Assembly (NCBI GenBank): GCA_903926205.1 | Contig: CAIYID010000001.1 | Location: forward strand, 1 to 64,000 | Origin: an uncultured Bdellovibrionales bacterium | Lineage (GTDB): Bacteria > Bdellovibrionota > Bdellovibrionia > Bdellovibrionales > Bdellovibrionaceae | Length of the DNA: 64,000 nucleotides | Reading direction: 5' to 3' | Shown: one piece after another, positions 1 to 64,000 of the stretch | Layout: every line of letters begins with the position of its first letter | Numbering within the stretch: the stretch's first letter is position 1 | Notes under the pieces: model-generated | Seen by the model: only the letters and a program-made list of their open reading frames with translations | The model's database searches: none | What the model was told of the DNA's origin: nothing | Made by a program: the position numbers and the translations under genes

Positions 1-2
1 GT

Positions 3-92
3 AAACTGCGACGACTTCGTGGCGGAAAGGAGCAGATGAAAATATTTATCAATACATTGAACGGATTTGACTCTGAACAAAAGGCGGCCTAA
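3..92 (+). CDS. 3' end of an unidentified gene (partial)
   Basis: An open frame enters from the left edge and ends at TAA 90-92, giving the last 29 codons of a possible protein with a basic start (KLRRLRGGKEQ). No family can be recognised from so little. It could also be non-coding debris next to the damaged kinase that follows. It is not in the frame of that kinase. Confidence 0.3.
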   Translation, partial: KLRRLRGGKEQMKIFINTLNGFDSEQKAA

Positions 93-180
93 ACAACAAT
101 TGAGCCCGGCCGAACTCTAACGGCAATCGGGACAAGTCCTGCAGACGGAACTAAAAAGCATAAAAAAATTATTTCCTGAT

Positions 181-2229
181 TTGCATAATATTTACTTGGC
201 TGATCAAAACGCCACCGCTTACGCTTTTTACCCGGAAGTCAATGAGAAGGGTGAATCCACGATCGGTCTAAATTTTTCAGACCGAAATTATTTTAAACGA
301 TTGCAGGCAAAAGAAGAAAAAGTGATTTCGGAAGTTTTTAACGGACGAGGGGGAGTTTTTTCTCCAATATTTACCATCAGTGTTCCGATGACCAACGGAA
401 AAAAATTTAAGGGTTATGCTTTAGCCGCAGTGAATCTTGAAAAATTCGCCGAGCAACTTAAACCTCCCTTTGAGGATGAAGAAGTTTACTTCACGATTCT
501 TGATCAAAATGAAAATGTGATTGTGACAAATTTTCCAGAAAGAAAGCGCTTAACTAAATTTGATTTTTCTGACAATAAAAAATCCTACGAACCAGTAATA
601 GGTGAGGAACTTCGGACTCCTCCCGCTGTTGGGATGGTGGCGCTTATTTCGGATTGGAACCGGTCTTTTTATTTTCGCGAAAGTCGATTGAAAGACTCTC
701 CATGGAAACTTGTATTGGAAATCCCTGCTCAAAATGTGCAGAAATCATTATTTGCTAAGATTCGAATCATTATGTTTATTAGTTTATTTTTTATTTATCT
801 TAGTATTCTTATTTCAGAAATATTAAGTCGACGAATTTTAGTTAATTTTCAAAAATTAACCAGTCTAGCTAAACAGGCGCCTTTTCACCAAGGATTAATA
901 GCTTGGCCGGATTCACAGGTGGAAGAATTGGCGACCTTGACCGAGAGCTTGAAAATCTTTAAAGAAAAAAATGATCAACAACTTCTAGCTTTAAATGATC
1001 TCAATCGAGATTTAGAAGGTAAAGTTGAACTTCGCACTAAGGAACTCAGCGAGAGTGAAGCGCGGTTTCGCTTGTTTTTTGAGGGAAATAGAGCGCCGAT
1101 GTATTTGGTGGAGACCTTGACCGGGCAGATAGTAGAGGCCAATGCCGCGGCTCGCGAATTTTACGGCTGGTCCGAGGATCAGGTAAAAACGGTGAACGTC
1201 ACGAGTGTAAATATTCTGCCCGCTGAAGAAGTTTTGAAACAGATAAAAATTGTGGCAGAGTCGGGTCATCGCGTGTTTATATTTAAACACCGCACGACAA
1301 ATGGAGTTATTCGTGATGTGGAACTCTATGTTTCAGTGTTTGAGTTGAGTGGGAAAAAAGTCAATTTTGTTATTGTTCATGATATTTCGAGTCGGGTTGC
1401 TAATGAAAAATTGATTGGGGCCCAAAGGCTCGAGTTGGTGAACTCAGCTCGTATGGCAAGTCTTGGTGAAATGGCGATTGGACTAGCTCATGAAATCAAT
1501 AATCCGTTGACGATTATATCGGGACACAATGAACGAATTAAGCACCAAATTGCAGTGCCCGAGATCAATCGAGCCATCTTGAAGCAGGCGACAGAGAGGA
1601 TCTCTAGCGGAGTGGATCGTGCGGCTAAAATTATCAAAGGATTAAGGGCCTTTGGCGATAAAAAACAAGATGAGACCTTCGTTCTGATCAAGGTATCCAC
1701 GGTAATAGATGATGCTCTTCTTTTGTACGCCGAATTATTAAAGAAAAACGGTATTAAGTTAGAGGTTTATTGTGACTCAGTTTTAAAGGTGAAGGGAATC
1801 TCCTCACAACTTTCACAGGTGATTCTGAATTTGATTTACAATTCTGCAGAAGCTCTGGATTCGCAAGAAGAAAAGCTGAGAAAAGAAAAAATAGCAGAGA
1901 CACAGCTAGAAAAGCAAAAATCAGAAAAACTAACTGAAAATCAGCTCGTGCCGCCGCAATTTGAAAACCAACCGGAGAAATGGATCGAAATCAAAGCGTC
2001 GAAAGAGGCCGACAAGATTTTTATCTCTGTCACAGATAGTGGCTTTGGTATCCCGGCGGAGATCGCTGGAAAAATAATGGACCCATTTTTTACAACAAAA
2101 GAGGTTGGTCGCGGAGCGGGTTTGGGTTTGAGTGTAGCCAGTGGAATAATGGCCAAGCATAACGGACAGCTTCGTTATGATTCAAATTCAAAACACACGA
2201 GATTTATCATGGAATTACCTGCTTTGTAG
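181..2229 (+). CDS. PAS sensor histidine kinase, probably 5'-truncated
   Basis: Sensor histidine kinase of two-component signalling, 682 aa from a TTG codon. Seen in order: the remainder of an extracellular dCache-like sensor (NIYLADQNATAYAFYP, then the GLNFSDRNYF segment), a transmembrane helix near residues 195-217, a HAMP/coiled-coil linker to about 285, a PAS domain (about 290-410), the H-box GLAHEINNPL with phospho-acceptor His near 437, and an ATPase domain with N-box, DSGFGIP and GAGLGLS motifs. A Lys/Glu-rich insert of about 40 residues sits inside the ATPase domain near residues 560-600. Cache-like coding extends upstream of the TTG only to the in-frame stop TAA 118-120, and no ribosome site is visible, so the first membrane helix and the start of the sensor are missing. 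It may be a decaying gene or a short cytoplasmic-start form. Family call is sure; intactness is not. Confidence 0.85.
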   Translation: MHNIYLADQNATAYAFYPEVNEKGESTIGLNFSDRNYFKRLQAKEEKVISEVFNGRGGVFSPIFTISVPMTNGKKFKGYALAAVNLEKFAEQLKPPFEDEEVYFTILDQNENVIVTNFPERKRLTKFDFSDNKKSYEPVIGEELRTPPAVGMVALISDWNRSFYFRESRLKDSPWKLVLEIPAQNVQKSLFAKIRIIMFISLFFIYLSILISEILSRRILVNFQKLTSLAKQAPFHQGLIAWPDSQVEELATLTESLKIFKEKNDQQLLALNDLNRDLEGKVELRTKELSESEARFRLFFEGNRAPMYLVETLTGQIVEANAAAREFYGWSEDQVKTVNVTSVNILPAEEVLKQIKIVAESGHRVFIFKHRTTNGVIRDVELYVSVFELSGKKVNFVIVHDISSRVANEKLIGAQRLELVNSARMASLGEMAIGLAHEINNPLTIISGHNERIKHQIAVPEINRAILKQATERISSGVDRAAKIIKGLRAFGDKKQDETFVLIKVSTVIDDALLLYAELLKKNGIKLEVYCDSVLKVKGISSQLSQVILNLIYNSAEALDSQEEKLRKEKIAETQLEKQKSEKLTENQLVPPQFENQPEKWIEIKASKEADKIFISVTDSGFGIPAEIAGKIMDPFFTTKEVGRGAGLGLSVASGIMAKHNGQLRYDSNSKHTRFIMELPAL

Positions 2230-2233
2230 ACGC

Positions 2234-3040
2234 TCAAAAAGCGCTTAATTTTTTCTTGTTTATCCCTGCATCAAGAATTTTCCAAGCCAAGTCCGGTGCA
2301 ATGGCTTCCGTATCAAAAATTCCTAGTCGAGTAAGAATTGATTTTGTAGCCGTCGGATGAAGCCCCGAGATAATCACTAAACCTTTGCCGGACCAAATTT
2401 GAGAGATCGCCGGAGTCCCGTCAGAATATTTTGCAATGACTCCTCCCGGAACGTCCGGAGTAATAGGTCCCCCATACCAAAGTTGATTTCGTTTTGTACC
2501 ATCAGGAAAAAAAGCAGTTGTTAATGCAAATCCAAAGCCTTGATTGTAAAGAAAATTGGTTTGTTGAATGGGGCCATCGACAAAACCTATTCCGTAAGAA
2601 ACGTCTTTGCCAGGAGGAGGTGCTGGTGCAACAGCGAGCCAAGCTCCGGCGCAAAAGCCCAAGTAATCCAAGCCCTCAATCTGCACGGCTTCCCGCAGCC
2701 GCGCGTGAGTGTGCGGGCTTAAATGTTTGGTGACGGTCTCTGCATCTCCACCGGGAATAACCAAAAGTCGATATTTGATCAAATCATTCAGAGGCATCCG
2801 GTCTAACTCTGGCGCTTTGACCTCATTATAAGTAGCACCATTCGAATAAAGAGTTTCTTTCAGAGAATTAATTTCCGGTCGCCATGAACCTATTCCGCCA
2901 TAGATTAGAACATCAGTGCGATCGACACCTGGGTTAATCGACGGAGCCGAATTCGCAGAGGAGTTAGTAGACCGCAAATTACATGAAGTGAGAGTCGTCG
3001 CAAAAATAAAACTTAAAATTAATTTTTGTCGTGCAAACAT
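2234..3040 (-). CDS. Lipoprotein with BPL_N (DJ-1/amidotransferase-like) domain
   Basis: Predicted lipoprotein of 268 aa, last gene of the minus-strand operon that starts at 7770. ATG at 3040 gives a compact lipoprotein signal ending TTLTSC (Cys20). The upstream TTG at 3058 would add six charged residues and is less likely. The mature part matches the BPL_N family, a class-I glutamine-amidotransferase/DJ-1-like fold: a glycine-rich strand (DVLIYGGIGSW), IPGGDAETV, and a nucleophile elbow GFCAGAWLA with the expected Cys. The substrate is unknown; the fold is used for amide hydrolysis or cofactor-like chemistry. It lies 30 bp after the outer-membrane protein gene. It meets the kinase gene tail-to-tail with only 4 bp between the stops. 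Confidence 0.75.
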   Translation of the reverse strand: MFARQKLILSFIFATTLTSCNLRSTNSSANSAPSINPGVDRTDVLIYGGIGSWRPEINSLKETLYSNGATYNEVKAPELDRMPLNDLIKYRLLVIPGGDAETVTKHLSPHTHARLREAVQIEGLDYLGFCAGAWLAVAPAPPPGKDVSYGIGFVDGPIQQTNFLYNQGFGFALTTAFFPDGTKRNQLWYGGPITPDVPGGVIAKYSDGTPAISQIWSGKGLVIISGLHPTATKSILTRLGIFDTEAIAPDLAWKILDAGINKKKLSAF

Positions 3041-3070
3041 ATCTTCATTCTTTTTCAAAATTTCTTTATT

Positions 3071-3919
3071 TCAAAATTCCTTTAAAAGGGAAATTTCCGT
3101 CCAAAAATCGTTTGTCGGGTTCACCGTTGGTTCATATGACCATTGTTGATTAACACTGGCAACAAGGCTGGCTCCGCTCGTTTTAACTTCTGCGAGGAGT
3201 GACGCGGTCGAGTGACTCAAGCCCGGTCTAACGCCGAAGGCCCCATCGTTATAGTTGAGACTTGCTGAAGTACCGGCATAGGCTTCACTAAAAAAGGAAA
3301 AAATTCGGGGAATCCAATGAGTGTATTTTAGTAAAAATTCGTGGTGGGTACCCCCTTGATAGAGATCACGACGATCCTGCGCCCAGTAGATCCAATAGTA
3401 GATATTATAGGATGGAATCAGAACTGATTCTGACAATGGCAATAGATTGAACATCGATATGCCAGCGTGAACTTTACTGCCATGTCTATGGACATCAGAA
3501 ATCGTATCGCCAAAATTGTCTTTATAAGGAAGTGAGTTGGGATAAAACCAATAGTCATAAAAACTATGGAATTCAAAAGCATAACGAGAGTTATTTAAAA
3601 AATTTTGATGATAGAGTACAAATAAATCATGTTCGTCATTTTCTTTTTTATCTCGATTGATGGGTAGTGCTGACCAGTACATGAAGGAAAATCTTTTTGA
3701 AGGTGTATCAATTTTTAGTGATAACTCCATCACTGGAGCGCCTCCGCCTAATTTAAAGCCATCCATCATGTACTCTGAAGCATAGGTCACGTTGGCCGTG
3801 CTGGAGTAAGAAGAGTTAGAAGTTGGAGGTATGGCGAGTGATTTTTTGGAATTCTCAGTGGCGCTGTATCCTTCGAAACTAAGAAATAGAGCGGTTGAGA
3901 AAATAAGTAGATGCTTCAT
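3071..3919 (-). CDS. Outer-membrane protein, porin-like
   Basis: Secreted protein of 282 aa. ATG at 3919 overlaps the TGA of the upstream transporter gene (ATGA), which fixes the start; a longer frame upstream is an overlap artefact. A signal peptide (MKHLLIFSTALFLSFEGYSA) is followed by alternating aromatic/polar strands typical of a beta-barrel (TANVTYASEYMMDG, FSFMYWSALPI, YAFEFHSFYDYWFYP), and the protein ends in Phe. The opening TYASEYM..GFKLGG resembles barrel proteins of the TorF-like putative porin group. I infer that it forms the outer-membrane passage for whatever the neighbouring inner-membrane channel carries. The assignment as a barrel is good; specificity cannot be read. Confidence 0.65.
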   Translation of the reverse strand: MKHLLIFSTALFLSFEGYSATENSKKSLAIPPTSNSSYSSTANVTYASEYMMDGFKLGGGAPVMELSLKIDTPSKRFSFMYWSALPINRDKKENDEHDLFVLYHQNFLNNSRYAFEFHSFYDYWFYPNSLPYKDNFGDTISDVHRHGSKVHAGISMFNLLPLSESVLIPSYNIYYWIYWAQDRRDLYQGGTHHEFLLKYTHWIPRIFSFFSEAYAGTSASLNYNDGAFGVRPGLSHSTASLLAEVKTSGASLVASVNQQWSYEPTVNPTNDFWTEISLLKEF

Positions 3920-4836
3920 TGGGCCCAACTCACATTCAATCGTGGAACGCGGCTCAAGAGCGCAACCCAAATAGTCATGACATAGGGAATGCTCAACATC
4001 GGTAAGTTTAAATTTTTTAGCATTTGATCGGCGGCCAGAGTTAAGAATAGAGAAAGTAGACAAAATAAGAAAATTGTTTTGTAATTGAATTTTTCAGGCC
4101 AGGAAGCAAGTCCTAGTCCCACGAGTCCTGCACTGTAACAATATTGACTCAAGTCACTGTTGATTGGAAGATTCACCGAGAGGAAAAAAACGGCCAGCGT
4201 TGCTAAGGCTGTGCCCAGCAAGAAAAAAATACCCATTCGCGGGCTAAACAAGGAAATAAGAATCAAAAGTCCAAATCCATAAGCAGGATCGGGCAAGAAA
4301 AAAAGTAGCCCCATGCTTGTAAAAATGGACAAAATAATACGAAAAACCGTGTTGAGTTGATAAGAGTCATCAAGAAAAAAGATGGAGTTTTTTAAAAACT
4401 CGGTGTGGTTCTGAAATTCAAAAGAGAAGGCTTTGGCGCTAAGAAAAAAAACCCAAACCACAAAAATATAAGAAATAATATAAGGGCTTAATTTCCAATG
4501 CTGCAAAATCTCAAAAGCCGCTTTGGTGGCCAGTGGCACGGCAAAAGCTCCAATCGCCAAGCAAAGATAAAATTGTGTGGACTCCTTAAAAAGGCTGGCC
4601 ATGGCGATGCCGAAAAAGAAGCCATTGATTGAGAGTAAACCACCATCTTTTAAAATTTTTGGCGTTCGATTAATTTTTTCATACCAATAGCCAATAAGAG
4701 CGGCGAAAAGACCGCACCCAAAAAGATGAGGACTAAAAATAATTGAAAGCGTAAGAAAGGCGATGCCGAAATAAATATTTCTGAAAAATAGAACTTGGCT
4801 CATTTCTTCAAAAAAAGTTGTAAAATTTTGTTTCAT
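3916..4836 (-). CDS. Urea-transporter-family (UT) membrane channel
   Basis: Hydrophobic protein of 306 aa with about 8-10 membrane segments. The pattern fits the UT family (urea channels): the early motif LLSINGFFFGIAMASLF corresponds to the family's NG..G..L signature, and the second half has the related SIPYVMTIWVALL segment. The UT fold is a two-repeat channel for urea or small amides. ATG at 4836 forms an ATGA overlap with the preceding stop, which favours it over ATG 4848 or TTG 4857. The stop overlaps the next gene the same way, so three genes are translationally coupled. No urease genes are in view, so the solute may be a urea-like or amide product of the flanking enzymes and not urea itself. 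Confidence 0.75.
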   Translation of the reverse strand: MKQNFTTFFEEMSQVLFFRNIYFGIAFLTLSIIFSPHLFGCGLFAALIGYWYEKINRTPKILKDGGLLSINGFFFGIAMASLFKESTQFYLCLAIGAFAVPLATKAAFEILQHWKLSPYIISYIFVVWVFFLSAKAFSFEFQNHTEFLKNSIFFLDDSYQLNTVFRIILSIFTSMGLLFFLPDPAYGFGLLILISLFSPRMGIFFLLGTALATLAVFFLSVNLPINSDLSQYCYSAGLVGLGLASWPEKFNYKTIFLFCLLSLFLTLAADQMLKNLNLPMLSIPYVMTIWVALLSRVPRLNVSWAQ

Positions 4837-5492
4837 AAGTCCACCCATTCTCCACAACTTAAAAATTTATCGCCCCATCTGAGTAAACGCGGGCATTCCG
4901 AGCGAATAGCGAGCAAAGCGCCAAAGCCGATTCGCTCTAAAGGTTCATACCAGCCACCAAAAGTTGAGTCGTACACTTTGGCGGAGCCATCGGGTAATTC
5001 AATAATGCACACTTCATGGTAAACAACTTGGTCACCGATCCAGTGGAAAACATCGCCTGATCGACGACCTTCTTTGCGAGGCATTTTTGTTCTCCAAAGG
5101 TCTTTCCAATGATTCGTGCAAGTGTCATTGTAAACCAAAAGACATTGTCCTGAGTGCACTTGATGTCCTTGCGCTTTTAAAATTTCTTGCGCCAACGCCG
5201 CGAAAACTCCGCAGTCGAGGGTCTTTTCTTTCACTAATTGGCACCAAGAAATTGGCCAAATTGAAGGACCCCAGTTAAAGAGCTGAGAAAGCCAAACCGG
5301 TGCCTTCAAATCAAATTGAGAACAAGACCAGCCCTCCATTGAACGAGCATAAGACAAAAACCAAAGTCGCGCATGCTGACAGCATTCTTGATCATGGTGA
5401 ATGATTGAAGAAGTTGGATGCTCAATCCAACGATTATAAAATTCCTCGGAATCGAGAAGCTCTCGAATTAAATTATCCGCGACCGAAATCAT
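4833..5492 (-). CDS. Transglutaminase-like cysteine protein
   Basis: Soluble 219-aa protein, no signal peptide. Candidate catalytic residues in the order used by transglutaminase-like/papain-fold enzymes are Cys in KTLDCGVFAAL, His in VVYHEVCII and Asp in KVYDSTFGGW. The region between is Trp- and Cys-rich. Such enzymes hydrolyse or exchange amide bonds. Its start overlaps the end of the ATP-grasp/decarboxylase gene by 20 bp, and its stop overlaps the urea-transporter-like gene by 4 bp. I infer that it processes an amide made by the upstream ligase. The exact family is not recognised, and the triad assignment is by eye. Confidence 0.6.
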   Translation of the reverse strand: MISVADNLIRELLDSEEFYNRWIEHPTSSIIHHDQECCQHARLWFLSYARSMEGWSCSQFDLKAPVWLSQLFNWGPSIWPISWCQLVKEKTLDCGVFAALAQEILKAQGHQVHSGQCLLVYNDTCTNHWKDLWRTKMPRKEGRRSGDVFHWIGDQVVYHEVCIIELPDGSAKVYDSTFGGWYEPLERIGFGALLAIRSECPRLLRWGDKFLSCGEWVDL

Positions 5493-7770
5493 AACTCATA
5501 CTCCTTTCATAGGCGCCCGCATCACCAAAAATAATGAGGTCGCCTATTTTAATGTTGTCTGGAAGTTTAATTCCTGTATTGAGAATATCGCTTTCCATAC
5601 AAATTCTTCCTAGGACTTTTGTTTTTCCTTTTTCCACAATCTGACAAGCATCCGCAGAATCGCTGAACTCGCTAGGTTTATAAAAAATTCGATGAGCGTA
5701 GGATTGGATGAGTGGAAGCTCGGCCACGCAGGCATCAACCACCACTTCAGAAACTTCTTTGGCTTTTGGTGATTTTCTCACACTCAAAACTCTTGAAACC
5801 AGAATTTCTCCCTCTTGAGTCAATGAACGTCCAGGTTCGAAATAGATAGCCTCCACTTTTGGTAAAGCTGAATGTACACTTCTTTGAATCCACTCAAAAT
5901 TAAGTCCCTCTAAATCAGAAGGAAAAAAACCGCCACCAAAATCTAAGCGCTGAACTGGAACATGGGTGAGATTTTCTACGACTTCGCACCAAGTGAGAAT
6001 CGATTGAAAGGCTTCTTTCCAGCGTTTAACACCGATGATCCAACTCGGCATATGAAAATGAAACCCAAGAATCGCTTGACCCTTTAATTTTTTTATTCCA
6101 GCAATGATGCGTTCGAAATTTTCATACTCATCAACTGGAATTCCAAAGCGCGACGGCAGTTTTGGAAGACGAATTCTCATGCCGATGCAGCCGGAAATGC
6201 TGGGAATCTCAAGCACTCGATCGAACTCTTCAAAGGAATCACAGAACAGCATATGCAAGCCCATCACTGGCGGAGTCGTGAGAGGCCAAAATTTCCCAGG
6301 TCCATTGAGGATGATTTCATTCGATGGAGTACCAGCCCTAAGAGCACGATGCACTTCCATTTGACTGATGCATTCGGTGTAAAATCCGGACTTTCTGGCT
6401 TTGGCGAGATGCATATCGGTTGGGCAGGTTTTAACGCTGTAACCAATGCGAATTTCGGGAGATCTTTTTTTTGATTGTTGTACGCTATCGATCAAGGATT
6501 GAAAACGTGACATCGTCCAATTTTCAAGATGAATTCGTGAAGGAGTTTCACCCGAAAAATCCGAAGTCACGGAATTCACTTCGTCAGAATATAATTGAGG
6601 CACCGATTCTGGAATTCTAATGGGAGTGGGTTCGAATTCTTCATCTTCAGAATCAAAGCCGCGAAAATCCATGGTGTCTCTCAAGGGGGGTATAAAGGAG
6701 GATTGACTCGGTCCAGACTTTCCCTTTTGTCCATCAACTGGCCAAGGTGTCAGACTTGGATCTGGAGGCAAAGGAATTCCAACAGTTTCTTTCGCCGCGA
6801 TCTCTTGAACCACTCGAGTGAAAAAGGGATAATGACTTTGTGATTCAAGAAGAGGAAGGTCCCAGGCTTTTGAAACAATTCTTCCAGGTAAATTATTTCC
6901 AATCAAAGCAGAACCATAAATCCAAGCAGGAAAACGTGGATTGCATTCGATCACCCATTTTTTTCCATCAGGATCGCGAGTGTATTCGATTTCGCCACCA
7001 CCGCACCATTCGAGTTTACGAATGGTGGTTTTCAAGCCTTGAAAAAGTTCAGAAGTGACGGGAGTGACCCGACCAGCCCAGGTTTTTCCTTCCGGCGTGA
7101 TCAATCTTTTTTCCATATGAACTGCCGAAATGAGTTCACCTTGATGAGCGGCAAAGCAGATGGACTCTTCATTACCGATCATATTTTTTTGCACAAAAAG
7201 CTGAGTGGTCTTCCAGTCTTTTTGCATTTTATCACGAGCCTGTTGAAAAACTTCCCAAGAGGTCACACGTTTGGCATCATGGTAAGGGCCTTTGATCCAA
7301 CACTGCCAAGCATTCTGGCGAAGAAAAGAATGCACTTCATTATCAGATAAATAAGCAGAGATATTCTCTGGCACTTCAAAACCCAGATGAGTGAAGGCTT
7401 CAACATGAGGTTTCGAAGTTCGCTTCAACGCCGAACCACTCGGGCATATTAAATTAGGATGAGTTCCAAAATTTTGTGCCAACCAATAAACTTCAACATC
7501 CAGCGCAGAAATCCAAAGATTTCCTTCATCTAGAATAGCATGTATTTGCGAGATATGTCGCTTTCGATCAATTTGCTTCCATTGAGGAAGAAGAAAAGCT
7601 TCATCAACAGATGAGTCATGCAATCCTGAACTCCCTTGCCAATGATCGACACCAACAAGTGTTAAATCAGGAAAGGCTTTGCGAAGGCATCTTGCAATTC
7701 CCACGCCGGCACTTGGGTTTTGCCCTGAATGCATTCCACTGATATAGATTTTCTTTTTCGACATTTTCAT
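5473..7770 (-). CDS. ATP-grasp ligase / PLP fold-III decarboxylase fusion
   Basis: Bifunctional-looking enzyme of 765 aa, first gene of the operon, with a near-perfect ribosome site (AGGAGG four bases before ATG). Residues about 1-330 form an ATP-grasp domain; the metal/ATP site motif EIEYTRDPDG..WVIECNPRFP is clear. After a Pro-rich linker, residues about 400-765 match group-IV (fold III) PLP decarboxylases such as diaminopimelate, ornithine or arginine decarboxylase: PLP lysine in GYSVKTCPT, LDFGGGFF, phosphate-binding YFEPGRS, a CMESDIL active-site segment and terminal GAYERSMS. ATP-grasp enzymes join a carboxylate to an amine, so the two halves could ligate an amino acid and decarboxylate a substrate or product. 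Both active sites look complete. The combination with a urea-channel gene is unusual. Substrates are unknown. Confidence 0.85.
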   Translation of the reverse strand: MKMSKKKIYISGMHSGQNPSAGVGIARCLRKAFPDLTLVGVDHWQGSSGLHDSSVDEAFLLPQWKQIDRKRHISQIHAILDEGNLWISALDVEVYWLAQNFGTHPNLICPSGSALKRTSKPHVEAFTHLGFEVPENISAYLSDNEVHSFLRQNAWQCWIKGPYHDAKRVTSWEVFQQARDKMQKDWKTTQLFVQKNMIGNEESICFAAHQGELISAVHMEKRLITPEGKTWAGRVTPVTSELFQGLKTTIRKLEWCGGGEIEYTRDPDGKKWVIECNPRFPAWIYGSALIGNNLPGRIVSKAWDLPLLESQSHYPFFTRVVQEIAAKETVGIPLPPDPSLTPWPVDGQKGKSGPSQSSFIPPLRDTMDFRGFDSEDEEFEPTPIRIPESVPQLYSDEVNSVTSDFSGETPSRIHLENWTMSRFQSLIDSVQQSKKRSPEIRIGYSVKTCPTDMHLAKARKSGFYTECISQMEVHRALRAGTPSNEIILNGPGKFWPLTTPPVMGLHMLFCDSFEEFDRVLEIPSISGCIGMRIRLPKLPSRFGIPVDEYENFERIIAGIKKLKGQAILGFHFHMPSWIIGVKRWKEAFQSILTWCEVVENLTHVPVQRLDFGGGFFPSDLEGLNFEWIQRSVHSALPKVEAIYFEPGRSLTQEGEILVSRVLSVRKSPKAKEVSEVVVDACVAELPLIQSYAHRIFYKPSEFSDSADACQIVEKGKTKVLGRICMESDILNTGIKLPDNIKIGDLIIFGDAGAYERSMSYDFGRG

Positions 7771-7870
7771 TTTTCCTCCTAGGGAGATAAACTTTGTCTC
7801 GCTGAGAAAACTAAGTGAGTTAACTTATTTTTCAAAACATTCAGCAAATTGTGTGCCTGTAGAAAAGCTT

Positions 7871-7896
7871 GTTAAAAGAAGGAGACTCCTTTTAAC
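7871..7896. promoter_or_regulatory. Inverted repeat in the divergent intergenic region
   Basis: Arms GTTAAAAG (7871-7878) and CTTTTAAC (7889-7896) are exact reverse complements, with an extra GGAG/CTCC pairing inside. The element lies between the divergent starts at 7770 (minus) and 7944 (plus), so it may be an operator shared by both directions. A hairpin role in one transcript is the alternative. Confidence 0.4.
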
Positions 7897-7943
7897 AAAT
7901 CGACATTTGACGAACTTGAATCAATTGAACTACAAAGAGTTTA

Positions 7944-8399
7944 ATGGAATTTGAAACAAACTTTTTCCTTAATAAGCCGGCGATTCCGCAAGAGCATCCG
8001 ATGGGCTGTGCGGTGGCTTGTGTTGCGTTTCGATGTGGGCTTTCATATCAAGCGGCACTCGCGTTGTTCTCTTCATCAGAATATGCTTGGACGAGAGGCT
8101 ATTTCTGTAGTGAAATCGTTGAGGCACTTGAATTCGCTGGACTAAAATACACCTACGCAAAATTTAAATCAGTTCGACATGCTGATATATTGATAAGAGT
8201 TGGAACAATTGCTTTTGTCGATCATTGCACCCAGTACCCAGCCGGTCATTTTTTCATAAGAGGTTCAAAGGGTTGGATGAATCCTTGGGTCACATTCCCA
8301 ATGATAACAAATGTCAGAGCTGATTTTCAAAAAGAGCTTCCTGGCAAAGTGAGTTATATTATTTATCAAGCGAGGTCATTTTTTACCCGTCACCATTAG
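7944..8399 (+). CDS. C39-like papain-fold cysteine peptidase, single domain
   Basis: Cytoplasmic-looking 151-aa protein. The N-terminal IPQEHPMGCAVACVAF places Gln16 and Cys22 as the oxyanion-hole Gln and nucleophile of the C39/papain fold. A later AGHFFIRGSKGWMNPW gives the expected His followed by Asn/Asp. C39 domains usually sit on ABC exporters and cut leader peptides at Gly-Gly; here the domain stands alone, with no transporter or precursor peptide visible. The ribosome site is weak. It diverges from the ATP-grasp operon across 173 bp and may belong to the same system. Family call moderate to good; activity and substrate unknown. Confidence 0.65.
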   Translation: MEFETNFFLNKPAIPQEHPMGCAVACVAFRCGLSYQAALALFSSSEYAWTRGYFCSEIVEALEFAGLKYTYAKFKSVRHADILIRVGTIAFVDHCTQYPAGHFFIRGSKGWMNPWVTFPMITNVRADFQKELPGKVSYIIYQARSFFTRHH

Positions 8400-8469
8400 G
8401 ACCAGACCCAAACTTCCCCATGTTTGAAATAGGATGAAGAGCAAAATCTTTGTTTTGACTGGGGAAGAG

Positions 8470-8485
8470 TGGCACATCATTTGCT
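8470..8485 (+). promoter_or_regulatory. Sigma-54 (-24/-12) promoter
   Basis: TGGCAC at 8470-8475, five bases, then TTGCT at 8481-8485: an exact match to the TGGCAC-N5-TTGCW consensus with correct GG/GC spacing. Transcription should start near 8496, about 60 bases before the GTG of the secreted-protein gene at 8558. It implies control by an enhancer-binding protein. Confidence 0.75.
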
Positions 8486-8557
8486 CATCCGGCTGAGAGT
8501 ATTCGAAGAAATAAATTTTCATTTAACTATGATCACATTTTGATCGGGAGAGATATT

Positions 8558-10258
8558 GTGAAGTCAAAATCACTTTTTGCTGTCATTTATTTAACAACTC
8601 TATTTTCTGGATTCCCGAACCTAGCTCATGCGAGCTACGCCCCCGTGGGCGCCGGCTATGGACTCCACTTTGGAACGACTCCTCTTGGGTGGGTGGATGC
8701 GGACATGTCGAAGGTTCTTATTAATCAAGCCCAGATTGTGGAACTTGCCGAAAATAAAATTTCTTTTCCAGCAGATAATCCAAGCTTAGGTTTTCGACAG
8801 ATTCAAACGGATTCTGTGAATTTAAAGGCTGGTATCTATGGAGGCTGGTATCAATACAATGGTAGTTTCGCCGGAAGCTTATTTGGTGCAGGCGTGACCA
8901 TCATGCCAGTGGCGGGATCATCAGTGACTGTGAACCGTTTTGTGGCGAATGAAAAAGAAGCAGAACATTTACCACAGGTTTTGATTCCAGCAAAATATCA
9001 GGCGCTGAATAGTTGGCGACCTCATGACTCCATCTCGTATCAAAATCGTGGAGGAATTATTTTTGCGGTCGGTGCTGGGTTTGCCTTTACAGGATTGGCT
9101 GGTGATTTCTTTGCAGCCGGTGACTGGAAAACTTACGTTGAGAAAATTGATGCGAGTCATGTGTATGTGAAAGTGACCAATATTAAAATTACTTCTATGG
9201 ACATTATGGTAGGTAACTTTGTTTCCTACGGTATGCTCAGTGATTTTAAAAAGACGGATAATATGTTTTCTTATATTTTTGATCTCAGTGATCCACGAGG
9301 ACAAGTGGCCTATGAGGCCATGGTTCATGGCTCGATCATGGAAGCGCAAGATCTTAATGCAAAAAATCCAACTTTGGCAGAACTCATACTTACTGAAGAT
9401 GGTGGAACGTCAGGGATTGAAAAGAAATTTTATTTCGGCTTGCCATTTCTTAATGTTTCCCATGATTCAGGAAACTTGATTAATTATTCAAACACAGTTT
9501 TTCATCAAGATAACTCTCAAAGTGATGTGGAGTACGGACTTTACTGGAGTGAGGGTCAAAGAAATCTTCTAGGTCGTCACCGAGATTTTACAAAAAGTTT
9601 TTATGCAACTTCCTACGTGACCACCACAAGTCCTACAAAGGATCAGCAAGCGGGAGTCTCGGAAAAGGGAATTTACGGCACATTGACTCTTTCTTATGAA
9701 AATGACAATTCAGGTGAGTCCACCATAAAGATGTTGATTGGCAAGATGGTTAAACAAACTGGTATGAGAAATCAACTTCAGTTTGTCGGGGGTGACGCTG
9801 AGGGCACTCATGGCTATCTTCATCTTTCTCTCACTTTGAATTTTCCTGAAGCCGCGACACGAAGTTTGATGTCCCGCGCAGCACAAGTTAATTATGATGT
9901 CGCACCGATGGAAAATTACATTGAACATTATTTCAATGTTCTCAATGATCCTGAAGATTTTTGTCGAACAAGCACGGATAACGGAAATGATTTTGATCAT
10001 TGTAAGTTAGGAGTTAAAGGGGAGGCTCGACATGCTATCGATGATCTGCGAGCGGCTCTTGTCAGAATGAATGCGGCAGATAAAAAGGGTGATCGAAAAG
10101 CCTTTGTGCAAGCCTACTCAAAGTTTGGTGAAGCCATGTTAAAAAATGAATTTGTCTTTGCCTTGGCAGAGCAAATGGCCCGTACAAGCAATTTAAGCAT
10201 CATTTTTGAAGCCGAAGGAGAAAGCATTTCCCAAGTTAAAAAAGCAGTGGCTTTGTAA
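8558..10258 (+). CDS. Secreted protein of unknown family
   Basis: 566 aa from GTG 8558, chosen because GGGAG lies seven bases upstream and the protein then begins directly with a signal peptide (cleavage after LAHA). The mature protein is rich in Gly and aromatic residues with many short strands, and ends in a helical region (about residues 480-560). A two-Cys segment (DFCRTSTDNGNDFDHCKLG) may form a disulfide. A glycine-rich hydrophobic stretch (FAVGAGFAFTGLAGDFFAAG) lies near residues 170-190. I do not recognise the family; Bdellovibrio-type genomes carry many such envelope proteins. A sigma-54 promoter precedes it, so it is probably expressed in a growth-phase- or predation-specific way. 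Confidence 0.8.
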   Translation: MKSKSLFAVIYLTTLFSGFPNLAHASYAPVGAGYGLHFGTTPLGWVDADMSKVLINQAQIVELAENKISFPADNPSLGFRQIQTDSVNLKAGIYGGWYQYNGSFAGSLFGAGVTIMPVAGSSVTVNRFVANEKEAEHLPQVLIPAKYQALNSWRPHDSISYQNRGGIIFAVGAGFAFTGLAGDFFAAGDWKTYVEKIDASHVYVKVTNIKITSMDIMVGNFVSYGMLSDFKKTDNMFSYIFDLSDPRGQVAYEAMVHGSIMEAQDLNAKNPTLAELILTEDGGTSGIEKKFYFGLPFLNVSHDSGNLINYSNTVFHQDNSQSDVEYGLYWSEGQRNLLGRHRDFTKSFYATSYVTTTSPTKDQQAGVSEKGIYGTLTLSYENDNSGESTIKMLIGKMVKQTGMRNQLQFVGGDAEGTHGYLHLSLTLNFPEAATRSLMSRAAQVNYDVAPMENYIEHYFNVLNDPEDFCRTSTDNGNDFDHCKLGVKGEARHAIDDLRAALVRMNAADKKGDRKAFVQAYSKFGEAMLKNEFVFALAEQMARTSNLSIIFEAEGESISQVKKAVAL

Positions 10259-10280
10259 AAAAATCTACTCACTCTGTACC

Positions 10281-10462
10281 TAGAGTTAAATATTAGAGTC
10301 TAAAATGGAAAATATTTAAACTGGGCTTAAAGGTCCAGTTTAAATATTAACGGGACCTTGAGTTGAAAGTGAGCGAATGTCTTAGTACCAAATAAATCCT
10401 TCGTTTAAAAAGTGCGTGCTATTGATATATTATTAGAGTAACTCTTGTAGAGTTAGAGTTAA
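10281..10462. repeat. Cluster of TAGAGTTA-type repeats
   Basis: Copies or near copies of the octamer occur at 10281-10288 (TAGAGTTA), 10293-10300 (TTAGAGTC), 10433-10440 (TTAGAGTA), 10448-10455 (TAGAGTTA) and 10455-10462 (AGAGTTAA). TAACTCT and AGAGTTA also form an inverted repeat around 10439-10455. The cluster ends 36 bases before the B12-binding protein gene and could be a regulator-binding array. This is by-eye pattern matching in AT-rich DNA. Confidence 0.35.
10311..10348. promoter_or_regulatory. 14-bp perfect inverted repeat
   Basis: AATATTTAAACTGG (10311-10324) and CCAGTTTAAATATT (10335-10348) are exact reverse complements around a ten-base spacer. There is no U-tract after it, so it is either an operator in front of the B12/heme-oxygenase pair or a hairpin ending the transcript of the secreted protein gene 50 bases upstream. 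Confidence 0.5.
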
Positions 10463-10497
10463 TAGCAGACTGGCTACGAGTTTATAGGTGCTGAACT

Positions 10498-11283
10498 ATG
10501 TATTTATGGTGCTCCTACTGTCAAAAATTTATTGGTGAAGTGGCACCTTACGATCAGCATGATATTTCTCATGGTATTTGTAAAAAATGCGTGAAAAATA
10601 AAGTAGTGTTTGATCTCGATCGAATTCATAAGTCGCAGGAGATTGCGAATCTTTTTCTTCAATTAAAAGAGGCTGTAAAAGATCGGAATTTCACTTTCAT
10701 CCGCAGTCAATATTCCCGATTAAAATCTTTATCGGTTTCAAATAATGATATTTTTTCTGGCATTTACCAACCATTACTCTATGAGATTGGCAGGCTTTGG
10801 GAAACTCGAATTCTTACGATGGCGGAGGAGCATGAAGTCACTTCGACCATTGAAGAGGTGGTCTCTCTTGGCTTCAACGAAATTCCAAACATTGAAAAAT
10901 TGAGAAATTCATCGACGCCGATTGTGTTAATCACTTCAACCAGTCAAAATCAGCACATATTGGGGTTAAGACTTCTTGAGTATTGGCTCTGTGAAAATGG
11001 AATTAAAAATCTTGTGATCGTACCTGGTCTGCCAAGCGAAGAAATATTATCATTGGCAAAAAAATTTAAACCTGTGGTGGTTGGATTATCAGCGACCATG
11101 CCAAGTCAGGAGCTCAATCAGGCACTGACCAAACTTGTCGAACAAGCGAAGGGATCAAGAATCGTCTTCGGTGGTCGGTTTGCTCGTGATTGTGAGTCCG
11201 CCGATTTGCCGAAAGGTGTGACCATTTGTAAGAATATTGAAGATTTGCACGCGGTACTTGTTCAATGCAAGGTCATGACGTAA
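10498..11283 (+). CDS. Cobalamin-binding sensor with N-terminal CxxC zinc-ribbon-like motif (copy A)
   Basis: 261-aa soluble protein. Residues 1-35 hold two CxxC knuckles (Cys5/Cys8, Cys28/Cys31) with His21 and His25 between, a likely metal-binding ribbon. Residues about 45-130 match the four-helix B12-binding-2 bundle of CarH-type photoreceptors: IGRLWE followed by MAEEHEVTST, where the EH pair is the conserved upper-face element. Residues about 135-255 are the Rossmann-like B12-binding domain with SQNQHILGLRLLEYW (lower-ligand His near 153), VVGLSAT and VFGGRF. It lacks the MerR DNA-binding domain of CarH and so resembles AerR-type cobalamin antirepressors. It lies 16 bp before a heme-oxygenase fusion gene. 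Light sensing is inferred, not shown. Confidence 0.8.
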   Translation: MYLWCSYCQKFIGEVAPYDQHDISHGICKKCVKNKVVFDLDRIHKSQEIANLFLQLKEAVKDRNFTFIRSQYSRLKSLSVSNNDIFSGIYQPLLYEIGRLWETRILTMAEEHEVTSTIEEVVSLGFNEIPNIEKLRNSSTPIVLITSTSQNQHILGLRLLEYWLCENGIKNLVIVPGLPSEEILSLAKKFKPVVVGLSATMPSQELNQALTKLVEQAKGSRIVFGGRFARDCESADLPKGVTICKNIEDLHAVLVQCKVMT

Positions 11284-11299
11284 AGGAATTTGAGTTAAT

Positions 11300-12604
11300 A
11301 TGAAAACGAAGCCAACGGCCTCAATTTCCCAAAGAATTAAAAAAGAAACCGCCGAGTTACATCAGAGAGCAGAATCAGTTTCATTTTTTTCGGAGCTACT
11401 TCAGCTTAAAGCAGAAAAACAAACCTATATTTCTTATTTGCGGATTTTAGCAATCATTCATGCCACTCTTGAAAAAGAGGTTTCGAATTCTGATCATGTT
11501 GTATTGAAAACTCTTTGGCAGGAAAAAATGCGGCGCTTACCTTTGTTAGAAGAGGACATTGAAATCCTCATCACAAGCAAAAAAGCAGATAGCCTCAACT
11601 GGACAGAAGTTTATGCAGAACCCGACACTCCCATCAGTATTGCTCTTAGGTTGGCTCTAAGAATAAGGGTTTTATCAATGGAAAATCCTTTTCAGTTGCT
11701 GGGTTTTCTTTATGTTCTTGAAGGTTCAACAAACGGTGGAATTCGCATGGCTCCTAGGGTGACAGAGGCCTTTGGACTTTCAGGAAATGCAGGTGTTCGG
11801 TATCTGATGAATTATGGTGAAGAGCAATCAAGAGAATGGCAGAATTTTAAGCAGCGCTTGGAAGAGGCCGTTATCAGCGAGGATGATGTGACGGCGATTT
11901 TGGCTGGCGCTAAAGAAATGTTTCAGAATTTGATTGCAGTTTTTGAAGCTCTGTCGGTCCCGACGAAAGAAAAAGTCGTTCATGCTTCTATTTTAAATCC
12001 CGAAGCAGGAAGTCATGTTGTTCCTCAAGCTGGTTTAGAGTTAGAAGCCTCATTTATCGTGGCCAAGAAGTGTTTGCAGGCTCTCCCTTATGTGTTTATG
12101 CGGTATGGAGAGCGGGGTGAGCGGTTTACAAAAAGTGATGGTGCGTGGATTATTACTCTGGCTGATTTTTCAGATAGAGTGGTTTTTAATCAAATCGAGT
12201 GGCTAGGAAGATTATTGAGCGTTTTAGGAATACCGAGGTTCACTTTAGAACTCAATCTTCGAGAAGCGGCAAAAGAGCTCAGCACTTTACGCCCAACAAG
12301 CAAAGATAAATATGCTGTCTTGGTTCGGGCCGCTGATTTGCTTGAACAAAATCGCAAGGACATTATTCCTTTAAAGCGGCAAGAAGAATTGCAGCAGAGA
12401 TTTTTAGCGGCGCTGAATCCGGCAGAACTAGAGACCTATAGAAATATAGATAATATTTTAATTTCAAGTGTCGCAGATGAAAAGATGGATGGTTTGGGTG
12501 CGCTTGGAAAAACTCTTGAATGGATTCAAGAGAAATCGAACTGGCCAAAAAATGTTATTCGAGCGGCACTGGATTTGGTTAAAGATTTACAAAGCACTTT
12601 ATGA
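11300..12604 (+). CDS. Heme oxygenase-like protein with unknown C-terminal domain (copy A)
   Basis: 434 aa. Residues about 8-215 match bacterial heme oxygenase (BphO/HemO type): the proximal-helix motif KKETAELHQRAES with His21 as heme ligand, and the distal-helix motif FLYVLEGSTNGG, both intact. Such enzymes open heme to biliverdin, CO and iron. Residues about 230-434 form a second helical domain with the conserved stretch RYGERGERFTKSDGAW and LADFSDRVVFNQIEWLG, which I cannot assign. The gene follows the B12-binding gene by 16 bp, and the same pair recurs at 29306-31422. A role in making biliverdin for a photoreceptor, or in sensing heme, is inference; no phytochrome gene is in the window. 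Confidence 0.75.
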   Translation: MKTKPTASISQRIKKETAELHQRAESVSFFSELLQLKAEKQTYISYLRILAIIHATLEKEVSNSDHVVLKTLWQEKMRRLPLLEEDIEILITSKKADSLNWTEVYAEPDTPISIALRLALRIRVLSMENPFQLLGFLYVLEGSTNGGIRMAPRVTEAFGLSGNAGVRYLMNYGEEQSREWQNFKQRLEEAVISEDDVTAILAGAKEMFQNLIAVFEALSVPTKEKVVHASILNPEAGSHVVPQAGLELEASFIVAKKCLQALPYVFMRYGERGERFTKSDGAWIITLADFSDRVVFNQIEWLGRLLSVLGIPRFTLELNLREAAKELSTLRPTSKDKYAVLVRAADLLEQNRKDIIPLKRQEELQQRFLAALNPAELETYRNIDNILISSVADEKMDGLGALGKTLEWIQEKSNWPKNVIRAALDLVKDLQSTL

Positions 12605-12636
12605 ATCTTTAGGATTTTTTTATTTGATAACAAAAT

Positions 12637-13392
12637 CTAAAAATGCGTAGTTAGGCCGATTCCAACTTGACGATTGATTTGTGCCGCACAAGAAGCACAT
12701 CCCATTCCAAATTTAATTCCAGCATCGAGATCCAGCCGGTTGTTTGGGGAGTACACTGCGCCAGCTAAAACGTAAGCGGGATTGTCGGTGCTGAGTTTGT
12801 CGGGATTTCGAGAGAGTCCTGTGTCAGCGACAAGTTTGACCTGTTCCGTGAGGCAGTATCCTGCAGCTGCAGTCACAAGCCAGAGCAGACTATTGTAAGC
12901 ATTCTGATCGCTTTCTAAGGCATAACGGTTGTAAGTAAGTCCAAGATTTCCTTGAAAAGACCAGGGGCCAGCATCGTAGGAACCAATGAGAGTTACCGCA
13001 AAACTTGTGGCTCCAGTTCCAAGGCCTTTATCCTCTTCGCCGCTGGGGAGAATAATTTGTGATTTTAGTGCAATCTTAACTGGATTGACTTCGTAAAACC
13101 GCCATTTTGATCCGATGGAAGTGTCATCCACACCTGCTGGTGAGGAAAATGTTATCGGTGCGTTGACGAAAATATCTAAGTTGGGTTGAAAGCCGATGGT
13201 GTAGGTGAGTGAGCCGACGCGAGTGTAGGAATCAGGCCATTGGATGCCATCTGTGTTCAGTTCAAGCTGTTGATTACCAGTGTCTTGAGTGCAAGCATCG
13301 TCAGTGACCATTGGATGCCCAGCCTGAGCGATCGGTGCTAAGCAACTGATAAAACAGAGAAGTAATACAATTGAAGTTTTTCTTATCATCAT
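12637..13392 (-). CDS. Outer-membrane beta-barrel protein (PF13557-like)
   Basis: Secreted protein of 251 aa. The start is ATG 13392 (or the adjacent ATG 13389) behind GGAGAG; the longer frame to 13413 has no support. Signal peptide ends near IAQA. The mature N-terminus HPMVTDDACTQDTGNQQLELN is typical of the family annotated as putative MetA-pathway/transporter barrels (PF13557), followed by amphipathic strands and a terminal Phe. A CASCAAQ segment near the C-terminus may be disulfide bonded. It converges with the heme-oxygenase gene across 32 bp. Solute unknown. Confidence 0.7.
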   Translation of the reverse strand: MMIRKTSIVLLLCFISCLAPIAQAGHPMVTDDACTQDTGNQQLELNTDGIQWPDSYTRVGSLTYTIGFQPNLDIFVNAPITFSSPAGVDDTSIGSKWRFYEVNPVKIALKSQIILPSGEEDKGLGTGATSFAVTLIGSYDAGPWSFQGNLGLTYNRYALESDQNAYNSLLWLVTAAAGYCLTEQVKLVADTGLSRNPDKLSTDNPAYVLAGAVYSPNNRLDLDAGIKFGMGCASCAAQINRQVGIGLTTHF

Positions 13393-13707
13393 GAATTCAA
13401 CTCTCCACGCCAAGGTGTTGGTGGGCGCCGCTAGAAATTTCTGGTTATTGTATCGTTATGTTGAAGAACTCTGCAAAATTTTTTTATTTTGATTTGGAAA
13501 AGAGCAATTTCACCTTCTGCTTTGGTCTTGTTTTAGTTTAATTTTATGTTCCATTTTTTCTCAGAGCAATGGCCTAGTTCCCGCAAAGGAAGAGTTAATG
13601 TTTAGAGTGAGTGAATAAAATTCATCGCTATGGGTGTCAGAAAAAATAACAGTGGAGGTTTTTTTTAGTTCTGATAGTTTACCCGATACTTCTGCTAGGA
13701 GGCCTTT

Positions 13708-14190
13708 ATGGCAAAAATAAAATTAATAGTGATCCTATCTTTGATTTTTATCAGTGGTGGTGCTTGGGCGGGAGGCAGCTGGTGTCATATAGGTTTTTAC
13801 GATGCTATTAACCATCCAAATTTTAATATAGACGTCAGTTATCAGATTTACTTCAACGGTGCTGGCACTAAAGCAAAAACTGTTTACCTAAATGTTTTTC
13901 CAAATTTTCAAAAAAGAGCCCCATTTTTTGCGAGGATTGTGAATCACTATTATTATAAACAGGATATTGCTTCGAATTTTGTTCAATTAGTTTATGATGA
14001 GGCCAACAATAAGTATTACACCAAAGATCCATTGCCTGAAATAGATCTCGGTCAAGGCGACAACGGTGCCGACGTTCGAGTCTGGCAGACGCTGGAAGTG
14101 CGATACGAAAGTCTCACGGGGCCTCTTGAAGAGCATACAATCAATTTAAGTGTTGGAGCTCAAAATAATCGCTGTTATGTGACTCCATAA
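13708..14190 (+). CDS. Small secreted protein, unknown
   Basis: 160 aa with a strong ribosome site (AGGAGG) and a clear signal peptide ending GGAWA. The mature part has two Cys (SWCHIGF near the start, NNRCYVTP at the end), probably one disulfide, with mostly beta-type residues in between. No family recognised. It is followed after three bases by a membrane protein gene, so the two are likely co-transcribed. Confidence 0.75.
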   Translation: MAKIKLIVILSLIFISGGAWAGGSWCHIGFYDAINHPNFNIDVSYQIYFNGAGTKAKTVYLNVFPNFQKRAPFFARIVNHYYYKQDIASNFVQLVYDEANNKYYTKDPLPEIDLGQGDNGADVRVWQTLEVRYESLTGPLEEHTINLSVGAQNNRCYVTP

Positions 14191-14193
14191 CGC

Positions 14194-14634
14194 ATGCTCT
14201 ACTATCTGATCTTTATAGGTTTGCTGGCTTTTTGGTTTTGCAAAGTTGAAATTCATATTGAAGGAACCGATGGGTGGGCGAAAAATTTACCAACCTGGCG
14301 AATTGAAAATCATTTACTTTTAAAGCTATTTTGGGGCGGTCGAGCGATGACTGGTTATCACGCCTGGGTGATTAGTTTTGTTATTATCTTTTTTCATCTT
14401 CCGTATTTTTTTATGAGCCCTTGGAGTTGGCCATTAGAGGCACGGACGATCGGCGGCATTGTTCTGTTTTGGAATTTCGAAGATTTTTTATGGTTTGTTT
14501 TTAATCCCTCCTATGGAATTCGAAAATTTAAAAAAGAATTCGTTCCATGGCACCCTCGTTGGATTTTTGGTGCCCCTATCGAATACTGGATTCTCTTGCC
14601 TTTTGGCTTTTATTTGATTGCACAGTCTTACTAG
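14194..14634 (+). CDS. Conserved membrane protein, unknown function
   Basis: 146-aa integral membrane protein with about four hydrophobic segments. Strongly patterned motifs are visible: EIHIEGTDGWAKNLPTWRIE, FWGGRAMTGYHAW, LFWNFEDFLWFVFNPSYG and a final W.FGAPIEYW. This Trp/Gly-rich pattern recurs in a family of small bacterial and archaeal membrane proteins of unknown role, as far as I recall. It starts three bases after the stop of the secreted-protein gene. Function cannot be stated. Confidence 0.7.
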   Translation: MLYYLIFIGLLAFWFCKVEIHIEGTDGWAKNLPTWRIENHLLLKLFWGGRAMTGYHAWVISFVIIFFHLPYFFMSPWSWPLEARTIGGIVLFWNFEDFLWFVFNPSYGIRKFKKEFVPWHPRWIFGAPIEYWILLPFGFYLIAQSY

Positions 14635-14676
14635 CCGCAGAGGCTCAGTTAAGCAATGGGACCTTGGTCATCAAGA

Positions 14677-17037
14677 TTAAGGAACCAATGCCGCAGCCAG
14701 GACCACTCTTGGTTTTTTTCCAAGCAGCAGCCAAGGAAACAAGCGAAGCATGGCAGGTAAAAAAACTAAATCGCCGATGAGTCCGGCGAGAATAGCAACA
14801 ATCATACAAGCTCCAAAAATTCGATTCAAAGAAAAGTACGAAAATAAAAATACTGAGAAGCCCATCATCACCACCATCGTTGAGACCAAGCAGGGATTTC
14901 CTTCTAAATAAAATGTTTTACTCACAGGCAAGGGGTGTGCTTCGCTCCGTAAAGAGCGCAGACGGTTGAGAACATAAACGGTGTTGTTGAAGGCTAAGCC
15001 CAAGGCAATTGAAAAGATAATGGCCACACTGGGTTTAATGGGAGTGTGAGTGATGGCTAAAAATCCTAGCAAAAGAATCGGGGGGAGTAGATTTGGAAAA
15101 GCCGCCACAAGTGACCATCGAATGGAACGAAAAACCAAAGCTAAGAGAATAAGAATAGCAATGAGTGCTTGCCAAAAACCAAAAATCAAATCAGTAGAAA
15201 TTTGGTGATGAATAAGGTGAATGACTGCGCCCATACCACCGACTTGTAATTTTGCATCCGGAAATTCCTGCGCAGTGAGACGATTAATCTCTTCAAGATT
15301 TTGTTGAGCTTGATCGGCGGGAAGATCATGAAGTTTTAATTCAATCCTTGCGGAGCGAGAGTCCGAAGTCAGGTATTTAGAAATTGGATTGTTATTGGAA
15401 AAGGAATAAAGCAAATAGGTTTCGGCAACGGCGCCTCGAGTTTTTGGCAAATCAGAACCATGCAAACCGCTGGCTTTTAAAAAGTCGGGTAAACTTCTTG
15501 TGCTCCCCACGCCAGGTAAGGTGCGAAGCTTTGTCATAAGACGATCTAAACCTGCAATTCGTCCAGGATCGTTCCAATCACTTTTTTGAGGTAAACGAAT
15601 GACCATCTCCATCGGTACAATTCCTCCCATGGATTGATCGATAGTTTCAGTTGATTGTCGGGCCTCTTGATTCTCTGGCAGGTCATCAAACAATCGGCCG
15701 GTCCAATCTAAATTTCGTCCAACGAAAATAGCCAGCACGCTAAAAACGGAGACGGTCACGACGATTCCTCGACGATGAGTTAAAATCCAAAGTGCCCAGC
15801 GAGCTGGTTGTTTCACCCAAGATCGAGGCACTGGCATTGGAATGAGAGCCAATAAAGGAAGAATCCCAATGCTAGTCAATGCCCAGGAGAGCATGACGGC
15901 GGCGCTAACTCCAATTCCATATTCACGAATCATAGGTACATCGCTGGTTAAAAGAGTTAAAAAGCCGACGCCAGTAGTGACTGTGCCTAAAAGATTGGGC
16001 AACCAAATGGCTTTGTTGGCATTAAGGATTAATCTCCATTTTGTTATTGGTTGATTGATTTGAACTCCATTATCAACCATTTTTTCTGCATCCTCTGCCA
16101 CTCGCAACATGACATGAACTGAAATTGAGACGACGGCAATAAAAACAAGAATGGGAATCGTGGAAGACAAAACTGTAAAGGCTAAGCCAGTGTAGGCCAT
16201 CATTGAAAAAACCATGACGTTAGCAAAGGCGGTTAAAATCAAAGGTATCAGCATGGAACTGAGTGTTCGGAATATAATAAAGAGAGTTAATGCGCAGGCA
16301 ACCAGTGTGAGTAGAATAAAATTTTTCAGTTCATTATTAAGAAGGATACCTAAATCTGTTTGTACGGCGGGAACTCCTCCGACGGTGGTTTTGTCATTTG
16401 GAAAAGATTTCGTCAGAGCTTCGCGAAATTTATTTTCAAATTCAGCGAGAAGATTCACATTAGCATTTTTTAGTTGAACATAAATCATGGCCGTTCTTGC
16501 GTCGCGGGACAAAAGAGTAGGCGTTAATAGTTGATCATTTAAAAAACGATCTCTCCACATTTTCTTCGGCGTGAGACTAATTATTTTTCCTACCGTGATC
16601 GTCTTATTAACGTCTGCAGCACCTTGAATGTTGGCAATGCTAATCACTTGCACAACGTTTTTCATTTTTTCGACCTTAGTAGTTAAGATTGAAAGTTTTT
16701 CCATTTTCTGCGAAGAGAGCCAATCTTCGTCACTCGTCTTTTGAATTTTCTTTTCTGCATTTTGTGACATTTTTTGTTCACTTGGTTCACCTTGCTCGCT
16801 TTGCTGCAGTTCGATAAGACCAATAAATGTCGGATTGTCTTTTAACTTAAATCTTTCGCGCACAGCGCGATCCATTTTTAGCGCTGGATGATGCACAGGG
16901 AGAAATTGCATAACTGAATACAATGTTTTGAGATTCTTTAAACTCACAACTCCAAAGCCAGCTAAAATAGAAAAAATAATTAAACTTATTCCGGCGACAA
17001 TTTTTGTCTTCTTAGTTAATTTAAAAACTCCATTCAC
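14677..17037 (-). CDS. RND/MMPL-superfamily membrane transporter
   Basis: 786-aa transporter from GTG 17037 behind AAGGGG. It shows the two-repeat RND plan: one helix (residues about 10-32), a large periplasmic loop to about 235, a bundle of five helices to about 420, a single helix, a second loop and a final bundle of five. Lengths and the simple plan fit the hydrophobe/lipid-exporting MMPL/HpnN-like branch and not tripartite drug pumps, which are over 1000 aa. The first loop carries a Gln/Glu/Lys-rich insert. The divergent neighbour is a GT2 enzyme resembling hopanoid-type HpnB, so a lipid role is plausible but unproved. Confidence 0.8.
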   Translation of the reverse strand: MNGVFKLTKKTKIVAGISLIIFSILAGFGVVSLKNLKTLYSVMQFLPVHHPALKMDRAVRERFKLKDNPTFIGLIELQQSEQGEPSEQKMSQNAEKKIQKTSDEDWLSSQKMEKLSILTTKVEKMKNVVQVISIANIQGAADVNKTITVGKIISLTPKKMWRDRFLNDQLLTPTLLSRDARTAMIYVQLKNANVNLLAEFENKFREALTKSFPNDKTTVGGVPAVQTDLGILLNNELKNFILLTLVACALTLFIIFRTLSSMLIPLILTAFANVMVFSMMAYTGLAFTVLSSTIPILVFIAVVSISVHVMLRVAEDAEKMVDNGVQINQPITKWRLILNANKAIWLPNLLGTVTTGVGFLTLLTSDVPMIREYGIGVSAAVMLSWALTSIGILPLLALIPMPVPRSWVKQPARWALWILTHRRGIVVTVSVFSVLAIFVGRNLDWTGRLFDDLPENQEARQSTETIDQSMGGIVPMEMVIRLPQKSDWNDPGRIAGLDRLMTKLRTLPGVGSTRSLPDFLKASGLHGSDLPKTRGAVAETYLLYSFSNNNPISKYLTSDSRSARIELKLHDLPADQAQQNLEEINRLTAQEFPDAKLQVGGMGAVIHLIHHQISTDLIFGFWQALIAILILLALVFRSIRWSLVAAFPNLLPPILLLGFLAITHTPIKPSVAIIFSIALGLAFNNTVYVLNRLRSLRSEAHPLPVSKTFYLEGNPCLVSTMVVMMGFSVFLFSYFSLNRIFGACMIVAILAGLIGDLVFLPAMLRLFPWLLLGKKPRVVLAAALVP

Positions 17038-17169
17038 GCGAACACCCCTTCAGAAAAAAAACTGACGCAAACAAAACCATTCTAGCACAATAAAAATAAA
17101 ACATCTTCATATCTCTGTGGTAGAATCACGAAGAAGTTGAATTACAAATTCAAAACGGAGGGGAACTGT

Positions 17170-18576
17170 ATGATACTTTTTCAAATTTGGGCAACAATTT
17201 CTGGAATCATTTTGTTGCTGCTGATGATAAAGACAATACGTTTCAATTTTGCGATTGAGTCTCTTAAAGATGTATTAATTGACGAAGAAAACAACAGAAC
17301 CTCTTTACAAAAAAATTCGCAAGCACTGCAAAAGAGCGCCAAAACCAAAAATAGTCACTCACCATCGTCGTGGCCGAAAATTTCTTTTATTGTGCCAGCT
17401 TGCAATGAAGAGCAAACAATTAAAGCAGCGGCAGAATCTCTATTAGATATAGATTACCCAAATTTGGAAATAGTGATTGTGAACGATCGCTCCACTGATA
17501 ATACTGGAAAGATAGCAGATAGATTCGCAGAGCGAGATTCACGTCTAAAAGTTCTGCATATCACCGAACTTCCAGAGGGTTGGTTGGGAAAAGTCCATGC
17601 TCTTGACCGTGGAATTTCAATGACCAAGAGTGAATGGATCTTGCTGGCGGATGCGGACATTCATTTTAATTCTGACGCGATTAAAAAAGCGATCACTTAT
17701 TGTCAAAATAAAAAAATTGATTTTCTTACCGCTGTGCCAGATATCAAAAGTAAAAGTTCTTCTTTACAGATTTTGATTGCACAACTTTTTCATCAAGCCA
17801 GTTTGTTTTTTAGTCCTAAAAGGTTGAATGATCCAAAGCAAAAAACTTGCTATGGACAAGGTGCCTTTATGCTTTTAAATCGTGCGATGTACGACCGTTC
17901 AGAAGGAATGCAATGGTTGCGTATGGAAGTGATAGATGACACAGGACTTGCTGTGATGATGAGACGTGCCGGCGCAAGAATGGGTGCCGTGGCCGGAAAA
18001 GATGAAATTCAGCTTGAATGGTATCCAGATGTTGCCGCCTATTTTAAAGGCGTTGAGAAAAATGCCTTTGCCTTTTGTCAGTACAACTGGCTGATTCTTT
18101 TTGGCCTCGGCTTGACGAACTGGTTATTTGTATTGGGTTTTTCTTTAGCGCCAGTTTTTAGTGGTAATTCATTGATTCAAGGGTTTTGTGCTTTTTCTTT
18201 GCTTGGATATTTAGGCGCTATTTATTTTCAAATGAAAAAACTTTTGGACTTAAGATTTTGGCAAGTCTGCATGTTTCCGATCGCCGTACTGATTTTACCC
18301 GTGATTTTTGTCCGCGCAGCAACACTGTCTGTGATTAATAAAGGGATCTATTGGCGCGGCACCTTTTATTCATTGGTAGAATTAAAGAGAAATCAAAGAA
18401 TGAAGCTTGCTAATTTAGTTTTCTCAATTGATGAAGACCCGAATGAAGAAGAAAATGATAAAAGAAAAGCCGCGACCAAATACGCGATGGAAAAAGAGAA
18501 TCCATATGAAGAGGATTCTCAATTGTTTGCGTTAGCTAGTTACCAAGGTAGTACGGACAAGCTGCGCCATTGCTAG
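17170..18576 (+). CDS. Family-2 glycosyltransferase, membrane-bound
   Basis: 468 aa. ATG 17170 is preceded by GGAGGGG, and an N-terminal helix follows immediately; the TTG at 17137 is rejected. GT2 motifs: FIVPACNEEQTI, VNDRSTDNTG, the metal-binding ADADIHF and a later EVIDDTGLAV, with LPEGWLGKVHAL typical of the HpnB/CrtQ-like branch. Three or four C-terminal membrane helices follow. It transfers a sugar from a nucleotide sugar to a lipid-type acceptor. The C-terminal tail is rich in Glu and Lys. It diverges from the RND gene and its 3' end overlaps the opposite-strand lipoprotein gene by 41 bp. Confidence 0.8.
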   Translation: MILFQIWATISGIILLLLMIKTIRFNFAIESLKDVLIDEENNRTSLQKNSQALQKSAKTKNSHSPSSWPKISFIVPACNEEQTIKAAAESLLDIDYPNLEIVIVNDRSTDNTGKIADRFAERDSRLKVLHITELPEGWLGKVHALDRGISMTKSEWILLADADIHFNSDAIKKAITYCQNKKIDFLTAVPDIKSKSSSLQILIAQLFHQASLFFSPKRLNDPKQKTCYGQGAFMLLNRAMYDRSEGMQWLRMEVIDDTGLAVMMRRAGARMGAVAGKDEIQLEWYPDVAAYFKGVEKNAFAFCQYNWLILFGLGLTNWLFVLGFSLAPVFSGNSLIQGFCAFSLLGYLGAIYFQMKKLLDLRFWQVCMFPIAVLILPVIFVRAATLSVINKGIYWRGTFYSLVELKRNQRMKLANLVFSIDEDPNEEENDKRKAATKYAMEKENPYEEDSQLFALASYQGSTDKLRHC

Positions 18577-20938
18577 TGAGAGTTGCATACTCAGAGGATT
18601 CATAAAAAGATTTAGCCAAGCTTGCGGCACCGACCGCGTTGGAGGCGCTCGAGCTCACCACTCCAGTCCAGTAGGTCAGTCCACTGGTATCGGGCGCGCG
18701 GTCAAGCACTGCCCAATAAACTGCGGTGGCCGTCTGAGTGGCCGTGCGCGTGGCGAGGTAGGTAATGACTTCTGGTGCATTTAAAATAAAATCATGCGTG
18801 GCTTGGCTCAAATTTGCCGTGCTACAAGGATAGGTTGTAGAAAGCCAGAATGCGAAGCCTGTCGAGTCTGCTGGGCGGGATAAAAAATTCCCGTACAATC
18901 GATAGACCCAAAAAGCGTGAGTGATCACAGAATCCAGGGCTCCGGCTTTCACAGTAGAGTATCCTGATTGCAGATTCGATCCCACAACGGTTGATGAATC
19001 CACTAACATATTGGTTGAGTTAAGCGTATTTCCTGTGATGGTAAACTGATAAGCGCCACTCACTGGAATTCCAACGCCAATGGCCGGGCCGGTGAGTGTA
19101 TTATTCTGAATGACCGCTGATTGATTGTATTTTTGAGTGCAGGGACTTGGTGGAGTATCATAAGTTGTGCTATTCCACAGATGATTACCGGCGGCAATTC
19201 CAATGTAAATAAAGCCGCCACTCGCGCCAGTGCTGGTGATCGTATTGTTTGAAAAAATTGTACCAGAGTAATTTCCACATCCTTGGATATAATCAGTGAC
19301 TCCAATAGCTAAATTCATACGCGCAGAATTCGCGGTGATTGTATTATTAGAAACTGTCACGTTTTGTTGTGCAAATACGACGATCCCACCATCGGTCACA
19401 TCAGTGATTGTATTCCCAGTGACGGTTGAATTCCCGCAGTTTAAAGAAATTCCATCGGTAAAATGATTATCTGGAGCTGCAGGTGATGGTCCAATTTGAT
19501 TATTAGAAATTTGCGCCCCAGTGCAGCCGCCTCCATTTGTGGTGAGGACTAACATGCTCCATGTTCGTGAGTCCGAAATGCTATTGTTTTTCACAATAGG
19601 ATTTACAACATTTCCAAGATTAACTAATCCGTGACAGTCGTTGTTTGGACAGCTATTAAGTTTTCCCATCACTTGAGCGTTGCCCTTGATAATAAGATTA
19701 CTGATGGTGAGATTTTTCAAGGCCGCAGGAGAGCCACTGCTTGGCTGCGCTTCAATAAGGGCATCTATGGAAGTCGCTGTTGGGTCGATAATGAGTGTTG
19801 CTCGAGTTCCATCCGTCGGAGAACCTTGAGTGTAAATTTTTTGATTGTCGGCTTTCATGACTAATTTTTGATGCACTGAAATCGTAACACTCGGACAGAG
19901 CATGGCATCAGCACCGCTATTTAAGGCGCTGATAATATCCGCTTCCTTAGATAAGCAAGCAAGAGTCGTCGCATTGACACTCACTTTAGCAGCAGAGCTT
20001 ATGATTGAGCCCGCGCTGTTTTTAATCATGACGGAGTAGTTTCCGGCTTGAGCGGCTGCCGCGTTGGTTATGCTATAGGCCGCATTTGTGGCGCCGGAAA
20101 TATTCACTCCGTTAAATTGCCATTGATAAGAAAGGGGAGCTGTCCCCGTAGCAGTCACGCCCAGTGAGGCGGAAGCTCCCTGATTGATGGTAAGAGCTTG
20201 TGGTTGTTGTGTGATCGCGGGACCACTCGCATTCACAGGCGAGGAGGTCACAGTAAGTACCGCCGCCGCGCTGGTCACAGAGCCCAGAGCATTTCGTACT
20301 GCCACAGTATAATTGCCGGCATCAGTACTTTGAGCATTTGTTAGATTGAGTGTTGAGTTTGTTGCGCCAGAGATCGCTACTCCATTTTTACTCCATTGGT
20401 AAGTCAGAGGAGCCGTGCCTGTGGCCGCAACACTCAAACCAGCACTGCTACCAAGATAGAGAGTTTGTCCTTGTGGTTGTTGTGCAATTGCAGGGACAGA
20501 ATTTACGTCGAGTGTCACGCGGTTGCTGGAAATATTTCCGAACACGTTTTGGATTGTGACATAGTAAGTAGCGACGTCAGATTGAGTGACGCTACTTAAA
20601 TTCAAACTTGGAGAAGTTGCACCAGAAATGAGAGTTCCATTTTTAAACCATTGGAAAGAAAGGGGGCTTTGTCCTGAAGAACTAACACTGAAGCTGGCCG
20701 TGGTACCTTGATTCACAGTCAAAGAGGCTGGTTGCTGAACAATCGTCGGTGAGCTGGACATTGCAGAATTTTTTCCAGATCCAGTTGTGGTGTTGCTAGT
20801 GACAGGGGAGCAGGCTTGATAACTGATCAAGGGGAGGAGTGAAAGGCCAATAATCATGAAAAGAAATAAATTTCTTCCTCGTCTTTTCTGAGTCAATGAC
20901 TGCAATAAAAAACGCTGAAATTTTCGTAAACACTTCAT
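18536..20938 (-). CDS. Large lipoprotein: Ig repeats, beta-helix, DUF4214
   Basis: 800-aa surface protein. An N-terminal hydrophobic segment ends SYQACSP, a likely lipobox Cys. Residues about 65-325 hold three immunoglobulin-like repeats of about 85-90 aa, each with the pattern P.I.QQP..L....G, PL.YQW..NG..I.GAT and a closing G.Y.V...N..G. Residues about 330-670 form a right-handed parallel beta-helix with N-N-T-I turns. The C-terminal 130 residues carry two DUF4214-like units (VYRLYGNFLSRPADSTGFAFW and VYWAVLDRAPDTSGLTYW). This architecture suggests carbohydrate binding or adhesion on the cell surface. The Ig repeats are also similar at DNA level. Confidence 0.8.
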   Translation of the reverse strand: MKCLRKFQRFLLQSLTQKRRGRNLFLFMIIGLSLLPLISYQACSPVTSNTTTGSGKNSAMSSSPTIVQQPASLTVNQGTTASFSVSSSGQSPLSFQWFKNGTLISGATSPSLNLSSVTQSDVATYYVTIQNVFGNISSNRVTLDVNSVPAIAQQPQGQTLYLGSSAGLSVAATGTAPLTYQWSKNGVAISGATNSTLNLTNAQSTDAGNYTVAVRNALGSVTSAAAVLTVTSSPVNASGPAITQQPQALTINQGASASLGVTATGTAPLSYQWQFNGVNISGATNAAYSITNAAAAQAGNYSVMIKNSAGSIISSAAKVSVNATTLACLSKEADIISALNSGADAMLCPSVTISVHQKLVMKADNQKIYTQGSPTDGTRATLIIDPTATSIDALIEAQPSSGSPAALKNLTISNLIIKGNAQVMGKLNSCPNNDCHGLVNLGNVVNPIVKNNSISDSRTWSMLVLTTNGGGCTGAQISNNQIGPSPAAPDNHFTDGISLNCGNSTVTGNTITDVTDGGIVVFAQQNVTVSNNTITANSARMNLAIGVTDYIQGCGNYSGTIFSNNTITSTGASGGFIYIGIAAGNHLWNSTTYDTPPSPCTQKYNQSAVIQNNTLTGPAIGVGIPVSGAYQFTITGNTLNSTNMLVDSSTVVGSNLQSGYSTVKAGALDSVITHAFWVYRLYGNFLSRPADSTGFAFWLSTTYPCSTANLSQATHDFILNAPEVITYLATRTATQTATAVYWAVLDRAPDTSGLTYWTGVVSSSASNAVGAASLAKSFYESSEYATLTSNGAACPYYLGN

Positions 20939-21105
20939 AAGGTACCCCCGTAATTAGGCTAATCAGTTTCAGGGGGAAATGCGATCATTCTTTTTGTTTT
21001 ATTTTATCCATCAATAGAAATGATTTTAGGGAGAAAATTAAGAGAAAAAGTCTAAACTTGAGACGAGTCGTGAATAATAAGCGTCGGTCTCAATTTGATA
21101 TTAAC

Positions 21106-21702
21106 TTAGAGGCTGTTGATGTAATTGGCTAGCGCGGTCAATTCGTCAATGCTCAAATTTAAAATCATTTTTGTCATCATTTTCGAATCTAAATCTTGGC
21201 GAGTTTGTTTGGTGTAAGCCTCAAATTGCGCAAGCTGATAACCGATATTTTGCCCAGCAATGCGCGGAATATTGAAGTCCGCTAACCCTTTGTCGCCGTG
21301 GCAGGCAGTACAAGGCATAACTCCTTTTGCGGGAAGACCTTGCTCGTAAATGATTTTCCCTTTTGCAGCCAATGCAGAATCTGCAGCTGTTGATGGTTTT
21401 TGATTTTGTTGAGCAAAATAGGCGACGATAATATCTAAATCAGAATCTTTTGTCGATGGTGAGATCACTGTGTACATCATTGGAGCCATGTTTTCATGTC
21501 TTAACTTTTTTGAGAACGCAGAAAGCTCTTTTCGGAAATAAGTGTCACCGAGGCTGGCAATTTTTGGAATTGAATCATCATCAGCGGCGCCACCATCAAT
21601 GTCGTGACAAGCCACACAACTTTTTACTTGAGCCGGCGGGGTTATTTCATTTGCAAATCCAGTTTGAGCAAGCAAGATTGAAAAAAGAAGACCCGTGATC
21701 AT
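21106..21702 (-). CDS. Diheme cytochrome c (c4-like), copy 1
   Basis: Periplasmic electron carrier, 198 aa. ATG 21702 behind AGGAAAGG gives a signal peptide ending GFAN; the TTG at 21723 is not needed. Two heme-binding sites, CVACH and CTACH, about 100 residues apart, each followed later by a Met candidate (MAPMMYTVIS; MMTKMILNLS), fit the two-domain cytochrome c4 plan. It is a close paralogue of the gene at 22148, with the same length and the same closing sequence (ILNLS.DELTALA.YIN.L). The two genes point away from each other around tRNA-Arg. Confidence 0.85.
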   Translation of the reverse strand: MITGLLFSILLAQTGFANEITPPAQVKSCVACHDIDGGAADDDSIPKIASLGDTYFRKELSAFSKKLRHENMAPMMYTVISPSTKDSDLDIIVAYFAQQNQKPSTAADSALAAKGKIIYEQGLPAKGVMPCTACHGDKGLADFNIPRIAGQNIGYQLAQFEAYTKQTRQDLDSKMMTKMILNLSIDELTALANYINSL

Positions 21703-21907
21703 AGAAGAAGCCTTTCCTGCCAAGATTCAAAATGAGGCACCCTGGTTTGCCATATCGAACTGTGCATATTTAATCGAACTGAAATAAAAACTCACATGTT
21801 ATAAATTAGACAGTCAAAAATTACAGGCTTGAATCTAAGTCAAAAAAACAGGACAATTCTGGCTATTGAAAATAGTCGGTGCTACAAATTGCTTTTTGAT
21901 TTTCGAT

Positions 21908-21983
21908 GACCCCATAGCTCAACTGGATAGAGCGTTCGTTTCCTAAACGATTGATCCCCGTTCAAGTCGGGGTGGGGTCACCA
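21908..21983 (+). tRNA. tRNA-Arg (CCT)
   Basis: 76 nt with encoded CCA. Acceptor GACCCCA/TGGGGTC pairs fully, the D arm is GCTC/GAGC, the anticodon loop is TTCCTAA (anticodon CCT, reading AGG), and the T arm is CCCCG-TTCAAGT-CGGGG. The anticodon stem has four pairs plus a T-T mismatch at its outer end. Confidence 0.95.
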
Positions 21984-22147
21984 ATTATCAAGCTATACGT
22001 AATAAACTTCTGCACCATTTATTTTTTCTCGGGGACAGTGAGCTCACTCAAAACTAATTGCACTTGATTTTTTATCCTATTCTAGCTATAGACTTTTTCT
22101 GAATAATTCTCCGCTAGTTCGGAGTTTTATAAGAGAGGTTTAATATT

Positions 22148-22744
22148 ATGGTTGTGGTCATTCTTTTCTCTGTTCTGCTGGCTCAAACAGGATTTGCTAA
22201 TCAAAAACAGGAACCTGTTCAAGTGAAAAAATGTGTTATGTGCCATGAAACTGACGGCGGTTCTTCCAGTGATGACACAGTTCCAAAAATTGCCGGCCTC
22301 GGTGATACTTATTTCCGAAAAGCGATGTCTTCTTTTCTGAAAAAGAAAAGAAAAGAACCCACGGCTTCAATGATGTACAAAGTGATTTCTCCTTCTACAT
22401 CAGATGCTGATTTAGATATTATTGTTGATTATTTTTCGCATCAAGAGCCTGTACCAGCACCTGTCGCCGATCCTGCTCTTGCTGCGAAGGGTAAGATTAT
22501 TTATGACGAAGGTTTGCCAGCAAAAGGAATTATTGCTTGTGCCGCTTGCCACGGAGACAGAGGCGATGCCAATTTCTCAATTCCTCGAATTGCTGGACAG
22601 AACATTAGTTATCAGCTCACTCAATTTGATGCGTTCACTCAGCAGACTCGCAAAGATGTGGACTCAAAAATGATGGCAAGAATGATATTAAATTTGAGCA
22701 CTGACGAATTGACGGCACTGGCTCACTACATCAACACTCTTTAG
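22148..22744 (+). CDS. Diheme cytochrome c (c4-like), copy 2
   Basis: 198-aa periplasmic cytochrome with signal peptide (ends GFAN) and two heme sites, CVMCH and CAACH. It aligns end to end with the product of 21106-21702, including TVPKIAGLGDTYFRKA and PRIAGQNISYQL. Likely Met ligands lie in SMMYKVIS and MMARMILNLS. Expected role is electron transfer to a terminal oxidase or peroxidase. It lies downstream of tRNA-Arg on the same strand, with a GAGAGG ribosome site. Confidence 0.85.
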   Translation: MVVVILFSVLLAQTGFANQKQEPVQVKKCVMCHETDGGSSSDDTVPKIAGLGDTYFRKAMSSFLKKKRKEPTASMMYKVISPSTSDADLDIIVDYFSHQEPVPAPVADPALAAKGKIIYDEGLPAKGIIACAACHGDRGDANFSIPRIAGQNISYQLTQFDAFTQQTRKDVDSKMMARMILNLSTDELTALAHYINTL

Positions 22745-22957
22745 ACGGCTCACTTCGTTCAACTAATGACCGAATGATTGATCGGTGTTTGGGTCACACC
22801 GCTTCCGCAAAAGACTTTGCCTGAAAATTTTCTATTGACTGGTTTTCGGTCGAGTATTGGAACGCCAATAACAGCATTGAAAGACTGATAATTTTCTCCA
22901 TTTAATTTTTCCGTGAAAGTTCGACCGAGATAGTTTCATGAGTGCTGTCTTTCTCTT

Positions 22958-23956
22958 TCAATGCAAGGCGGATTTTATTTGCTCCAAAACTCTATCGCGG
23001 ATGGAGTCTTTTTCAATTAAAAATCCGTGCTTGGCTTGTGGGAACTTTTCAATTCTGCACATCTGAGGACTTAAGCCGCAAACCTGATTTTGTCCATCGG
23101 GCAAAACTTTTGTATCAAGACCGGCTTGAAAAATCACCGTTGGCACCTGAAAAAGAAACTTGGTTTGACGAAGTCCCAGAGTAAAGTAAAGACTTTCAGC
23201 CACCCAGCGAACAGTCACTCCGCCGCTTTGAATCTGTGGAATTGCATTTTGAAGATCTGTCGTCACTCTGAACCGAGCTTCGCTGTTGGTTAAGCCCTGC
23301 TCAAAAGTCGTATTTGGATCATAGCCAGACTGTCCCGGCGCATAGTCCTCTCCTCGCCATAAAAGCATCAGAAGATCAGCAAATAATAGGGCTTCAATCT
23401 GATTGTATTGTCCGCCATTAATTTCCATCATCGGTGCCGACAAAATCACTTTCGAAAAAGTCTTCGGGAACTTTCGAAGATATCCCGAGGCAATAGCGCC
23501 ACCCATGGAATGCGCTAGTAAAAGAGAGTGCTGATACTTCTTTGGTTGGACGATGCTGTTCACAAGGAAAGTAAAATCAGTGATGTAATCAGAATAATGT
23601 TCAATATGAGTTTTCTGACTGTCACTTAAGAGTCGTTGCGAATACCCCTGACTGCGATGATCGATAGAAAAAAGATTGCAACCCAAGTCTTTGAGGTCGA
23701 AAAAAAGTTCTGCATACTTGAGTGAAGGCTCCCCCTGACCTGGAGAAAAAACAAGAACACATTGAGCTTCTGCCTGCTCGAAGGAAAAGTATCGAATGAC
23801 CAAGTTCTTAACGCTTCGAAACTCTCCAGCCCGCATGTGTGACTGATACCAAGAAAGAACTTCGGTCGAAAAGCCCTCGCTGACCTCAGCTTCAGGAAGA
23901 GCGCGTGAGTAAGAGGAAAACAAAACTAAGGCCAAACTGAGCAAAGCTATTTTCAT
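22958..23956 (-). CDS. Secreted alpha/beta hydrolase, lysophospholipase-like
   Basis: 332 aa with signal peptide (ends YSRA) and a GAGGAG ribosome site eight bases before ATG. Alpha/beta-hydrolase features: DHRSQGYSQR, the nucleophile elbow LLAHSMGGAIAS (Ser near 149), an acid in GLDTKVLPDGQ and a terminal catalytic His in AKHGFLIEKDS. The pattern matches the serine-aminopeptidase/monoacylglycerol-lipase family (Hydrolase_4). It probably cleaves lipid esters in the periplasm or outside, for example prey lipids in a predator. Substrate is inferred only from family. Confidence 0.8.
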   Translation of the reverse strand: MKIALLSLALVLFSSYSRALPEAEVSEGFSTEVLSWYQSHMRAGEFRSVKNLVIRYFSFEQAEAQCVLVFSPGQGEPSLKYAELFFDLKDLGCNLFSIDHRSQGYSQRLLSDSQKTHIEHYSDYITDFTFLVNSIVQPKKYQHSLLLAHSMGGAIASGYLRKFPKTFSKVILSAPMMEINGGQYNQIEALLFADLLMLLWRGEDYAPGQSGYDPNTTFEQGLTNSEARFRVTTDLQNAIPQIQSGGVTVRWVAESLYFTLGLRQTKFLFQVPTVIFQAGLDTKVLPDGQNQVCGLSPQMCRIEKFPQAKHGFLIEKDSIRDRVLEQIKSALH

Positions 23957-24173
23957 GGTAGAAACTCCTCAGGTTGTTTCTACCATATTTTAGTGAAAGT
24001 CCCAATGGCTCTGAACGCTTGATGCCAAAATTTTTGACACCAGATGGCTTTTAATGCGCAGTTCGTGGAAGATAAATTTGAATTGGCACCTTAAGTGTTC
24101 TGCATCATATTATGACTGGCCTAGTTTGATTGATTATCAGTGAGTAAAAACTGATTTCACCAAAGGAGAACTT

Positions 24174-24668
24174 ATGAACAAATATTTTATTTTAGTGGTC
24201 TTGATTGTGTTCGGCGCCGTATTTTCACAAGCGCAGATTTGTGAGAAGGGTGCGAAGGAAAAAGCAGAGCAGACCTATATCGATGCTATTTCGGCCTGTC
24301 GCTCAATACCCTCTTTTTGCATTTCAGCGAGCTACTCGAATGACAGTGCTTGTCGTTGCTCTCATCCGAGTTATTGTTCTTTAATTTCCTATGGAGAGAC
24401 CTTAGCTTGTGAAGGATCTCATCCTAGTTATTGCTCCGCTGCAAGTAACGCTAATTTGTTGGCTTGTTTTGCCGCCGTGCCTTCCTATTGTTCTTTCGCG
24501 AACTATGCGAACACGAAGGCTTGTCAAGGCGCCCATCCTTCCTATTGCAATAGCCCTTCTTATGCAGAGGCCCTCGCTTGTGAAGGCGCCAGGCCAAGTT
24601 TTTGTTCTTTTCCAGACTACCGAAAAACACTGGCGTGCAAAGCAATCATCACAAGACCCTGTCAGTAA
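24174..24668 (+). CDS. Secreted Cys-rich protein with 19-residue repeats
   Basis: 164 aa with signal peptide (ends SQAQ) and AAGGAGAA before the ATG. After a short helix the protein is made of about six tandem repeats of 19 residues, consensus ACxGxHPSYCSxxxYxxTL, each with two Cys in fixed register. The first repeat is 18 long and the last is cut short (ACKAIITRPCQ). The Cys pairs could form a disulfide ladder or bind metal. DNA copies have drifted, so the repeats are old or under selection at protein level. No family recognised. Confidence 0.75.
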   Translation: MNKYFILVVLIVFGAVFSQAQICEKGAKEKAEQTYIDAISACRSIPSFCISASYSNDSACRCSHPSYCSLISYGETLACEGSHPSYCSAASNANLLACFAAVPSYCSFANYANTKACQGAHPSYCNSPSYAEALACEGARPSFCSFPDYRKTLACKAIITRPCQ

Positions 24669-24732
24669 GAAATTATTTGAAGAAAAGTCTTGAGTTTATC
24701 AACTCAGCTTTCTCATAAAACAATTTTGAATT

Positions 24733-25152
24733 TTATTGACGAGCGTCTTTACAAACAAAAACAGAATTAAAAAAGCCTTCTCCTCGAGCGCGAATTTGAA
24801 GAAGTCCAGATGTTGAGTTTTGTAGTAGGTTTTCGTCTACTAAAATAATATTTTGTTCATCCAAATCTTCGCCCTGATATTCAAGATAAGTTTTTCCATC
24901 TCTTCCTTTAACTTTGGTGTTGTAGGCGGGATAAGTTCCACCATCCCCAATAGTCCCTTGACCGATAGTTCTTTGGCTATTTTTGACGCCTTTTATCGTA
25001 ACAGCTTGAGTACTAATTTCTGCCGAGATCACCACGCCTTTAGTTTCATCATTTTTTGTCGAGCCAAAACAGACTTTGGAAGAAGCCAGTGCACTGGAAC
25101 TAATAAACAGGGCCAATGAAATGGTCGAAATGCTAAGAGAGATCTTTTTCAT
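24733..25152 (-). CDS. Small secreted protein, unknown
   Basis: 139 aa, AGGAGA ribosome site, signal peptide ending SALA. The mature protein begins SSKVCFGSTKND and ends VFVCKDARQ, so one disulfide could close the chain; the middle is beta-rich and polar. It converges with the Cys-repeat gene across 64 bp. No family recognised. Confidence 0.7.
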   Translation of the reverse strand: MKKISLSISTISLALFISSSALASSKVCFGSTKNDETKGVVISAEISTQAVTIKGVKNSQRTIGQGTIGDGGTYPAYNTKVKGRDGKTYLEYQGEDLDEQNIILVDENLLQNSTSGLLQIRARGEGFFNSVFVCKDARQ

Positions 25153-25539
25153 AATTATTCTCCTAAAAAATTATCCTATTTCAATATTGCAGAATTAATT
25201 TCTCGTAAAATCCAACATAAAACAGGTTTTATTAACGAAGGGAAAATATAATCGATCGACTTAAAAATTTCTCAATTCTTTATGAATAAAGGAGTGTTTT
25301 TTTATTTTTTAATAAGAATCCTATCCAAAATTCATGGTTGTTATTTTTTTTGACAGAAAAAATTTCACAATGAGTAGTACCGTCAGTCGGCCAGCCAGAC
25401 CAATGATGAGTTGTCTCATCTTTAGACTAAAAGCTGTGATGGTCCAGCGTTAATCAATTTAGGGTTAAGATTGAAAAATAAATGTTTATTAGTTCAGGTG
25501 CTAACGCAAGTAGAACGTCTAAACCTCTTTTGAGGTATT
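25153..25539. other. Gene-free region before the signalling operon
   Basis: 387 bp without a credible gene. It is AT-rich and must hold the promoters of 24733-25152 (minus) and of the kinase operon (plus). TTGACA at 25350-25355 could be a -35 box for the plus strand, but no good -10 follows at 16-18 bases. The TAGAGTTA repeats seen before copy A of the B12/heme-oxygenase pair are not obvious here. Confidence 0.4.
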
Positions 25540-26604
25540 GTGTTAGCGCTTCTTGATGCCGACAATATATACATGCTTAAAAACTATAATGACTTTATTC
25601 TTAGGTCCATCAGAGATTGGAAAATGCCTTCCACTGTAGCTATCACGATTATTTGCGGTCACTTTTTTGGCGAGTGGCCCTGGTTGGTTCTGGCACAAGG
25701 AATCGTATTTATTTATTTTATCGGCAAGAACTCGCAAAAGAGCGAAGCGTTCGTGCAAGCTCAGCAACTGGCGATGGAAGCCCGCACGAGCATGATTCAA
25801 AATCAAGTCAACTTACAGCTCAAACAGCTCGAGGAATCAAAGGAAGTCATTCGCAATCAACAGCAAACTCTTGTTGAATCAGCAAAAAATGCAGCCCTCG
25901 GAGAGATGGCCGGCCAAATTGCTCACGAAATTAATACTCCACTTGGAGCTGTGGTTCTTACCACTCAGGCCATGCTCAAGAAAGTTCAAACTCAAGGGAT
26001 TCCGCCTCAAGAGATGAGTGAAAAACTTGAACTCATTCTAAAAATTGCAGCAAGGCTCGGTCGAATCATCAGCTCTATGCGCAAACTTTCTGCTCAGGGG
26101 GGGAATGAAGCCATCAGAGAAGTTAGTTTTAAGGGACTTATCGATGATACTCTGTTGCTGTGTGAGGGGCGGCTAAGGAACTCAAATATTAATTTCACTT
26201 CACAAATTGAGTTGGCTGAGAATGCAACGGTTCAGTGTCGACCTAGTGAAGTTTCTCAAGTGCTTCTAAATTTGATCAATAATGCTGTTGATGCTTTAAA
26301 AAATATAGATGAAAAGTGGATTCGGCTGCAAGTTTCTGCTCGCGCCGAGATTGTTACGGTACGAATTATTGATAGCGGTACGGGAGTTGCGCTCGAGCAT
26401 CAAGCTAAACTTTTTACTCCGAACTTTACCACAAAATCACTGGATATTGGAACCGGCTTTGGGCTTTCCATCTGTCGAAAATTAATTGAAAAACATGGCG
26501 GAAAAATCAGTCTTGAACCTGGTGTGAATACGACCTTTGCCTTTGAATTGCCGTTGCGCCAAACGGAGGCTATTACTAATAACTTAACTCGTGCGGTGGG
26601 GTGA
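25540..26604 (+). CDS. Membrane histidine kinase of the B12/heme-oxygenase operon
   Basis: 354 aa from GTG 25540 (GAGGT just upstream, spacing short); ATG 25573 is a possible alternative. Two short membrane helices at residues about 25-65, a coiled coil to about 115, H-box GQIAHEINTPLGA (His near 129), N-box QVLLNLINNAVDAL, then DSGTGV, a phosphate-loop TKSLDIGTGFGLSIC and HGGKISLEP. There is no recognisable sensor domain, so the signal may come from the membrane or from a partner such as the B12 protein encoded downstream. The TGA at 26602-26604 is in frame with the receiver gene that follows three bases later. Confidence 0.85.
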   Translation: MLALLDADNIYMLKNYNDFILRSIRDWKMPSTVAITIICGHFFGEWPWLVLAQGIVFIYFIGKNSQKSEAFVQAQQLAMEARTSMIQNQVNLQLKQLEESKEVIRNQQQTLVESAKNAALGEMAGQIAHEINTPLGAVVLTTQAMLKKVQTQGIPPQEMSEKLELILKIAARLGRIISSMRKLSAQGGNEAIREVSFKGLIDDTLLLCEGRLRNSNINFTSQIELAENATVQCRPSEVSQVLLNLINNAVDALKNIDEKWIRLQVSARAEIVTVRIIDSGTGVALEHQAKLFTPNFTTKSLDIGTGFGLSICRKLIEKHGGKISLEPGVNTTFAFELPLRQTEAITNNLTRAVG

Positions 26605-26607
26605 GCT

Positions 26608-27933
26608 ATCAGACGAATTCTCATTGTTGAAGATGATTTATTTTTTTCTCAAGCCGTTCAGTCGATTCTGGAGACAGAGGCGTATGCAACCATGTTGGCT
26701 TCGAATGGTAAGGCCGCGATAGAGCTTTTGAAAAGCGAAAACTTTGACTGTGTGTTGAGCGATGTTCAGATGCCAGTGATGTCAGGTCGTGACCTCGCAC
26801 TTTGGGTTAAACAAAATTTATCTATTCCAGTGATTTTAATGTCAGGTTATGTGGACAAGATCGATACGAGTTTGGCGATCGCTTCTAACGCCTGCAATTT
26901 GATCATCAAACCCTTTGAGACAAATGAATTATTAGATGCTTTGAATATGGCATTTCAGGGAACGGATAAATTAGAAAAATCAAATAAGATCCCAGAGAAT
27001 TTTGTTGTCGTGCCTCTCACGGCGATCAGTCCTGGAGTCTGTGCTGAATTTAACCTTTATGATTTTGAAGACGGCCATTTGCGAAAGCTTGTCACCCGAG
27101 GAGAATTTTGGAATTTTGAAAAAATTAAAAAAACGAAGGACACCAAGTTTTATACGGAATCGAACAGTCTTACGACCTTGGTCTCTCACAGTATTCTTGT
27201 CGCTAAGGCCTCTTTGGCCAGTTCAACCATGAATCGTCAAAAGCGGGATGAAATCATTGAAGATGCGGTACAAGTTATTTTCGATAAAGTCGGAGCTTGG
27301 GGCGTTGATGCAAGCACTTTGCAAGGTGCCGTTGAAATGATAACAATTTACATGAAAGCGATTGATGAAGTTTCGGTTTGGAGCTTGATGTCCAGTTCAG
27401 ATGGAAAAGCCTGCACTATTTATGCTCAGTCTTTGGTTGTGACCTCAATCTGTCTCATGATCGCGCACCGAAAAAATCTATCGACTCATGACTGCATTGA
27501 ACTGACGACGGCGGCGTTGTTTCACAACATAGGATTGAGGCAGATCAATCCACTGATTTTGGAAACTCCGAAGGCTTTACGTTCTATGCGTGAACGAATA
27601 CAAATCGAAAAACATGTTGAAGAGGGTGTGATGATTTTAAAAAAGGGTGGAATTGTTTCGCCTGAGGTCTGTGAAATCATTCATCAACACCACGAAAATT
27701 TCAATGGCTCGGGTTATCCTCAAAAATTAATTCGGGATCAAATTTATGTCTTAGCTCGAATTCTACGAGTTGCGGATGAACTTTTTATTACAGTCACGAA
27801 ACACCCCGGACATCCAGGAATGACTCCCTTGCAGGCGATTGAAAGATTAAAGACCCTTCCAGAATTGGATCAGGACTTTGTTAACGTTTTGGCAGAATTA
27901 TTTAACCAAAAAAAGGTGAAAGACTGTGCTTAA
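26608..27933 (+). CDS. Receiver + degenerate HD-GYP-like response regulator, non-ATG start
   Basis: 441 aa if read from ATC 26608. The receiver motif RRILIVEDDLFF begins immediately there, with phospho-acceptor Asp in LSDVQMP near 52 and Lys in IIKPFE. No ATG, GTG or TTG occurs in frame between the kinase stop and ATG 26692, which would delete the first strand and acidic pocket. GGGG at 26598-26601 could serve as ribosome site. A middle domain (about 130-240) precedes an HD-type domain (about 270-420) in which the metal-binding HD is HN (LFHNIGL) and the GYP motif reads NFNGSGYP. Loss of the HD Asp suggests a non-catalytic partner or receptor. It overlaps the next gene by 8 bp. Confidence 0.75.
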   Translation: MRRILIVEDDLFFSQAVQSILETEAYATMLASNGKAAIELLKSENFDCVLSDVQMPVMSGRDLALWVKQNLSIPVILMSGYVDKIDTSLAIASNACNLIIKPFETNELLDALNMAFQGTDKLEKSNKIPENFVVVPLTAISPGVCAEFNLYDFEDGHLRKLVTRGEFWNFEKIKKTKDTKFYTESNSLTTLVSHSILVAKASLASSTMNRQKRDEIIEDAVQVIFDKVGAWGVDASTLQGAVEMITIYMKAIDEVSVWSLMSSSDGKACTIYAQSLVVTSICLMIAHRKNLSTHDCIELTTAALFHNIGLRQINPLILETPKALRSMRERIQIEKHVEEGVMILKKGGIVSPEVCEIIHQHHENFNGSGYPQKLIRDQIYVLARILRVADELFITVTKHPGHPGMTPLQAIERLKTLPELDQDFVNVLAELFNQKKVKDCA

Positions 27934-29296
27934 TATTTTATTAGTTGAAGATGATGAGTATTTTCGTAAGGCCGTAGAATCCATTTTGCTAGATGAAAAA
28001 TGGAAAGTGACTCTTGCGCCTGATGGAAAATCTGCCCGCGAGATGATTAAAACAATGAAGCCCTTTGATGTCATTGTTTCAGATATTCAGATGCCTTTTT
28101 TAACAGGAGTTGAATTGCTCGAATGGATTAAAAAAAATAAGCCTACGCCGGTTATTCTGATGACAGGCTTCGCTCTAATCATGGAAACAAAGCGGGCCCA
28201 TGACTTAGGAGCCGATGACTTTTTAGCGAAACCCTTCGAGGCCGAAGAATTGATCGATGTGGTTAAACGGGTGTGTCACGCAAAGTTGTCTCAAGAGGAG
28301 GGGGCCCGCCCCAAGGTCACCTCCGCCGCCATGGAGTTTTGTAAAGTGGCTATTGATGAGTTTGTGGCCTCACCAAAACTGCATTTTGATGTTTACGTTA
28401 AACTGAGTGAGACCCGTTTAGTTAAGATCGCTAAAAGAGGAGACTCCATTCCTTTGGATCGAGTACAAAACTTTAAAGGTAAAGGCTTGAATTATTTGTA
28501 TATACGAAAAGAAGATTTTCAACAGTTAGTAGAATTCAACCTGAGTTTAGCGAAGGTTGTCGTTAACGCAGAAAAAGTGAGTACGGAAAAGAAAGCCAGT
28601 TTTTTGCGTTACACGGGTGAGGTTATTATGGAGAAGGCCTTCATCAGTGGCGTTGATAAAGAAGCCTATCAAAATGCATCGGATTTTCTGATGATTAGTA
28701 TGAATGTGCTCGCGGATGAACCCACCACTCTCGACATATTGAATAGTCTCAATGTTCATTCCGATTTTCTTTATGCTCACAGTCTTTGCGTGAGTATTTG
28801 TTCTCATCTGATTGCTGTGCAGTTGGGCTGGACCTCTGTTTCCAATCTTTTTAAGCTGAGCTTAGCCGCGCTTTTTCATGATATTGGAAAAAAAGAAATT
28901 GATCGAGAAATTATAAATAAGCCGCGTCCACTGTTAACTTTTTCGGAACGGCAGATCATTGAAACTCACCCCCTCCGCGGAAGGGAAATCTTGTTGCGTC
29001 TTCCTTCCTTGCCATCAGAAGTGGTGGCTGTTGCTTATGAGCATCACGAAGATAATTTGGGGCAGGGCTATCCTCGCGGACTCTCGAAGCATCAAATTCA
29101 CCCATTTGCTCAGATTGTCCGAGTAGCTAATTTATTTGCAGGATTTTATTTGAAAGGACCCGCTCACCCAGGGATGGCGGCCGAGGCGGCCATGGTGCAT
29201 ATGGCAAGGCACTATCTTGATTCTATGAATCCAGAGGCTTATCGAGCGATTCGGACAGTTCTGGGAATTAATGGGAAGTACTCTGCGGCATTATAG
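27926..29296 (+). CDS. Receiver + HD-GYP response regulator
   Basis: 456 aa from GTG 27926 behind AAGGTG. Receiver domain with VEDDEYF, phospho-acceptor Asp near 53 (IVSDIQMP) and Lys in FLAKPFE. Middle domain (about 140-230) like that of the preceding protein. HD-GYP domain with intact AALFHDIGK (HD near 317), THPLRG, YEHHEDNLGQGYPRG and RVANLF. HD-GYP enzymes hydrolyse cyclic di-GMP, so this is the likely active output of the operon. It is a paralogue of the previous protein, whose HD has changed to HN. Nine bases separate it from the B12-binding gene. Confidence 0.85.
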   Translation: MLNILLVEDDEYFRKAVESILLDEKWKVTLAPDGKSAREMIKTMKPFDVIVSDIQMPFLTGVELLEWIKKNKPTPVILMTGFALIMETKRAHDLGADDFLAKPFEAEELIDVVKRVCHAKLSQEEGARPKVTSAAMEFCKVAIDEFVASPKLHFDVYVKLSETRLVKIAKRGDSIPLDRVQNFKGKGLNYLYIRKEDFQQLVEFNLSLAKVVVNAEKVSTEKKASFLRYTGEVIMEKAFISGVDKEAYQNASDFLMISMNVLADEPTTLDILNSLNVHSDFLYAHSLCVSICSHLIAVQLGWTSVSNLFKLSLAALFHDIGKKEIDREIINKPRPLLTFSERQIIETHPLRGREILLRLPSLPSEVVAVAYEHHEDNLGQGYPRGLSKHQIHPFAQIVRVANLFAGFYLKGPAHPGMAAEAAMVHMARHYLDSMNPEAYRAIRTVLGINGKYSAAL

Positions 29297-29305
29297 GAGT
29301 AAAAG

Positions 29306-30094
29306 ATGTTTTCTTGGTGTTCATACTGTCAAAAATATTTAGGTGAATTCGCTCCCTACGACCAGCACAATATTTCTCATGGTATTTGCAAGCAATGTCA
29401 TGATGGAAAAGTTGTTTTTAATCGAGAGAAAATCCAAAAATCAAAAGAAATTGCTGTTCTTTTTGCTCAAATGGGTGAAGCCGTGAAGAAAAAAGACTTT
29501 GCGTTTATAAAAACTCAATATGAAAAACTGATCGCATTATCCGTTTCCAATAGTGATATTTTTTCAGGAATTTATCAGCCTCTGCTTTATGAAATCGGAA
29601 AACTTTGGGAAAACAGAGAAGTCACCGTGGCCGAAGAACACGAAGTCACTTCGACCATCGAAGCCTTGGTCGATCTGGGTTTTAAGGGAATTCCGAATGT
29701 TGAAAACTTAAGAAATTCATCAAAGCCGATGGTCATGATTTCCTCAACCAGTCAGAATCAACACATCCTGGGTTTACGGCTCATTGAACATTGGTTGTGT
29801 GAAAAAGGGATAGAAAATCGCATCATTGTTCCAGGTATGCCAGAGGACGAGTTTTTGTCTTTGGCGCAAAAATTGAAACCGCCAGTGGTCGGTTTGTCTG
29901 TTGCGCTTCCGACTCCAGAGGTTAAGCGGACATTGACAAAACTTGTCCAACAAGCCAGAGGTGCGCGGGTTATTATTGGTGGACGATTTATTCGAGAATA
30001 TATGCCGAACGACTTACCTGCAGGAATAACTCTTTGTAATAATATTCTTGATCTCTCTGATGTTCTAATTCAGAGTAAATTGCTAGCTTCCTAA
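29306..30094 (+). CDS. Cobalamin-binding sensor with N-terminal CxxC motif (copy B)
   Basis: 262 aa, TAGGAG ribosome site. It aligns along its whole length with copy A at 10498: the same Cys5/Cys8 and Cys28/Cys31 knuckles, the helical-bundle motif GKLWENR..TVAEEHEVTS, and the B12 loop SQNQHILGLRLIEHW with the candidate Co-binding His. No DNA-binding domain is present. Its place in an operon with a kinase, two receivers and a heme-oxygenase gene suggests that it senses cobalamin or light and acts through protein contact, as AerR does, but that is inference. Confidence 0.8.
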   Translation: MFSWCSYCQKYLGEFAPYDQHNISHGICKQCHDGKVVFNREKIQKSKEIAVLFAQMGEAVKKKDFAFIKTQYEKLIALSVSNSDIFSGIYQPLLYEIGKLWENREVTVAEEHEVTSTIEALVDLGFKGIPNVENLRNSSKPMVMISSTSQNQHILGLRLIEHWLCEKGIENRIIVPGMPEDEFLSLAQKLKPPVVGLSVALPTPEVKRTLTKLVQQARGARVIIGGRFIREYMPNDLPAGITLCNNILDLSDVLIQSKLLAS

Positions 30095-30108
30095 TAAGGG
30101 ATTCACCA

Positions 30109-31422
30109 ATGGACTCCAAACTATCAGTATCAGTCACACAAGCCTTAAAAGAACAGACAGACTCTTTGCATCGAAGAGCGGAGTCGACACGATTCTTCAT
30201 CAGCCTGATGCGCTGCCAGGCGACCATACCGGATTATATTACTTTTCTGCGCATGCTTTCGATTGTCCATTCAGTCCTAGAAAAAGAAATCACTAGTTCA
30301 GAAAATGAAAAATTGAAACTGGTTTGGCAGGACAATATGCGGAAATTACCCTTGCTGAATGAAGATATTCAAAGTTTTACCGATAGCAAAAAAAATAGTT
30401 TTAGCCATTTTTCAGAGATCTATGCCGATGCGACACAGCCCATTCACCAAGCTCTTGAATTAGTACAAAAGATAAAAACACTCGCCTTAAAAAATCCACT
30501 ACAGCTTGTCGGAGTCCTCTACGTGACAGAGGGCTTTACTAATAGCGGAGTTTATATGAATCCGCGTATAACTCAAGCCTATGGACTTTCTGGTGACATC
30601 GGAATTAGATATCTCAAAAATTATGGCGAAGCTCAGCCTGCGGAATGGAATGATTTTAAGCGTCGCCTTGAGTTGGCCATCACGAGTGATGAAGAGTTGG
30701 CCGAAGTTCTCATTGGTGCAAAATATTACTATGAACAATTTATTCTTATGTTTGACTCACTGGGAACTTCGCTTCAGCCAAGATCCGTGCAATCGACTTC
30801 TATCAATCCAGAAGCCGGCAATCACCCGGTGCCTCAAAACGAATTAGAGCTAAGAGCCGTCTTTATTGCTTCGAAGGCGTCACTTGTCGAGTTGCCTTAT
30901 GTGCATGCTCGTTATGGAAAACGTGGTGAAAGCTTTTCGGATAGTGATGGAGCCTGGCTGGTGACACTCGCCGATTTTTCTGAAAAAGTTGCTTTCAAAC
31001 AAACGGAGTGGTTGGCTAAATTATTAAGTGCCCTAGGGATGCCAAGTGTCACTTTGGAAATTCATCTTCGCGAGATTGCCAAAGCGTTAATGGTTATGAT
31101 TCCAGAAGAATGCGAAAAATATTCTGTCTTACTTCGAGCGGCTGAACAGCTTGAACTCAAGCGCCACTCAGTGGTGCCTCAAGAATTACAAGAGGAAGTT
31201 TGTCAGGAATTTCGAAGAGTCATTGCTTCAACGGAAATAGAGTCCTATAAAAACCTGGAAAGAATTTTAGTTTCGACAATGGCTGATGAACGCATCTTTG
31301 GTACTGGTGCGCAGACAAAAACTCTGGCTTGGATTTATGAAAAATCGAATTATCCAAAACACATCATTCAAGCAACTCAAAAATTAGTGCAAAGACTGAA
31401 TGACTGTATTAAGGCTCAATAA
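30109..31422 (+). CDS. Heme oxygenase-like protein with unknown C-terminal domain (copy B)
   Basis: 437 aa, 14 bp after the B12-binding gene. Proximal motif KEQTDSLHRRAES keeps His21. The distal motif reads LYVTEGFTNSG in place of copy A's LYVLEGSTNGG, so two positions near the heme (Ser to Phe, Gly to Ser) differ and activity may be altered. The C-terminal domain keeps RYGKRGESFSDSDGAW and LADFSEKVAFKQTEWL. The two copies are similar along their whole length, so the fusion is old. Substrate is presumably heme; it may instead act as a heme sensor. The 3' end overlaps the opposite-strand gene by 14 bp. Confidence 0.75.
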   Translation: MDSKLSVSVTQALKEQTDSLHRRAESTRFFISLMRCQATIPDYITFLRMLSIVHSVLEKEITSSENEKLKLVWQDNMRKLPLLNEDIQSFTDSKKNSFSHFSEIYADATQPIHQALELVQKIKTLALKNPLQLVGVLYVTEGFTNSGVYMNPRITQAYGLSGDIGIRYLKNYGEAQPAEWNDFKRRLELAITSDEELAEVLIGAKYYYEQFILMFDSLGTSLQPRSVQSTSINPEAGNHPVPQNELELRAVFIASKASLVELPYVHARYGKRGESFSDSDGAWLVTLADFSEKVAFKQTEWLAKLLSALGMPSVTLEIHLREIAKALMVMIPEECEKYSVLLRAAEQLELKRHSVVPQELQEEVCQEFRRVIASTEIESYKNLERILVSTMADERIFGTGAQTKTLAWIYEKSNYPKHIIQATQKLVQRLNDCIKAQ

Positions 31423-32389
31423 TAAAATTGACCTGACGCGGGCCTTTGCCAAAAGATTTTATGAGAGTTTCCGCATTAATGAAATTAAAAGTATAACTTA
31501 AAACGCCAACAGAAGGTCCTTCGATATAGCGGTTGTCGAATGTTCTTAGATATCGTTCATCAGGTGTTTTTAAAATAATCGACGATATGGTGCCGTCGCT
31601 GGCGCTCATGGTGATGAGCTTTTTCCCATGAAAAGAAGACTTCGACGGATTTTGCTCGACAAAAGGGTTTGGCCCGATCTCAGTTTCTCTGATGCTTAAA
31701 AACGCCTCGCCCAGTTCGAGCTCGTCATTTTTTGAGTGACGGTCTGTAAGAACTGATCGTGCTAAATCATCCACTTGTACCGTGTTCAAATGTCCCATAT
31801 TACCAATCAATTCCTCTCTCATTGAGAGGAAATCATTGAAAAAATAGATGGCTCCTATTGGCAAGTGAATACTTAAAGGTGATCTTTGTTGTTCCCAGTG
31901 GAAATAGCTAAGCACAACATTTCTCAATGCAGAGGAGTGGCAGCCACTTCGCATATCGGAGTTTCCCCAAAAACCACCGACGACGGTGAGGTCACTGCCG
32001 GTTAATGGTATATTGTGTTCTCCTCCGGTGGAATACACGACATAATCAGGATTTCTATCGTTTGTGTACCAAAGGGCTTGCCCTTGGGGTGTGAGATCAC
32101 TCATTAAATAAATAACAGGAAGCTGCTTTGCCTTGAACTCATTGATTTTTTTATCGATCTCGTTTTTTGCTTGGAGGGAGTCATCAAACTTCGTTGAGGC
32201 ATGAACAACAATAAGAGCCGGACCTTCTAGTGCTTTCGGGAAATGATCATATTTCGCGGAAATTTTTGTTATTGGGTGTGTGTTGGTGCCACTGGGAATT
32301 CTTAATGTGTTGAACGTGGTGCAATTGCAAAGTAAAAACATCAGAACAAGCTGAAGCCTATAATGATAAATTAAAAGAGATTTTTTCAA
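31409..32389 (-). CDS. Probable lipoprotein, unknown family
   Basis: 326 aa if started at TTG 32389, which has AAGGAG six bases upstream and gives MKKSLLIYHYRLQ directly; ATG 32410 is the other option and has no ribosome site. A hydrophobic stretch ends FLLCNCTTF, a possible though imperfect lipobox. The mature protein has an alternating strand/helix start (ALIVVHASTKFDDS, LPVIYLMSD) that recalls a Rossmann-type hydrolase fold, and a conserved-looking GGFWGNSDMRSGCHSSALRN segment. I do not recognise the family. It converges with the heme-oxygenase gene. Confidence 0.6.
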   Translation of the reverse strand: MKKSLLIYHYRLQLVLMFLLCNCTTFNTLRIPSGTNTHPITKISAKYDHFPKALEGPALIVVHASTKFDDSLQAKNEIDKKINEFKAKQLPVIYLMSDLTPQGQALWYTNDRNPDYVVYSTGGEHNIPLTGSDLTVVGGFWGNSDMRSGCHSSALRNVVLSYFHWEQQRSPLSIHLPIGAIYFFNDFLSMREELIGNMGHLNTVQVDDLARSVLTDRHSKNDELELGEAFLSIRETEIGPNPFVEQNPSKSSFHGKKLITMSASDGTISSIILKTPDERYLRTFDNRYIEGPSVGVLSYTFNFINAETLIKSFGKGPRQVNFIIEP

Positions 32390-32593
32390 AACGTGCTCCT
32401 TATTAGTCATTATTCGGTAAAACTTATTATTTAGTTTAAATGAAAAAAGTATGTTCACTGATTTCACAAGGGCAGATTAACCTAATTTACTAGTTTTTTC
32501 TACTTTAGTTTATTTAGATTATAGACAATTTTGATTTTTCATTCGATATTGTTTATCCGTTTGAAGCTTTGTCTTACCTGAAGGGAAGTTAAT

Positions 32594-33370
32594 ATGCGAC
32601 AACAACTTGTTTACGATTTACCAACACGGATTTTTCACTGGTTATTTTCTGGCCTATTTTTGGTCGCGTTTCTAGTGGCGAAGCTTGTCGACGATGAGTC
32701 CTCCGCATTCAGCTATCACATGCTGGCAGGTCTGACCCTCAGTTTTGTTGTCATCCTCCGAATTCCATGGGGCTTTTTTGGAACCAGGTACGCTCGATTT
32801 TCAGCCTTTGCCTTGAACCCGAGGGATCTCCTTGCTTATTTTAAAGGAATATTATCAGGAAGTCGTAAGCTTTGGGTAGGACCTAATCCGGCCTCCAGCT
32901 GGGCGGCCATTTTAATGATGGTTTTAGCTCTTTGTCTTGGGATCACTGGCTTTTTGATGACTTCGGGGATTAATAAAAGTTTTGAGGATTTCCATGAGTT
33001 TCTTGCCTATGGGTTTCTTTTTCTCGCACTGACTCACATTGCGGGGATTGTGCTTCATACGATCAGACACAAAGACCTCATTGGACCAAGCATGATTCAT
33101 GGAAAGAAAGCGTGCGCTTCAGCGAACCAAGCCATCACTTCAGCGCGACCAGCTTTTGGCGTTTTAATGATTGGCCTTGTGGTTGTCTTTGGTTTGAATC
33201 TATTTAATAATTATGACAGTCAACATCGAAGCCTTCAGTTCTTTGGTTCAACTCTTCAATTAACTAAAAATGAAGACAGTGAAAAAGAAAAGGCCGGGGA
33301 CAAAGAAGGCGCTGAAAATTCAAGGGGTAAAACTCACGAGTTGAAAGATGCTGACGGCGACAAGGATTAG
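32594..33370 (+). CDS. Cytochrome b561-type membrane protein
   Basis: 258 aa with AAGGGAAG before the ATG. Four membrane helices carry the heme-b histidines of the bacterial b561/Ni-hydrogenase cytochrome b family: DLPTRIFHWLFS, FSYHMLAGL, FHEFLAYG and ALTHIAGIVLHTIRH, with RIPWGFFGTRYARF between helices 2 and 3. A fifth helix (residues about 190-205) leads to a polar, Glu/Lys/Asp-rich tail of about 50 residues. It passes electrons between quinol and a periplasmic partner. The stop overlaps the opposite-strand gene at 33367. Confidence 0.85.
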   Translation: MRQQLVYDLPTRIFHWLFSGLFLVAFLVAKLVDDESSAFSYHMLAGLTLSFVVILRIPWGFFGTRYARFSAFALNPRDLLAYFKGILSGSRKLWVGPNPASSWAAILMMVLALCLGITGFLMTSGINKSFEDFHEFLAYGFLFLALTHIAGIVLHTIRHKDLIGPSMIHGKKACASANQAITSARPAFGVLMIGLVVVFGLNLFNNYDSQHRSLQFFGSTLQLTKNEDSEKEKAGDKEGAENSRGKTHELKDADGDKD

Positions 33371-33834
33371 GGTAAAGAGATACTCTGCGTAGTCAGAGTC
33401 TCTCCATTCATTCGTCTAACCAAATTAAAGTCGACAGCAATATCGCATTGTTTTTTTAGCTGAAGACGAAGGCCGTTGGCGGAACGATAAACTAGCGCCT
33501 GTAACTCTGAGTTTTCTGTTTGCGATTCATAAAGAAGCTTGATGGGACCTGCAAATCCGTATTCTGCAACTGATAATTCTCCAACCGCGATTGGGAGATT
33601 TCCATTTTCAGGAAAAACGGACACGTAGATTTTATTTTTGGTGGCTGAAGTTTCAAAAATGATCACAATAGAGGACTCGCCAGTCTGAGCTGTCCATTGG
33701 CCCAATATTTCCCAGTGGAAGAGATCTTGTTTTGAAAGATCGCTGGGCCAGACCACCACTGGACCCATGGGATGTTCGCAGGCCTGCGAGGTCAGACTAA
33801 CGCCAACTAATAAGGCCAAGAATAAACTTTTCAT
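33367..33834 (-). CDS. Small secreted protein, unknown
   Basis: 155 aa with signal peptide MKSLFLALLVGVSLTSQAC. The Cys at the junction could be lipidated but the preceding residues do not fit the lipobox well; with a second Cys (LKKQCDIAV) it may form a disulfide. Beta-rich, no family recognised. Its ATG overlaps the stop of the TPR regulator gene (ATGA), so the two are translationally coupled. Confidence 0.65.
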   Translation of the reverse strand: MKSLFLALLVGVSLTSQACEHPMGPVVVWPSDLSKQDLFHWEILGQWTAQTGESSIVIIFETSATKNKIYVSVFPENGNLPIAVGELSVAEYGFAGPIKLLYESQTENSELQALVYRSANGLRLQLKKQCDIAVDFNLVRRMNGETLTTQSISLP

Positions 33835-34943
33835 AAGTACTCCTCGTTTTGAATTTTGACCATTGTGGTAGAGGGAATAAAATATCCCAAGCGATCTCTT
33901 AGAATGTATTGAGGCAATTGAGGATCGGGTTCAAGTAAAGTCCTCAGTCGTTTTACGTTCACATAAATCGTGTTATCATGTACGGCAGGATTGTATTCTT
34001 GATTCCAGATTTTTTTTATCAAATCTTCTTTTGAAAATCTTGTGCCAGGACTCTTTGATAATAGTTTAATTAAATCAAAAAGAACGTGCTGATTTTTAAA
34101 ATCAATGGACCCTTTGTTGCGAGCCTTAATATTCAATTTGTTCTCTTCAATCACTAAGTCATATTCAATTAATTTTGAGCTCGTTTGAAATTCCTGCTCT
34201 ATCATTCGAACTAATCGAGGAAATTTCTCTTTTTCGAGCCCTCTTGCCGCCATCGCGTAAAAAATTTCGCTGAAAACAGTTTTACCTTGGTCTCGATAAA
34301 TTAGAGCTAACTGAATGAGAATATTCGCAATCAAATGATGATGCTCTGATTTTTTCGCGTTTTCGTAGGCCTGCCAAGTGAGCTCAACACCTTGGTCAAA
34401 AGTTTTACTCTGTGAATAAATGTAACCCTTGAGAATCAAACAACTGGTCTCAATTTCAGCTAATGTAAGTTCTTTTGTTAAGATGAGGGCCTTTTCCAAA
34501 AGATTGAGTGCGATTTCAAAATCAAGATTCAGAGTTTTCACAAAAGCTAAGGCATGAAGAACTCTCGCCATTGTTTCATAGTCTTTACAGAGAGTCGTAT
34601 TCTCTAAAGATCTTTTTAAGAGACTCTCAGCTTCCGTCGGTTGACCTTTCGCGAGACTCCACATTCCTAATAAATGTTCAATTTTACACAGAAGCATGGC
34701 TTGGTGATTGACGCTGATTTGCAGCTTAAGCAGTTCGCTGTAAAAAAATTCAACCTCATCGAGTTTTTCAAGTTCAAAGCTGCACTGAAAAATGAGTCGT
34801 GCACAATGAGTCCAGCCAATAAGATCAGTTGCGGCCTTTGCCTGTTCTGCCGCAACGAGAGCCTCTTTCAGAGATATTTGAAAGGATCCCCGCTGATAAT
34901 AAAGACGGGCTAACTCGAATGAAGGTAAAGACTTTGTCGGCAT
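33831..34943 (-). CDS. TPR protein with C-terminal OmpR-type winged helix
   Basis: 370 aa. Residues about 5-260 are helical repeats of TPR type (ELARLYYQRGSFQISLKEAL, then repeated A..L...G...EA patterns). The last 100 residues form a Trans_reg_C winged helix: FDLIKLLSKSPGTRFSKEDL, IWNQEY, NTIYVNVKRLRTLLEPDP and LRDRLGYF. The order is unusual, since most such regulators have the DNA-binding domain first. It probably regulates transcription in response to a bound protein or peptide. It is coupled to the small secreted protein gene, which may be its signal or target. No clear ribosome site at the ATG. Confidence 0.75.
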   Translation of the reverse strand: MPTKSLPSFELARLYYQRGSFQISLKEALVAAEQAKAATDLIGWTHCARLIFQCSFELEKLDEVEFFYSELLKLQISVNHQAMLLCKIEHLLGMWSLAKGQPTEAESLLKRSLENTTLCKDYETMARVLHALAFVKTLNLDFEIALNLLEKALILTKELTLAEIETSCLILKGYIYSQSKTFDQGVELTWQAYENAKKSEHHHLIANILIQLALIYRDQGKTVFSEIFYAMAARGLEKEKFPRLVRMIEQEFQTSSKLIEYDLVIEENKLNIKARNKGSIDFKNQHVLFDLIKLLSKSPGTRFSKEDLIKKIWNQEYNPAVHDNTIYVNVKRLRTLLEPDPQLPQYILRDRLGYFIPSTTMVKIQNEEYL

Positions 34944-35170
34944 TGGGTCAGTGTTCTATTGTTATTCTATAGGATCGTCAATATCTTACCAAAACTGTTA
35001 TTGATGCGGTGCCAACCTGCTTACTGAGTACGCTTATGAGTGAGGTTTCGCGACAGACGGTTACTTTTTTGGCTCTGGTAAGGATAAGACTTATGTCCTG
35101 TTTTTATTCCCGGAGATAGGCGTGGTGTTGGTGGGCATGATGTCATGTTCTTTCCACTCTGGGAGGATCA

Positions 35171-35407
35171 ATGAGAGATATCTACGAAGAATTGGCAGAT
35201 GCCGTCTTAGCTATTCGAGCGGACGAAAAATTAATTGAGTGTTTCAATCGCTTATTGCAGTTTGATTTAAACACTCAGCAGGAGCAAGTGGCCAAGCTCC
35301 TCCATGAACTCGAAAAATTGAACGCACCTTCCGAAGTAACAAATTTTGTTCGTCTGCTGGGAAATGCAAAATTGGCGCAGCAGGTGCTAGAGCTGATAAA
35401 CAGTTAA
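35171..35407 (+). CDS. Small helical protein, unknown
   Basis: 78 aa, supported by GGGAGG five bases before the ATG. Almost fully helical by composition and heptad-like Leu spacing (FNRLLQFDL, VAKLLHELEKL, FVRLLGNAKLAQQVLELI), with a single Cys. No signal peptide or membrane segment. Family not recognised; a small regulator or adaptor is possible. Confidence 0.6.
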   Translation: MRDIYEELADAVLAIRADEKLIECFNRLLQFDLNTQQEQVAKLLHELEKLNAPSEVTNFVRLLGNAKLAQQVLELINS

Positions 35408-35492
35408 TTTAATCAGCCGATTGATTGTCATTTTTTTCAAGGACTGAAGTATTGATGTCATATTTTAGGCAATCTTTAAAACTTGTTTTCTG

Positions 35493-35520
35493 TTAACAAA
35501 AACGTTAACCTTTTTGTTAA
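35493..35520. promoter_or_regulatory. Palindromic operator candidate before the TIGR02147 gene
   Basis: TTAACAAAAA (35493-35502) and TTTTTGTTAA (35511-35520) are exact reverse complements around an eight-base spacer that itself contains the palindrome GTTAAC. It ends one base before the ATG, replacing the ribosome-site region. Binding of the regulator here would block its own expression. Confidence 0.5.
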
Positions 35521-35521
35521 T

Positions 35522-36334
35522 ATGGATGTGTACTCAGTTTTTGATTTTTCTGACTATAAGGACTTCTTTAATTCTTGGGTCGAAAATCAACCCAAAGCGG
35601 GTCATGGCGAATACAGAAGACTGAGCTTGGCGCTCAATGTTTCAACGACCATGATCAGTCAGGTTTTCAAAGGGGATAAACACCTGAGCCTGGAACTAGC
35701 CGCAGATCTTTGCGATTATCTTCAATTCACGGATGAGGAAGCAGACTATTTTATACTTTTGGTGGAATATCAAAGGGCCGGAAGTTTGAAACTGCAAAAA
35801 CGTCTGATGAAGCAAATCAATGTCCGGCAGGAAAAAGCTCGAAAGCTTGAAAATCGAGTAAAATCCGTGAAGGAAATGAGCGAAGAAGTTAAAACTACAT
35901 TTTATTCTAGTTGGGTTTTTTCAGGAATTCGTTTGCTCACAGATATTGAAGGAATGGACAATGCTAATGCGATCGCGGAGCGCTTGTTCCTTCCAAGGAA
36001 TCATGTACAAAAAATTTTGGATTTTTTAATTTCCCAACAGCTTGTTCTTACTGAGAAAAATAAATTAAAAATGGGGCCGACGCGAACTCATATTGGAAGT
36101 TCCTCTTTGTTGGCTAACAAGCACCATCAGAATTGGCGTCTTCAGGCTTTTGCAAAAATGAGTCAGCCTGATGAAAAAAACTTTTTTTATACTGGACCAA
36201 TGACGCTCTCGCAGAATGTGGCGAATAAAATTCGCCAAGAATTCCCGAGTTTCATCGAGAAAATCAACGCCCAAATTATGCCCTCAAAGTCCGAAGTGGT
36301 TCGTTGTCTTAATTTGGATTGGTTTGAATATTAA
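35522..36334 (+). CDS. TIGR02147/DUF4423-type regulator
   Basis: 270 aa. ATG 35522 is chosen because the family-typical start VFDFSDYKDFFNSWVE follows directly; the frame open from 35483 runs through the palindrome. Residues about 25-75 form an HTH-like domain (YRRLSLALNVSTTMISQVFKG), and a second wHTH-like part lies near residues 150-190 (NAIAERLFLPRNHVQKILDFL). The family is characteristic of Bdellovibrio- and Fibrobacter-type genomes and is presumed to regulate transcription. The perfect inverted repeat at its start suggests autoregulation. Confidence 0.8.
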   Translation: MDVYSVFDFSDYKDFFNSWVENQPKAGHGEYRRLSLALNVSTTMISQVFKGDKHLSLELAADLCDYLQFTDEEADYFILLVEYQRAGSLKLQKRLMKQINVRQEKARKLENRVKSVKEMSEEVKTTFYSSWVFSGIRLLTDIEGMDNANAIAERLFLPRNHVQKILDFLISQQLVLTEKNKLKMGPTRTHIGSSSLLANKHHQNWRLQAFAKMSQPDEKNFFYTGPMTLSQNVANKIRQEFPSFIEKINAQIMPSKSEVVRCLNLDWFEY

Positions 36335-36340
36335 TAGTCC

Positions 36341-36364
36341 GGTGGAAAAATATTTTTCCACCGC
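36341..36364. terminator. Bidirectional terminator palindrome
   Basis: A 24-base perfect palindrome (arms CGGTGGAAAAAT and ATTTTTCCACCG) lies between the convergent stops at 36334 and 36370. Its A/T core and GC ends let either strand form the same hairpin, although the U-tract is inside the stem and not after it. Confidence 0.55.
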
Positions 36365-36369
36365 AGCTG

Positions 36370-36606
36370 TTAGTAATTACGAAAGCCTTTAGCTTTCATC
36401 CATTCTTTCGTTTCAAAGCCGTTAATGATTCCATGACTTGACCAAATTTGAGTGACCAAATAACGAATGTTTTCGTAGTCTGATTTTAGTAGGTCAATGG
36501 TTTGGTTTTCAGGATTTGGTAAGAGCGCTCCAGAGGAACCGAGTCCCGATCCGCCAAAACCATTGTGTGACAGAAAACAGGCTTTGCGATCTGATTGATA
36601 CTTCAC
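36370..36606 (-). CDS. Small hypothetical protein
   Basis: 78 aa from GTG 36606, with only a weak GAAGAAG upstream. It has a Gly/Ser-rich stretch (GFGGSGLGSSG) near the N-terminus and a helical second half ending EWMKAKGFRNY. No signal peptide. It is convergent with the TIGR02147 gene and stops right at the shared palindrome, which supports a real gene. Family not recognised. Confidence 0.45.
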   Translation of the reverse strand: MKYQSDRKACFLSHNGFGGSGLGSSGALLPNPENQTIDLLKSDYENIRYLVTQIWSSHGIINGFETKEWMKAKGFRNY

Positions 36607-36961
36607 TTTTTCTTCTTCAGATTGAGTCTACTTATAAAATGAATATTTTACATGAACAGAGTCAGTCATCTAAAAGGATGACTGCTGTAGTGGGGTTTGA
36701 AAACAGCTCCTGTTGAGTTGAAATCATCTTAGTATTAATGCTGAAAATGATAAAAAATATTTTATGTAGCAAGAAGCTAAAGTTGATTTGTGAATTGCTC
36801 GAAATAAGTGGCGACTGGTTAGCGAAGAAATTGTTAAAGTAAAGTTCGAGAGTGTAAAATGGATCAGCAAGTGAAAGAATAAATCGACATTTGCCTCGCC
36901 TTGCGCTGCGCAAATCTCCTCGTCGATTGACCTTTCAATCTGTGGAACAGATCATAAAAGT
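36607..36961. other. Gene-free region before the prepilin operon
   Basis: 355 bp without a credible gene. It contains a hairpin with arms CAGTCATC (36663-36670) and GATGACTG (36677-36684) but no U-tract. TTGACC at 36927-36932 followed by TCATAA at 36952-36957 is a weak sigma-70 candidate (spacing 19) just before the prepilin ATG. Confidence 0.35.
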
Positions 36962-37918
36962 ATGAAGTACGAAAGTATAGATCGAAATGAGTCGGGCATT
37001 AGTCTGGTTGAGCTCCTCGTAGCCGCTGCTATTGTTGGTTTTGTGGTCATGGCCGCCGCGTCCGCGGTAAACCTGGCCAGAATTAATATGGCGTCTGTTT
37101 CGGACAAAGTAAAATCTGAGCAAGAATTAAATAATGCAGCCTATGCTTTAAGGCATTACATTTCAATGGCTTTGAATCTCACAGCGTCTGCAACTCCTGG
37201 CCCTCTCAATACAAGCAACTTTACTTCTAACGTTGGACAGGTTGGGATCTACAATCTCAACTCTTGGACAGCGACAACTGGTCCAGGTGTGGTAGATGTG
37301 ATTGCCTTTTTTGTTCGAGAAAATTTTGCGAGTGGCACGGTGGGACTCAATCCTGCACCTTTAGGTTCTAGCCGTTTTCCTATCACGGGCGTATTCTTTC
37401 AACAACCCACAGTGGATAAGTATGGCGTTTTGTACATCGATACTTCGACGTCCGTTCTACAGCCACAAGACTCTGATGTAAAAGTCTCTCACATTGTTGA
37501 TTTTCAAATTTCAGAAATTTTTTCTCAAGTTTTTCCAGCCACTGGGGGAATGGGTGTCATTGATGCTGATTTGCAGGGAAAAAAAATGGTGACGGGAATT
37601 ACAATGAAAATTGTTACACGTAATTACTTCAGTGTTTCTGAAAAAGCCCCTGTCCTGACTTGGTGTCCGCCTCAATTTATGCCAAGTGGAACAAGTCCAA
37701 CCGCTCAGTGTGAACCAAATATTCCGTACAAGGACGTTGAAAAAAGTTTCACTTTTACAATACGCAACAATGTGATGGGACGTTCCTTTACTCAGCGAGG
37801 ACTCGCTCCTGATACGACGGGCGCTGCGGATGGTCTTGTTGCGCCTATTTATCGGCGTCCTCTGGATTCGATTTATTTTCTAAGTCCGAGCATTCCAATA
37901 GGGCAGGTGAGCCGATGA
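36962..37918 (+). CDS. Prepilin-like protein (PilW-type)
   Basis: 318 aa with a class-III prepilin signal: short polar leader, then SGISLVELLVAAAIVGFVV, with cleavage after Gly and Glu at position +5. The rest is a globular domain of about 270 aa with few Cys. It belongs with minor pilins/pseudopilins that nucleate type IV pili or type II secretion-like fibres. First gene of an operon; its stop overlaps the next ATG (ATGA). Confidence 0.8.
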   Translation: MKYESIDRNESGISLVELLVAAAIVGFVVMAAASAVNLARINMASVSDKVKSEQELNNAAYALRHYISMALNLTASATPGPLNTSNFTSNVGQVGIYNLNSWTATTGPGVVDVIAFFVRENFASGTVGLNPAPLGSSRFPITGVFFQQPTVDKYGVLYIDTSTSVLQPQDSDVKVSHIVDFQISEIFSQVFPATGGMGVIDADLQGKKMVTGITMKIVTRNYFSVSEKAPVLTWCPPQFMPSGTSPTAQCEPNIPYKDVEKSFTFTIRNNVMGRSFTQRGLAPDTTGAADGLVAPIYRRPLDSIYFLSPSIPIGQVSR

Positions 37919-38826
37919 GTAAGAATCAAAATGGTTATGTCGCCATCGGCTTTGCGGTCGCAATTGTTGTGATAGGTGCTGTCGGGATGTATGCCCTGTC
38001 CAGTGAAATGAAGCAGCTCTATCAAAATCAAATTAAATTCAAAGCTTTTTATGATGCGGAAATGGCTATTGATTTACTCGGTCAACAATTACGCCAGGCC
38101 TATGATTTAGCAGCGCCAATTGCTGAGAGCAATGGTGCCACATTGATGACGACAAATTTGATCCAAAGTCCAGCCACGGTCACTTATCTTCAGGTCGTTT
38201 CGGGAGCGACAACCGCAACTTCAGTGACAGTTCCAGTTAATTTTTATCTTCCAAATGGTGGAAAACTTTGCACTCACCGCAGTGATGGATTGGATTCGAT
38301 TTCTAACACTCTGGGATTTGGTCAAATTTGTATCCAGTTGCCCAACGATTTTTCACTTCAATGGAGCCATGATAAAGATGAAACTTCTGTGGTGCAAATT
38401 TCGCCTGAGTTTCTGATCAAGAAAAATGCAGAGGAGAAGAATGTCAGTGTTCACGAATTCGTGTATCAACCACTGGTAGACAAGCAAGAAAAAAAAGAAA
38501 ATCATTCTCGAAGTCTTTTTAGTTTAAATTATTTTTGGGGTTTTATTGAAAAAAGTTTTGCTCAGACGGCGATCAGTGGGGATCCTGGTCCGCTTTCGAA
38601 TTCTCCGAATGTCAGTTCAGTAACAGTCACTGGTTACGATCCCACGACTCAAGCTTTTCAGCTGCGATATGGTAATAATGATTGTGATGCAACAACTCAT
38701 AAAGATCGTTTTTGTATAACTATAAAAATTTGCCTGAAGCTCAGCGGAACTTGCGCCGCCACGGATCCTATTGTTAAACAAACCTATGTTTTCATGAAAG
38801 CACCTCAGTCCTCTTTGTGGGAATAA
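37915..38826 (+). CDS. PilX-like pilus assembly protein
   Basis: 303 aa. Polar start KNQNGYVAIGFAVAIVVIGAVG is a pilin-like N-terminal helix, followed by a coiled stretch (SSEMKQLYQNQIKFKAFYDAEMAIDLL) as in PilX/GspK-type minor pilins. The Glu at +5 of a standard prepilin is not evident, as in some such proteins. The second half has four Cys in DCDATTHKDRFCITIKICLK and SGTCAATD. Position between two prepilin genes supports a role in the same fibre. Confidence 0.7.
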   Translation: MSKNQNGYVAIGFAVAIVVIGAVGMYALSSEMKQLYQNQIKFKAFYDAEMAIDLLGQQLRQAYDLAAPIAESNGATLMTTNLIQSPATVTYLQVVSGATTATSVTVPVNFYLPNGGKLCTHRSDGLDSISNTLGFGQICIQLPNDFSLQWSHDKDETSVVQISPEFLIKKNAEEKNVSVHEFVYQPLVDKQEKKENHSRSLFSLNYFWGFIEKSFAQTAISGDPGPLSNSPNVSSVTVTGYDPTTQAFQLRYGNNDCDATTHKDRFCITIKICLKLSGTCAATDPIVKQTYVFMKAPQSSLWE

Positions 38827-38834
38827 CTGAAGCA

Positions 38835-39545
38835 ATGACCAAAGCAACTTCAAGCTCAAAGATTTCATTGAAAGTACGGCAATGGATGCTTTTTGTTGCC
38901 ATCGCAAGTTTTTTAACTGAGATGATTCTTGCACAAATGGCCTCCGTTCTCTGGGGGGGAGTTCTGACAAAGTACATTCTCTCCATGGGTATTTTCATTT
39001 TAGCGCTGGGTTTGGGATCCTTGTATCAACCAAAAGGAGTTGCTGGAGAGAAGCTGGCTTGGCAACAGCTGGTAATGTCTGGAATGTCTATTTTTTCTCC
39101 TTGGCTTGTTTTGTGGTCCGGGACACATCTTTATTCTTGGTTTGCAAAATTTATCGCCGCTTCGGCGGTTTTTGTGGTGGGCTTTTGGTCCGGAATGGAA
39201 TTTCCTCTGATTGCTTCAATAGCAAGTGAGGAAGTTGGTGCGGATTTTTCCTTTGTTTTTTCTGAACTTTTGCGTCTCGATTATTTGGGAATGGCCATCA
39301 GTTCGCTTTTTTTCCCAGTATTTTTATTAAGAAATATTGGAGTCTTTCAAGCTTCATTTTTGGCTGCAGGAGTGAATCTGTTTATAGCTGCAATGGCTTT
39401 TTGGCAGTACATGCCAGGTTTTCGATTAAAAAAATCCAGCTTCAAATTTCAATTTTTTTTAGTCTTGGGATTTATTTTGATCGCAAGTGGCTGGGTTCTG
39501 AATAAGGAACTGATTTCTTTAGCTCAAGAGTGGATGATTCAATGA
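38835..39545 (+). CDS. Membrane protein, probable first half of a spermidine-synthase membrane domain
   Basis: 236 aa with about six to seven membrane helices and no soluble domain. Motifs FLTEMILAQMASVLWGG, YILSMGIFILALGLGSL and FWSGMEFPLIASIASEE resemble the N-terminal half of the membrane region found in long spermidine synthases. The next gene encodes the second membrane half and the catalytic domain, so the usual single protein seems to be split in two. ATG 38835 is preferred; GTG 38817 would overlap the upstream gene. The stop overlaps the start of the next gene (ATGA). Confidence 0.65.
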   Translation: MTKATSSSKISLKVRQWMLFVAIASFLTEMILAQMASVLWGGVLTKYILSMGIFILALGLGSLYQPKGVAGEKLAWQQLVMSGMSIFSPWLVLWSGTHLYSWFAKFIAASAVFVVGFWSGMEFPLIASIASEEVGADFSFVFSELLRLDYLGMAISSLFFPVFLLRNIGVFQASFLAAGVNLFIAAMAFWQYMPGFRLKKSSFKFQFFLVLGFILIASGWVLNKELISLAQEWMIQ

Positions 39546-41128
39546 TCATTCTGTTTCTTATTTCCTTCAGCAGTTTTTGCTATCAAGCTCTTGCTGCAAA
39601 AATGGTGTATCTGTATGTTCTCGATGATACGGCCGCTTTTGCCTTGGTGAGTTCAATTTTTTTTATCGGAATGAGTCGGGGCTGCTATCGATTTTTACGA
39701 GTTTTCAAGAATAGTTCCTCTGAACGGCAAAGATATTATTTAGCGAGTAATGAGGTTTCTGTAGTGCTTGCAGCGCTCATTATGGGTTCTTTTTTTTGTG
39801 GAGTGCCGCTCTTGTTAAAGTATTTTGAGCTTCATTTTCCCCAGGTGCAGCTTGAGACGTTACAGATTTTTGTCGCGGTTCTCGCAATGATTATTCTTAA
39901 TCGATTGGGAACCTACTTAGGTTTAGAAATTTGTTTGAGTTATAATTACCAGCAGGAGCTTCATGCAAGCCGAGAAAAAGTCGAATCCAAGGACGTTGGC
40001 TTTGCGATTGCGTGGACCTATCTGGGTGGTTTGATCGCCTCAGCTTTATGTGCTTTTTGGTTTTATGCACAAGTTAATCCGATGAAGTTTGTGCTCGTAC
40101 CGGTCTTTTTTAATTTTGTTTTAGCTATTTATTTTGTTGCAAAATTTTTCCGGCAATTTTCAGTTTGGAAGAAGTTGCGCTTAATTCTAAAATTGCTTTT
40201 TGCTGTTTTTATTATGTTAAGGTTTGAGACAAGGGGTGAGCAGCTTTATCAGAATAGCAAATTTTTTCTTTATAATGTGAATGGAGTCATGCCGTACTCC
40301 ACAGTTTTAGATAATTTGAATTTTCTGAAGCGCCGTATGCAAATCACTTCCGTTGCAAGCCCTTATCAGATCGCAGACTGGGTCACTTATTTGGATCGTC
40401 CAAAGTTTTCTAGACTGTACTTGGACGGAGCTTTTCAATTCGATACTATCGACGAAAATAAATACCATGAACCCTTCTGGAAAGGGGGGCTTTATTTTTC
40501 AGGACGTACACCTCAGCATATTCTAATTATGGGAGGAGGTGACGGGCTTTTGGCGAAAATGATTTTTGAGTCCGAGGCGACATCCGAGGCAACTAAGGGT
40601 AAAATAACAGACAAGTTCACTGCTCAAGTTATTCCAGAGATCACTTTGGTTGAATTGGACTCCATGGTTCCACAATTGGCGAATGATTATTGGAAATCTT
40701 CAGAAAACAATTCTTTAAATAAAGTTAAGCTTGAGCTTGTCGATGCTTTTGATTATCTCCGCGCCAGAAAAAATCAATGGAGTGCGATTTTTTTAGATTT
40801 TCCGGATCCTCGTTCGGCTGAGCTCTCAAAATTGTATTCGGTTGAGTTTTACCGAATGGTGAAAAAAAATCTTTCTTCTGATGGCTTTATTGTTCTGGAT
40901 TATCCTCGAAAAGATTCGTCGAAGATCATTTCATCAACGCTCATGGCGGCTGGATTTAAAAACATTATTTTCTATGGGAAAGGCAATACCTTCGTCTACG
41001 CGGATGCGATTGATAGGTCTGAAATGTCTTTAGCGAGTCTCAAAGCCAGCAGTCCGTTTTTTATCAATTCCACGCCAGCGTTTGATATTGAGGCAGTGAA
41101 CTCCATATTCAATCTACGTCTTCCTTAG
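39542..41128 (+). CDS. Membrane-bound spermidine synthase-like aminopropyltransferase
   Basis: 528 aa. ATG 39542 overlaps the previous stop. About six membrane helices (residues 1-220) precede a SpeE-type domain: LYLDGAFQFDTIDENKYHE (substrate site), IMGGGDGLLAK (decarboxylated AdoMet site), LVELDSM, a DAFDYL segment and FLDFPDPRSAELSKLYSVEFY, which keeps the catalytic Asp. An insert of about 20 residues follows the Gly-rich loop. The family transfers aminopropyl groups to putrescine or similar amines. Expected partner AdoMet decarboxylase is encoded at 45668-46048. The setting inside a prepilin operon suggests a role tied to the envelope or fibre. Confidence 0.8.
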   Translation: MIILFLISFSSFCYQALAAKMVYLYVLDDTAAFALVSSIFFIGMSRGCYRFLRVFKNSSSERQRYYLASNEVSVVLAALIMGSFFCGVPLLLKYFELHFPQVQLETLQIFVAVLAMIILNRLGTYLGLEICLSYNYQQELHASREKVESKDVGFAIAWTYLGGLIASALCAFWFYAQVNPMKFVLVPVFFNFVLAIYFVAKFFRQFSVWKKLRLILKLLFAVFIMLRFETRGEQLYQNSKFFLYNVNGVMPYSTVLDNLNFLKRRMQITSVASPYQIADWVTYLDRPKFSRLYLDGAFQFDTIDENKYHEPFWKGGLYFSGRTPQHILIMGGGDGLLAKMIFESEATSEATKGKITDKFTAQVIPEITLVELDSMVPQLANDYWKSSENNSLNKVKLELVDAFDYLRARKNQWSAIFLDFPDPRSAELSKLYSVEFYRMVKKNLSSDGFIVLDYPRKDSSKIISSTLMAAGFKNIIFYGKGNTFVYADAIDRSEMSLASLKASSPFFINSTPAFDIEAVNSIFNLRLP

Positions 41129-41234
41129 AGGTCATAGTAGTGGTTTTTACTAAGTCAATTTCGACTCATTCTGAGAATGAAATTTTAAAAAATGCAAATT
41201 GCAATCAAATCTTAAAAAATGTAGCATTTAAGTG

Positions 41235-44200
41235 ATGGGGAATACTAAGCTTTTGCGGCACCAAACACGTCCTTTCGATGAGAGGGGAGTGTCTATTATT
41301 GAAGTATTGGTTGCGACGATCATCGTTGTTAGTTTTTTCCTTTTATCAATCACATTCTACGCCAAACAAAGAGCGACCATCAATAATTTTGATAGTCTTA
41401 ACCAGTGCCGTGCCGTTCTTGATCGAATCATTGCACGTATTGATGCCGGCGGAGGGGATTATAACTTACCTCAAATTGGGGGTGCGATCAGTTTCAACAA
41501 TTTGTCCGTCAGTGGCAGCGGTCTTCAACAAAGTTATTCAATTTACAATATTAATTTGAGTTCACTTTCTTCACAAAATCCCAATAACACCAGAACTTAC
41601 AATGATCGCTTTAATCAATTTTTATCTGGGACTCCTCGACTTTATGACGTGATTGATAATAGCGGATCTTCAGCTTCTTACACTCGACAGTCTCCGATGC
41701 CGAATCTTGTTCCAGATAATGATGGAGTGATATTGTACACCCCGCTGCTCATGCAAGGGGCGATGGCGGATTTAGCGGAAGTCTATGACCTTCCCACCTA
41801 TCGTGGAGTTTTAGGAGCACTTCCTGCGCAGTTTCAATCTTCGGTCGATCAAGACTCACAAAAAGTCATGATTCAGATAGACCGTTTTCGACTAGGAAAT
41901 GGATCTAGCTCGATTAGTAATTTCACGGGCCAGCATTTTTGGCCGATTCCAAGGATGCAGTTTGGAAATTCTGGGGGCACTGATCCTTATAGCATTCGAG
42001 AGGCTTCTGATGCTCTTCTTAGAAAAGTCAATTTAGGTCCTGGTATGAGGCTCGCTTCTATACCGAATGATTCTGCCAATCTTTCGATGAGTTGGGATTA
42101 TGGTTTTTTAGTAACACTCAAATTAAAAAACTATCAGCCGACAACCGCAACAACTTCCGCTTCGTGTGCCGTTCAAAAAGAGTATTCTTTGTCGCCGGCT
42201 TACCATAATACGATGAACTATCAATCGGACATTGCGATTTTGACTCCTGCTGCGACGTCGGTTCAAGCTCAAAAGCTGGATACAAAACTTCTCACTGATA
42301 AATGGGATTTACTTCTAAGCCTTGGAAGTGGTTCTCCGGCTTATAACAAAGTCTACTCAATATTTTCAAATGTTTCAGCCAATCCTGCTGATGGTTTTAA
42401 TGATCGGCCAATCTGTTCGCAGGATTCTTCGGTCAGTCAAAAATTTAAAATACGCTTGAAATTTTTGAATCTCTCAAAGGAGCCCGGTGCAATTCCAATG
42501 TGCTTGGATACTTCCGGAATTCCAGGCGGTGATTATGGACTGACGAATTCGGATGGTTCAGACTATGTTTGGTGTCAGGGTGATGTTAGTGGTGGTGCGC
42601 AGGTGACAATTGTGTCCCCGAAGAATCATGGCGCAAGCCCTGGTCAGCAGGGATGGGTTCCTTGCGAAAAGTTGAATCTTTGTCACCAAGCTCCCGACAA
42701 AGTGGAAGTTATTGGGAATTCCGACACCCTGGAATATGATTACACTTATAGTTTTGCTAACGATAATAACGGAAGTGGAAGTCGCCTTTGGGGCTGTCAA
42801 ATGAACTTGGAGACTGCCATTTTGGACCCTGTTGGAAATTTGACTTTTATCACACCATCAGCTGCCACGATTAATACGGGTGATGTTCAGCTTGGTGCAA
42901 ATCGCGTTTCGATGTCGTCAGTCTCTCCTTATATTTTTTTTAAACCACCTCCTTGTTACGTTTGCCAGTGTAAAAACTGTAAAGGTGGAGGTAGCCCTGG
43001 CGGTTTCTTGGGGATACTGCTGGCTCTTATTGCAATCGTTGTCGTTGTGGTTTTTGCTCCTGAACTATTGCCAAATTTTTCAGATATTTGGGGCGCTATT
43101 GCTGAGACTTTTTCTAATCTAGGTGGCGCTTACAGTGCGGCCTCCGCTACCGCCATTGCCACCGGTGTTATCGCAGGCACCGGGATTGCTTTGACGGCAA
43201 CCTGTATTATTCAATCAACTGGCGTGACGAATGGAGGGGTTTGCTCCACTGGCGGATCAAAAAATAACTTCAGCGGGCCTGGCTACAATACCTGTCGAGA
43301 TTCTGATTATAATTGTAGTTGTGGTCATACTTGTCAAAAGGTGGTGCCTCCCGACCCTTATGGTGGAACTTACGACTCAAATGCGACTCCACCGAAAAAT
43401 GCTTTTTGCGAATACACCACTCGAGCAGGAACTAATTCTGCAGGTTATTCCTGGATTGTTCAAATCGGTCTTCATGACACTGTTGGTGGAGGTGTCGATA
43501 AGAAACAAACTGCGACGATTGGCCAAACAGCCATTTATCATATGATTGATACTGTGAGTGGTTACTACTGTATTTCACAAAATATTTGCAGCTGGGATGG
43601 GGCCACACAATCTGGTGTTTGGAAAATAGCTACGGGATCGAGTAACCCCAATGACCCAATGTCGAATCAAGCTCTTGAGGGCTGTGCAAAATTGAAAGTG
43701 GGTCATCTTCTAAAAATGGGACCGGCTTCAGGTCAGGTGACTCCTGATCCTGCACCTTTTTGTTTCAAGCCAGATATTGATGGTACCTTGAAGGACTGCA
43801 GTACAAATAATTTTAATTGCCAAGCCTATAATGGTTCAGGCGTTTATAGCCAAGACCACTTAACGACATCTTTTTCTCCTTACATAAATGTGGCTGGACA
43901 TGTGTCCTCTCCACCACTGACGGCCTCATCCGCGACCTATGGAAACTATTTTCCTGTGCAATACTATCTTCCTAATTGTGGATCGTGGGTGGCGGTTTGT
44001 GGAAGTGGTTCAAGCTGCTATTCTCACGGTTCTCCAATATCTCCGCCTTCGAGTGATGGCAGAACCACGGCTCCAAATGGTTCGTCCTATATTTACAGTC
44101 ATGATTGTGGATCGAGATCAACCGCCTTCACTTGTCCCTTGAGTTGCTCGCCAGTGGTGACCACTGTAAGTACAGTCTCCGTGGGTCCGCCACCTGTCAC

Positions 44201-44555
44201 GGCGGCGACATACAGCGGTTGTGATTTTCAAAGCGGTCATGGTTCTTGCTCACTCTCGGGAGGGTCTTGCATTGCGACGCCTGATACTAACTGCTATAAC
44301 TATGAATATAAACCTTGGCTGAGTTGGAATAGCTGCACGCCTCCTCCGATCACGACGTTGTCTGAGTACATGATAAGTACCAGCGAAATGTTGTGTTATG
44401 ATTCCTGGTCTCCAAATACAGGCTTGAACAGTCTATGCCCAGAAAACTCTTCTGCCGCATCAGGGGGAGTCACTTCAACGATACCGACGTTCTCAACGGG
44501 TGCGGTGGATATGGTGTGTCCTACTGGATCTTGCTGTAATGGATCTTGTCCGTGA
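41235..44555 (+). CDS. Giant Cys-rich prepilin-like protein
   Basis: 1106 aa. Class-III prepilin start: RGVSIIEVLVATIIVVSFFLL with Glu at +5 after the Gly cleavage site. Residues about 60-570 are Ser/Asn/Gly-rich; near 575-605 comes CYVCQCKNCKGGGSPGG followed by a hydrophobic helix (LGILLALIAIVVVVV), and a second hydrophobic stretch (ATAIATGVIAGTGIALTATC) lies near 640. The remaining 450 residues are very rich in Cys, Gly and Ser, ending GSCCNGSCP. The size and composition suggest a fibre-tip adhesin or a surface protein anchored by pilus assembly. No close family recognised. GTG 41232 is an equally possible start. Confidence 0.75.
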   Translation: MGNTKLLRHQTRPFDERGVSIIEVLVATIIVVSFFLLSITFYAKQRATINNFDSLNQCRAVLDRIIARIDAGGGDYNLPQIGGAISFNNLSVSGSGLQQSYSIYNINLSSLSSQNPNNTRTYNDRFNQFLSGTPRLYDVIDNSGSSASYTRQSPMPNLVPDNDGVILYTPLLMQGAMADLAEVYDLPTYRGVLGALPAQFQSSVDQDSQKVMIQIDRFRLGNGSSSISNFTGQHFWPIPRMQFGNSGGTDPYSIREASDALLRKVNLGPGMRLASIPNDSANLSMSWDYGFLVTLKLKNYQPTTATTSASCAVQKEYSLSPAYHNTMNYQSDIAILTPAATSVQAQKLDTKLLTDKWDLLLSLGSGSPAYNKVYSIFSNVSANPADGFNDRPICSQDSSVSQKFKIRLKFLNLSKEPGAIPMCLDTSGIPGGDYGLTNSDGSDYVWCQGDVSGGAQVTIVSPKNHGASPGQQGWVPCEKLNLCHQAPDKVEVIGNSDTLEYDYTYSFANDNNGSGSRLWGCQMNLETAILDPVGNLTFITPSAATINTGDVQLGANRVSMSSVSPYIFFKPPPCYVCQCKNCKGGGSPGGFLGILLALIAIVVVVVFAPELLPNFSDIWGAIAETFSNLGGAYSAASATAIATGVIAGTGIALTATCIIQSTGVTNGGVCSTGGSKNNFSGPGYNTCRDSDYNCSCGHTCQKVVPPDPYGGTYDSNATPPKNAFCEYTTRAGTNSAGYSWIVQIGLHDTVGGGVDKKQTATIGQTAIYHMIDTVSGYYCISQNICSWDGATQSGVWKIATGSSNPNDPMSNQALEGCAKLKVGHLLKMGPASGQVTPDPAPFCFKPDIDGTLKDCSTNNFNCQAYNGSGVYSQDHLTTSFSPYINVAGHVSSPPLTASSATYGNYFPVQYYLPNCGSWVAVCGSGSSCYSHGSPISPPSSDGRTTAPNGSSYIYSHDCGSRSTAFTCPLSCSPVVTTVSTVSVGPPPVTAATYSGCDFQSGHGSCSLSGGSCIATPDTNCYNYEYKPWLSWNSCTPPPITTLSEYMISTSEMLCYDSWSPNTGLNSLCPENSSAASGGVTSTIPTFSTGAVDMVCPTGSCCNGSCP

Positions 44556-45664
44556 CAGAGACCCGGGTTTTAGCGGTCGAGATAATCACTCCCGCTAGAA
44601 AAAGCGAGCGGCTGCTGCTCATTGATATTTTTCGCATTTTTTGTGTGTTCTTTATCGTCGTTTATCACACTTGGATTCTATTTATTGGACTGGAGAGCAC
44701 TCAGAGTCAGCCGTATTTATTTTTTCGTTTTTTTGAAATTACGCGGTCATTTTTTTTTGATCGGGCCGGCCTCTGGGTCGCCATCACTTCTTTTTTTCTT
44801 TTTGGTTATTTAGCCTCAAAACTTTATCGTTGGCGAATTCCCTTTTTTATTTTTGGCATGTTAGCCACTCAGTACGTTGGAGAAAGTGATGCGGATTTTT
44901 TAAAGCTTAATAATTATATTTGGGGGGTCTTTTCTTTTGTGCTCTCGGGATATTTAATTCTAGTATTAACAGAGAAAATTTCACAATTCTGGCGCACGGG
45001 CGTTCATCTTTTATTGTCATCTTTACTGATTATTCCTCACTCACTTTTTAGAGTTTGGTTAGATTTTATTCCTTCAGGTTATTTAAAGCAGGCGCTCATC
45101 GGAGATTATCTTTACGGTCAGATTCCGACGGGTTGGTTCCTATTACCTTGGTTGGGTTTTATTTTGCTCAGCTTTGAGGTGGGAACTTGGCTTCGTCTTT
45201 GGAAAAGCAAAATTCAAAACTGGCAGTTAACTTTAGACTGGCTTTTTAGTTTTATCGTGCTCAGCTCCTTAGTCGTTTTGATCCTTCGGGGCCCAGGGTT
45301 TTCCTTAGGGCCGATGTTTAATCAGGTCATTTTTTGGGTAGAACCTCCTGATCTGGCCTTCACTGTCCTTTTTCCAATATGGATATTTCGTATGGCTCAA
45401 TTGAAAAAAATCCAGAATTTATTGGAGACTTCAAAGCTAACAAAAAAAATAAGCGAGCTTTGTTGGAATCAACATTTTTGGTTTTGTCATATCTTGCATT
45501 TGACTCTCTTTTATCTGTTACAGACGTCAATTCCTGATAGAATTATTCGCCAACCCCTCATCCTACAACTGTTGCCTTTTATTATTCTCATGAGTACAGA
45601 GTTTATTGGACGTCGTTTTTTTGAGCAATTAAAGAAGTTTCCAATTCGGCGCCTGGCTCGGTGA
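44552..45664 (+). CDS. Membrane acyltransferase (family 3-like)
   Basis: 370 aa, about ten membrane helices. The start LLIDIFRIFCVFFIVVYHTW is the usual first helix of acyltransferase-3 proteins, with the active His in VYHTW; the end has further helices and a basic tail. GTG 44552 overlaps the previous stop (GTGA), which fixes it in the prepilin operon. Such enzymes O-acetylate sugars or proteins at the membrane. A second, related protein is encoded at 46590-47642. Substrate unknown. Confidence 0.7.
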   Translation: MTETRVLAVEIITPARKSERLLLIDIFRIFCVFFIVVYHTWILFIGLESTQSQPYLFFRFFEITRSFFFDRAGLWVAITSFFLFGYLASKLYRWRIPFFIFGMLATQYVGESDADFLKLNNYIWGVFSFVLSGYLILVLTEKISQFWRTGVHLLLSSLLIIPHSLFRVWLDFIPSGYLKQALIGDYLYGQIPTGWFLLPWLGFILLSFEVGTWLRLWKSKIQNWQLTLDWLFSFIVLSSLVVLILRGPGFSLGPMFNQVIFWVEPPDLAFTVLFPIWIFRMAQLKKIQNLLETSKLTKKISELCWNQHFWFCHILHLTLFYLLQTSIPDRIIRQPLILQLLPFIILMSTEFIGRRFFEQLKKFPIRRLAR

Positions 45665-45667
45665 AGT

Positions 45668-46048
45668 TTAAGGATTTCTGGAGATTTTGGCGGCAGAGTT
45701 TGGTCCACGCGTGGCTTCAACCAGAAAAACGTCCTGAGCTTGAGTGGCTTTTCTAAATTCTTGAATAAAGAAATCCACATTCATACGGGAACTGCAGGTG
45801 AAAATATCCACGGCCGCATAGTAATATTCGGGCCAAGTGTGAATGGCGACATGAGATTCTGAGATCACAACAACGCCGGTGACTCCCTGAGGGGCAAATT
45901 TATGAAAGATATCTTTGATTATTTTTGCACCAGAAAGTGCAACTGCGGCAACAAGAGAAGATCTTAACGCGATTTCATCGTTTAAGAGGTCACGGTTGCA
46001 ACCTGAAAATTCAACTAAGTAGTGTTTACCAAGATCAAGTTGTTCCAA
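45668..46048 (-). CDS. speH: S-adenosylmethionine decarboxylase proenzyme
   Basis: 126 aa from TTG 46048, supported by AGGAGC six bases upstream. Class-1B prokaryotic AdoMetDC: the self-cleavage site VISESHVAIHTWPE gives Ser65 as pyruvoyl precursor, His70, and Cys85 in DIFTCSS, the same order and spacing as in Thermotoga and Bacillus enzymes. It makes decarboxylated AdoMet, the aminopropyl donor for spermidine synthesis, and so fits the aminopropyltransferase at 39542. It is on the opposite strand, three bases from the acyltransferase stop. No putrescine-forming enzyme is certain in this window. Confidence 0.92.
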   Translation of the reverse strand: MEQLDLGKHYLVEFSGCNRDLLNDEIALRSSLVAAVALSGAKIIKDIFHKFAPQGVTGVVVISESHVAIHTWPEYYYAAVDIFTCSSRMNVDFFIQEFRKATQAQDVFLVEATRGPNSAAKISRNP

Positions 46049-46174
46049 AATAGCTCCTTTTTTTACTTTATTTTGATCTTGTGCTCATGTTCAAGTTGAA
46101 AATTGACAGATTTGTTCCATTACGAACAAAATAATGACAGAATTCTTCAGTACATAAAAATAAAGGATATTAAT

Positions 46175-46642
46175 ATGAGTGATAAAAATATTCGAAAAAA
46201 ACTTTTTATAGATCCTGCTTTTCAAGGTTATTTTTTCATCGCAACATCAGTGCTCGCCAGTGTTGGAAGTGCTATAATCTTTGCTGTGACCAGATTTTTT
46301 TCTTCAAATTTTATTTTTGAAGCAAAAAAACTAGGTCTTCCGTCTGATCATCCATTCTTTCAACTTATAGAGTCGCAGCAAAAAATGATGGATCTGGGCG
46401 TTTTCATTTCTTCGGTGGCCGTTTTTGGTGTTTTGATCATTTATGGGCTTTACATGTCTAATCGGGTAGCGGGCCCCATTTATCGACTAAAAAATCATCT
46501 TCGCGCTTATTGTGGAGGTAAAGAGTATTCTAAAGTTACATTTCGCGAGAAAGATTTTTTTCCAGAACTGGCCACTCTGGTGAATGAAGCTATTCTTCAT
46601 GCCGAGACACGTTCAAATTCTTCGACTGAAAAAAAATCATAA
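46175..46642 (+). CDS. Small HAMP-domain membrane protein without output domain
   Basis: 155 aa. ATG 46175 has AAGGA nine bases upstream. Two membrane helices (about 17-40 and 75-100) enclose a short periplasmic loop, followed by a HAMP domain starting SNRVAGPIYRLKNHL and ending near residue 148. No kinase, cyclase or chemoreceptor domain follows. It may modulate a partner receptor or sense membrane state. Its 3' end overlaps the opposite-strand acyltransferase gene by 53 bp. Confidence 0.65.
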   Translation: MSDKNIRKKLFIDPAFQGYFFIATSVLASVGSAIIFAVTRFFSSNFIFEAKKLGLPSDHPFFQLIESQQKMMDLGVFISSVAVFGVLIIYGLYMSNRVAGPIYRLKNHLRAYCGGKEYSKVTFREKDFFPELATLVNEAILHAETRSNSSTEKKS

Positions 46643-47642
46643 AACGGGCGGCGAGTTCCGTTGCAAGGATGACGGTGGGGATCATGGCATCAAAAACGTG
46701 AGGGTGCTTTAAGAATAATCCTGCATAGCGAGAAGCGATCGCAAGAAAAATAAATTGCAGTAAATAACAAAGCCCAAATGACGAATTCCAGCGTAAAGCG
46801 GAAAAGGTCAAGATCCCTTTTTGCTGAGCCAACCAGCTGTTGATTTTTTCCAAGAAAGACAACCGCAAGAGAAATAGAATCCAACTTAACTGAGAAGCAA
46901 GAACGTGAATGGGCTGCCTGAGCACATCGCAATAGTATTTTTGAGTGGCGGAGCTCGCCTGATAAGCTCCAGTGTGGGGAATAGATAGCGCGAGAATAAA
47001 AAACCATAAAAGGCCTTCGCGCCAAGTGAAGATTTTAAACCAAAACAGCTTTCGACGAATAAAAGAACCTAGGGAAAAAAAAGTTAAAAACAGTCCGGCC
47101 CAGGGAAGAATGGGCCAGGCGCCAGTTCCCTCTGGTGGACAAGTTCCAACAAGGGCCGCATTAAAAAAACCATCACTTTTTGGAAAGATATTCCACCATG
47201 GAATCACTAAAACAATAAATCCAAAAACTCCCAATATCCAATTCGGAATTTTAAAGCTTTGGCAAAACCACAAAAACAACACGCTAAAGGTTAACAAGGA
47301 GTAAATATCCCATTCATAATAAATTTGTTCGCCAAAAGGTCGGCCTTCGCAAAGAGCTAAAACAAAAACGCTGATGAGTAAAAAAACGAATATTTTTTTT
47401 AAATTTGAATTTTTGATTCCGAGTAGAAGTGCGAAGATCAAAATCAAAACTTGCCCCCCAAAAGAAAAATAATGGGAATACACCTCAAGCTTTGCAGACC
47501 AAGAATCGGCACCATTAAATAAAATAGAATCATCGGGAAACACAGCTTCATGAGCATGCCAATTAATAATTAACAGCATAAAAAAACTACGTATTAGATC
47601 AATCCCATACCAACGAAATTTTGCTTGTTCTGTCTTATGCAT
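46590..47642 (-). CDS. Membrane acyltransferase-like protein
   Basis: 350 aa, about ten membrane helices. First helix RWYGIDLIRSFFMLLIINWHAHEA has the acyltransferase/heparan-acetyltransferase-like pattern with a His in the loop. Later motifs PEGTGAWPILPWAGLFLTFFSLG and a final helical pair ending in a basic tail fit the same broad fold as the protein of 44552-45664 (compare its GWFLLPWLGFILLSFEVG). The pair flanks the AdoMet decarboxylase and HAMP genes. Substrate unknown. Confidence 0.65.
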   Translation of the reverse strand: MHKTEQAKFRWYGIDLIRSFFMLLIINWHAHEAVFPDDSILFNGADSWSAKLEVYSHYFSFGGQVLILIFALLLGIKNSNLKKIFVFLLISVFVLALCEGRPFGEQIYYEWDIYSLLTFSVLFLWFCQSFKIPNWILGVFGFIVLVIPWWNIFPKSDGFFNAALVGTCPPEGTGAWPILPWAGLFLTFFSLGSFIRRKLFWFKIFTWREGLLWFFILALSIPHTGAYQASSATQKYYCDVLRQPIHVLASQLSWILFLLRLSFLEKINSWLAQQKGILTFSALRWNSSFGLCYLLQFIFLAIASRYAGLFLKHPHVFDAMIPTVILATELAARFMIFFQSKNLNVSRHEE

Positions 47643-47904
47643 TTGATCTCATTCAGTCATTTTTCAAATAAAAAAGTTCTGTGGATTATTATCTTGTTTA
47701 AAAAAATTGATGTGAAACATTTTTGTGTTTGAATATAAGTTAAAAACGGTCGATTTTCTTTTTTAAAATTAATCAATTATTTCAGCAAGATATAACTGGA
47801 TTGGTCGTTTCTGGCATAAAGGTTTCATTTGCAAATTGACGCACATGGCTGATTGAGATAGAGTTCTTTCCCCTGCTGTTTTACAAGTGGAGAGTCTGCC
47901 CGCA

Positions 47905-50900
47905 ATGATGCAAACCAAAATTATGCAGCGAAAGCTTTGTCATTGTTTTCCTTACGCCGTAATGGCGAAGGGGACCTCTTATCATCTTAACCAAGCGGTT
48001 CGTGCTATTCATGTTGTCGGAACGATAATGTGGGCCGAAGTCGTTGGTTCGGAAATTTATTTAGCAGGGCTCAATTGGACAGGTGCGGAAACTTCTGGTG
48101 AAATATTAGTTCACTGCACTTGCCCACATTTTTCACGCGGAGATTTATGTAAACACTTATGGGCTTTGATATTGGAAATCGACAAGAAGGGGCTTTCTTA
48201 CAAAATACCGATTCGGCGCCCGCTTCGTCTTAATCGTGTTGAGAAATTTATTTTTCCAAAATCAGTATCAACAGTTCAGAAAAGATCACGATCAACAAAT
48301 TCTTCAATTCTAAATTGGCGTGAGGCTTTCAATGACAACAGTCGAGCTCTCCTGCCAAAAAAATCAGGGAAGGCGCTTCGAGCTTTTGGTTTGATTCTCA
48401 AAGAAGATGATCACGACCATGATTCTATCAATTTTCTTATGTACGCTTCAGAGTTAACATCTGCAGGCGTTTATTCGATTCCACGGTTGGTTCCCTTTCC
48501 AGATAGATCAGTTTTTGACTCGGAGGATTCGAACTTCAAGGCTATCGTTAAAACGCTAGCAGCATTAGCGCTCAATGATGAAAGTTCGAGCTGGAATCGC
48601 TTTGGAGCTTCTCGTCGACCTTCAGATCCTTACAGCCGCAAAATTGACACAAAAAATTTGACGCCACTTTTAGAAAGTGTTCTGGCTACAGGAAAAATTT
48701 TTCCTTCTAGTGAGGCTTTTGGTGAATCACTTAAAGGAAAGAGTCAGACAAATTATTTTTTCACAAGATTTGAAAAGCTGACCTTTCATGTTTCTGAATC
48801 GAACGCTGGCGGGTATTTGATCGAGGGACAGACCGAAATCTTATTGGCAGCGGATTTTGAAGTGCGAGAGAAAATTCCGCTTAATAAATTAATTAAATTT
48901 TCGGAACCAAACCTTTGTGTATTTGAAAATAAAATGGGTTTTCTTGAACCGTCAGAAGTTGAAAATACCTGGGTTCAGCTCCTTCAGGCCGGAAGTCTTT
49001 CCGTGCCTGAAGAAGATGTGGAATCCTTCCTTGAAGCTGCATTGAATGAGCAAATTAAATTTGAGTTTCCCGAGAGTTTGCAGTGGCCAATCACACTTGA
49101 AAAACCCCAAGCAAAAGTTCAATTGGTGGCCGAGAAACGTTCAGAGTTTGTTGATCGATACATTTTTGATTTGAAATTTCAATATGGCTTAAGAATAGTT
49201 TCGCATTTTTCTAATTTTCGTCGTCTTGTCTCAGGAGAAAATAAAAAAATATATGAGCGTCAAGAAGAGGAAGAGGCTAAGGTCTACGGTCAGCTGCCAC
49301 TTCATCTTTTGAACCTTAGATCAAAAGAGGGAGATGAACAAAGGGTTCTGCCTGTAAAAAATCTGATTGAATTCGTTAGAGAGGCGCTAAAGGCCGGAAT
49401 CGCAATTGAGGTGGAAAATAAAAAAATTCAAGTGGAAAATGATTTTCAAGTTTCTGTCAGCTCCGGAGTTGATTGGTTTGATGTCGACGGTGAGGCTCAG
49501 TTTTCAGGAATATGGGTCAAGTTTCCAATAATTCTTGAGGCTATTCGTCGAGGGGAGAGTTTTGTTCCGCTCGTTGATGGCTCTGTCGGAATCATTAATG
49601 AAGATTTAAAGAAAAAATTGGAAAAACTTTCGGCCTTTGCGGAATCCAGTAAAAATGGTCTTCGTTTTAGTCAATCGCAAGGCCTGCTTTTGAATTCGCT
49701 TTTAGACGATGAAGTAAATCTGAAACTCGACGAAAAGTTTAGCAAACTAAGAGAGCAAATAAAAACATTTTCAGGACTTAAACAGACAGATCCGGTGGCA
49801 AGTTTTTGCGGAAAACTACGGAAATATCAAAAAGAGGGTTTGGGTTGGCTTCAGTTTCTAGAATCCTTTGGGTTTGGTGGAATTCTTGCCGATGACATGG
49901 GGCTCGGAAAGACAATTCAGTGCCTTGCTTTTCTTGAAGGAAGACGGAATGGAAAAAACACTGATAAAAATAGAAAATTGGAACCGAGTTTGCTTCTTGC
50001 TCCAAAATCACTTCTTTCCAATTGGCAGCTAGAAGCGGCGAAATTCACGCCGAAACTTAAAGTTTTGATTCTTTCAGGGGCTGAGCGAGAGCGTGATCTA
50101 GATGAATTTCGAAAATATGATCTTGTTGTGAGCACCTATCAGACAATGCTGAGGGATTTGGCTTCAATGAAAGAAATCAATTGGAGTTGCGTCATATTAG
50201 ACGAAGCCCAGGCGATTAAAAATCCAAAAGCTTTAATCTCGAGGGCTGTGAAGCAAATTCCAGCGACCTACAAATTAGCAATGACAGGAACGCCGATTGA
50301 AAATTCAATTCAAGATTTATTTTCAATCTCCGATTTTGTTAATCCTGGCTTCTTGCGTGGAAAAAACAGAACGGCAAATTTGAAACTGAGTGACGACTCA
50401 AGAGAGGTCTTGCTCAGGGCTTTCAAACCAGTGATTTTGCGAAGAACTAAAGAGCAAGTGCTTAAAGATTTGCCTGAAAAAACAGAGCAAATCATTTCTG
50501 TAGAGCTTGAATCCAAGCAGCTTCGTATTTACAACGAGCTTAAAAAATTCTATCAAAGCCAGCTTCTTAAAGAAGTCAGTGATAATGGAATTAATAAATC
50601 GAAAATTCAAATTTTAGCGGCACTCACCAGATTGAGGCAAGCGGCCCTTCATCCAGGGTTGATTGATTCCGCACTTGTAAAGTCGAAATGTGCAAAGTTT
50701 GAAATCGTTTTGCAAATGTTGGAGGATATTATTTCCGAAGGACATCGGGTTTTAATTTTCTCTCAATTTACCGGACTATTAGCCCTACTCAAGACGGAGC
50801 TGGACGAGAAAAAAATTGAGTATTGCTACTTGGATGGACAAACCAAACGACGACAAGACGTGATCAATGATTTTAAAACAAAATCCTGTCCTGTGTTTTT

Positions 50901-51192
50901 ATTGAGTCTTAAAGCCGGCGGAGTCGGCCTTAATCTTGTCGAGGCGGATTATGTGTTTTTACTTGATCCTTGGTGGAATCCTGCCGTTGAAGCCCAAGCC
51001 ATCGATCGTGTTCACAGAATTGGACAAAAACAGGCGGTCAATGCTTATCGCTTTATTGCAAAAAACACGGTGGAAGAGAAAATTCTTGAATTGCAACAGA
51101 CCAAAAAAGGAATTTCCTCCGAGATTTTAGACGAGCAATCAAGTTTAATGAAAAGTTTGACGGCCAAAGATATTGAAAATTTATTTATGTAG
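47905..51192 (+). CDS. SWIM-SNF2 family helicase
   Basis: 1095 aa from ATG 47905 (GGAG 12 bases upstream; GTG 47887 possible). SWIM zinc site CTCPHFSRGDLCKH lies near residues 71-84. A long middle region of about 500 residues is typical of bacterial SNF2 proteins. The helicase core has GILADDMGLGKTIQ (near 660), LDEAQAIKN (motif II), AMTGTPIENS, FSQFTGLL, SLKAGGVGLNL and AIDRVHRIGQKQ, so all SNF2 motifs are intact. It is a DNA translocase that probably removes or remodels DNA-bound proteins such as RNA polymerase. A GNAT gene follows after 9 bp. Confidence 0.9.
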   Translation: MMQTKIMQRKLCHCFPYAVMAKGTSYHLNQAVRAIHVVGTIMWAEVVGSEIYLAGLNWTGAETSGEILVHCTCPHFSRGDLCKHLWALILEIDKKGLSYKIPIRRPLRLNRVEKFIFPKSVSTVQKRSRSTNSSILNWREAFNDNSRALLPKKSGKALRAFGLILKEDDHDHDSINFLMYASELTSAGVYSIPRLVPFPDRSVFDSEDSNFKAIVKTLAALALNDESSSWNRFGASRRPSDPYSRKIDTKNLTPLLESVLATGKIFPSSEAFGESLKGKSQTNYFFTRFEKLTFHVSESNAGGYLIEGQTEILLAADFEVREKIPLNKLIKFSEPNLCVFENKMGFLEPSEVENTWVQLLQAGSLSVPEEDVESFLEAALNEQIKFEFPESLQWPITLEKPQAKVQLVAEKRSEFVDRYIFDLKFQYGLRIVSHFSNFRRLVSGENKKIYERQEEEEAKVYGQLPLHLLNLRSKEGDEQRVLPVKNLIEFVREALKAGIAIEVENKKIQVENDFQVSVSSGVDWFDVDGEAQFSGIWVKFPIILEAIRRGESFVPLVDGSVGIINEDLKKKLEKLSAFAESSKNGLRFSQSQGLLLNSLLDDEVNLKLDEKFSKLREQIKTFSGLKQTDPVASFCGKLRKYQKEGLGWLQFLESFGFGGILADDMGLGKTIQCLAFLEGRRNGKNTDKNRKLEPSLLLAPKSLLSNWQLEAAKFTPKLKVLILSGAERERDLDEFRKYDLVVSTYQTMLRDLASMKEINWSCVILDEAQAIKNPKALISRAVKQIPATYKLAMTGTPIENSIQDLFSISDFVNPGFLRGKNRTANLKLSDDSREVLLRAFKPVILRRTKEQVLKDLPEKTEQIISVELESKQLRIYNELKKFYQSQLLKEVSDNGINKSKIQILAALTRLRQAALHPGLIDSALVKSKCAKFEIVLQMLEDIISEGHRVLIFSQFTGLLALLKTELDEKKIEYCYLDGQTKRRQDVINDFKTKSCPVFLLSLKAGGVGLNLVEADYVFLLDPWWNPAVEAQAIDRVHRIGQKQAVNAYRFIAKNTVEEKILELQQTKKGISSEILDEQSSLMKSLTAKDIENLFM

Positions 51193-51201
51193 AGGGCTCT
51201 T

Positions 51202-51693
51202 ATGAAGCTTGTGCCAATGACAGAATCGGAATTTAATTTTTGGTTGCCGCGAAGCCGTCGGTCGTATGCTGCGGACAAAATGAAAGCGAATGGCTTGGCT
51301 CAAGACGAGGCAGACAAAGTGGCCGCAGAAGGTTTCAATCAGATGCTTTCTCAAGGAATCAATTCAAAAAATAATTTTCTGTATTCAGCTAAAGATGCTC
51401 AGCAAAATATTCTAGGTTTTATTTGGTTTTGTGTTTTAAGTATTGAAGGGCATCGCAGAGCTTATATTTGTGATGTCATTATCGAAGAACAATATCGAGG
51501 TAAGGGTTATGGACGGCAGGTCATGATGCTCGTCGAGCAAGAAATAAAAAAACAAGGCTTGAATCGTGTCGGGCTGCATGTTTTTGGCTTTAACGAAAGA
51601 GCCATTAAACTTTACAAATCAATGGGTTATTTAACAACTGACATTGAGATGGAAAAAACTTTGCCGAATAGCCGAATAAATGATTCTCAATGA
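51202..51693 (+). CDS. GNAT N-acetyltransferase
   Basis: 163 aa, ribosome site GAGGG. GNAT core: ILGFIWFCVLS, ICDVIIEEQYRGKGYGRQVM (acetyl-CoA loop QYRGKGYG) and LHVFGFNERAIKLYKSMGY. The N-terminal part is helical and unlike RimI. Acceptor unknown; the family acetylates amines of small molecules or proteins. It may be co-transcribed with the SNF2 gene. Confidence 0.85.
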   Translation: MKLVPMTESEFNFWLPRSRRSYAADKMKANGLAQDEADKVAAEGFNQMLSQGINSKNNFLYSAKDAQQNILGFIWFCVLSIEGHRRAYICDVIIEEQYRGKGYGRQVMMLVEQEIKKQGLNRVGLHVFGFNERAIKLYKSMGYLTTDIEMEKTLPNSRINDSQ

Positions 51694-51844
51694 AAAAATC
51701 AATGAAGGTGACATTGTAGGACTCAATGTTGAATCTTTTGACATAGCTTCTGGCGCTATCTCTGACTTATATCGCTTAAAGTTTGGCATAGTTATGGCTT
51801 TGACAACCGGAGAATATCGTTCTGGTTTGAATCTGGGAAATTAA
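51680..51844 (+). CDS. Possible small protein (54 aa)
   Basis: ATG 51680 opens a 54-codon frame ending at TAA 51842-51844 and overlapping the end of the GNAT gene by 14 bp. Composition is protein-like with a hydrophobic second half (FGIVMALTTG). No ribosome site is visible, and the frame may be chance in otherwise unannotated DNA. Confidence 0.25.
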   Translation: MILNEKINEGDIVGLNVESFDIASGAISDLYRLKFGIVMALTTGEYRSGLNLGN

Positions 51845-51876
51845 TTCCAGCAATTTTGGAGCGGACGCGAGTTATT

Positions 51877-52344
51877 ATGAAAAAGTTATTTGCTTTAATG
51901 GTCACGGTTTTTGTCTTTTCGGCCCAAAGTTTTGCCCTTAATGGTGTATTTACAGATGTTCAAGATGGAAAAACTAAGCGATGGGCGATCTCTGTGCAGA
52001 ATGAGTTCAGTTTGGAGAAAGCTCATCAACTCTGTCAAAATCTGAATCTTCGGTTGCCGACTGTTCCCGAGTTAGAGCAAATTTATACGACCACCAAAGC
52101 CTCTGGACAATCCCTTCTGGCCGGCAATAGAAATGGTTATATGGTTATTTGGTCTTCTGAGTCCAACTGGACGGTTGATGCTCTTCCTGTTTTACCTCCG
52201 CTGCTAGTAATTCCTTTTCCTGAAAAAGCTGGCGTTGGCTTGACGATTTATTCTGATTCTTATGGCGCTGAAACAAAATTTGCTAATGCTCATCGCCATA
52301 TTCTTGAGGGCGGTAAGGCTTATGTTCTTTGTATTGGTGAGTAA
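51877..52344 (+). CDS. Secreted protein, DUF1566-like
   Basis: 155 aa. ATG 51877 starts directly at a signal peptide (MKKLFALMVTVFVFSAQSFA); the frame extends upstream without support. The motif AHQLCQNLNLRLPTVPELEQIY resembles the Lcl/DUF1566 signature (A..C..L....RLPT..EL), with YMVIWSSE and VLCIGE near the end; the two Cys likely pair. The domain is short for the family. It ends four bases before tRNA-Leu on the other strand. Function unknown. Confidence 0.65.
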   Translation: MKKLFALMVTVFVFSAQSFALNGVFTDVQDGKTKRWAISVQNEFSLEKAHQLCQNLNLRLPTVPELEQIYTTTKASGQSLLAGNRNGYMVIWSSESNWTVDALPVLPPLLVIPFPEKAGVGLTIYSDSYGAETKFANAHRHILEGGKAYVLCIGE

Positions 52345-52347
52345 GTT

Positions 52348-52432
52348 TGGTGGCCTCTCCGAGAATCGAACTCGGACACCTTGCGGTACACGATTTTGAG
52401 TCGTGCGCGTCTACCAGTTCCGCCAAAAGGCC
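52348..52432 (-). tRNA. tRNA-Leu (CAA)
   Basis: 85 nt, class II with a long variable arm and encoded CCA (reads TGG at 52348-52350 on the plus strand). Acceptor GGCCTTTT pairs with the AGAGGCC end (one G-T), the anticodon loop is CTCAAAA (CAA, reading TTG), and the T loop is TTCGATT. Confidence 0.95.
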
Positions 52433-52609
52433 ACTTGAATCGAGCTCGAGAATCTAAATCTAATTTAGTTGGTACTCAAGTAATAATTTCACTGTTCGTT
52501 ACAATTTATGGCAATAAATGGGTGATAAAGTGTCTCCAGATATTTTTTACAATTTAAAATAAAGCTATAATTACAGTAAGATAGGCAATACATAAGGGAT
52601 GACGTATTG

Positions 52610-52625
52610 TGGCATATCAATTGCT
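52610..52625 (+). promoter_or_regulatory. Probable sigma-54 promoter
   Basis: TGGCAT at 52610-52615, five bases, then TTGCT at 52621-52625: one mismatch from TGGCAC-N5-TTGCW, with correct spacing. Transcription would start near 52636, 35 bases before the outer-membrane protein gene. Second such site in the window after 8470-8485. Confidence 0.55.
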
Positions 52626-52670
52626 TATACAGATGATGACTAAAAGTATTTTAACCACGAGGAGTGCTTA

Positions 52671-53969
52671 ATGAAACACTTATTTTGCCTTGCGGCCTTA
52701 ACGCTGATCCCTGCGTTTGCGATGGCGCAAAAAACATTTGACGATGAAGTCAATTCTGAACTTGATAAAATGTATGTTCAGAAAAAGGTAAGTGCAGCAG
52801 TCCCTGCGCCGGTAGCTCCCGTGCAAGTGGCACAACAGGCTCCAATAATAGAGACGGTTGTTCCTCAGCAAATTCAAGCGACACAAGTGCAGCCCCAAGT
52901 TGTACCGGCGGCTCAACCTCAACCTATATATACTCAGACAGTTTATGCGCAGCCAGCGGCTCCAGCTCCTGTCATTCAAAAGCAACCCACTACTTTAGTG
53001 GAAGCGTCTCCATTGACAGAGTCTCGAGCTGATAAAATGCGTAAAGCACGCGAAGAAACTGAATTGCAAACTGAACAAAAAATTGTAGAAAAATTAGAAA
53101 TTTCTCGTATGGATGATGAGAAGCGTCGAGCGGAAGTTCTTTTTGGTGATAAATTTTCCACTTTAGCAAATCCCGCAGCTCCTGCTCAGCTGGTAGTGGC
53201 TCCAGCGCCTGTAGCTCAGGCTCCTGTTGCGCCAATTCCAGTAGTTCAAGCTCCAGTGGTAGTACCAGTGGCAGCTCCAGTTGTGGTTCAAGAAGTGACA
53301 GCTCCTGCCGCAAAAGTTGAAAAATTGGATCGAGATGCTGTTCGACAAGAAATTTCCGCGGCTTTGGATGAAAGTAAAGCCAAAGAGGAGGCGAAAAAAG
53401 CTGAAAGAAAAGGCTATTTCTCTTTGTTGGGCGGAATGGATAACTACAATAACAATAACATTAAGCCTCAGTATGCTTTCGGTTTTGGTTTCGGCCAAAA
53501 AATTAATGATCGAATGTTGGTTGAAGGACAATTTAACTATGCAGACGCTCACGTTCAGCAAATGGACGGATTTGTGAATTCTTATGGAGTTGTCTACCCT
53601 CGCATAACTGATATGCAAGCTTATCAAGGTGCCTTGGAAGCGAAATATGAAATTCTTGGCGGAATGTTCCGACCTCTTATTGGTGGAACCGCTGCCTATA
53701 CTTATCGAAAATACAATGACATCCAGTTCGGAACGCCTAACAATACAGGCACATCACATGCTATTGACGTCGGCATATTGGCAGGAGCGGACGTGACAGT
53801 GAGTGATAGTTTGGCTTTGGGTTTCGAAGTACGTTATTTGTGGAATATTGCAAATCAAACGCAAGCGAATAACTCTTTGACTCCTGCTTATTCAACCTCG
53901 GCAAACGCGACAACTCCAGAAAATATGGGTTATCTGAATATGTCTTTAGTCGGACGAATGAGCTTCTGA
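52671..53969 (+). CDS. Outer-membrane protein with Pro/Ala-rich periplasmic linker
   Basis: 432 aa. Signal peptide ends FAMA. Residues about 35-105 and 165-225 are Pro/Ala/Val/Gln-rich; a charged coiled segment (ADKMRKAREETELQTEQK) lies between and another (LDESKAKEEAKKAERK) follows. From residue about 243 a beta-barrel begins (GYFSLLGGMDNYNNN, AFGFGFGQKINDRMLVEG) and ends NMSLVGRMSF with terminal Phe, the usual outer-membrane insertion signal. The linker may span the periplasm or reach peptidoglycan. It has its own sigma-54-like promoter and a strong terminator, so it is a single-gene unit. Confidence 0.75.
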   Translation: MKHLFCLAALTLIPAFAMAQKTFDDEVNSELDKMYVQKKVSAAVPAPVAPVQVAQQAPIIETVVPQQIQATQVQPQVVPAAQPQPIYTQTVYAQPAAPAPVIQKQPTTLVEASPLTESRADKMRKAREETELQTEQKIVEKLEISRMDDEKRRAEVLFGDKFSTLANPAAPAQLVVAPAPVAQAPVAPIPVVQAPVVVPVAAPVVVQEVTAPAAKVEKLDRDAVRQEISAALDESKAKEEAKKAERKGYFSLLGGMDNYNNNNIKPQYAFGFGFGQKINDRMLVEGQFNYADAHVQQMDGFVNSYGVVYPRITDMQAYQGALEAKYEILGGMFRPLIGGTAAYTYRKYNDIQFGTPNNTGTSHAIDVGILAGADVTVSDSLALGFEVRYLWNIANQTQANNSLTPAYSTSANATTPENMGYLNMSLVGRMSF

Positions 53970-53996
53970 TTTATATTAATTCTAAGTGTGGTCTTG

Positions 53997-54033
53997 AAAA
54001 GCCCTGGTAAAAAACCGGGGCTTTTCTTTTTTT
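53997..54033 (+). terminator. Rho-independent terminator
   Basis: Hairpin AAAAGCCCTGG / CCGGGGCTTTT with a short A-rich loop, followed by a run of T (54025-54033). It ends the transcript of the outer-membrane protein gene, 28 bases after its stop. Confidence 0.85.
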
Positions 54034-54045
54034 GCTGAGTGTGAA

Positions 54046-54759
54046 ATGATCCTTTTAATGAAACTCTCAGTGATTTTTCCGATTTTATTTTTTGCTATCG
54101 GCTTGTCTTCGGGAGCCTTTGGGCTCAGCAAGGTGCAATCCGCAACGCTAGCACAGGTAGGAAGTTATGTGGTAACATCCCGAGATGTGGAGATTTCCTC
54201 GCTGATGGAGCAATGGTTTTTACTCGCAAAAAAAAATGATAAATTAAAAGATAAAAGCAAAGACTCGTCCGAAAAAAACAATAAAAAAGACCTTACCTTG
54301 GATATTAAATCGTCGGATTTTCAAAAACAAGTGAACCTGGTGATTGCTGAATTACTGGTGATGTCAGAAGCGGAAAACTTTTCCGTGGCACAGACGTCGA
54401 CGGCAGAAATTCAAAAAGTTTCAAGCTCTTTCACAGAAGAAATGAAAAATCGTCCGGAATGGACACGGCTTGAAGTTTCTCCAACGGAATTAGAGCAGAA
54501 TATTGGGCGCCATTTGCGAGCGAAAGAATTCCTGAAGTTTAAAACAGAGTCAATGGGTATGCAGGTGAGTGATGAGGAAGCAAAAAAGTTTTATGATCAA
54601 GACAAGGGGCGTTTCAATAATTTACCTTTTGAGAATTTCAAAGAAAGCATTAAGGAGTATTTGATCACTCGTGATGTGCAAGCAAAAATGAAAGACTGGT
54701 TTGACGTCCTTCGGAAAAAATACAAAGTAAAGATTTTGCAATTTGAGAGCGATAAATAA
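54046..54759 (+). CDS. SurA-like periplasmic chaperone domain protein
   Basis: 237 aa with a hydrophobic signal sequence ending about SSGAFG. The mature protein starts ATLAQVGSYVVTSRDVEIS, the pattern of the SurA/PpiC N-terminal domain (A.VG...IT..D...), followed by a Lys/Asp-rich insert and helices. A C-terminal stretch DEEAKKFYDQDKGRFNNLPFENFKESIKEYL matches the helix before the PPIase in SurA-type proteins, but the parvulin domain itself is absent. Probably an outer-membrane-protein chaperone. It overlaps the next gene by 17 bp. ATG 54058 is an alternative start. Confidence 0.65.
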   Translation: MILLMKLSVIFPILFFAIGLSSGAFGLSKVQSATLAQVGSYVVTSRDVEISSLMEQWFLLAKKNDKLKDKSKDSSEKNNKKDLTLDIKSSDFQKQVNLVIAELLVMSEAENFSVAQTSTAEIQKVSSSFTEEMKNRPEWTRLEVSPTELEQNIGRHLRAKEFLKFKTESMGMQVSDEEAKKFYDQDKGRFNNLPFENFKESIKEYLITRDVQAKMKDWFDVLRKKYKVKILQFESDK

Positions 54760-55231
54760 ATCATTTTCATTTCAAGTTCGTCTTCTTAAGGAAGATGATG
54801 TGGCGGAACTCTGCATCTTGACTGAAGCACAGTGCTCCCCTGCTTTTAACTGGCCAACAGAGAAATTAAAAAATCAATTGCGGGCTTTGACGACGAAAAC
54901 ATTCATTGCTGAAGCTGTTGGGTCAAAGGATCTGGAGCCTTTACATTCCCGAATTCTTGCATTCATTTGCTTTGTGGATCTCGGGCCAGCAGTGGAAATT
55001 CCGGTGTTAGCAACCTTTCTAGCAGTGCAGCGCCAAGGGATCATGAGGGAATTACTTCTTCAGGCTATTGCGATGCATTATCAGGATCGAGAACTCTGGT
55101 TGGAAGTTCATGAGAATAACCAAGCAGCACGCAATCTCTATAGAACATTGGGTTTTGTCGAGTCTGGGAGACGAAACAAATATTATCCCGATGGATCAGC
55201 TGCAATTTTGTGCAATCGAAATTCAACGTGA
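54743..55231 (+). CDS. RimI-like GNAT acetyltransferase
   Basis: 162 aa from TTG 54743, the only start that keeps the first strand (FQVRLLKEDDVAEL). GNAT pattern: FLAVQRQGIMRELLLQAI for the acetyl-CoA loop (Q-R-Q-G in place of the usual Q.RG.G), ELWLEVHENNQAARNLYRTLGF, then GRRNKYYPDGSAAILCNR, typical of RimI (acetylation of ribosomal protein S18). The loop change could affect cofactor binding. It overlaps the SurA-like gene. Confidence 0.7.
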   Translation: MRAINKSFSFQVRLLKEDDVAELCILTEAQCSPAFNWPTEKLKNQLRALTTKTFIAEAVGSKDLEPLHSRILAFICFVDLGPAVEIPVLATFLAVQRQGIMRELLLQAIAMHYQDRELWLEVHENNQAARNLYRTLGFVESGRRNKYYPDGSAAILCNRNST

Positions 55232-55255
55232 ATAGATAATATTTACGTTAACCCC

Positions 55256-55284
55256 TTGCTGTCCTTTGGTTTTTTTGTTATTCA
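55256..55284 (+). promoter_or_regulatory. Possible sigma-70 promoter for the rimP operon
   Basis: TTGCTG (55256-55261), 17 bases, TATTCA (55279-55284). The spacing is optimal and both boxes are one or two bases from consensus. A start near 55291 would place the following hairpin at the very beginning of the rimP leader. Confidence 0.35.
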
Positions 55285-55295
55285 GTACCCCGTGA

Positions 55296-55326
55296 GTGGG
55301 CTGGGGACAGTCCACTTTTCGTTTTT
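55296..55326 (+). terminator. Terminator or attenuator before rimP
   Basis: Arms GTGGGCTG (55296-55303) and CAGTCCAC (55308-55315) pair with one G-T around a four-base loop, followed by TTTTCGTTTTT. It ends the upstream acetyltransferase transcript; if the promoter just upstream is real it would also act as an attenuator in the rimP leader. Confidence 0.65.
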
Positions 55327-55418
55327 CTGGGGTTTTGTGTTTTTATAAAAAATAACAGCGCAAAATTCCTGCGGTGTGAATTTGGGTGGATGTGAATTTT
55401 AATAGGGTTTCAAATTTG

Positions 55419-55940
55419 ATGTCTTCGGAGATAATTCAAAAAATTGAGAATTTAGCCGAGCAAGTTGCTATCACTGAAGGTTGTAAACTCTATCTTATCG
55501 AATTCAGCAGTGGCGCTGGAGCAAGAACACTCAGAGTCTATATTGATAAAGCGGTCGAAGGTGGCGCGACATTGGATGATTGCGCGAAGGTATCTCGGGG
55601 TTTAAGTTTAATCTTGGATGAGACCGACCCAATTCCTGGAGGACATTACAGTCTGGAAGTCTCAACTCCCGGAGTGGAGCGTCCGCTCAAGAAAGCTTGG
55701 CATTTTTCTGAAGCTGCGGGCAAGAAAATTTGGTTGCGTTTGAATCAACCATTGAAGGATTTTGGAGTTCAGAGCAAGAAGTTTGCGGAAAACAAGCAAC
55801 TTGAAGAGATTCTCCAGGCGAGCGACGAAAGTGGAATTAGATTTAATTTAGATAATGAAGAAACTTTAATTCCTTTCTCAGCCATTGAAAAAGCCCATGT
55901 GGTTTTTGAATTTGGTTCGGAAAAAGGAAAAAAGAAATAG
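55419..55940 (+). CDS. rimP: Ribosome maturation factor RimP
   Basis: 173 aa from ATG 55419; GTG 55386 would add a tail not typical of the family. RimP pattern: IENLAEQVAITEGCKLYLIEF, TLRVYIDKAVEGGATLDDCAKVSRGLS, LDETDPIPGGHYSLEVSTPGVERPL, and a C-terminal SH3-like part. It acts in 30S subunit assembly. First gene of the conserved rimP-nusA-infB-rbfA-truB order; nusA starts 13 bp after the stop. Confidence 0.9.
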   Translation: MSSEIIQKIENLAEQVAITEGCKLYLIEFSSGAGARTLRVYIDKAVEGGATLDDCAKVSRGLSLILDETDPIPGGHYSLEVSTPGVERPLKKAWHFSEAAGKKIWLRLNQPLKDFGVQSKKFAENKQLEEILQASDESGIRFNLDNEETLIPFSAIEKAHVVFEFGSEKGKKK

Positions 55941-55953
55941 AGAGGTTTTAGTC

Positions 55954-57360
55954 ATGGCAGAAAATATGTTTTCAGATCTATCCCGTGTGATTGAGCAAAT
56001 GGGCAAAGACAAGGGGATTGATCGGCAAGTGATTATCGATGCCGTCACACAGGGTATGTTGGTGGCAGCTCGAAAAAAATTTGGTACTTATCGTGAGATC
56101 GAAGCGTCTTACAATGAAGAGACTGGTGAAATTGAATTATTTGAGTTCAAAGAAGTTGTGCCTCGTGAAAAATTCATCGATGAAGAAGTCGAAATTCCTT
56201 ATGACGAAGCTTTGAAATTAGATGCTAATGCTCAATTGGATGATTCCATTGGTATTAAAATGGAATCTGGTGATTTGGGTCGGATAGCCGCTCAAACTGC
56301 AAAACAAATTATTATGCAAAAAGTCCGCGATGCGGAACGTGAAATTATTTACAACGAATTCGAACAAAGAAAAGGTGAGATCGCTTCAGGGATCGCTCGT
56401 CGAGTCGAAAAAGGCGCTATCGTTGTCGATTTGGGACGCACAGAAGCTTATATTCCTCCTCGAGAGCAAATTCCTGGTGAAGTTTATAAACCAGGAGATC
56501 GTTTGCAAGGTTATTTATCTGAAGTTCGTCAGACAACTCGTGGTCCTCAGATCATCATGTCTCGAGCAGACGAACGTTATTTGATGAAGCTTTTTGAGGT
56601 GGAAGTTCCTGAAATTTACGATGGCATCGTTGAAATTATGGCCGCTGCTCGTGAGCCTGGAGCTCGAGCGAAGATTGCCGTTCGCTCGAAAGATTCTGCT
56701 GTTGATCCCGTCGGGGCTTGTGTCGGCATGAAGGGCACTCGAGTTCAAAATATCGTGCAAGAGCTTAAGGGCGAAAAGATTGATATCGTGATGTGGGATG
56801 AAGACATCACTCGTTTTGCGGCGAATGCGTTAGCCCCGGCTGAAATTTCTCGAATTTTCTTGGATGAAGAAAATAAAGAAATGGAAGTGGTTGTTCCGGA
56901 CAATCAGTTGTCTTTGGCGATTGGTAAGCGCGGACAAAACGTGCGTTTGGGAGCAAAATTGACCGGATGGAAAATTGATATTTTATCTGAATCTTCAGCG
57001 TCGGCTCGCACGGCAGAGTCTATTTTCAATGTGATGTTGATTCCTGGAATGACTGAGACCATGGCTCAAAGTATTTTCCAAAACGGTTTTGGTTCTTTTC
57101 AATCTTTAGCCTCTTCGAGCGTTGAAGATGTGATGTCAATTCCTGGTTATGATGATCCAGCGAAGGCTGAGAAATTGATCGGCGATGCGAAAGCATTAAA
57201 AGAAAAATATGAAAAAGAAGGCACGGCGGTGCCGGTTTCTCCACAAATGATCGCAGCGAAAGCAGCTCAAGCGGCAGGTAACAATGCTAAAGCACAAGCT
57301 GATTTGCGTTTGAAACAGGAAATGGAAAAGCTTGATAATAGCACGAGCGAGAAAAACTAG
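55954..57360 (+). CDS. nusA: Transcription termination/antitermination factor NusA
   Basis: 468 aa from ATG 55954 (AGAGAGG upstream). N-terminal RNA-polymerase-binding domain (1-130), S1 domain (GIARRVEKGAIVVDLGRTEAYIP), KH1 (VGACVGMKGTRVQNIVQEL) and KH2 (LSLAIGKRGQNVRLGAKL), then one helix-hairpin-helix-type acidic domain (about 370-425). It tunes pausing and termination. Standard position between rimP and infB. Confidence 0.95.
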   Translation: MAENMFSDLSRVIEQMGKDKGIDRQVIIDAVTQGMLVAARKKFGTYREIEASYNEETGEIELFEFKEVVPREKFIDEEVEIPYDEALKLDANAQLDDSIGIKMESGDLGRIAAQTAKQIIMQKVRDAEREIIYNEFEQRKGEIASGIARRVEKGAIVVDLGRTEAYIPPREQIPGEVYKPGDRLQGYLSEVRQTTRGPQIIMSRADERYLMKLFEVEVPEIYDGIVEIMAAAREPGARAKIAVRSKDSAVDPVGACVGMKGTRVQNIVQELKGEKIDIVMWDEDITRFAANALAPAEISRIFLDEENKEMEVVVPDNQLSLAIGKRGQNVRLGAKLTGWKIDILSESSASARTAESIFNVMLIPGMTETMAQSIFQNGFGSFQSLASSSVEDVMSIPGYDDPAKAEKLIGDAKALKEKYEKEGTAVPVSPQMIAAKAAQAAGNNAKAQADLRLKQEMEKLDNSTSEKN

Positions 57361-57425
57361 TAATTGATAGAGCTTTCAATTGAGAGAGTTCTATGGACAT
57401 GATCGACAATGATCGGGAGTGATGA

Positions 57426-60400
57426 GTGAGTAATCCAAAGGTTTTTGAATTCGCCAAGGAAATCGGTCTGACGCCGCTGGCTCTCATGGATAAAATTCGT
57501 GAGTGGCACTTGCCAATTAAATCTCATATGGCGGAATTAGATATTGAGCTGATGGCCGTGATTCGTTCAAGACTTTCAGAAGCTTCGCTTGCGTCTGAGC
57601 CTGAAAAGAAAGTGGCCAAGAAAAAAGCTGTTGTTGCCACAGGTTCTGCAGAAAAGTCGACCGTTAAAAAGACAGCAACACCAGTGGCGGGGCCCGTAAA
57701 AGTCACAAAAATGGCTCCCGCGAAAACCACAGCAAAAACTGCCACAAAAGCAGCCGAGCCAGTTCCAGCTGCCAAATCAGCAGCTACGGTGGTACGTCGT
57801 AAGAAAGTAGAGCCAGTGGCTCCAACGATGGAAGAAAAAGCTGAAATTGAACAGGAAGTTATTGAAGAGCCAATCATCGAGGTGGAACAAACTCAAATTG
57901 CTGCTCCAATTCCTGCGGCGAATGAGGTCGTCATTGGCCCGGCGATTGTGGCTAAAGAAAAAATAGAGATTCAAGAAAAAATATCAGAGAAAATCACAGA
58001 TAAAGTAGAAATTAAAGAAGAAGCCGCTAAGTTGACGGTAAAACCAATAACAAAAGTACAAGAAGCAAAACCGGCGCCAGTCGTTGCGGCGACTCCAATC
58101 GCAACAAAACCTGCGACGACGACGGAACCTTCCGTCGCTTCAGCGGCAAAAACTGTTACGACAACGTTTGAAGAAGTCGCTAAAAAAGCATTTAGTCCTG
58201 CACGTAAAAAAGAAGTGGCCATCGGCGCTAGTGGCGTATCTTCGGAACAAACAGCTCCTGCGGCTCCACGAAGAAATATCGTGGGACGAATGGATCTTTC
58301 GCGAGTTCAGCGTCCTCCTGGTTATCAGCCAAGAACTGGAGGCACAGATGGAAGGCCACAGTCTTCTTATACGCCAGGTGGTGGGGCGGCGGGTGCGGCG
58401 AATCGTCCTAAAGGAAATTTGCGAGCAGGATTCTTTCAAGCTCCTGCAGTGGAAATTCCATTTGAAGTTCCAGCGTTAGGGGATGACCGTAAAAAAGATG
58501 ACAAGCGTCGTATGAAAGGCGGACCGAATGAAGGTCCAGGGGCTGCTCGTGAGTTGGATGCGCAGCCGCCAGCATTTGATGCTGCTGAATTCCGTAAGCG
58601 GGAGATGGTTTTCCAACCGAAAAAGAAAAAAGGAATGTTAGCAAGGCCAGCAATGCATACTCAGGTCACGAAAGCCGCGGCTCATAAACGTATCGTGAAA
58701 GTGTTCGGTACAATGAAAGTCTCAGACGTTGCGCAATCGATGGGGATCAAGGTTCCTGCTTTGATTAAAGTTTTGATGAAAAACGGCGTGACGGCATCGA
58801 TGAACATGGATCTTGATTTCGACACGATTTCCTTGATTGTTCCTGAATTTGGCTTTGAAGCTCAAAATATTCAAAAGACAGCAATGCAGGTGATTGAAGA
58901 AACTGCAGACTTGGATGCCAATGCAGAGCTTGTGATTCGGCCCCCAGTGGTTGCAGTCATGGGTCACGTCGATCATGGAAAAACGTCTTTGCTCGATGCT
59001 ATTCGAAAAGCCAATGTGGCGGCAGGTGAGGCCGGTGGCATTACTCAGCACATCGGTGCCTATCAAGTCACTTTGGATGATGGTTATAAAATCACTTTCT
59101 TGGATACTCCAGGACATGAAGCCTTCACTTCAATGCGTGCTCGTGGTGCCAATGTGACGGATATTGCGATCATTGTTGTCGCGGCGGATGATGGTGTGAT
59201 GCCACAAACAGCGGAAGCGATCAACCACGCAAAAGCAGCTAAAGTTCCGATGATCGTTGTTGTGAATAAAATCGATAAACCAGGAGCCAACCCCGAGCGA
59301 ATTAAGCAGCAACTCACTGAATATGAAGTGGTGCCTGAAGAGTGGGGTGGAACAACGATCTTTGCTCAAGTTTCTGCGGTTAAAAAGACTGGAATCAAAG
59401 AGTTATTAGAGCAAATTAAAGTTCTAGCTGAGGTGATGGAGTTGAAATCAAATCCAAAACGATCAGCTACAGGAACTGTGATTGAATCTCGTTTGGAAAA
59501 AGGTCGCGGCAGTGTTGCGACGATTTTGGTTCAAGATGGCACGGTTGAAGTTGGTCAGTACATGGTTGCGGGAGCAGTTCCGGGGCGAGTTCGCTCTCTG
59601 ATGAATGATCTTGGTGAACGAGTACAGACAGCGGGACCTGGAATGCCTGTCGAAGTTTTAGGCTTGGATGGAGTTCCTCAGGCTGGAGATAAGTTTGACA
59701 TCGTGAGAGATGAACGAGTGGCTCAAGATGTCGCTAAGATTCGTCAAGAAATTATCGATGCGGCTAAGAATTCCAATAAAAAAATGTCTCTGGAAGAGAT
59801 TTTCTCTAAAGCTAAGGCCGGAGATGTTAAAGAGTTGTCTGTGGTATTAAAAGCCGATGTGGCGGGATCTTTAGAGGCCATTCAGGGAATGTTCCAAAAA
59901 TTATCAACACCAGAAGTAAAGGTTCGAGTGATTCACTCAGCCATTGGCGGCATTACGGAAACGGATGTTATGCTGGCCTCAACTTCTAAGGGTGTTATTA
60001 TTGGTTTCAATGTTCGACCTGATACGGGAGCTCAGACTGCCGCGAAACGCTACGGAATCGATGTTCGTACTTATTCTGTCGTCTATGAAATGGTTGATGA
60101 AATGAAGAAAGCCATGGCGGGCCTTTTGGCGCCGAATGTGGTTGAAACTGTTTCTGGCCGAGCAGAAATTCGAAATACCTTCACGGTTCCAAAAGTGGGA
60201 ACCATTGCGGGTTGCATGGTTTCTGATGGTAAAATACTTCGCGCAAATATGGCGAGACTCATTCGAGATGGAAAAATTGTTTACGAAGGAAAAATTTCTT
60301 CGCTCAAACGTTTTAAAGATGACGCTCGAGAAGTGGCGGCAGGCTTTGAATGCGGTATTGGTATTGAGAATTTCAATGATTTGAAAGCAGGAGATATCAT

Positions 60401-60461
60401 CGAAGCATTTTCCAAAGAAGAAGTCGCTCGTGAATTGAGCTCTCCTTCGGCAGGAGTTTAA
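57426..60461 (+). CDS. infB: Translation initiation factor IF-2
   Basis: 1011 aa from GTG 57426, with CGGGAG six bases upstream. An IF2_N domain (residues 4-50), then a long Ala/Lys/Pro/Glu-rich linker (about 60-410), a second IF2_N-type domain (about 420-480), the GTPase with GHVDHGKTS (near 512), [17 protein letters not shown] and NKID, and the C-terminal domains that bind initiator tRNA. The linker is longer than in many bacteria. It delivers fMet-tRNA to the 30S subunit. Confidence 0.95.
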
Positions 60462-60465
60462 AATA

Positions 60466-60912
60466 ATGAAAAACATGGGCGATGGGCGTCGAATTGCCCG
60501 TGTTGAAATTGAAGTATTACGTTTGGTGGCCCAATATCTTATTGCGCACCTGCGCGAGGAATTACCAGGGATTGTAACTGTTTCTCGAGTTAAAATGCCA
60601 GCCGACCTACGCGCAGCAAAAGTTTATGTGAGTATCCTCAACTATGAGGGAAACTATACTGAGGTTTTACGTCTACTTCAGGGGCGGGCTCCAGAAATTC
60701 AAAAATACATCAACGAGCATTTACGCATGCGTTACTGTCCTAAGCTGACTTTTTTTGAGGATGAAGTAACGCAAAAAGTTCTTAAAGTGGAAGCGATCAT
60801 TCGTGAACTTAAAAATGAAAGTAAATCTGAAAATGCAGTTTTGCGCCTAGCCGACGATAAAGCGAATAATACAGCTAATGACGAGCCTGATGATCAATCA
60901 GACAGCGAATAA
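60466..60912 (+). CDS. rbfA: Ribosome-binding factor A
   Basis: 148 aa, four bases after infB. Pattern RRIARVEIEVLRLVAQYL, VTVSRVKMPADLRAAKVYVSIL, INEHLRMRYCPKLTF(F)ED fits RbfA, a 30S maturation and cold-shock factor. A polar acidic tail of about 25 residues (ADDKANNTANDEPDDQSDSE) follows the core. Confidence 0.92.
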   Translation: MKNMGDGRRIARVEIEVLRLVAQYLIAHLREELPGIVTVSRVKMPADLRAAKVYVSILNYEGNYTEVLRLLQGRAPEIQKYINEHLRMRYCPKLTFFEDEVTQKVLKVEAIIRELKNESKSENAVLRLADDKANNTANDEPDDQSDSE

Positions 60913-60955
60913 AATTGTGAGTAAAAACATAGAAGAAAATTCATCAAAGGGAAGT

Positions 60956-61870
60956 ATGACGGAACCATTCCATGGTCTTTTGCTTGTTCGCAAACAAGCG
61001 GGGTTAACAAGTCATGACCTGGTTGATCAAGTGAGAAGAGTTTTTCACACAAAATCAGTGGGTCACTGTGGAACTTTGGATCCTATGGCCTCTGGTCTCA
61101 TGGTTTTATTGATTGGTGAAGCAACAAAACTTTCAAATTATATTTTAGAGCAAGATAAGGCCTATCGTTTGCGCGCGCAATTGGGGCTTGTGACCGATAC
61201 CCTGGACACCACAGGAGTGATTCTAAAAACTGAGAAGGTGGATCTATCAGAGGACAAGGTTCGTGAAACCGCCATTTGTCTTCAAGGGGAATTAACTTTA
61301 CCAGTTCCCATGTACTCCGCCGTTAAAATTGGCGGAATTCGGATGCATGAGTTTGCTCGTAAAGGTGAAGCGATTGAAGCACCTGTTCGCATGATGCGTT
61401 TTTATGATTTTAAAAACTTCAAACAGGGCACCGATTGGATTGAATTTGATATGGGTTGCTCCAAAGGGAGTTACGTTCGTGCTTGGATTCACGAATTTGG
61501 TCAGAAATTAGGCTGTGGCGCTGCGATGAGTGCATTAGAGCGCACGGGTTCTGCTCCTTACAGCATCACACAAGCTCATACCATTGAAGAAATTTCTGAA
61601 TGTTTTGCCAGAGGTGAGATTTCGGAATACCTGCTTCCGATGGAAGTGGCTCTACCGAATTATAAATTTATTCGTCTTTCTGGTTTAGATGAAACCTTGT
61701 TCTCAAATGGACAAATTTCCTATGGTCTAAAATCTCAATTAATCTCTATATTTAAGCCCGGCCTGGATGAAGGTGTTAAAGTTCTTTCCCGGTCTACAGG
61801 GAAATTGATGGGGTTGGTTGGCATTGAGTCAGGTAAGGGTTTTGTCATTCGACGAGTTTTCAAATATTAA
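60956..61870 (+). CDS. truB: tRNA pseudouridine(55) synthase TruB
   Basis: 304 aa. ATG 60956 is chosen: AAGGG lies just upstream and the protein then begins MTEPFHGLLLVRKQAGLTSHDL as the family does; the frame open from 60878 overlaps rbfA. Catalytic Asp is in HCGTLDPMASGLM. Further motifs are KAYRLRAQLGLVTDTLDTTG and CSKGSYVRAWIHEFG. It makes pseudouridine at tRNA position 55. Confidence 0.92.
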   Translation: MTEPFHGLLLVRKQAGLTSHDLVDQVRRVFHTKSVGHCGTLDPMASGLMVLLIGEATKLSNYILEQDKAYRLRAQLGLVTDTLDTTGVILKTEKVDLSEDKVRETAICLQGELTLPVPMYSAVKIGGIRMHEFARKGEAIEAPVRMMRFYDFKNFKQGTDWIEFDMGCSKGSYVRAWIHEFGQKLGCGAAMSALERTGSAPYSITQAHTIEEISECFARGEISEYLLPMEVALPNYKFIRLSGLDETLFSNGQISYGLKSQLISIFKPGLDEGVKVLSRSTGKLMGLVGIESGKGFVIRRVFKY

Positions 61871-61906
61871 CGCTGACAGGCTGCTTGGTTATTGTGGGTT
61901 TTTGCA

Positions 61907-61936
61907 TTGACGCTCTCTGTGCTTAGAGGGTATTTA
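61907..61936 (+). promoter_or_regulatory. Probable sigma-70 promoter for rpsO-pnp
   Basis: TTGACG (61907-61912), 18 bases, TATTTA (61931-61936). It would give an rpsO leader of about 155 bases that contains several short complementary segments, where S15 autoregulation could act. Confidence 0.45.
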
Positions 61937-62098
61937 TCTCCGCTGCGTAGATGAGTTAGATCCCTCTGGTGGCGACAGCCATGACGTCAGGACAGGGCCT
62001 AATTTTTTAACAACAGCTGATGGCTGAAGCCGGAAGCAACTAAATGTAGCTGATCAGCTGAAATGAAAACTAATCAGTGAAAAGAAAAGGAGACGATA

Positions 62099-62368
62099 AT
62101 GGCCGTCACAAAACAACAGACCGCAGATATTCTAAAAAAGTTTCAAAGAAGTGATTTGGACACTGGTAGCCCAGAAGTTCAAGTGGCTTTGTTGACTGCA
62201 AGAATCAATGAAATGTCGTCACATTTCACAACTCATAAAAAAGACAAGCACGGTGTGCGAGGTCTCGTTCGTTGTGTTAATCGTCGACGTAAACTTTTAG
62301 ATTATTTGAAAGATGATAATAAATCTAAGTATGAATCTTTGATCAAGGAACTCGATATCCGTAAGTAA
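62099..62368 (+). CDS. rpsO: 30S ribosomal protein S15
   Basis: 89 aa, ribosome site AAGGAG. Standard S15: [58 protein letters not shown] and the closing [12 protein letters not shown]. It binds 16S rRNA in the platform of the small subunit. The usual neighbour pnp follows. Confidence 0.97.
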
Positions 62369-62373
62369 TCTCA

Positions 62374-62401
62374 AAAGGGCTCATGAGGGGCCCTTTTTTT
62401 T
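62374..62401 (+). terminator. Rho-independent terminator between rpsO and pnp
   Basis: AAAGGGC (62374-62380) pairs with GCCCTTT (62390-62396), then a run of T to 62401. It should end part of the rpsO transcripts; readthrough would feed pnp. Confidence 0.8.
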
Positions 62402-62427
62402 CATCTCAAATCACAATCAGGAGAATC

Positions 62428-64000
62428 ATGAAAACCACAGTTACAACTTCAGTTGGTGGCAAGCAAATTACCATTGAAACAGGTCGAATGGCCAAGCAGG
62501 CAGATGGCTCTGTTCTCGTATCAAGCGGAAGCAATCTTGTTCTCGTGACCGCCGTGAGTAGCCGAAAAGAATCAACTCTCGATTTTTTTCCACTCACTGT
62601 TGAGTACCAAGAAAAATTTTATGCCACAGGAAAGATTCCCGGAGGCTATTTCAAACGTGAGGGAAAACCAACCACCGAAGCTGTTCTTAATGCTCGATTG
62701 ATTGATCGTCCGATTCGACCTTCATTTCCAGAGGGTTATCGTTATGAGACTCAAGTGGTGGCAACAACACTGAGTGCGGATGGTTTGTTTCCGATTGAAG
62801 TTTTAGCAAGTATTGGAGCTTCAGCGGCTCTGCATATTTCAGATATTCCATTCAATGGACCAACGGCAGCGGTGCAAATTGGACGCGTGGAGGGTCAATT
62901 GATCGCCAATCCGACTCCGCTCCAGTTAGATAAATCAGATATGAATATTATCGTTGCGGGAACTCGCAATGGTCTTTTGATGGTGGAAGGTGAAACAAAA
63001 TTTGTGACTGAAGCGGATGCTTTAGCCGCGCTTAAATTTGGGCACCAAGCTTTGATTCCTTTATTGAATGCTCAAGATGAATTGCGCGAAAAAACTGGTT
63101 CTAAACCAAAACGTGAGTTCAAACCTCCACAGATCGATGCGGTATTCCGCTCCCAAGTTGAAGGTTTAATTAAAGCAAAAGTCGTTGCGGCGATGAACAT
63201 TCGTGAAAAAATGGAACGTTATTCGGCTGTTGATAAAGCAAAAAAAGAAGCGGACGCGGCCTTTGTTGCCACTATTGCTGATGACAAGGTGAAAGCTCTC
63301 CGCAGTAAAGATTTATCCAACATCGTTGAAGATCTTAAGTATCAAATCGCAAGAAGTATGATTTTGGATAAGGCGATTCGTATTGATGGACGGGATGTAA
63401 AAACTATTCGTCCTATTTCATGCGAAGTCGGAATTTTGCCACGGGCCCATGGCTCTGGTTTGTTTACACGTGGTGAGACTCAGGTTTTAGGAACTGCCAC
63501 TTTGGGAACTGGTGATGATGAACAAATGGTGGATAACCTTTTGGGCGTGATTACGAAGTCCTTCCTCTTGCATTATAACTTCCCTCCATTCTGTGTGGGT
63601 GAAGTGGGTCGTTTTGGCGGTCAAGGTCGACGTGAAATCGGACACGGAAATTTAGCAGAGCGAGCGATCAAAGCGGTCATTCCAGAAAAAGAAAAATTTC
63701 CTTACACGATTCGTTTGGTTGCAGATGTTCTTGAAAGTAATGGTTCGTCCTCAATGGGTACGGTTTGCTCTGGCATTTTAGCAATGCTGGATGCTGGTAT
63801 CCCGATTAAGGGAAATGTGGCTGGTATTGCCATGGGTCTGATCAAAGAGGGCGACCGCGTGGCGGTGCTTTCTGATATCTTGGGTGATGAAGATCATTTA
63901 GGAGACATGGACTTTAAAGTGGCAGGAACAGCGACAGGAATCACTGCTCTGCAAATGGATATCAAAATTGATAGCGTGAATTTTCAAATCATGGAAACAG
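62428..64000 (+). CDS. pnp: Polynucleotide phosphorylase (3' end beyond window)
   Basis: 524 codons from ATG 62428 (AGGAG upstream) and still open at the right edge. First RNase PH domain begins GGKQITIETGRMAKQADGS with TGKIPGGYFKREGKP and LIDRPIRPSFPEGY; a helical linker follows (about 225-315); the second RNase PH domain has IRPISCEVGILPRAHGSGLFTRGETQ and LESNGSSSMGTVC. The KH and S1 domains would lie outside. It degrades RNA from the 3' end using phosphate. Confidence 0.97.
   Translation, partial: MKTTVTTSVGGKQITIETGRMAKQADGSVLVSSGSNLVLVTAVSSRKESTLDFFPLTVEYQEKFYATGKIPGGYFKREGKPTTEAVLNARLIDRPIRPSFPEGYRYETQVVATTLSADGLFPIEVLASIGASAALHISDIPFNGPTAAVQIGRVEGQLIANPTPLQLDKSDMNIIVAGTRNGLLMVEGETKFVTEADALAALKFGHQALIPLLNAQDELREKTGSKPKREFKPPQIDAVFRSQVEGLIKAKVVAAMNIREKMERYSAVDKAKKEADAAFVATIADDKVKALRSKDLSNIVEDLKYQIARSMILDKAIRIDGRDVKTIRPISCEVGILPRAHGSGLFTRGETQVLGTATLGTGDDEQMVDNLLGVITKSFLLHYNFPPFCVGEVGRFGGQGRREIGHGNLAERAIKAVIPEKEKFPYTIRLVADVLESNGSSSMGTVCSGILAMLDAGIPIKGNVAGIAMGLIKEGDRVAVLSDILGDEDHLGDMDFKVAGTATGITALQMDIKIDSVNFQIMET

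Follow-up and report, generated by a model that had tools for sequence, protein, structure and literature searches.

What do a cobalamin-binding protein and a heme oxygenase (HO) do at the end of an operon of phosphorelay genes? The window analysed here is a stretch of 64,000 nucleotides from an uncultured Bdellovibrionales bacterium. A first-pass annotation of it had described five adjacent genes separated by gaps of 3 to 14 bp or overlapping, and had read them as a possible light- or heme-gated switch for cyclic-di-GMP turnover. The layout is borne out by the ORF coordinates: all five ORFs are present on the + strand, the two receiver-HD genes (HD1 and HD2) overlap by 8 bp, HD2 and the B12 gene are 9 bp apart, and the B12 and HO genes are 14 bp apart. 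The gene downstream is convergent. The features are as follows.

25540..26604, + strand: histidine kinase with a short hydrophobic N-terminus, HisKA and HATPase_c (Pfam HATPase_c 9.5e-23, HisKA 1.2e-8)
26608..27933, + strand: HD1, receiver-HD protein 1, receiver intact, HD site HNIGL (Pfam Response_reg 1.6e-22, HD_5 3.3e-25)
27926..29296, + strand: HD2, receiver-HD-GYP protein 2, HDIGK...H...HH...GYP kept (Pfam, residues)
29306..30094, + strand: CarH-type cobalamin-binding protein, N-terminus zinc-ribbon-like (Pfam PF02607/PF02310, PDB match, signature)
30109..30783, + strand: HO domain of the HO-globin fusion (Pfam PF01126, residue comparison)
30784..31422, + strand: globin domain of the HO-globin fusion, BBAG-2/photoglobin-like and predicted to bind a bilin (AF2 model, Foldseek, profile, invariance)
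10498..11283, + strand: paralogous zinc-ribbon B12 protein, 65% identical (Pfam, comparison, signature)
11300..12604, + strand: paralogous HO-globin fusion, 48% identical, HO residues intact (Pfam, comparison)

The paralogous pair at 10498-12604 had been overlooked in the first-pass annotation. Base composition argues against a recent horizontal gain of the operon region, as its G+C is the same as that of the window. A promoter scan gave 11 promoter-like sites against 12.3 expected by chance, and none stood out beyond chance.

The HO protein is a fusion. Its HO domain was recognised by Heme_oxygenase PF01126 (4.5e-19; 69.5 bits against a cut-off of 23), and the proximal His, His21 in the operon copy, is conserved in 13 of 13 sequences. 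The distal helix of the operon copy reads EGFTNSG (residues 141-147) where EGSxxGG is expected, so the distal-helix glycines are incomplete; the paralogous HO has the intact motif EGSTNGG. The genome also contains a third, single-domain HO. Because the operon copy is altered in this helix, the main source of biliverdin may be the paralogue at 11300 or this third HO.

The C-terminal half of the fusion, about 210 residues, found no match when searched alone against Pfam, the PDB and plasmids. A profile was built from the HO-linked domains themselves, with known globins left out. This profile scored seven Myxococcota BBAG-2-like globins at 3e-12 to 4e-10 and the photoglobin-B12 fusion L064 at 4e-8, while no other match among about 950 neighbouring ORFs was better than 0.008; a 5-row version gave 4e-10 to 4e-7. 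Over both versions, the BBAG-2-like globins lie at about 1e-12 to 1e-9 and L064 at 4.3e-8 to 3.8e-7. These BBAG-2-like globins carry an RGMC motif and adjoin B12 genes. The AF2 model of the domain, built without the loci from the genome search, is all helical (pLDDT 87.7, pTM 0.85), and two chains of the photocobilin structure 8J2W ranked first and fourth in its Foldseek search (probability 0.96, 21-22% identity), where the E-value is only 0.9 and the weight rests on the probability and on consistency. An earlier two-row model was poor (pLDDT 48.6), with globins and 8J2W already among its weak Foldseek matches. The weak matches that the two-row profile gave across the phylum were attributed to chance. 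The idea that this domain is a second, degenerate HO was also considered and found no support, since globins are what both the profile and the fold comparisons point to.

D280 and W301, mapped with the help of PMC10979010 to the biliverdin-contact residues Asp270 and Trp296 of SasPcob, are invariant in 26 of 26 globins. The RGMC motif is changed: all 18 members of this branch, whether HO-linked or solo, carry Pro at the Cys position, with LGMP in the operon copy. The C-terminal half is a BBAG-2/photoglobin-type globin that most likely binds biliverdin. The identity of this fusion partner was the key omission of the earlier reading.

The assignment of the fourth gene product as a CarH/AerR-like cobalamin-binding protein was upheld. 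Pfam recognised B12-binding_2 (2e-8) and, below its cut-off, B12-binding (3e-6), and the best PDB match was CarH (6.5e-9). The protein shares with Thermus CarH the B12-binding fold and the W-x9-EH...H signature (W101, E111-H112, H153); counterparts of CarH W131, E141, H142, and H177 are present in both B12 copies of the window and in most of the zinc-ribbon family. The Co-ligating His is kept in this family, but is preceded as NxH rather than the E/DxH of photocobilins. Unlike CarH, which has a MerR HTH, the operon protein gave no Pfam match to a MerR-type DNA-binding domain or HTH, and its N-terminus carries a zinc-ribbon-like CxxC...HGICxxC motif. It has no counterpart of CarH H132, which makes bis-His ligation in the light unlikely; the SasPcob light state is likewise water/hydroxide-ligated.

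Both partners have relatives among described photoreceptors. The photocobilins SasPcob (8J2W/8J2X) and AbDPcob (8J2Y) sense light with B12 and biliverdin and include a DGC fusion with output on cyclic di-GMP (PMC10979010). They share the CarH-type B12 domain with its W-EH motif and the bilin-binding globin; however, they hold both in one chain, whereas here these lie in separate ORFs, the globin is fused to HO instead, and a separate kinase/HD system would provide the output. BBAG-2 proteins of Myxococcales (pre-2 clusters) occur with a B12-binding protein and HO, and two of them were shown to bind biliverdin (PMC10151467). Here too, a homologous globin is encoded next to a CarH-type B12 protein, and HO is present in the same genome. 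In contrast to BBAG-2, the HO here is fused rather than separate, the RGMP-type motif lacks the Cys, the B12 protein has the extra zinc-ribbon-like N-terminus, and no bilin reductase was recognised beside the operon pair. The first-pass annotation had called the arrangement unfamiliar. This holds only in part, since B12+globin+HO clusters and B12+biliverdin photoreceptors with cyclase output have been published. No published report of an HO-globin fusion was found in a search that did not cover the photoglobin paper PMC8717448. By the Rosetta-stone argument, the fusion suggests that HOs near BBAG-2/photoglobin proteins make the chromophore of these globins, which points to biliverdin as the ligand.

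The upstream genes were confirmed as a kinase (HisKA and HATPase, 1e-8 and 1e-22) and two receiver-HD proteins (REC and HD_5 twice, down to 1e-26 and 1e-25). Pfam recognised no input domain in the kinase. HD1 has HNIGL where HD-GYP proteins have HDxGK, and HD2 keeps all HD-GYP residues tested except the VAD Asp, here Asn, so that neither has the full phosphodiesterase set; HD1 has lost catalytic residues, and HD2 is atypical. The top NCBIfam match of both was the NosR-type response regulator HD-GYP family (NF053512), which has the same receiver and HD_5 architecture; they score 123-127 bits against its curated cut-off of 400, and their HD sites are degenerate. Given these changes and the altered HO distal helix, the proposed switch for cyclic-di-GMP turnover has weak support. 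Of 110 relatives, 60 contain an HD2 match of 1e-40 or better, and kinase plus HD2-like pairs are found in relatives without the B12/HO-globin pair. The kinase and receiver-HD genes are an ordinary Bdellovibrionota system to which this pair has been added.

The last two genes probably encode a split, chromophore-making relative of the photocobilins that is switched by light and probably gates the upstream kinase/receiver-HD system; we give this reading a probability of roughly 60%. The B12 protein, by its signature, would bind adenosylcobalamin as CarH does and be switched by green light. The HO of the partner protein would make biliverdin, and the globin, by homology to the solved photocobilins, may hold it against the B12 domain, so that red light could drive the same Co-C bond cleavage. 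Through the fusion of HO to a bilin-type globin, B12 and biliverdin are linked in the manner known from photocobilins. Light would alter how the complex assembles. To judge from contiguity in the operon, the complex probably gates the kinase, in which no sensor was recognised, or its two receiver-HD partners. Of the first-pass reading, the light part has good support in the CarH-type signature and the invariant biliverdin-contact residues; the heme-gated version found no support. More tentatively, HO-globin may be a self-loading subunit, which converts heme to biliverdin for its own globin and docks on the separate B12 protein as a green/red switch over a phosphorelay, with the same architecture in Gemmatimonadota, Myxococcota, Deinococcota, and Bdellovibrionota. 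Photocobilin-like sensing would gain a split form that supplies itself and is spread over several phyla, with a relative of predatory bacteria among its carriers; for red/green optogenetics, it would offer a compact set of parts. We know of no other such sensor that feeds a phosphorelay; this would be the first if the operon link holds.

HO-globin/B12 pairs recur in several phyla, adjacent and often overlapping. HO-globin or a solo globin adjoins a zinc-ribbon B12 gene twice in the window and in L049, L052, L056, L063, L070, L073, and L074, with overlaps of 4-7 bp in L052, L056, L063, and L070. Among 22 genomes reached via the B12 gene, four have the globin domain, in each case beside a B12 gene; the other 18 have no HO-globin, so the B12 protein can work without it. 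In L068, L071, and L072, HO-globin occurs, and the neighbouring genes read include no B12 gene. Distances between B12 proteins correlate with those between globins (r 0.67, permutation p 0.003); the globin of L056 is close to that of the window and its B12 protein is distant, which suggests that partners can be swapped. When only the two HO fusions served as queries against 85k species genomes, none was found, the two patterns used being too specific.

Conservation of gene order had been proposed as a check. None of the other genomes searched has the five genes in this order, and each half is conserved separately. This, together with the kinase plus HD2-like pairs that stand alone in relatives and the second pair (10498), which has no kinase beside it, fits a movable two-gene light-sensing unit that lies behind the signalling genes with no functional tie. 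Such a bystander is rather unlikely, as the pair follows HD2 on the same strand after only 9 bp and signalling genes flank the module elsewhere: a PAS-GAF-HD-GYP gene beside L063, REC/PAS/kinase genes beside L049, and a kinase-receiver gene before L071. HO-globin might otherwise make and hold biliverdin for a bacteriophytochrome, with the B12 protein only regulatory. The genome does encode a phytochrome (PHY 3.1e-31; a PAS-GAF-PHY-like protein with an N-terminal Cys), and BBAG-2 globins, which bind biliverdin, are photoinert by themselves (PMC10151467); but the phytochrome lies on a different contig with its own kinase genes adjoining, seven further genomes show the globin paired with a CarH-type B12 gene, and the Asp and Trp that make the optical contact in photocobilins are invariant, which makes bilin supply or storage improbable. 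Iron release is a common role of HO, and AerR is among the PDB matches of the B12 protein (2e-4), yet a sensor of cobalamin or heme status, with AerR-like antirepressor logic, heme degraded for iron and light irrelevant, is quite improbable, since CarH matches far better, the W/EH light residues are retained, neither pair has a recognised iron-uptake gene beside it, and iron release would hardly call for a fusion to a bilin globin.

The start of HD1 is unusual. Its receiver lies in the frame of the kinase, one codon past the kinase TGA (stop 26604), and no ATG, GTG, or TTG precedes it; the first is at 26692, within the receiver domain. HD1 may therefore use a non-canonical start codon, either ATC (26608) or ATT; alternatively, the kinase and HD1 may formerly have been one hybrid-kinase gene.

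The first-pass annotation had claimed a five-gene operon, and five consecutive plus-strand ORFs were confirmed. Neighbouring ORFs either overlap or are separated by 3 to 14 bp, and the gene that follows the set is convergent. ORF and Pfam analyses gave these features:

25540-26604, + strand, histidine kinase
about 26608-27933, + strand, receiver-HD protein 1 (HD1)
27926-29296, + strand, receiver-HD-GYP protein 2 (HD2)
29306-30094, + strand, B12 protein
30109-31422, + strand, heme oxygenase (HO) fusion

The HD1 start is unusual. No ATG, GTG, or TTG was found upstream of the receiver; HD1 lies in the kinase frame, resuming one codon past the kinase TGA (26602-26692), and is preceded by GGGGTGA, a possible ribosome site. 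Based on these features, HD1 probably starts at a non-canonical ATC at 26608; alternatively, the two ORFs could be a split hybrid kinase.

The C-terminal 210 residues of the HO fusion matched no Pfam family. Relatives of this domain first emerged when the B12 protein was scanned against 85k species genomes: the domain was fused to HO in L049 and L056, and solo, overlapping the B12 gene, in L052. Whole-genome searches identified more HO fusions: one in L063, a Trueperaceae bin, four in the phylum of the Gemmatimonadetes bin G380 (L068, L070, L071, and L072), and two in the phylum of G383 (L073 and L074); HO and globin are separate neighbouring ORFs in L065 and L066. Among 195 genomes from the phylum of an Archangium bin (Myxococcota), the domain has matches in 55, mostly as a solo globin of ~235 aa with an RGMC motif, directly adjoining a CarH-type B12 gene. 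This fits the bilin-binding globins BBAG-2 and their Myxococcales relatives described by Rockwell and others (PMC10151467). A profile built from the HO-linked branch alone picked up the Myxococcota RGMC globins at 3e-12 to 4e-10. It also matched L064, a photoglobin-B12 fusion, at 4e-8; among about 950 ORFs, no other match was better than 0.008.

When an AF2 model of the domain (pLDDT 87.7; five rows, none a known globin) was searched with Foldseek, the top hit was photocobilin 8J2W, with a probability of 0.96 and an E-value of 0.9. The globin-domain profile A6 gave five PDB matches (E 0.11-0.57), including 8J2X/8J2W and an allophycocyanin aligned through its chromophore motif; A6 includes one photoglobin row, so this result is not independent. 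In the solved photocobilin SasPcob, Asp270 binds biliverdin and Trp296 contacts both biliverdin and corrin (PMC10979010). With a chain offset of 6, set by Trp61, these residues align with D280 and W301 of the window HO-globin, and both columns are invariant in 26/26 globins. The RGMC Cys of BBAG-2 is replaced by Pro in the HO-linked branch, so any bilin would be held without this Cys; the biliverdin of SasPcob is also bound without a covalent Cys.

The closest solved relatives of the B12 protein are CarH proteins (6.5e-9), far ahead of AerR. The CarH residues for adenosine contact and cobalt ligation (W131, E141, H142, and H177) are all kept. The counterpart of H132, which makes the bis-His light state in CarH, is absent. 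SasPcob likewise lacks that state, with a water or hydroxide ligand instead. Where CarH has a MerR domain, the B12 protein has a probable zinc ribbon with the motif CxxC...HGICxxC. HO-globin was absent from 18 of the 22 genomes with this zinc-ribbon family; all four others place it next to a B12 gene. One family member, in a Bdellovibrio sp. bin (L058:2899-3705), overlaps an RsbQ-like alpha/beta hydrolase (stress-signalling hydrolase; by eye). This locus and L057 (Bdellovibrionales) hold the B12 genes of relatives G044 and G093.

A globin or HO-globin adjoins a zinc-ribbon-type B12 gene in nine instances from eight genomes, mainly metagenome bins: the window (twice), L049, L052, L056, L063 (B12 gene truncated by the contig end), L070, L073, and L074. 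The two genes overlap by 4-7 bp in L052, L056, L063, and L070. The B12 and globin protein distances are correlated (r 0.67, p 0.003). The clear exception is L056, whose globin is near that of the window and whose B12 protein is far; its record is titled Klebsiella pneumoniae, and misbinning is very probable. In L052, an ABM-domain protein (8969-9391; family including IsdG-type heme-degrading enzymes) precedes the unfused globin and is a possible HO substitute.

The proximal His is present in 13/13 HOs compared. The distal EGSxxGG motif is broken in L068 (EGSMAGA) and in the operon HO (EGFTNSG), so the latter enzyme may be weak or dead; the motif is intact in the paralogue HO at 11300. The similar Myxococcota fusions L130-L133 have a decayed HO half, with the distal glycine motif gone and the globin well conserved, suggesting that the family can lose HO activity.

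HD2-like proteins occur in 60/110 relatives. In the 18 neighbourhoods read, their genes mostly had a nearby kinase, and none had B12 or HO-globin genes close by. Judged from this distribution, the kinase/HD2 half is ordinary for the lineage, and HD1 and the sensor pair are additions in the source genome. HD1 and HD2 are 29% identical; HD1 has lost HDxGK, and HD2 keeps HDIGK and GYP, with the VAD Asp changed to Asn. Signalling genes of differing kinds flank the module elsewhere: a PAS-GAF-HD-GYP gene in L063, REC/PAS/kinase genes in L049, and a kinase-receiver gene in L071. This supports a putative signalling role, with the output left unfixed by the neighbours.

Domain identities, conserved residues, and the B12/HO-globin pairing were established computationally. 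In the proposed mechanism, the B12 protein would bind AdoCbl and the globin biliverdin, handed over by HO; B12 and bilin would be optically coupled in a complex across the two chains, and the pair might control the kinase. The predicted function is similar to that of photocobilin, but the system is not a photocobilin, which is a single chain. Relative to the BBAG-2/B12/HO association, it is a fused, RGMP-type cousin. No published report of the HO-globin fusion was found in a search that stopped short of the original photoglobin description, so priority is unproven.

A paralogous B12/HO-fusion pair (10498-12604; 16-bp gap between genes) has no adjoining kinase. A third B12 paralogue of zinc-ribbon type (52%), without HO, lies on contig 65 of the source genome (38677-39456, L016), followed by an MFS-type transporter gene; the third HO is single-domain, on contig 19. 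Another possible biliverdin user is a bacteriophytochrome (L090:6778-8307; PHY match, 509 aa, N-terminal Cys, kinase domain not seen) adjoining hybrid-kinase genes. Elsewhere in the window, 24174-24668 encodes a small, secreted protein in which Cys-rich PSYC/PSFC units are repeated; neither a Pfam match nor a DNA-level tandem repeat was found. The gene group at 2234-7770 (- strand) may encode a small pathway for an amine or peptide. It includes a 765-aa PLP-decarboxylase fusion, whose N-terminal half weakly matches ATP-grasp, as well as a member of the urea-transporter family and uncharacterised proteins.
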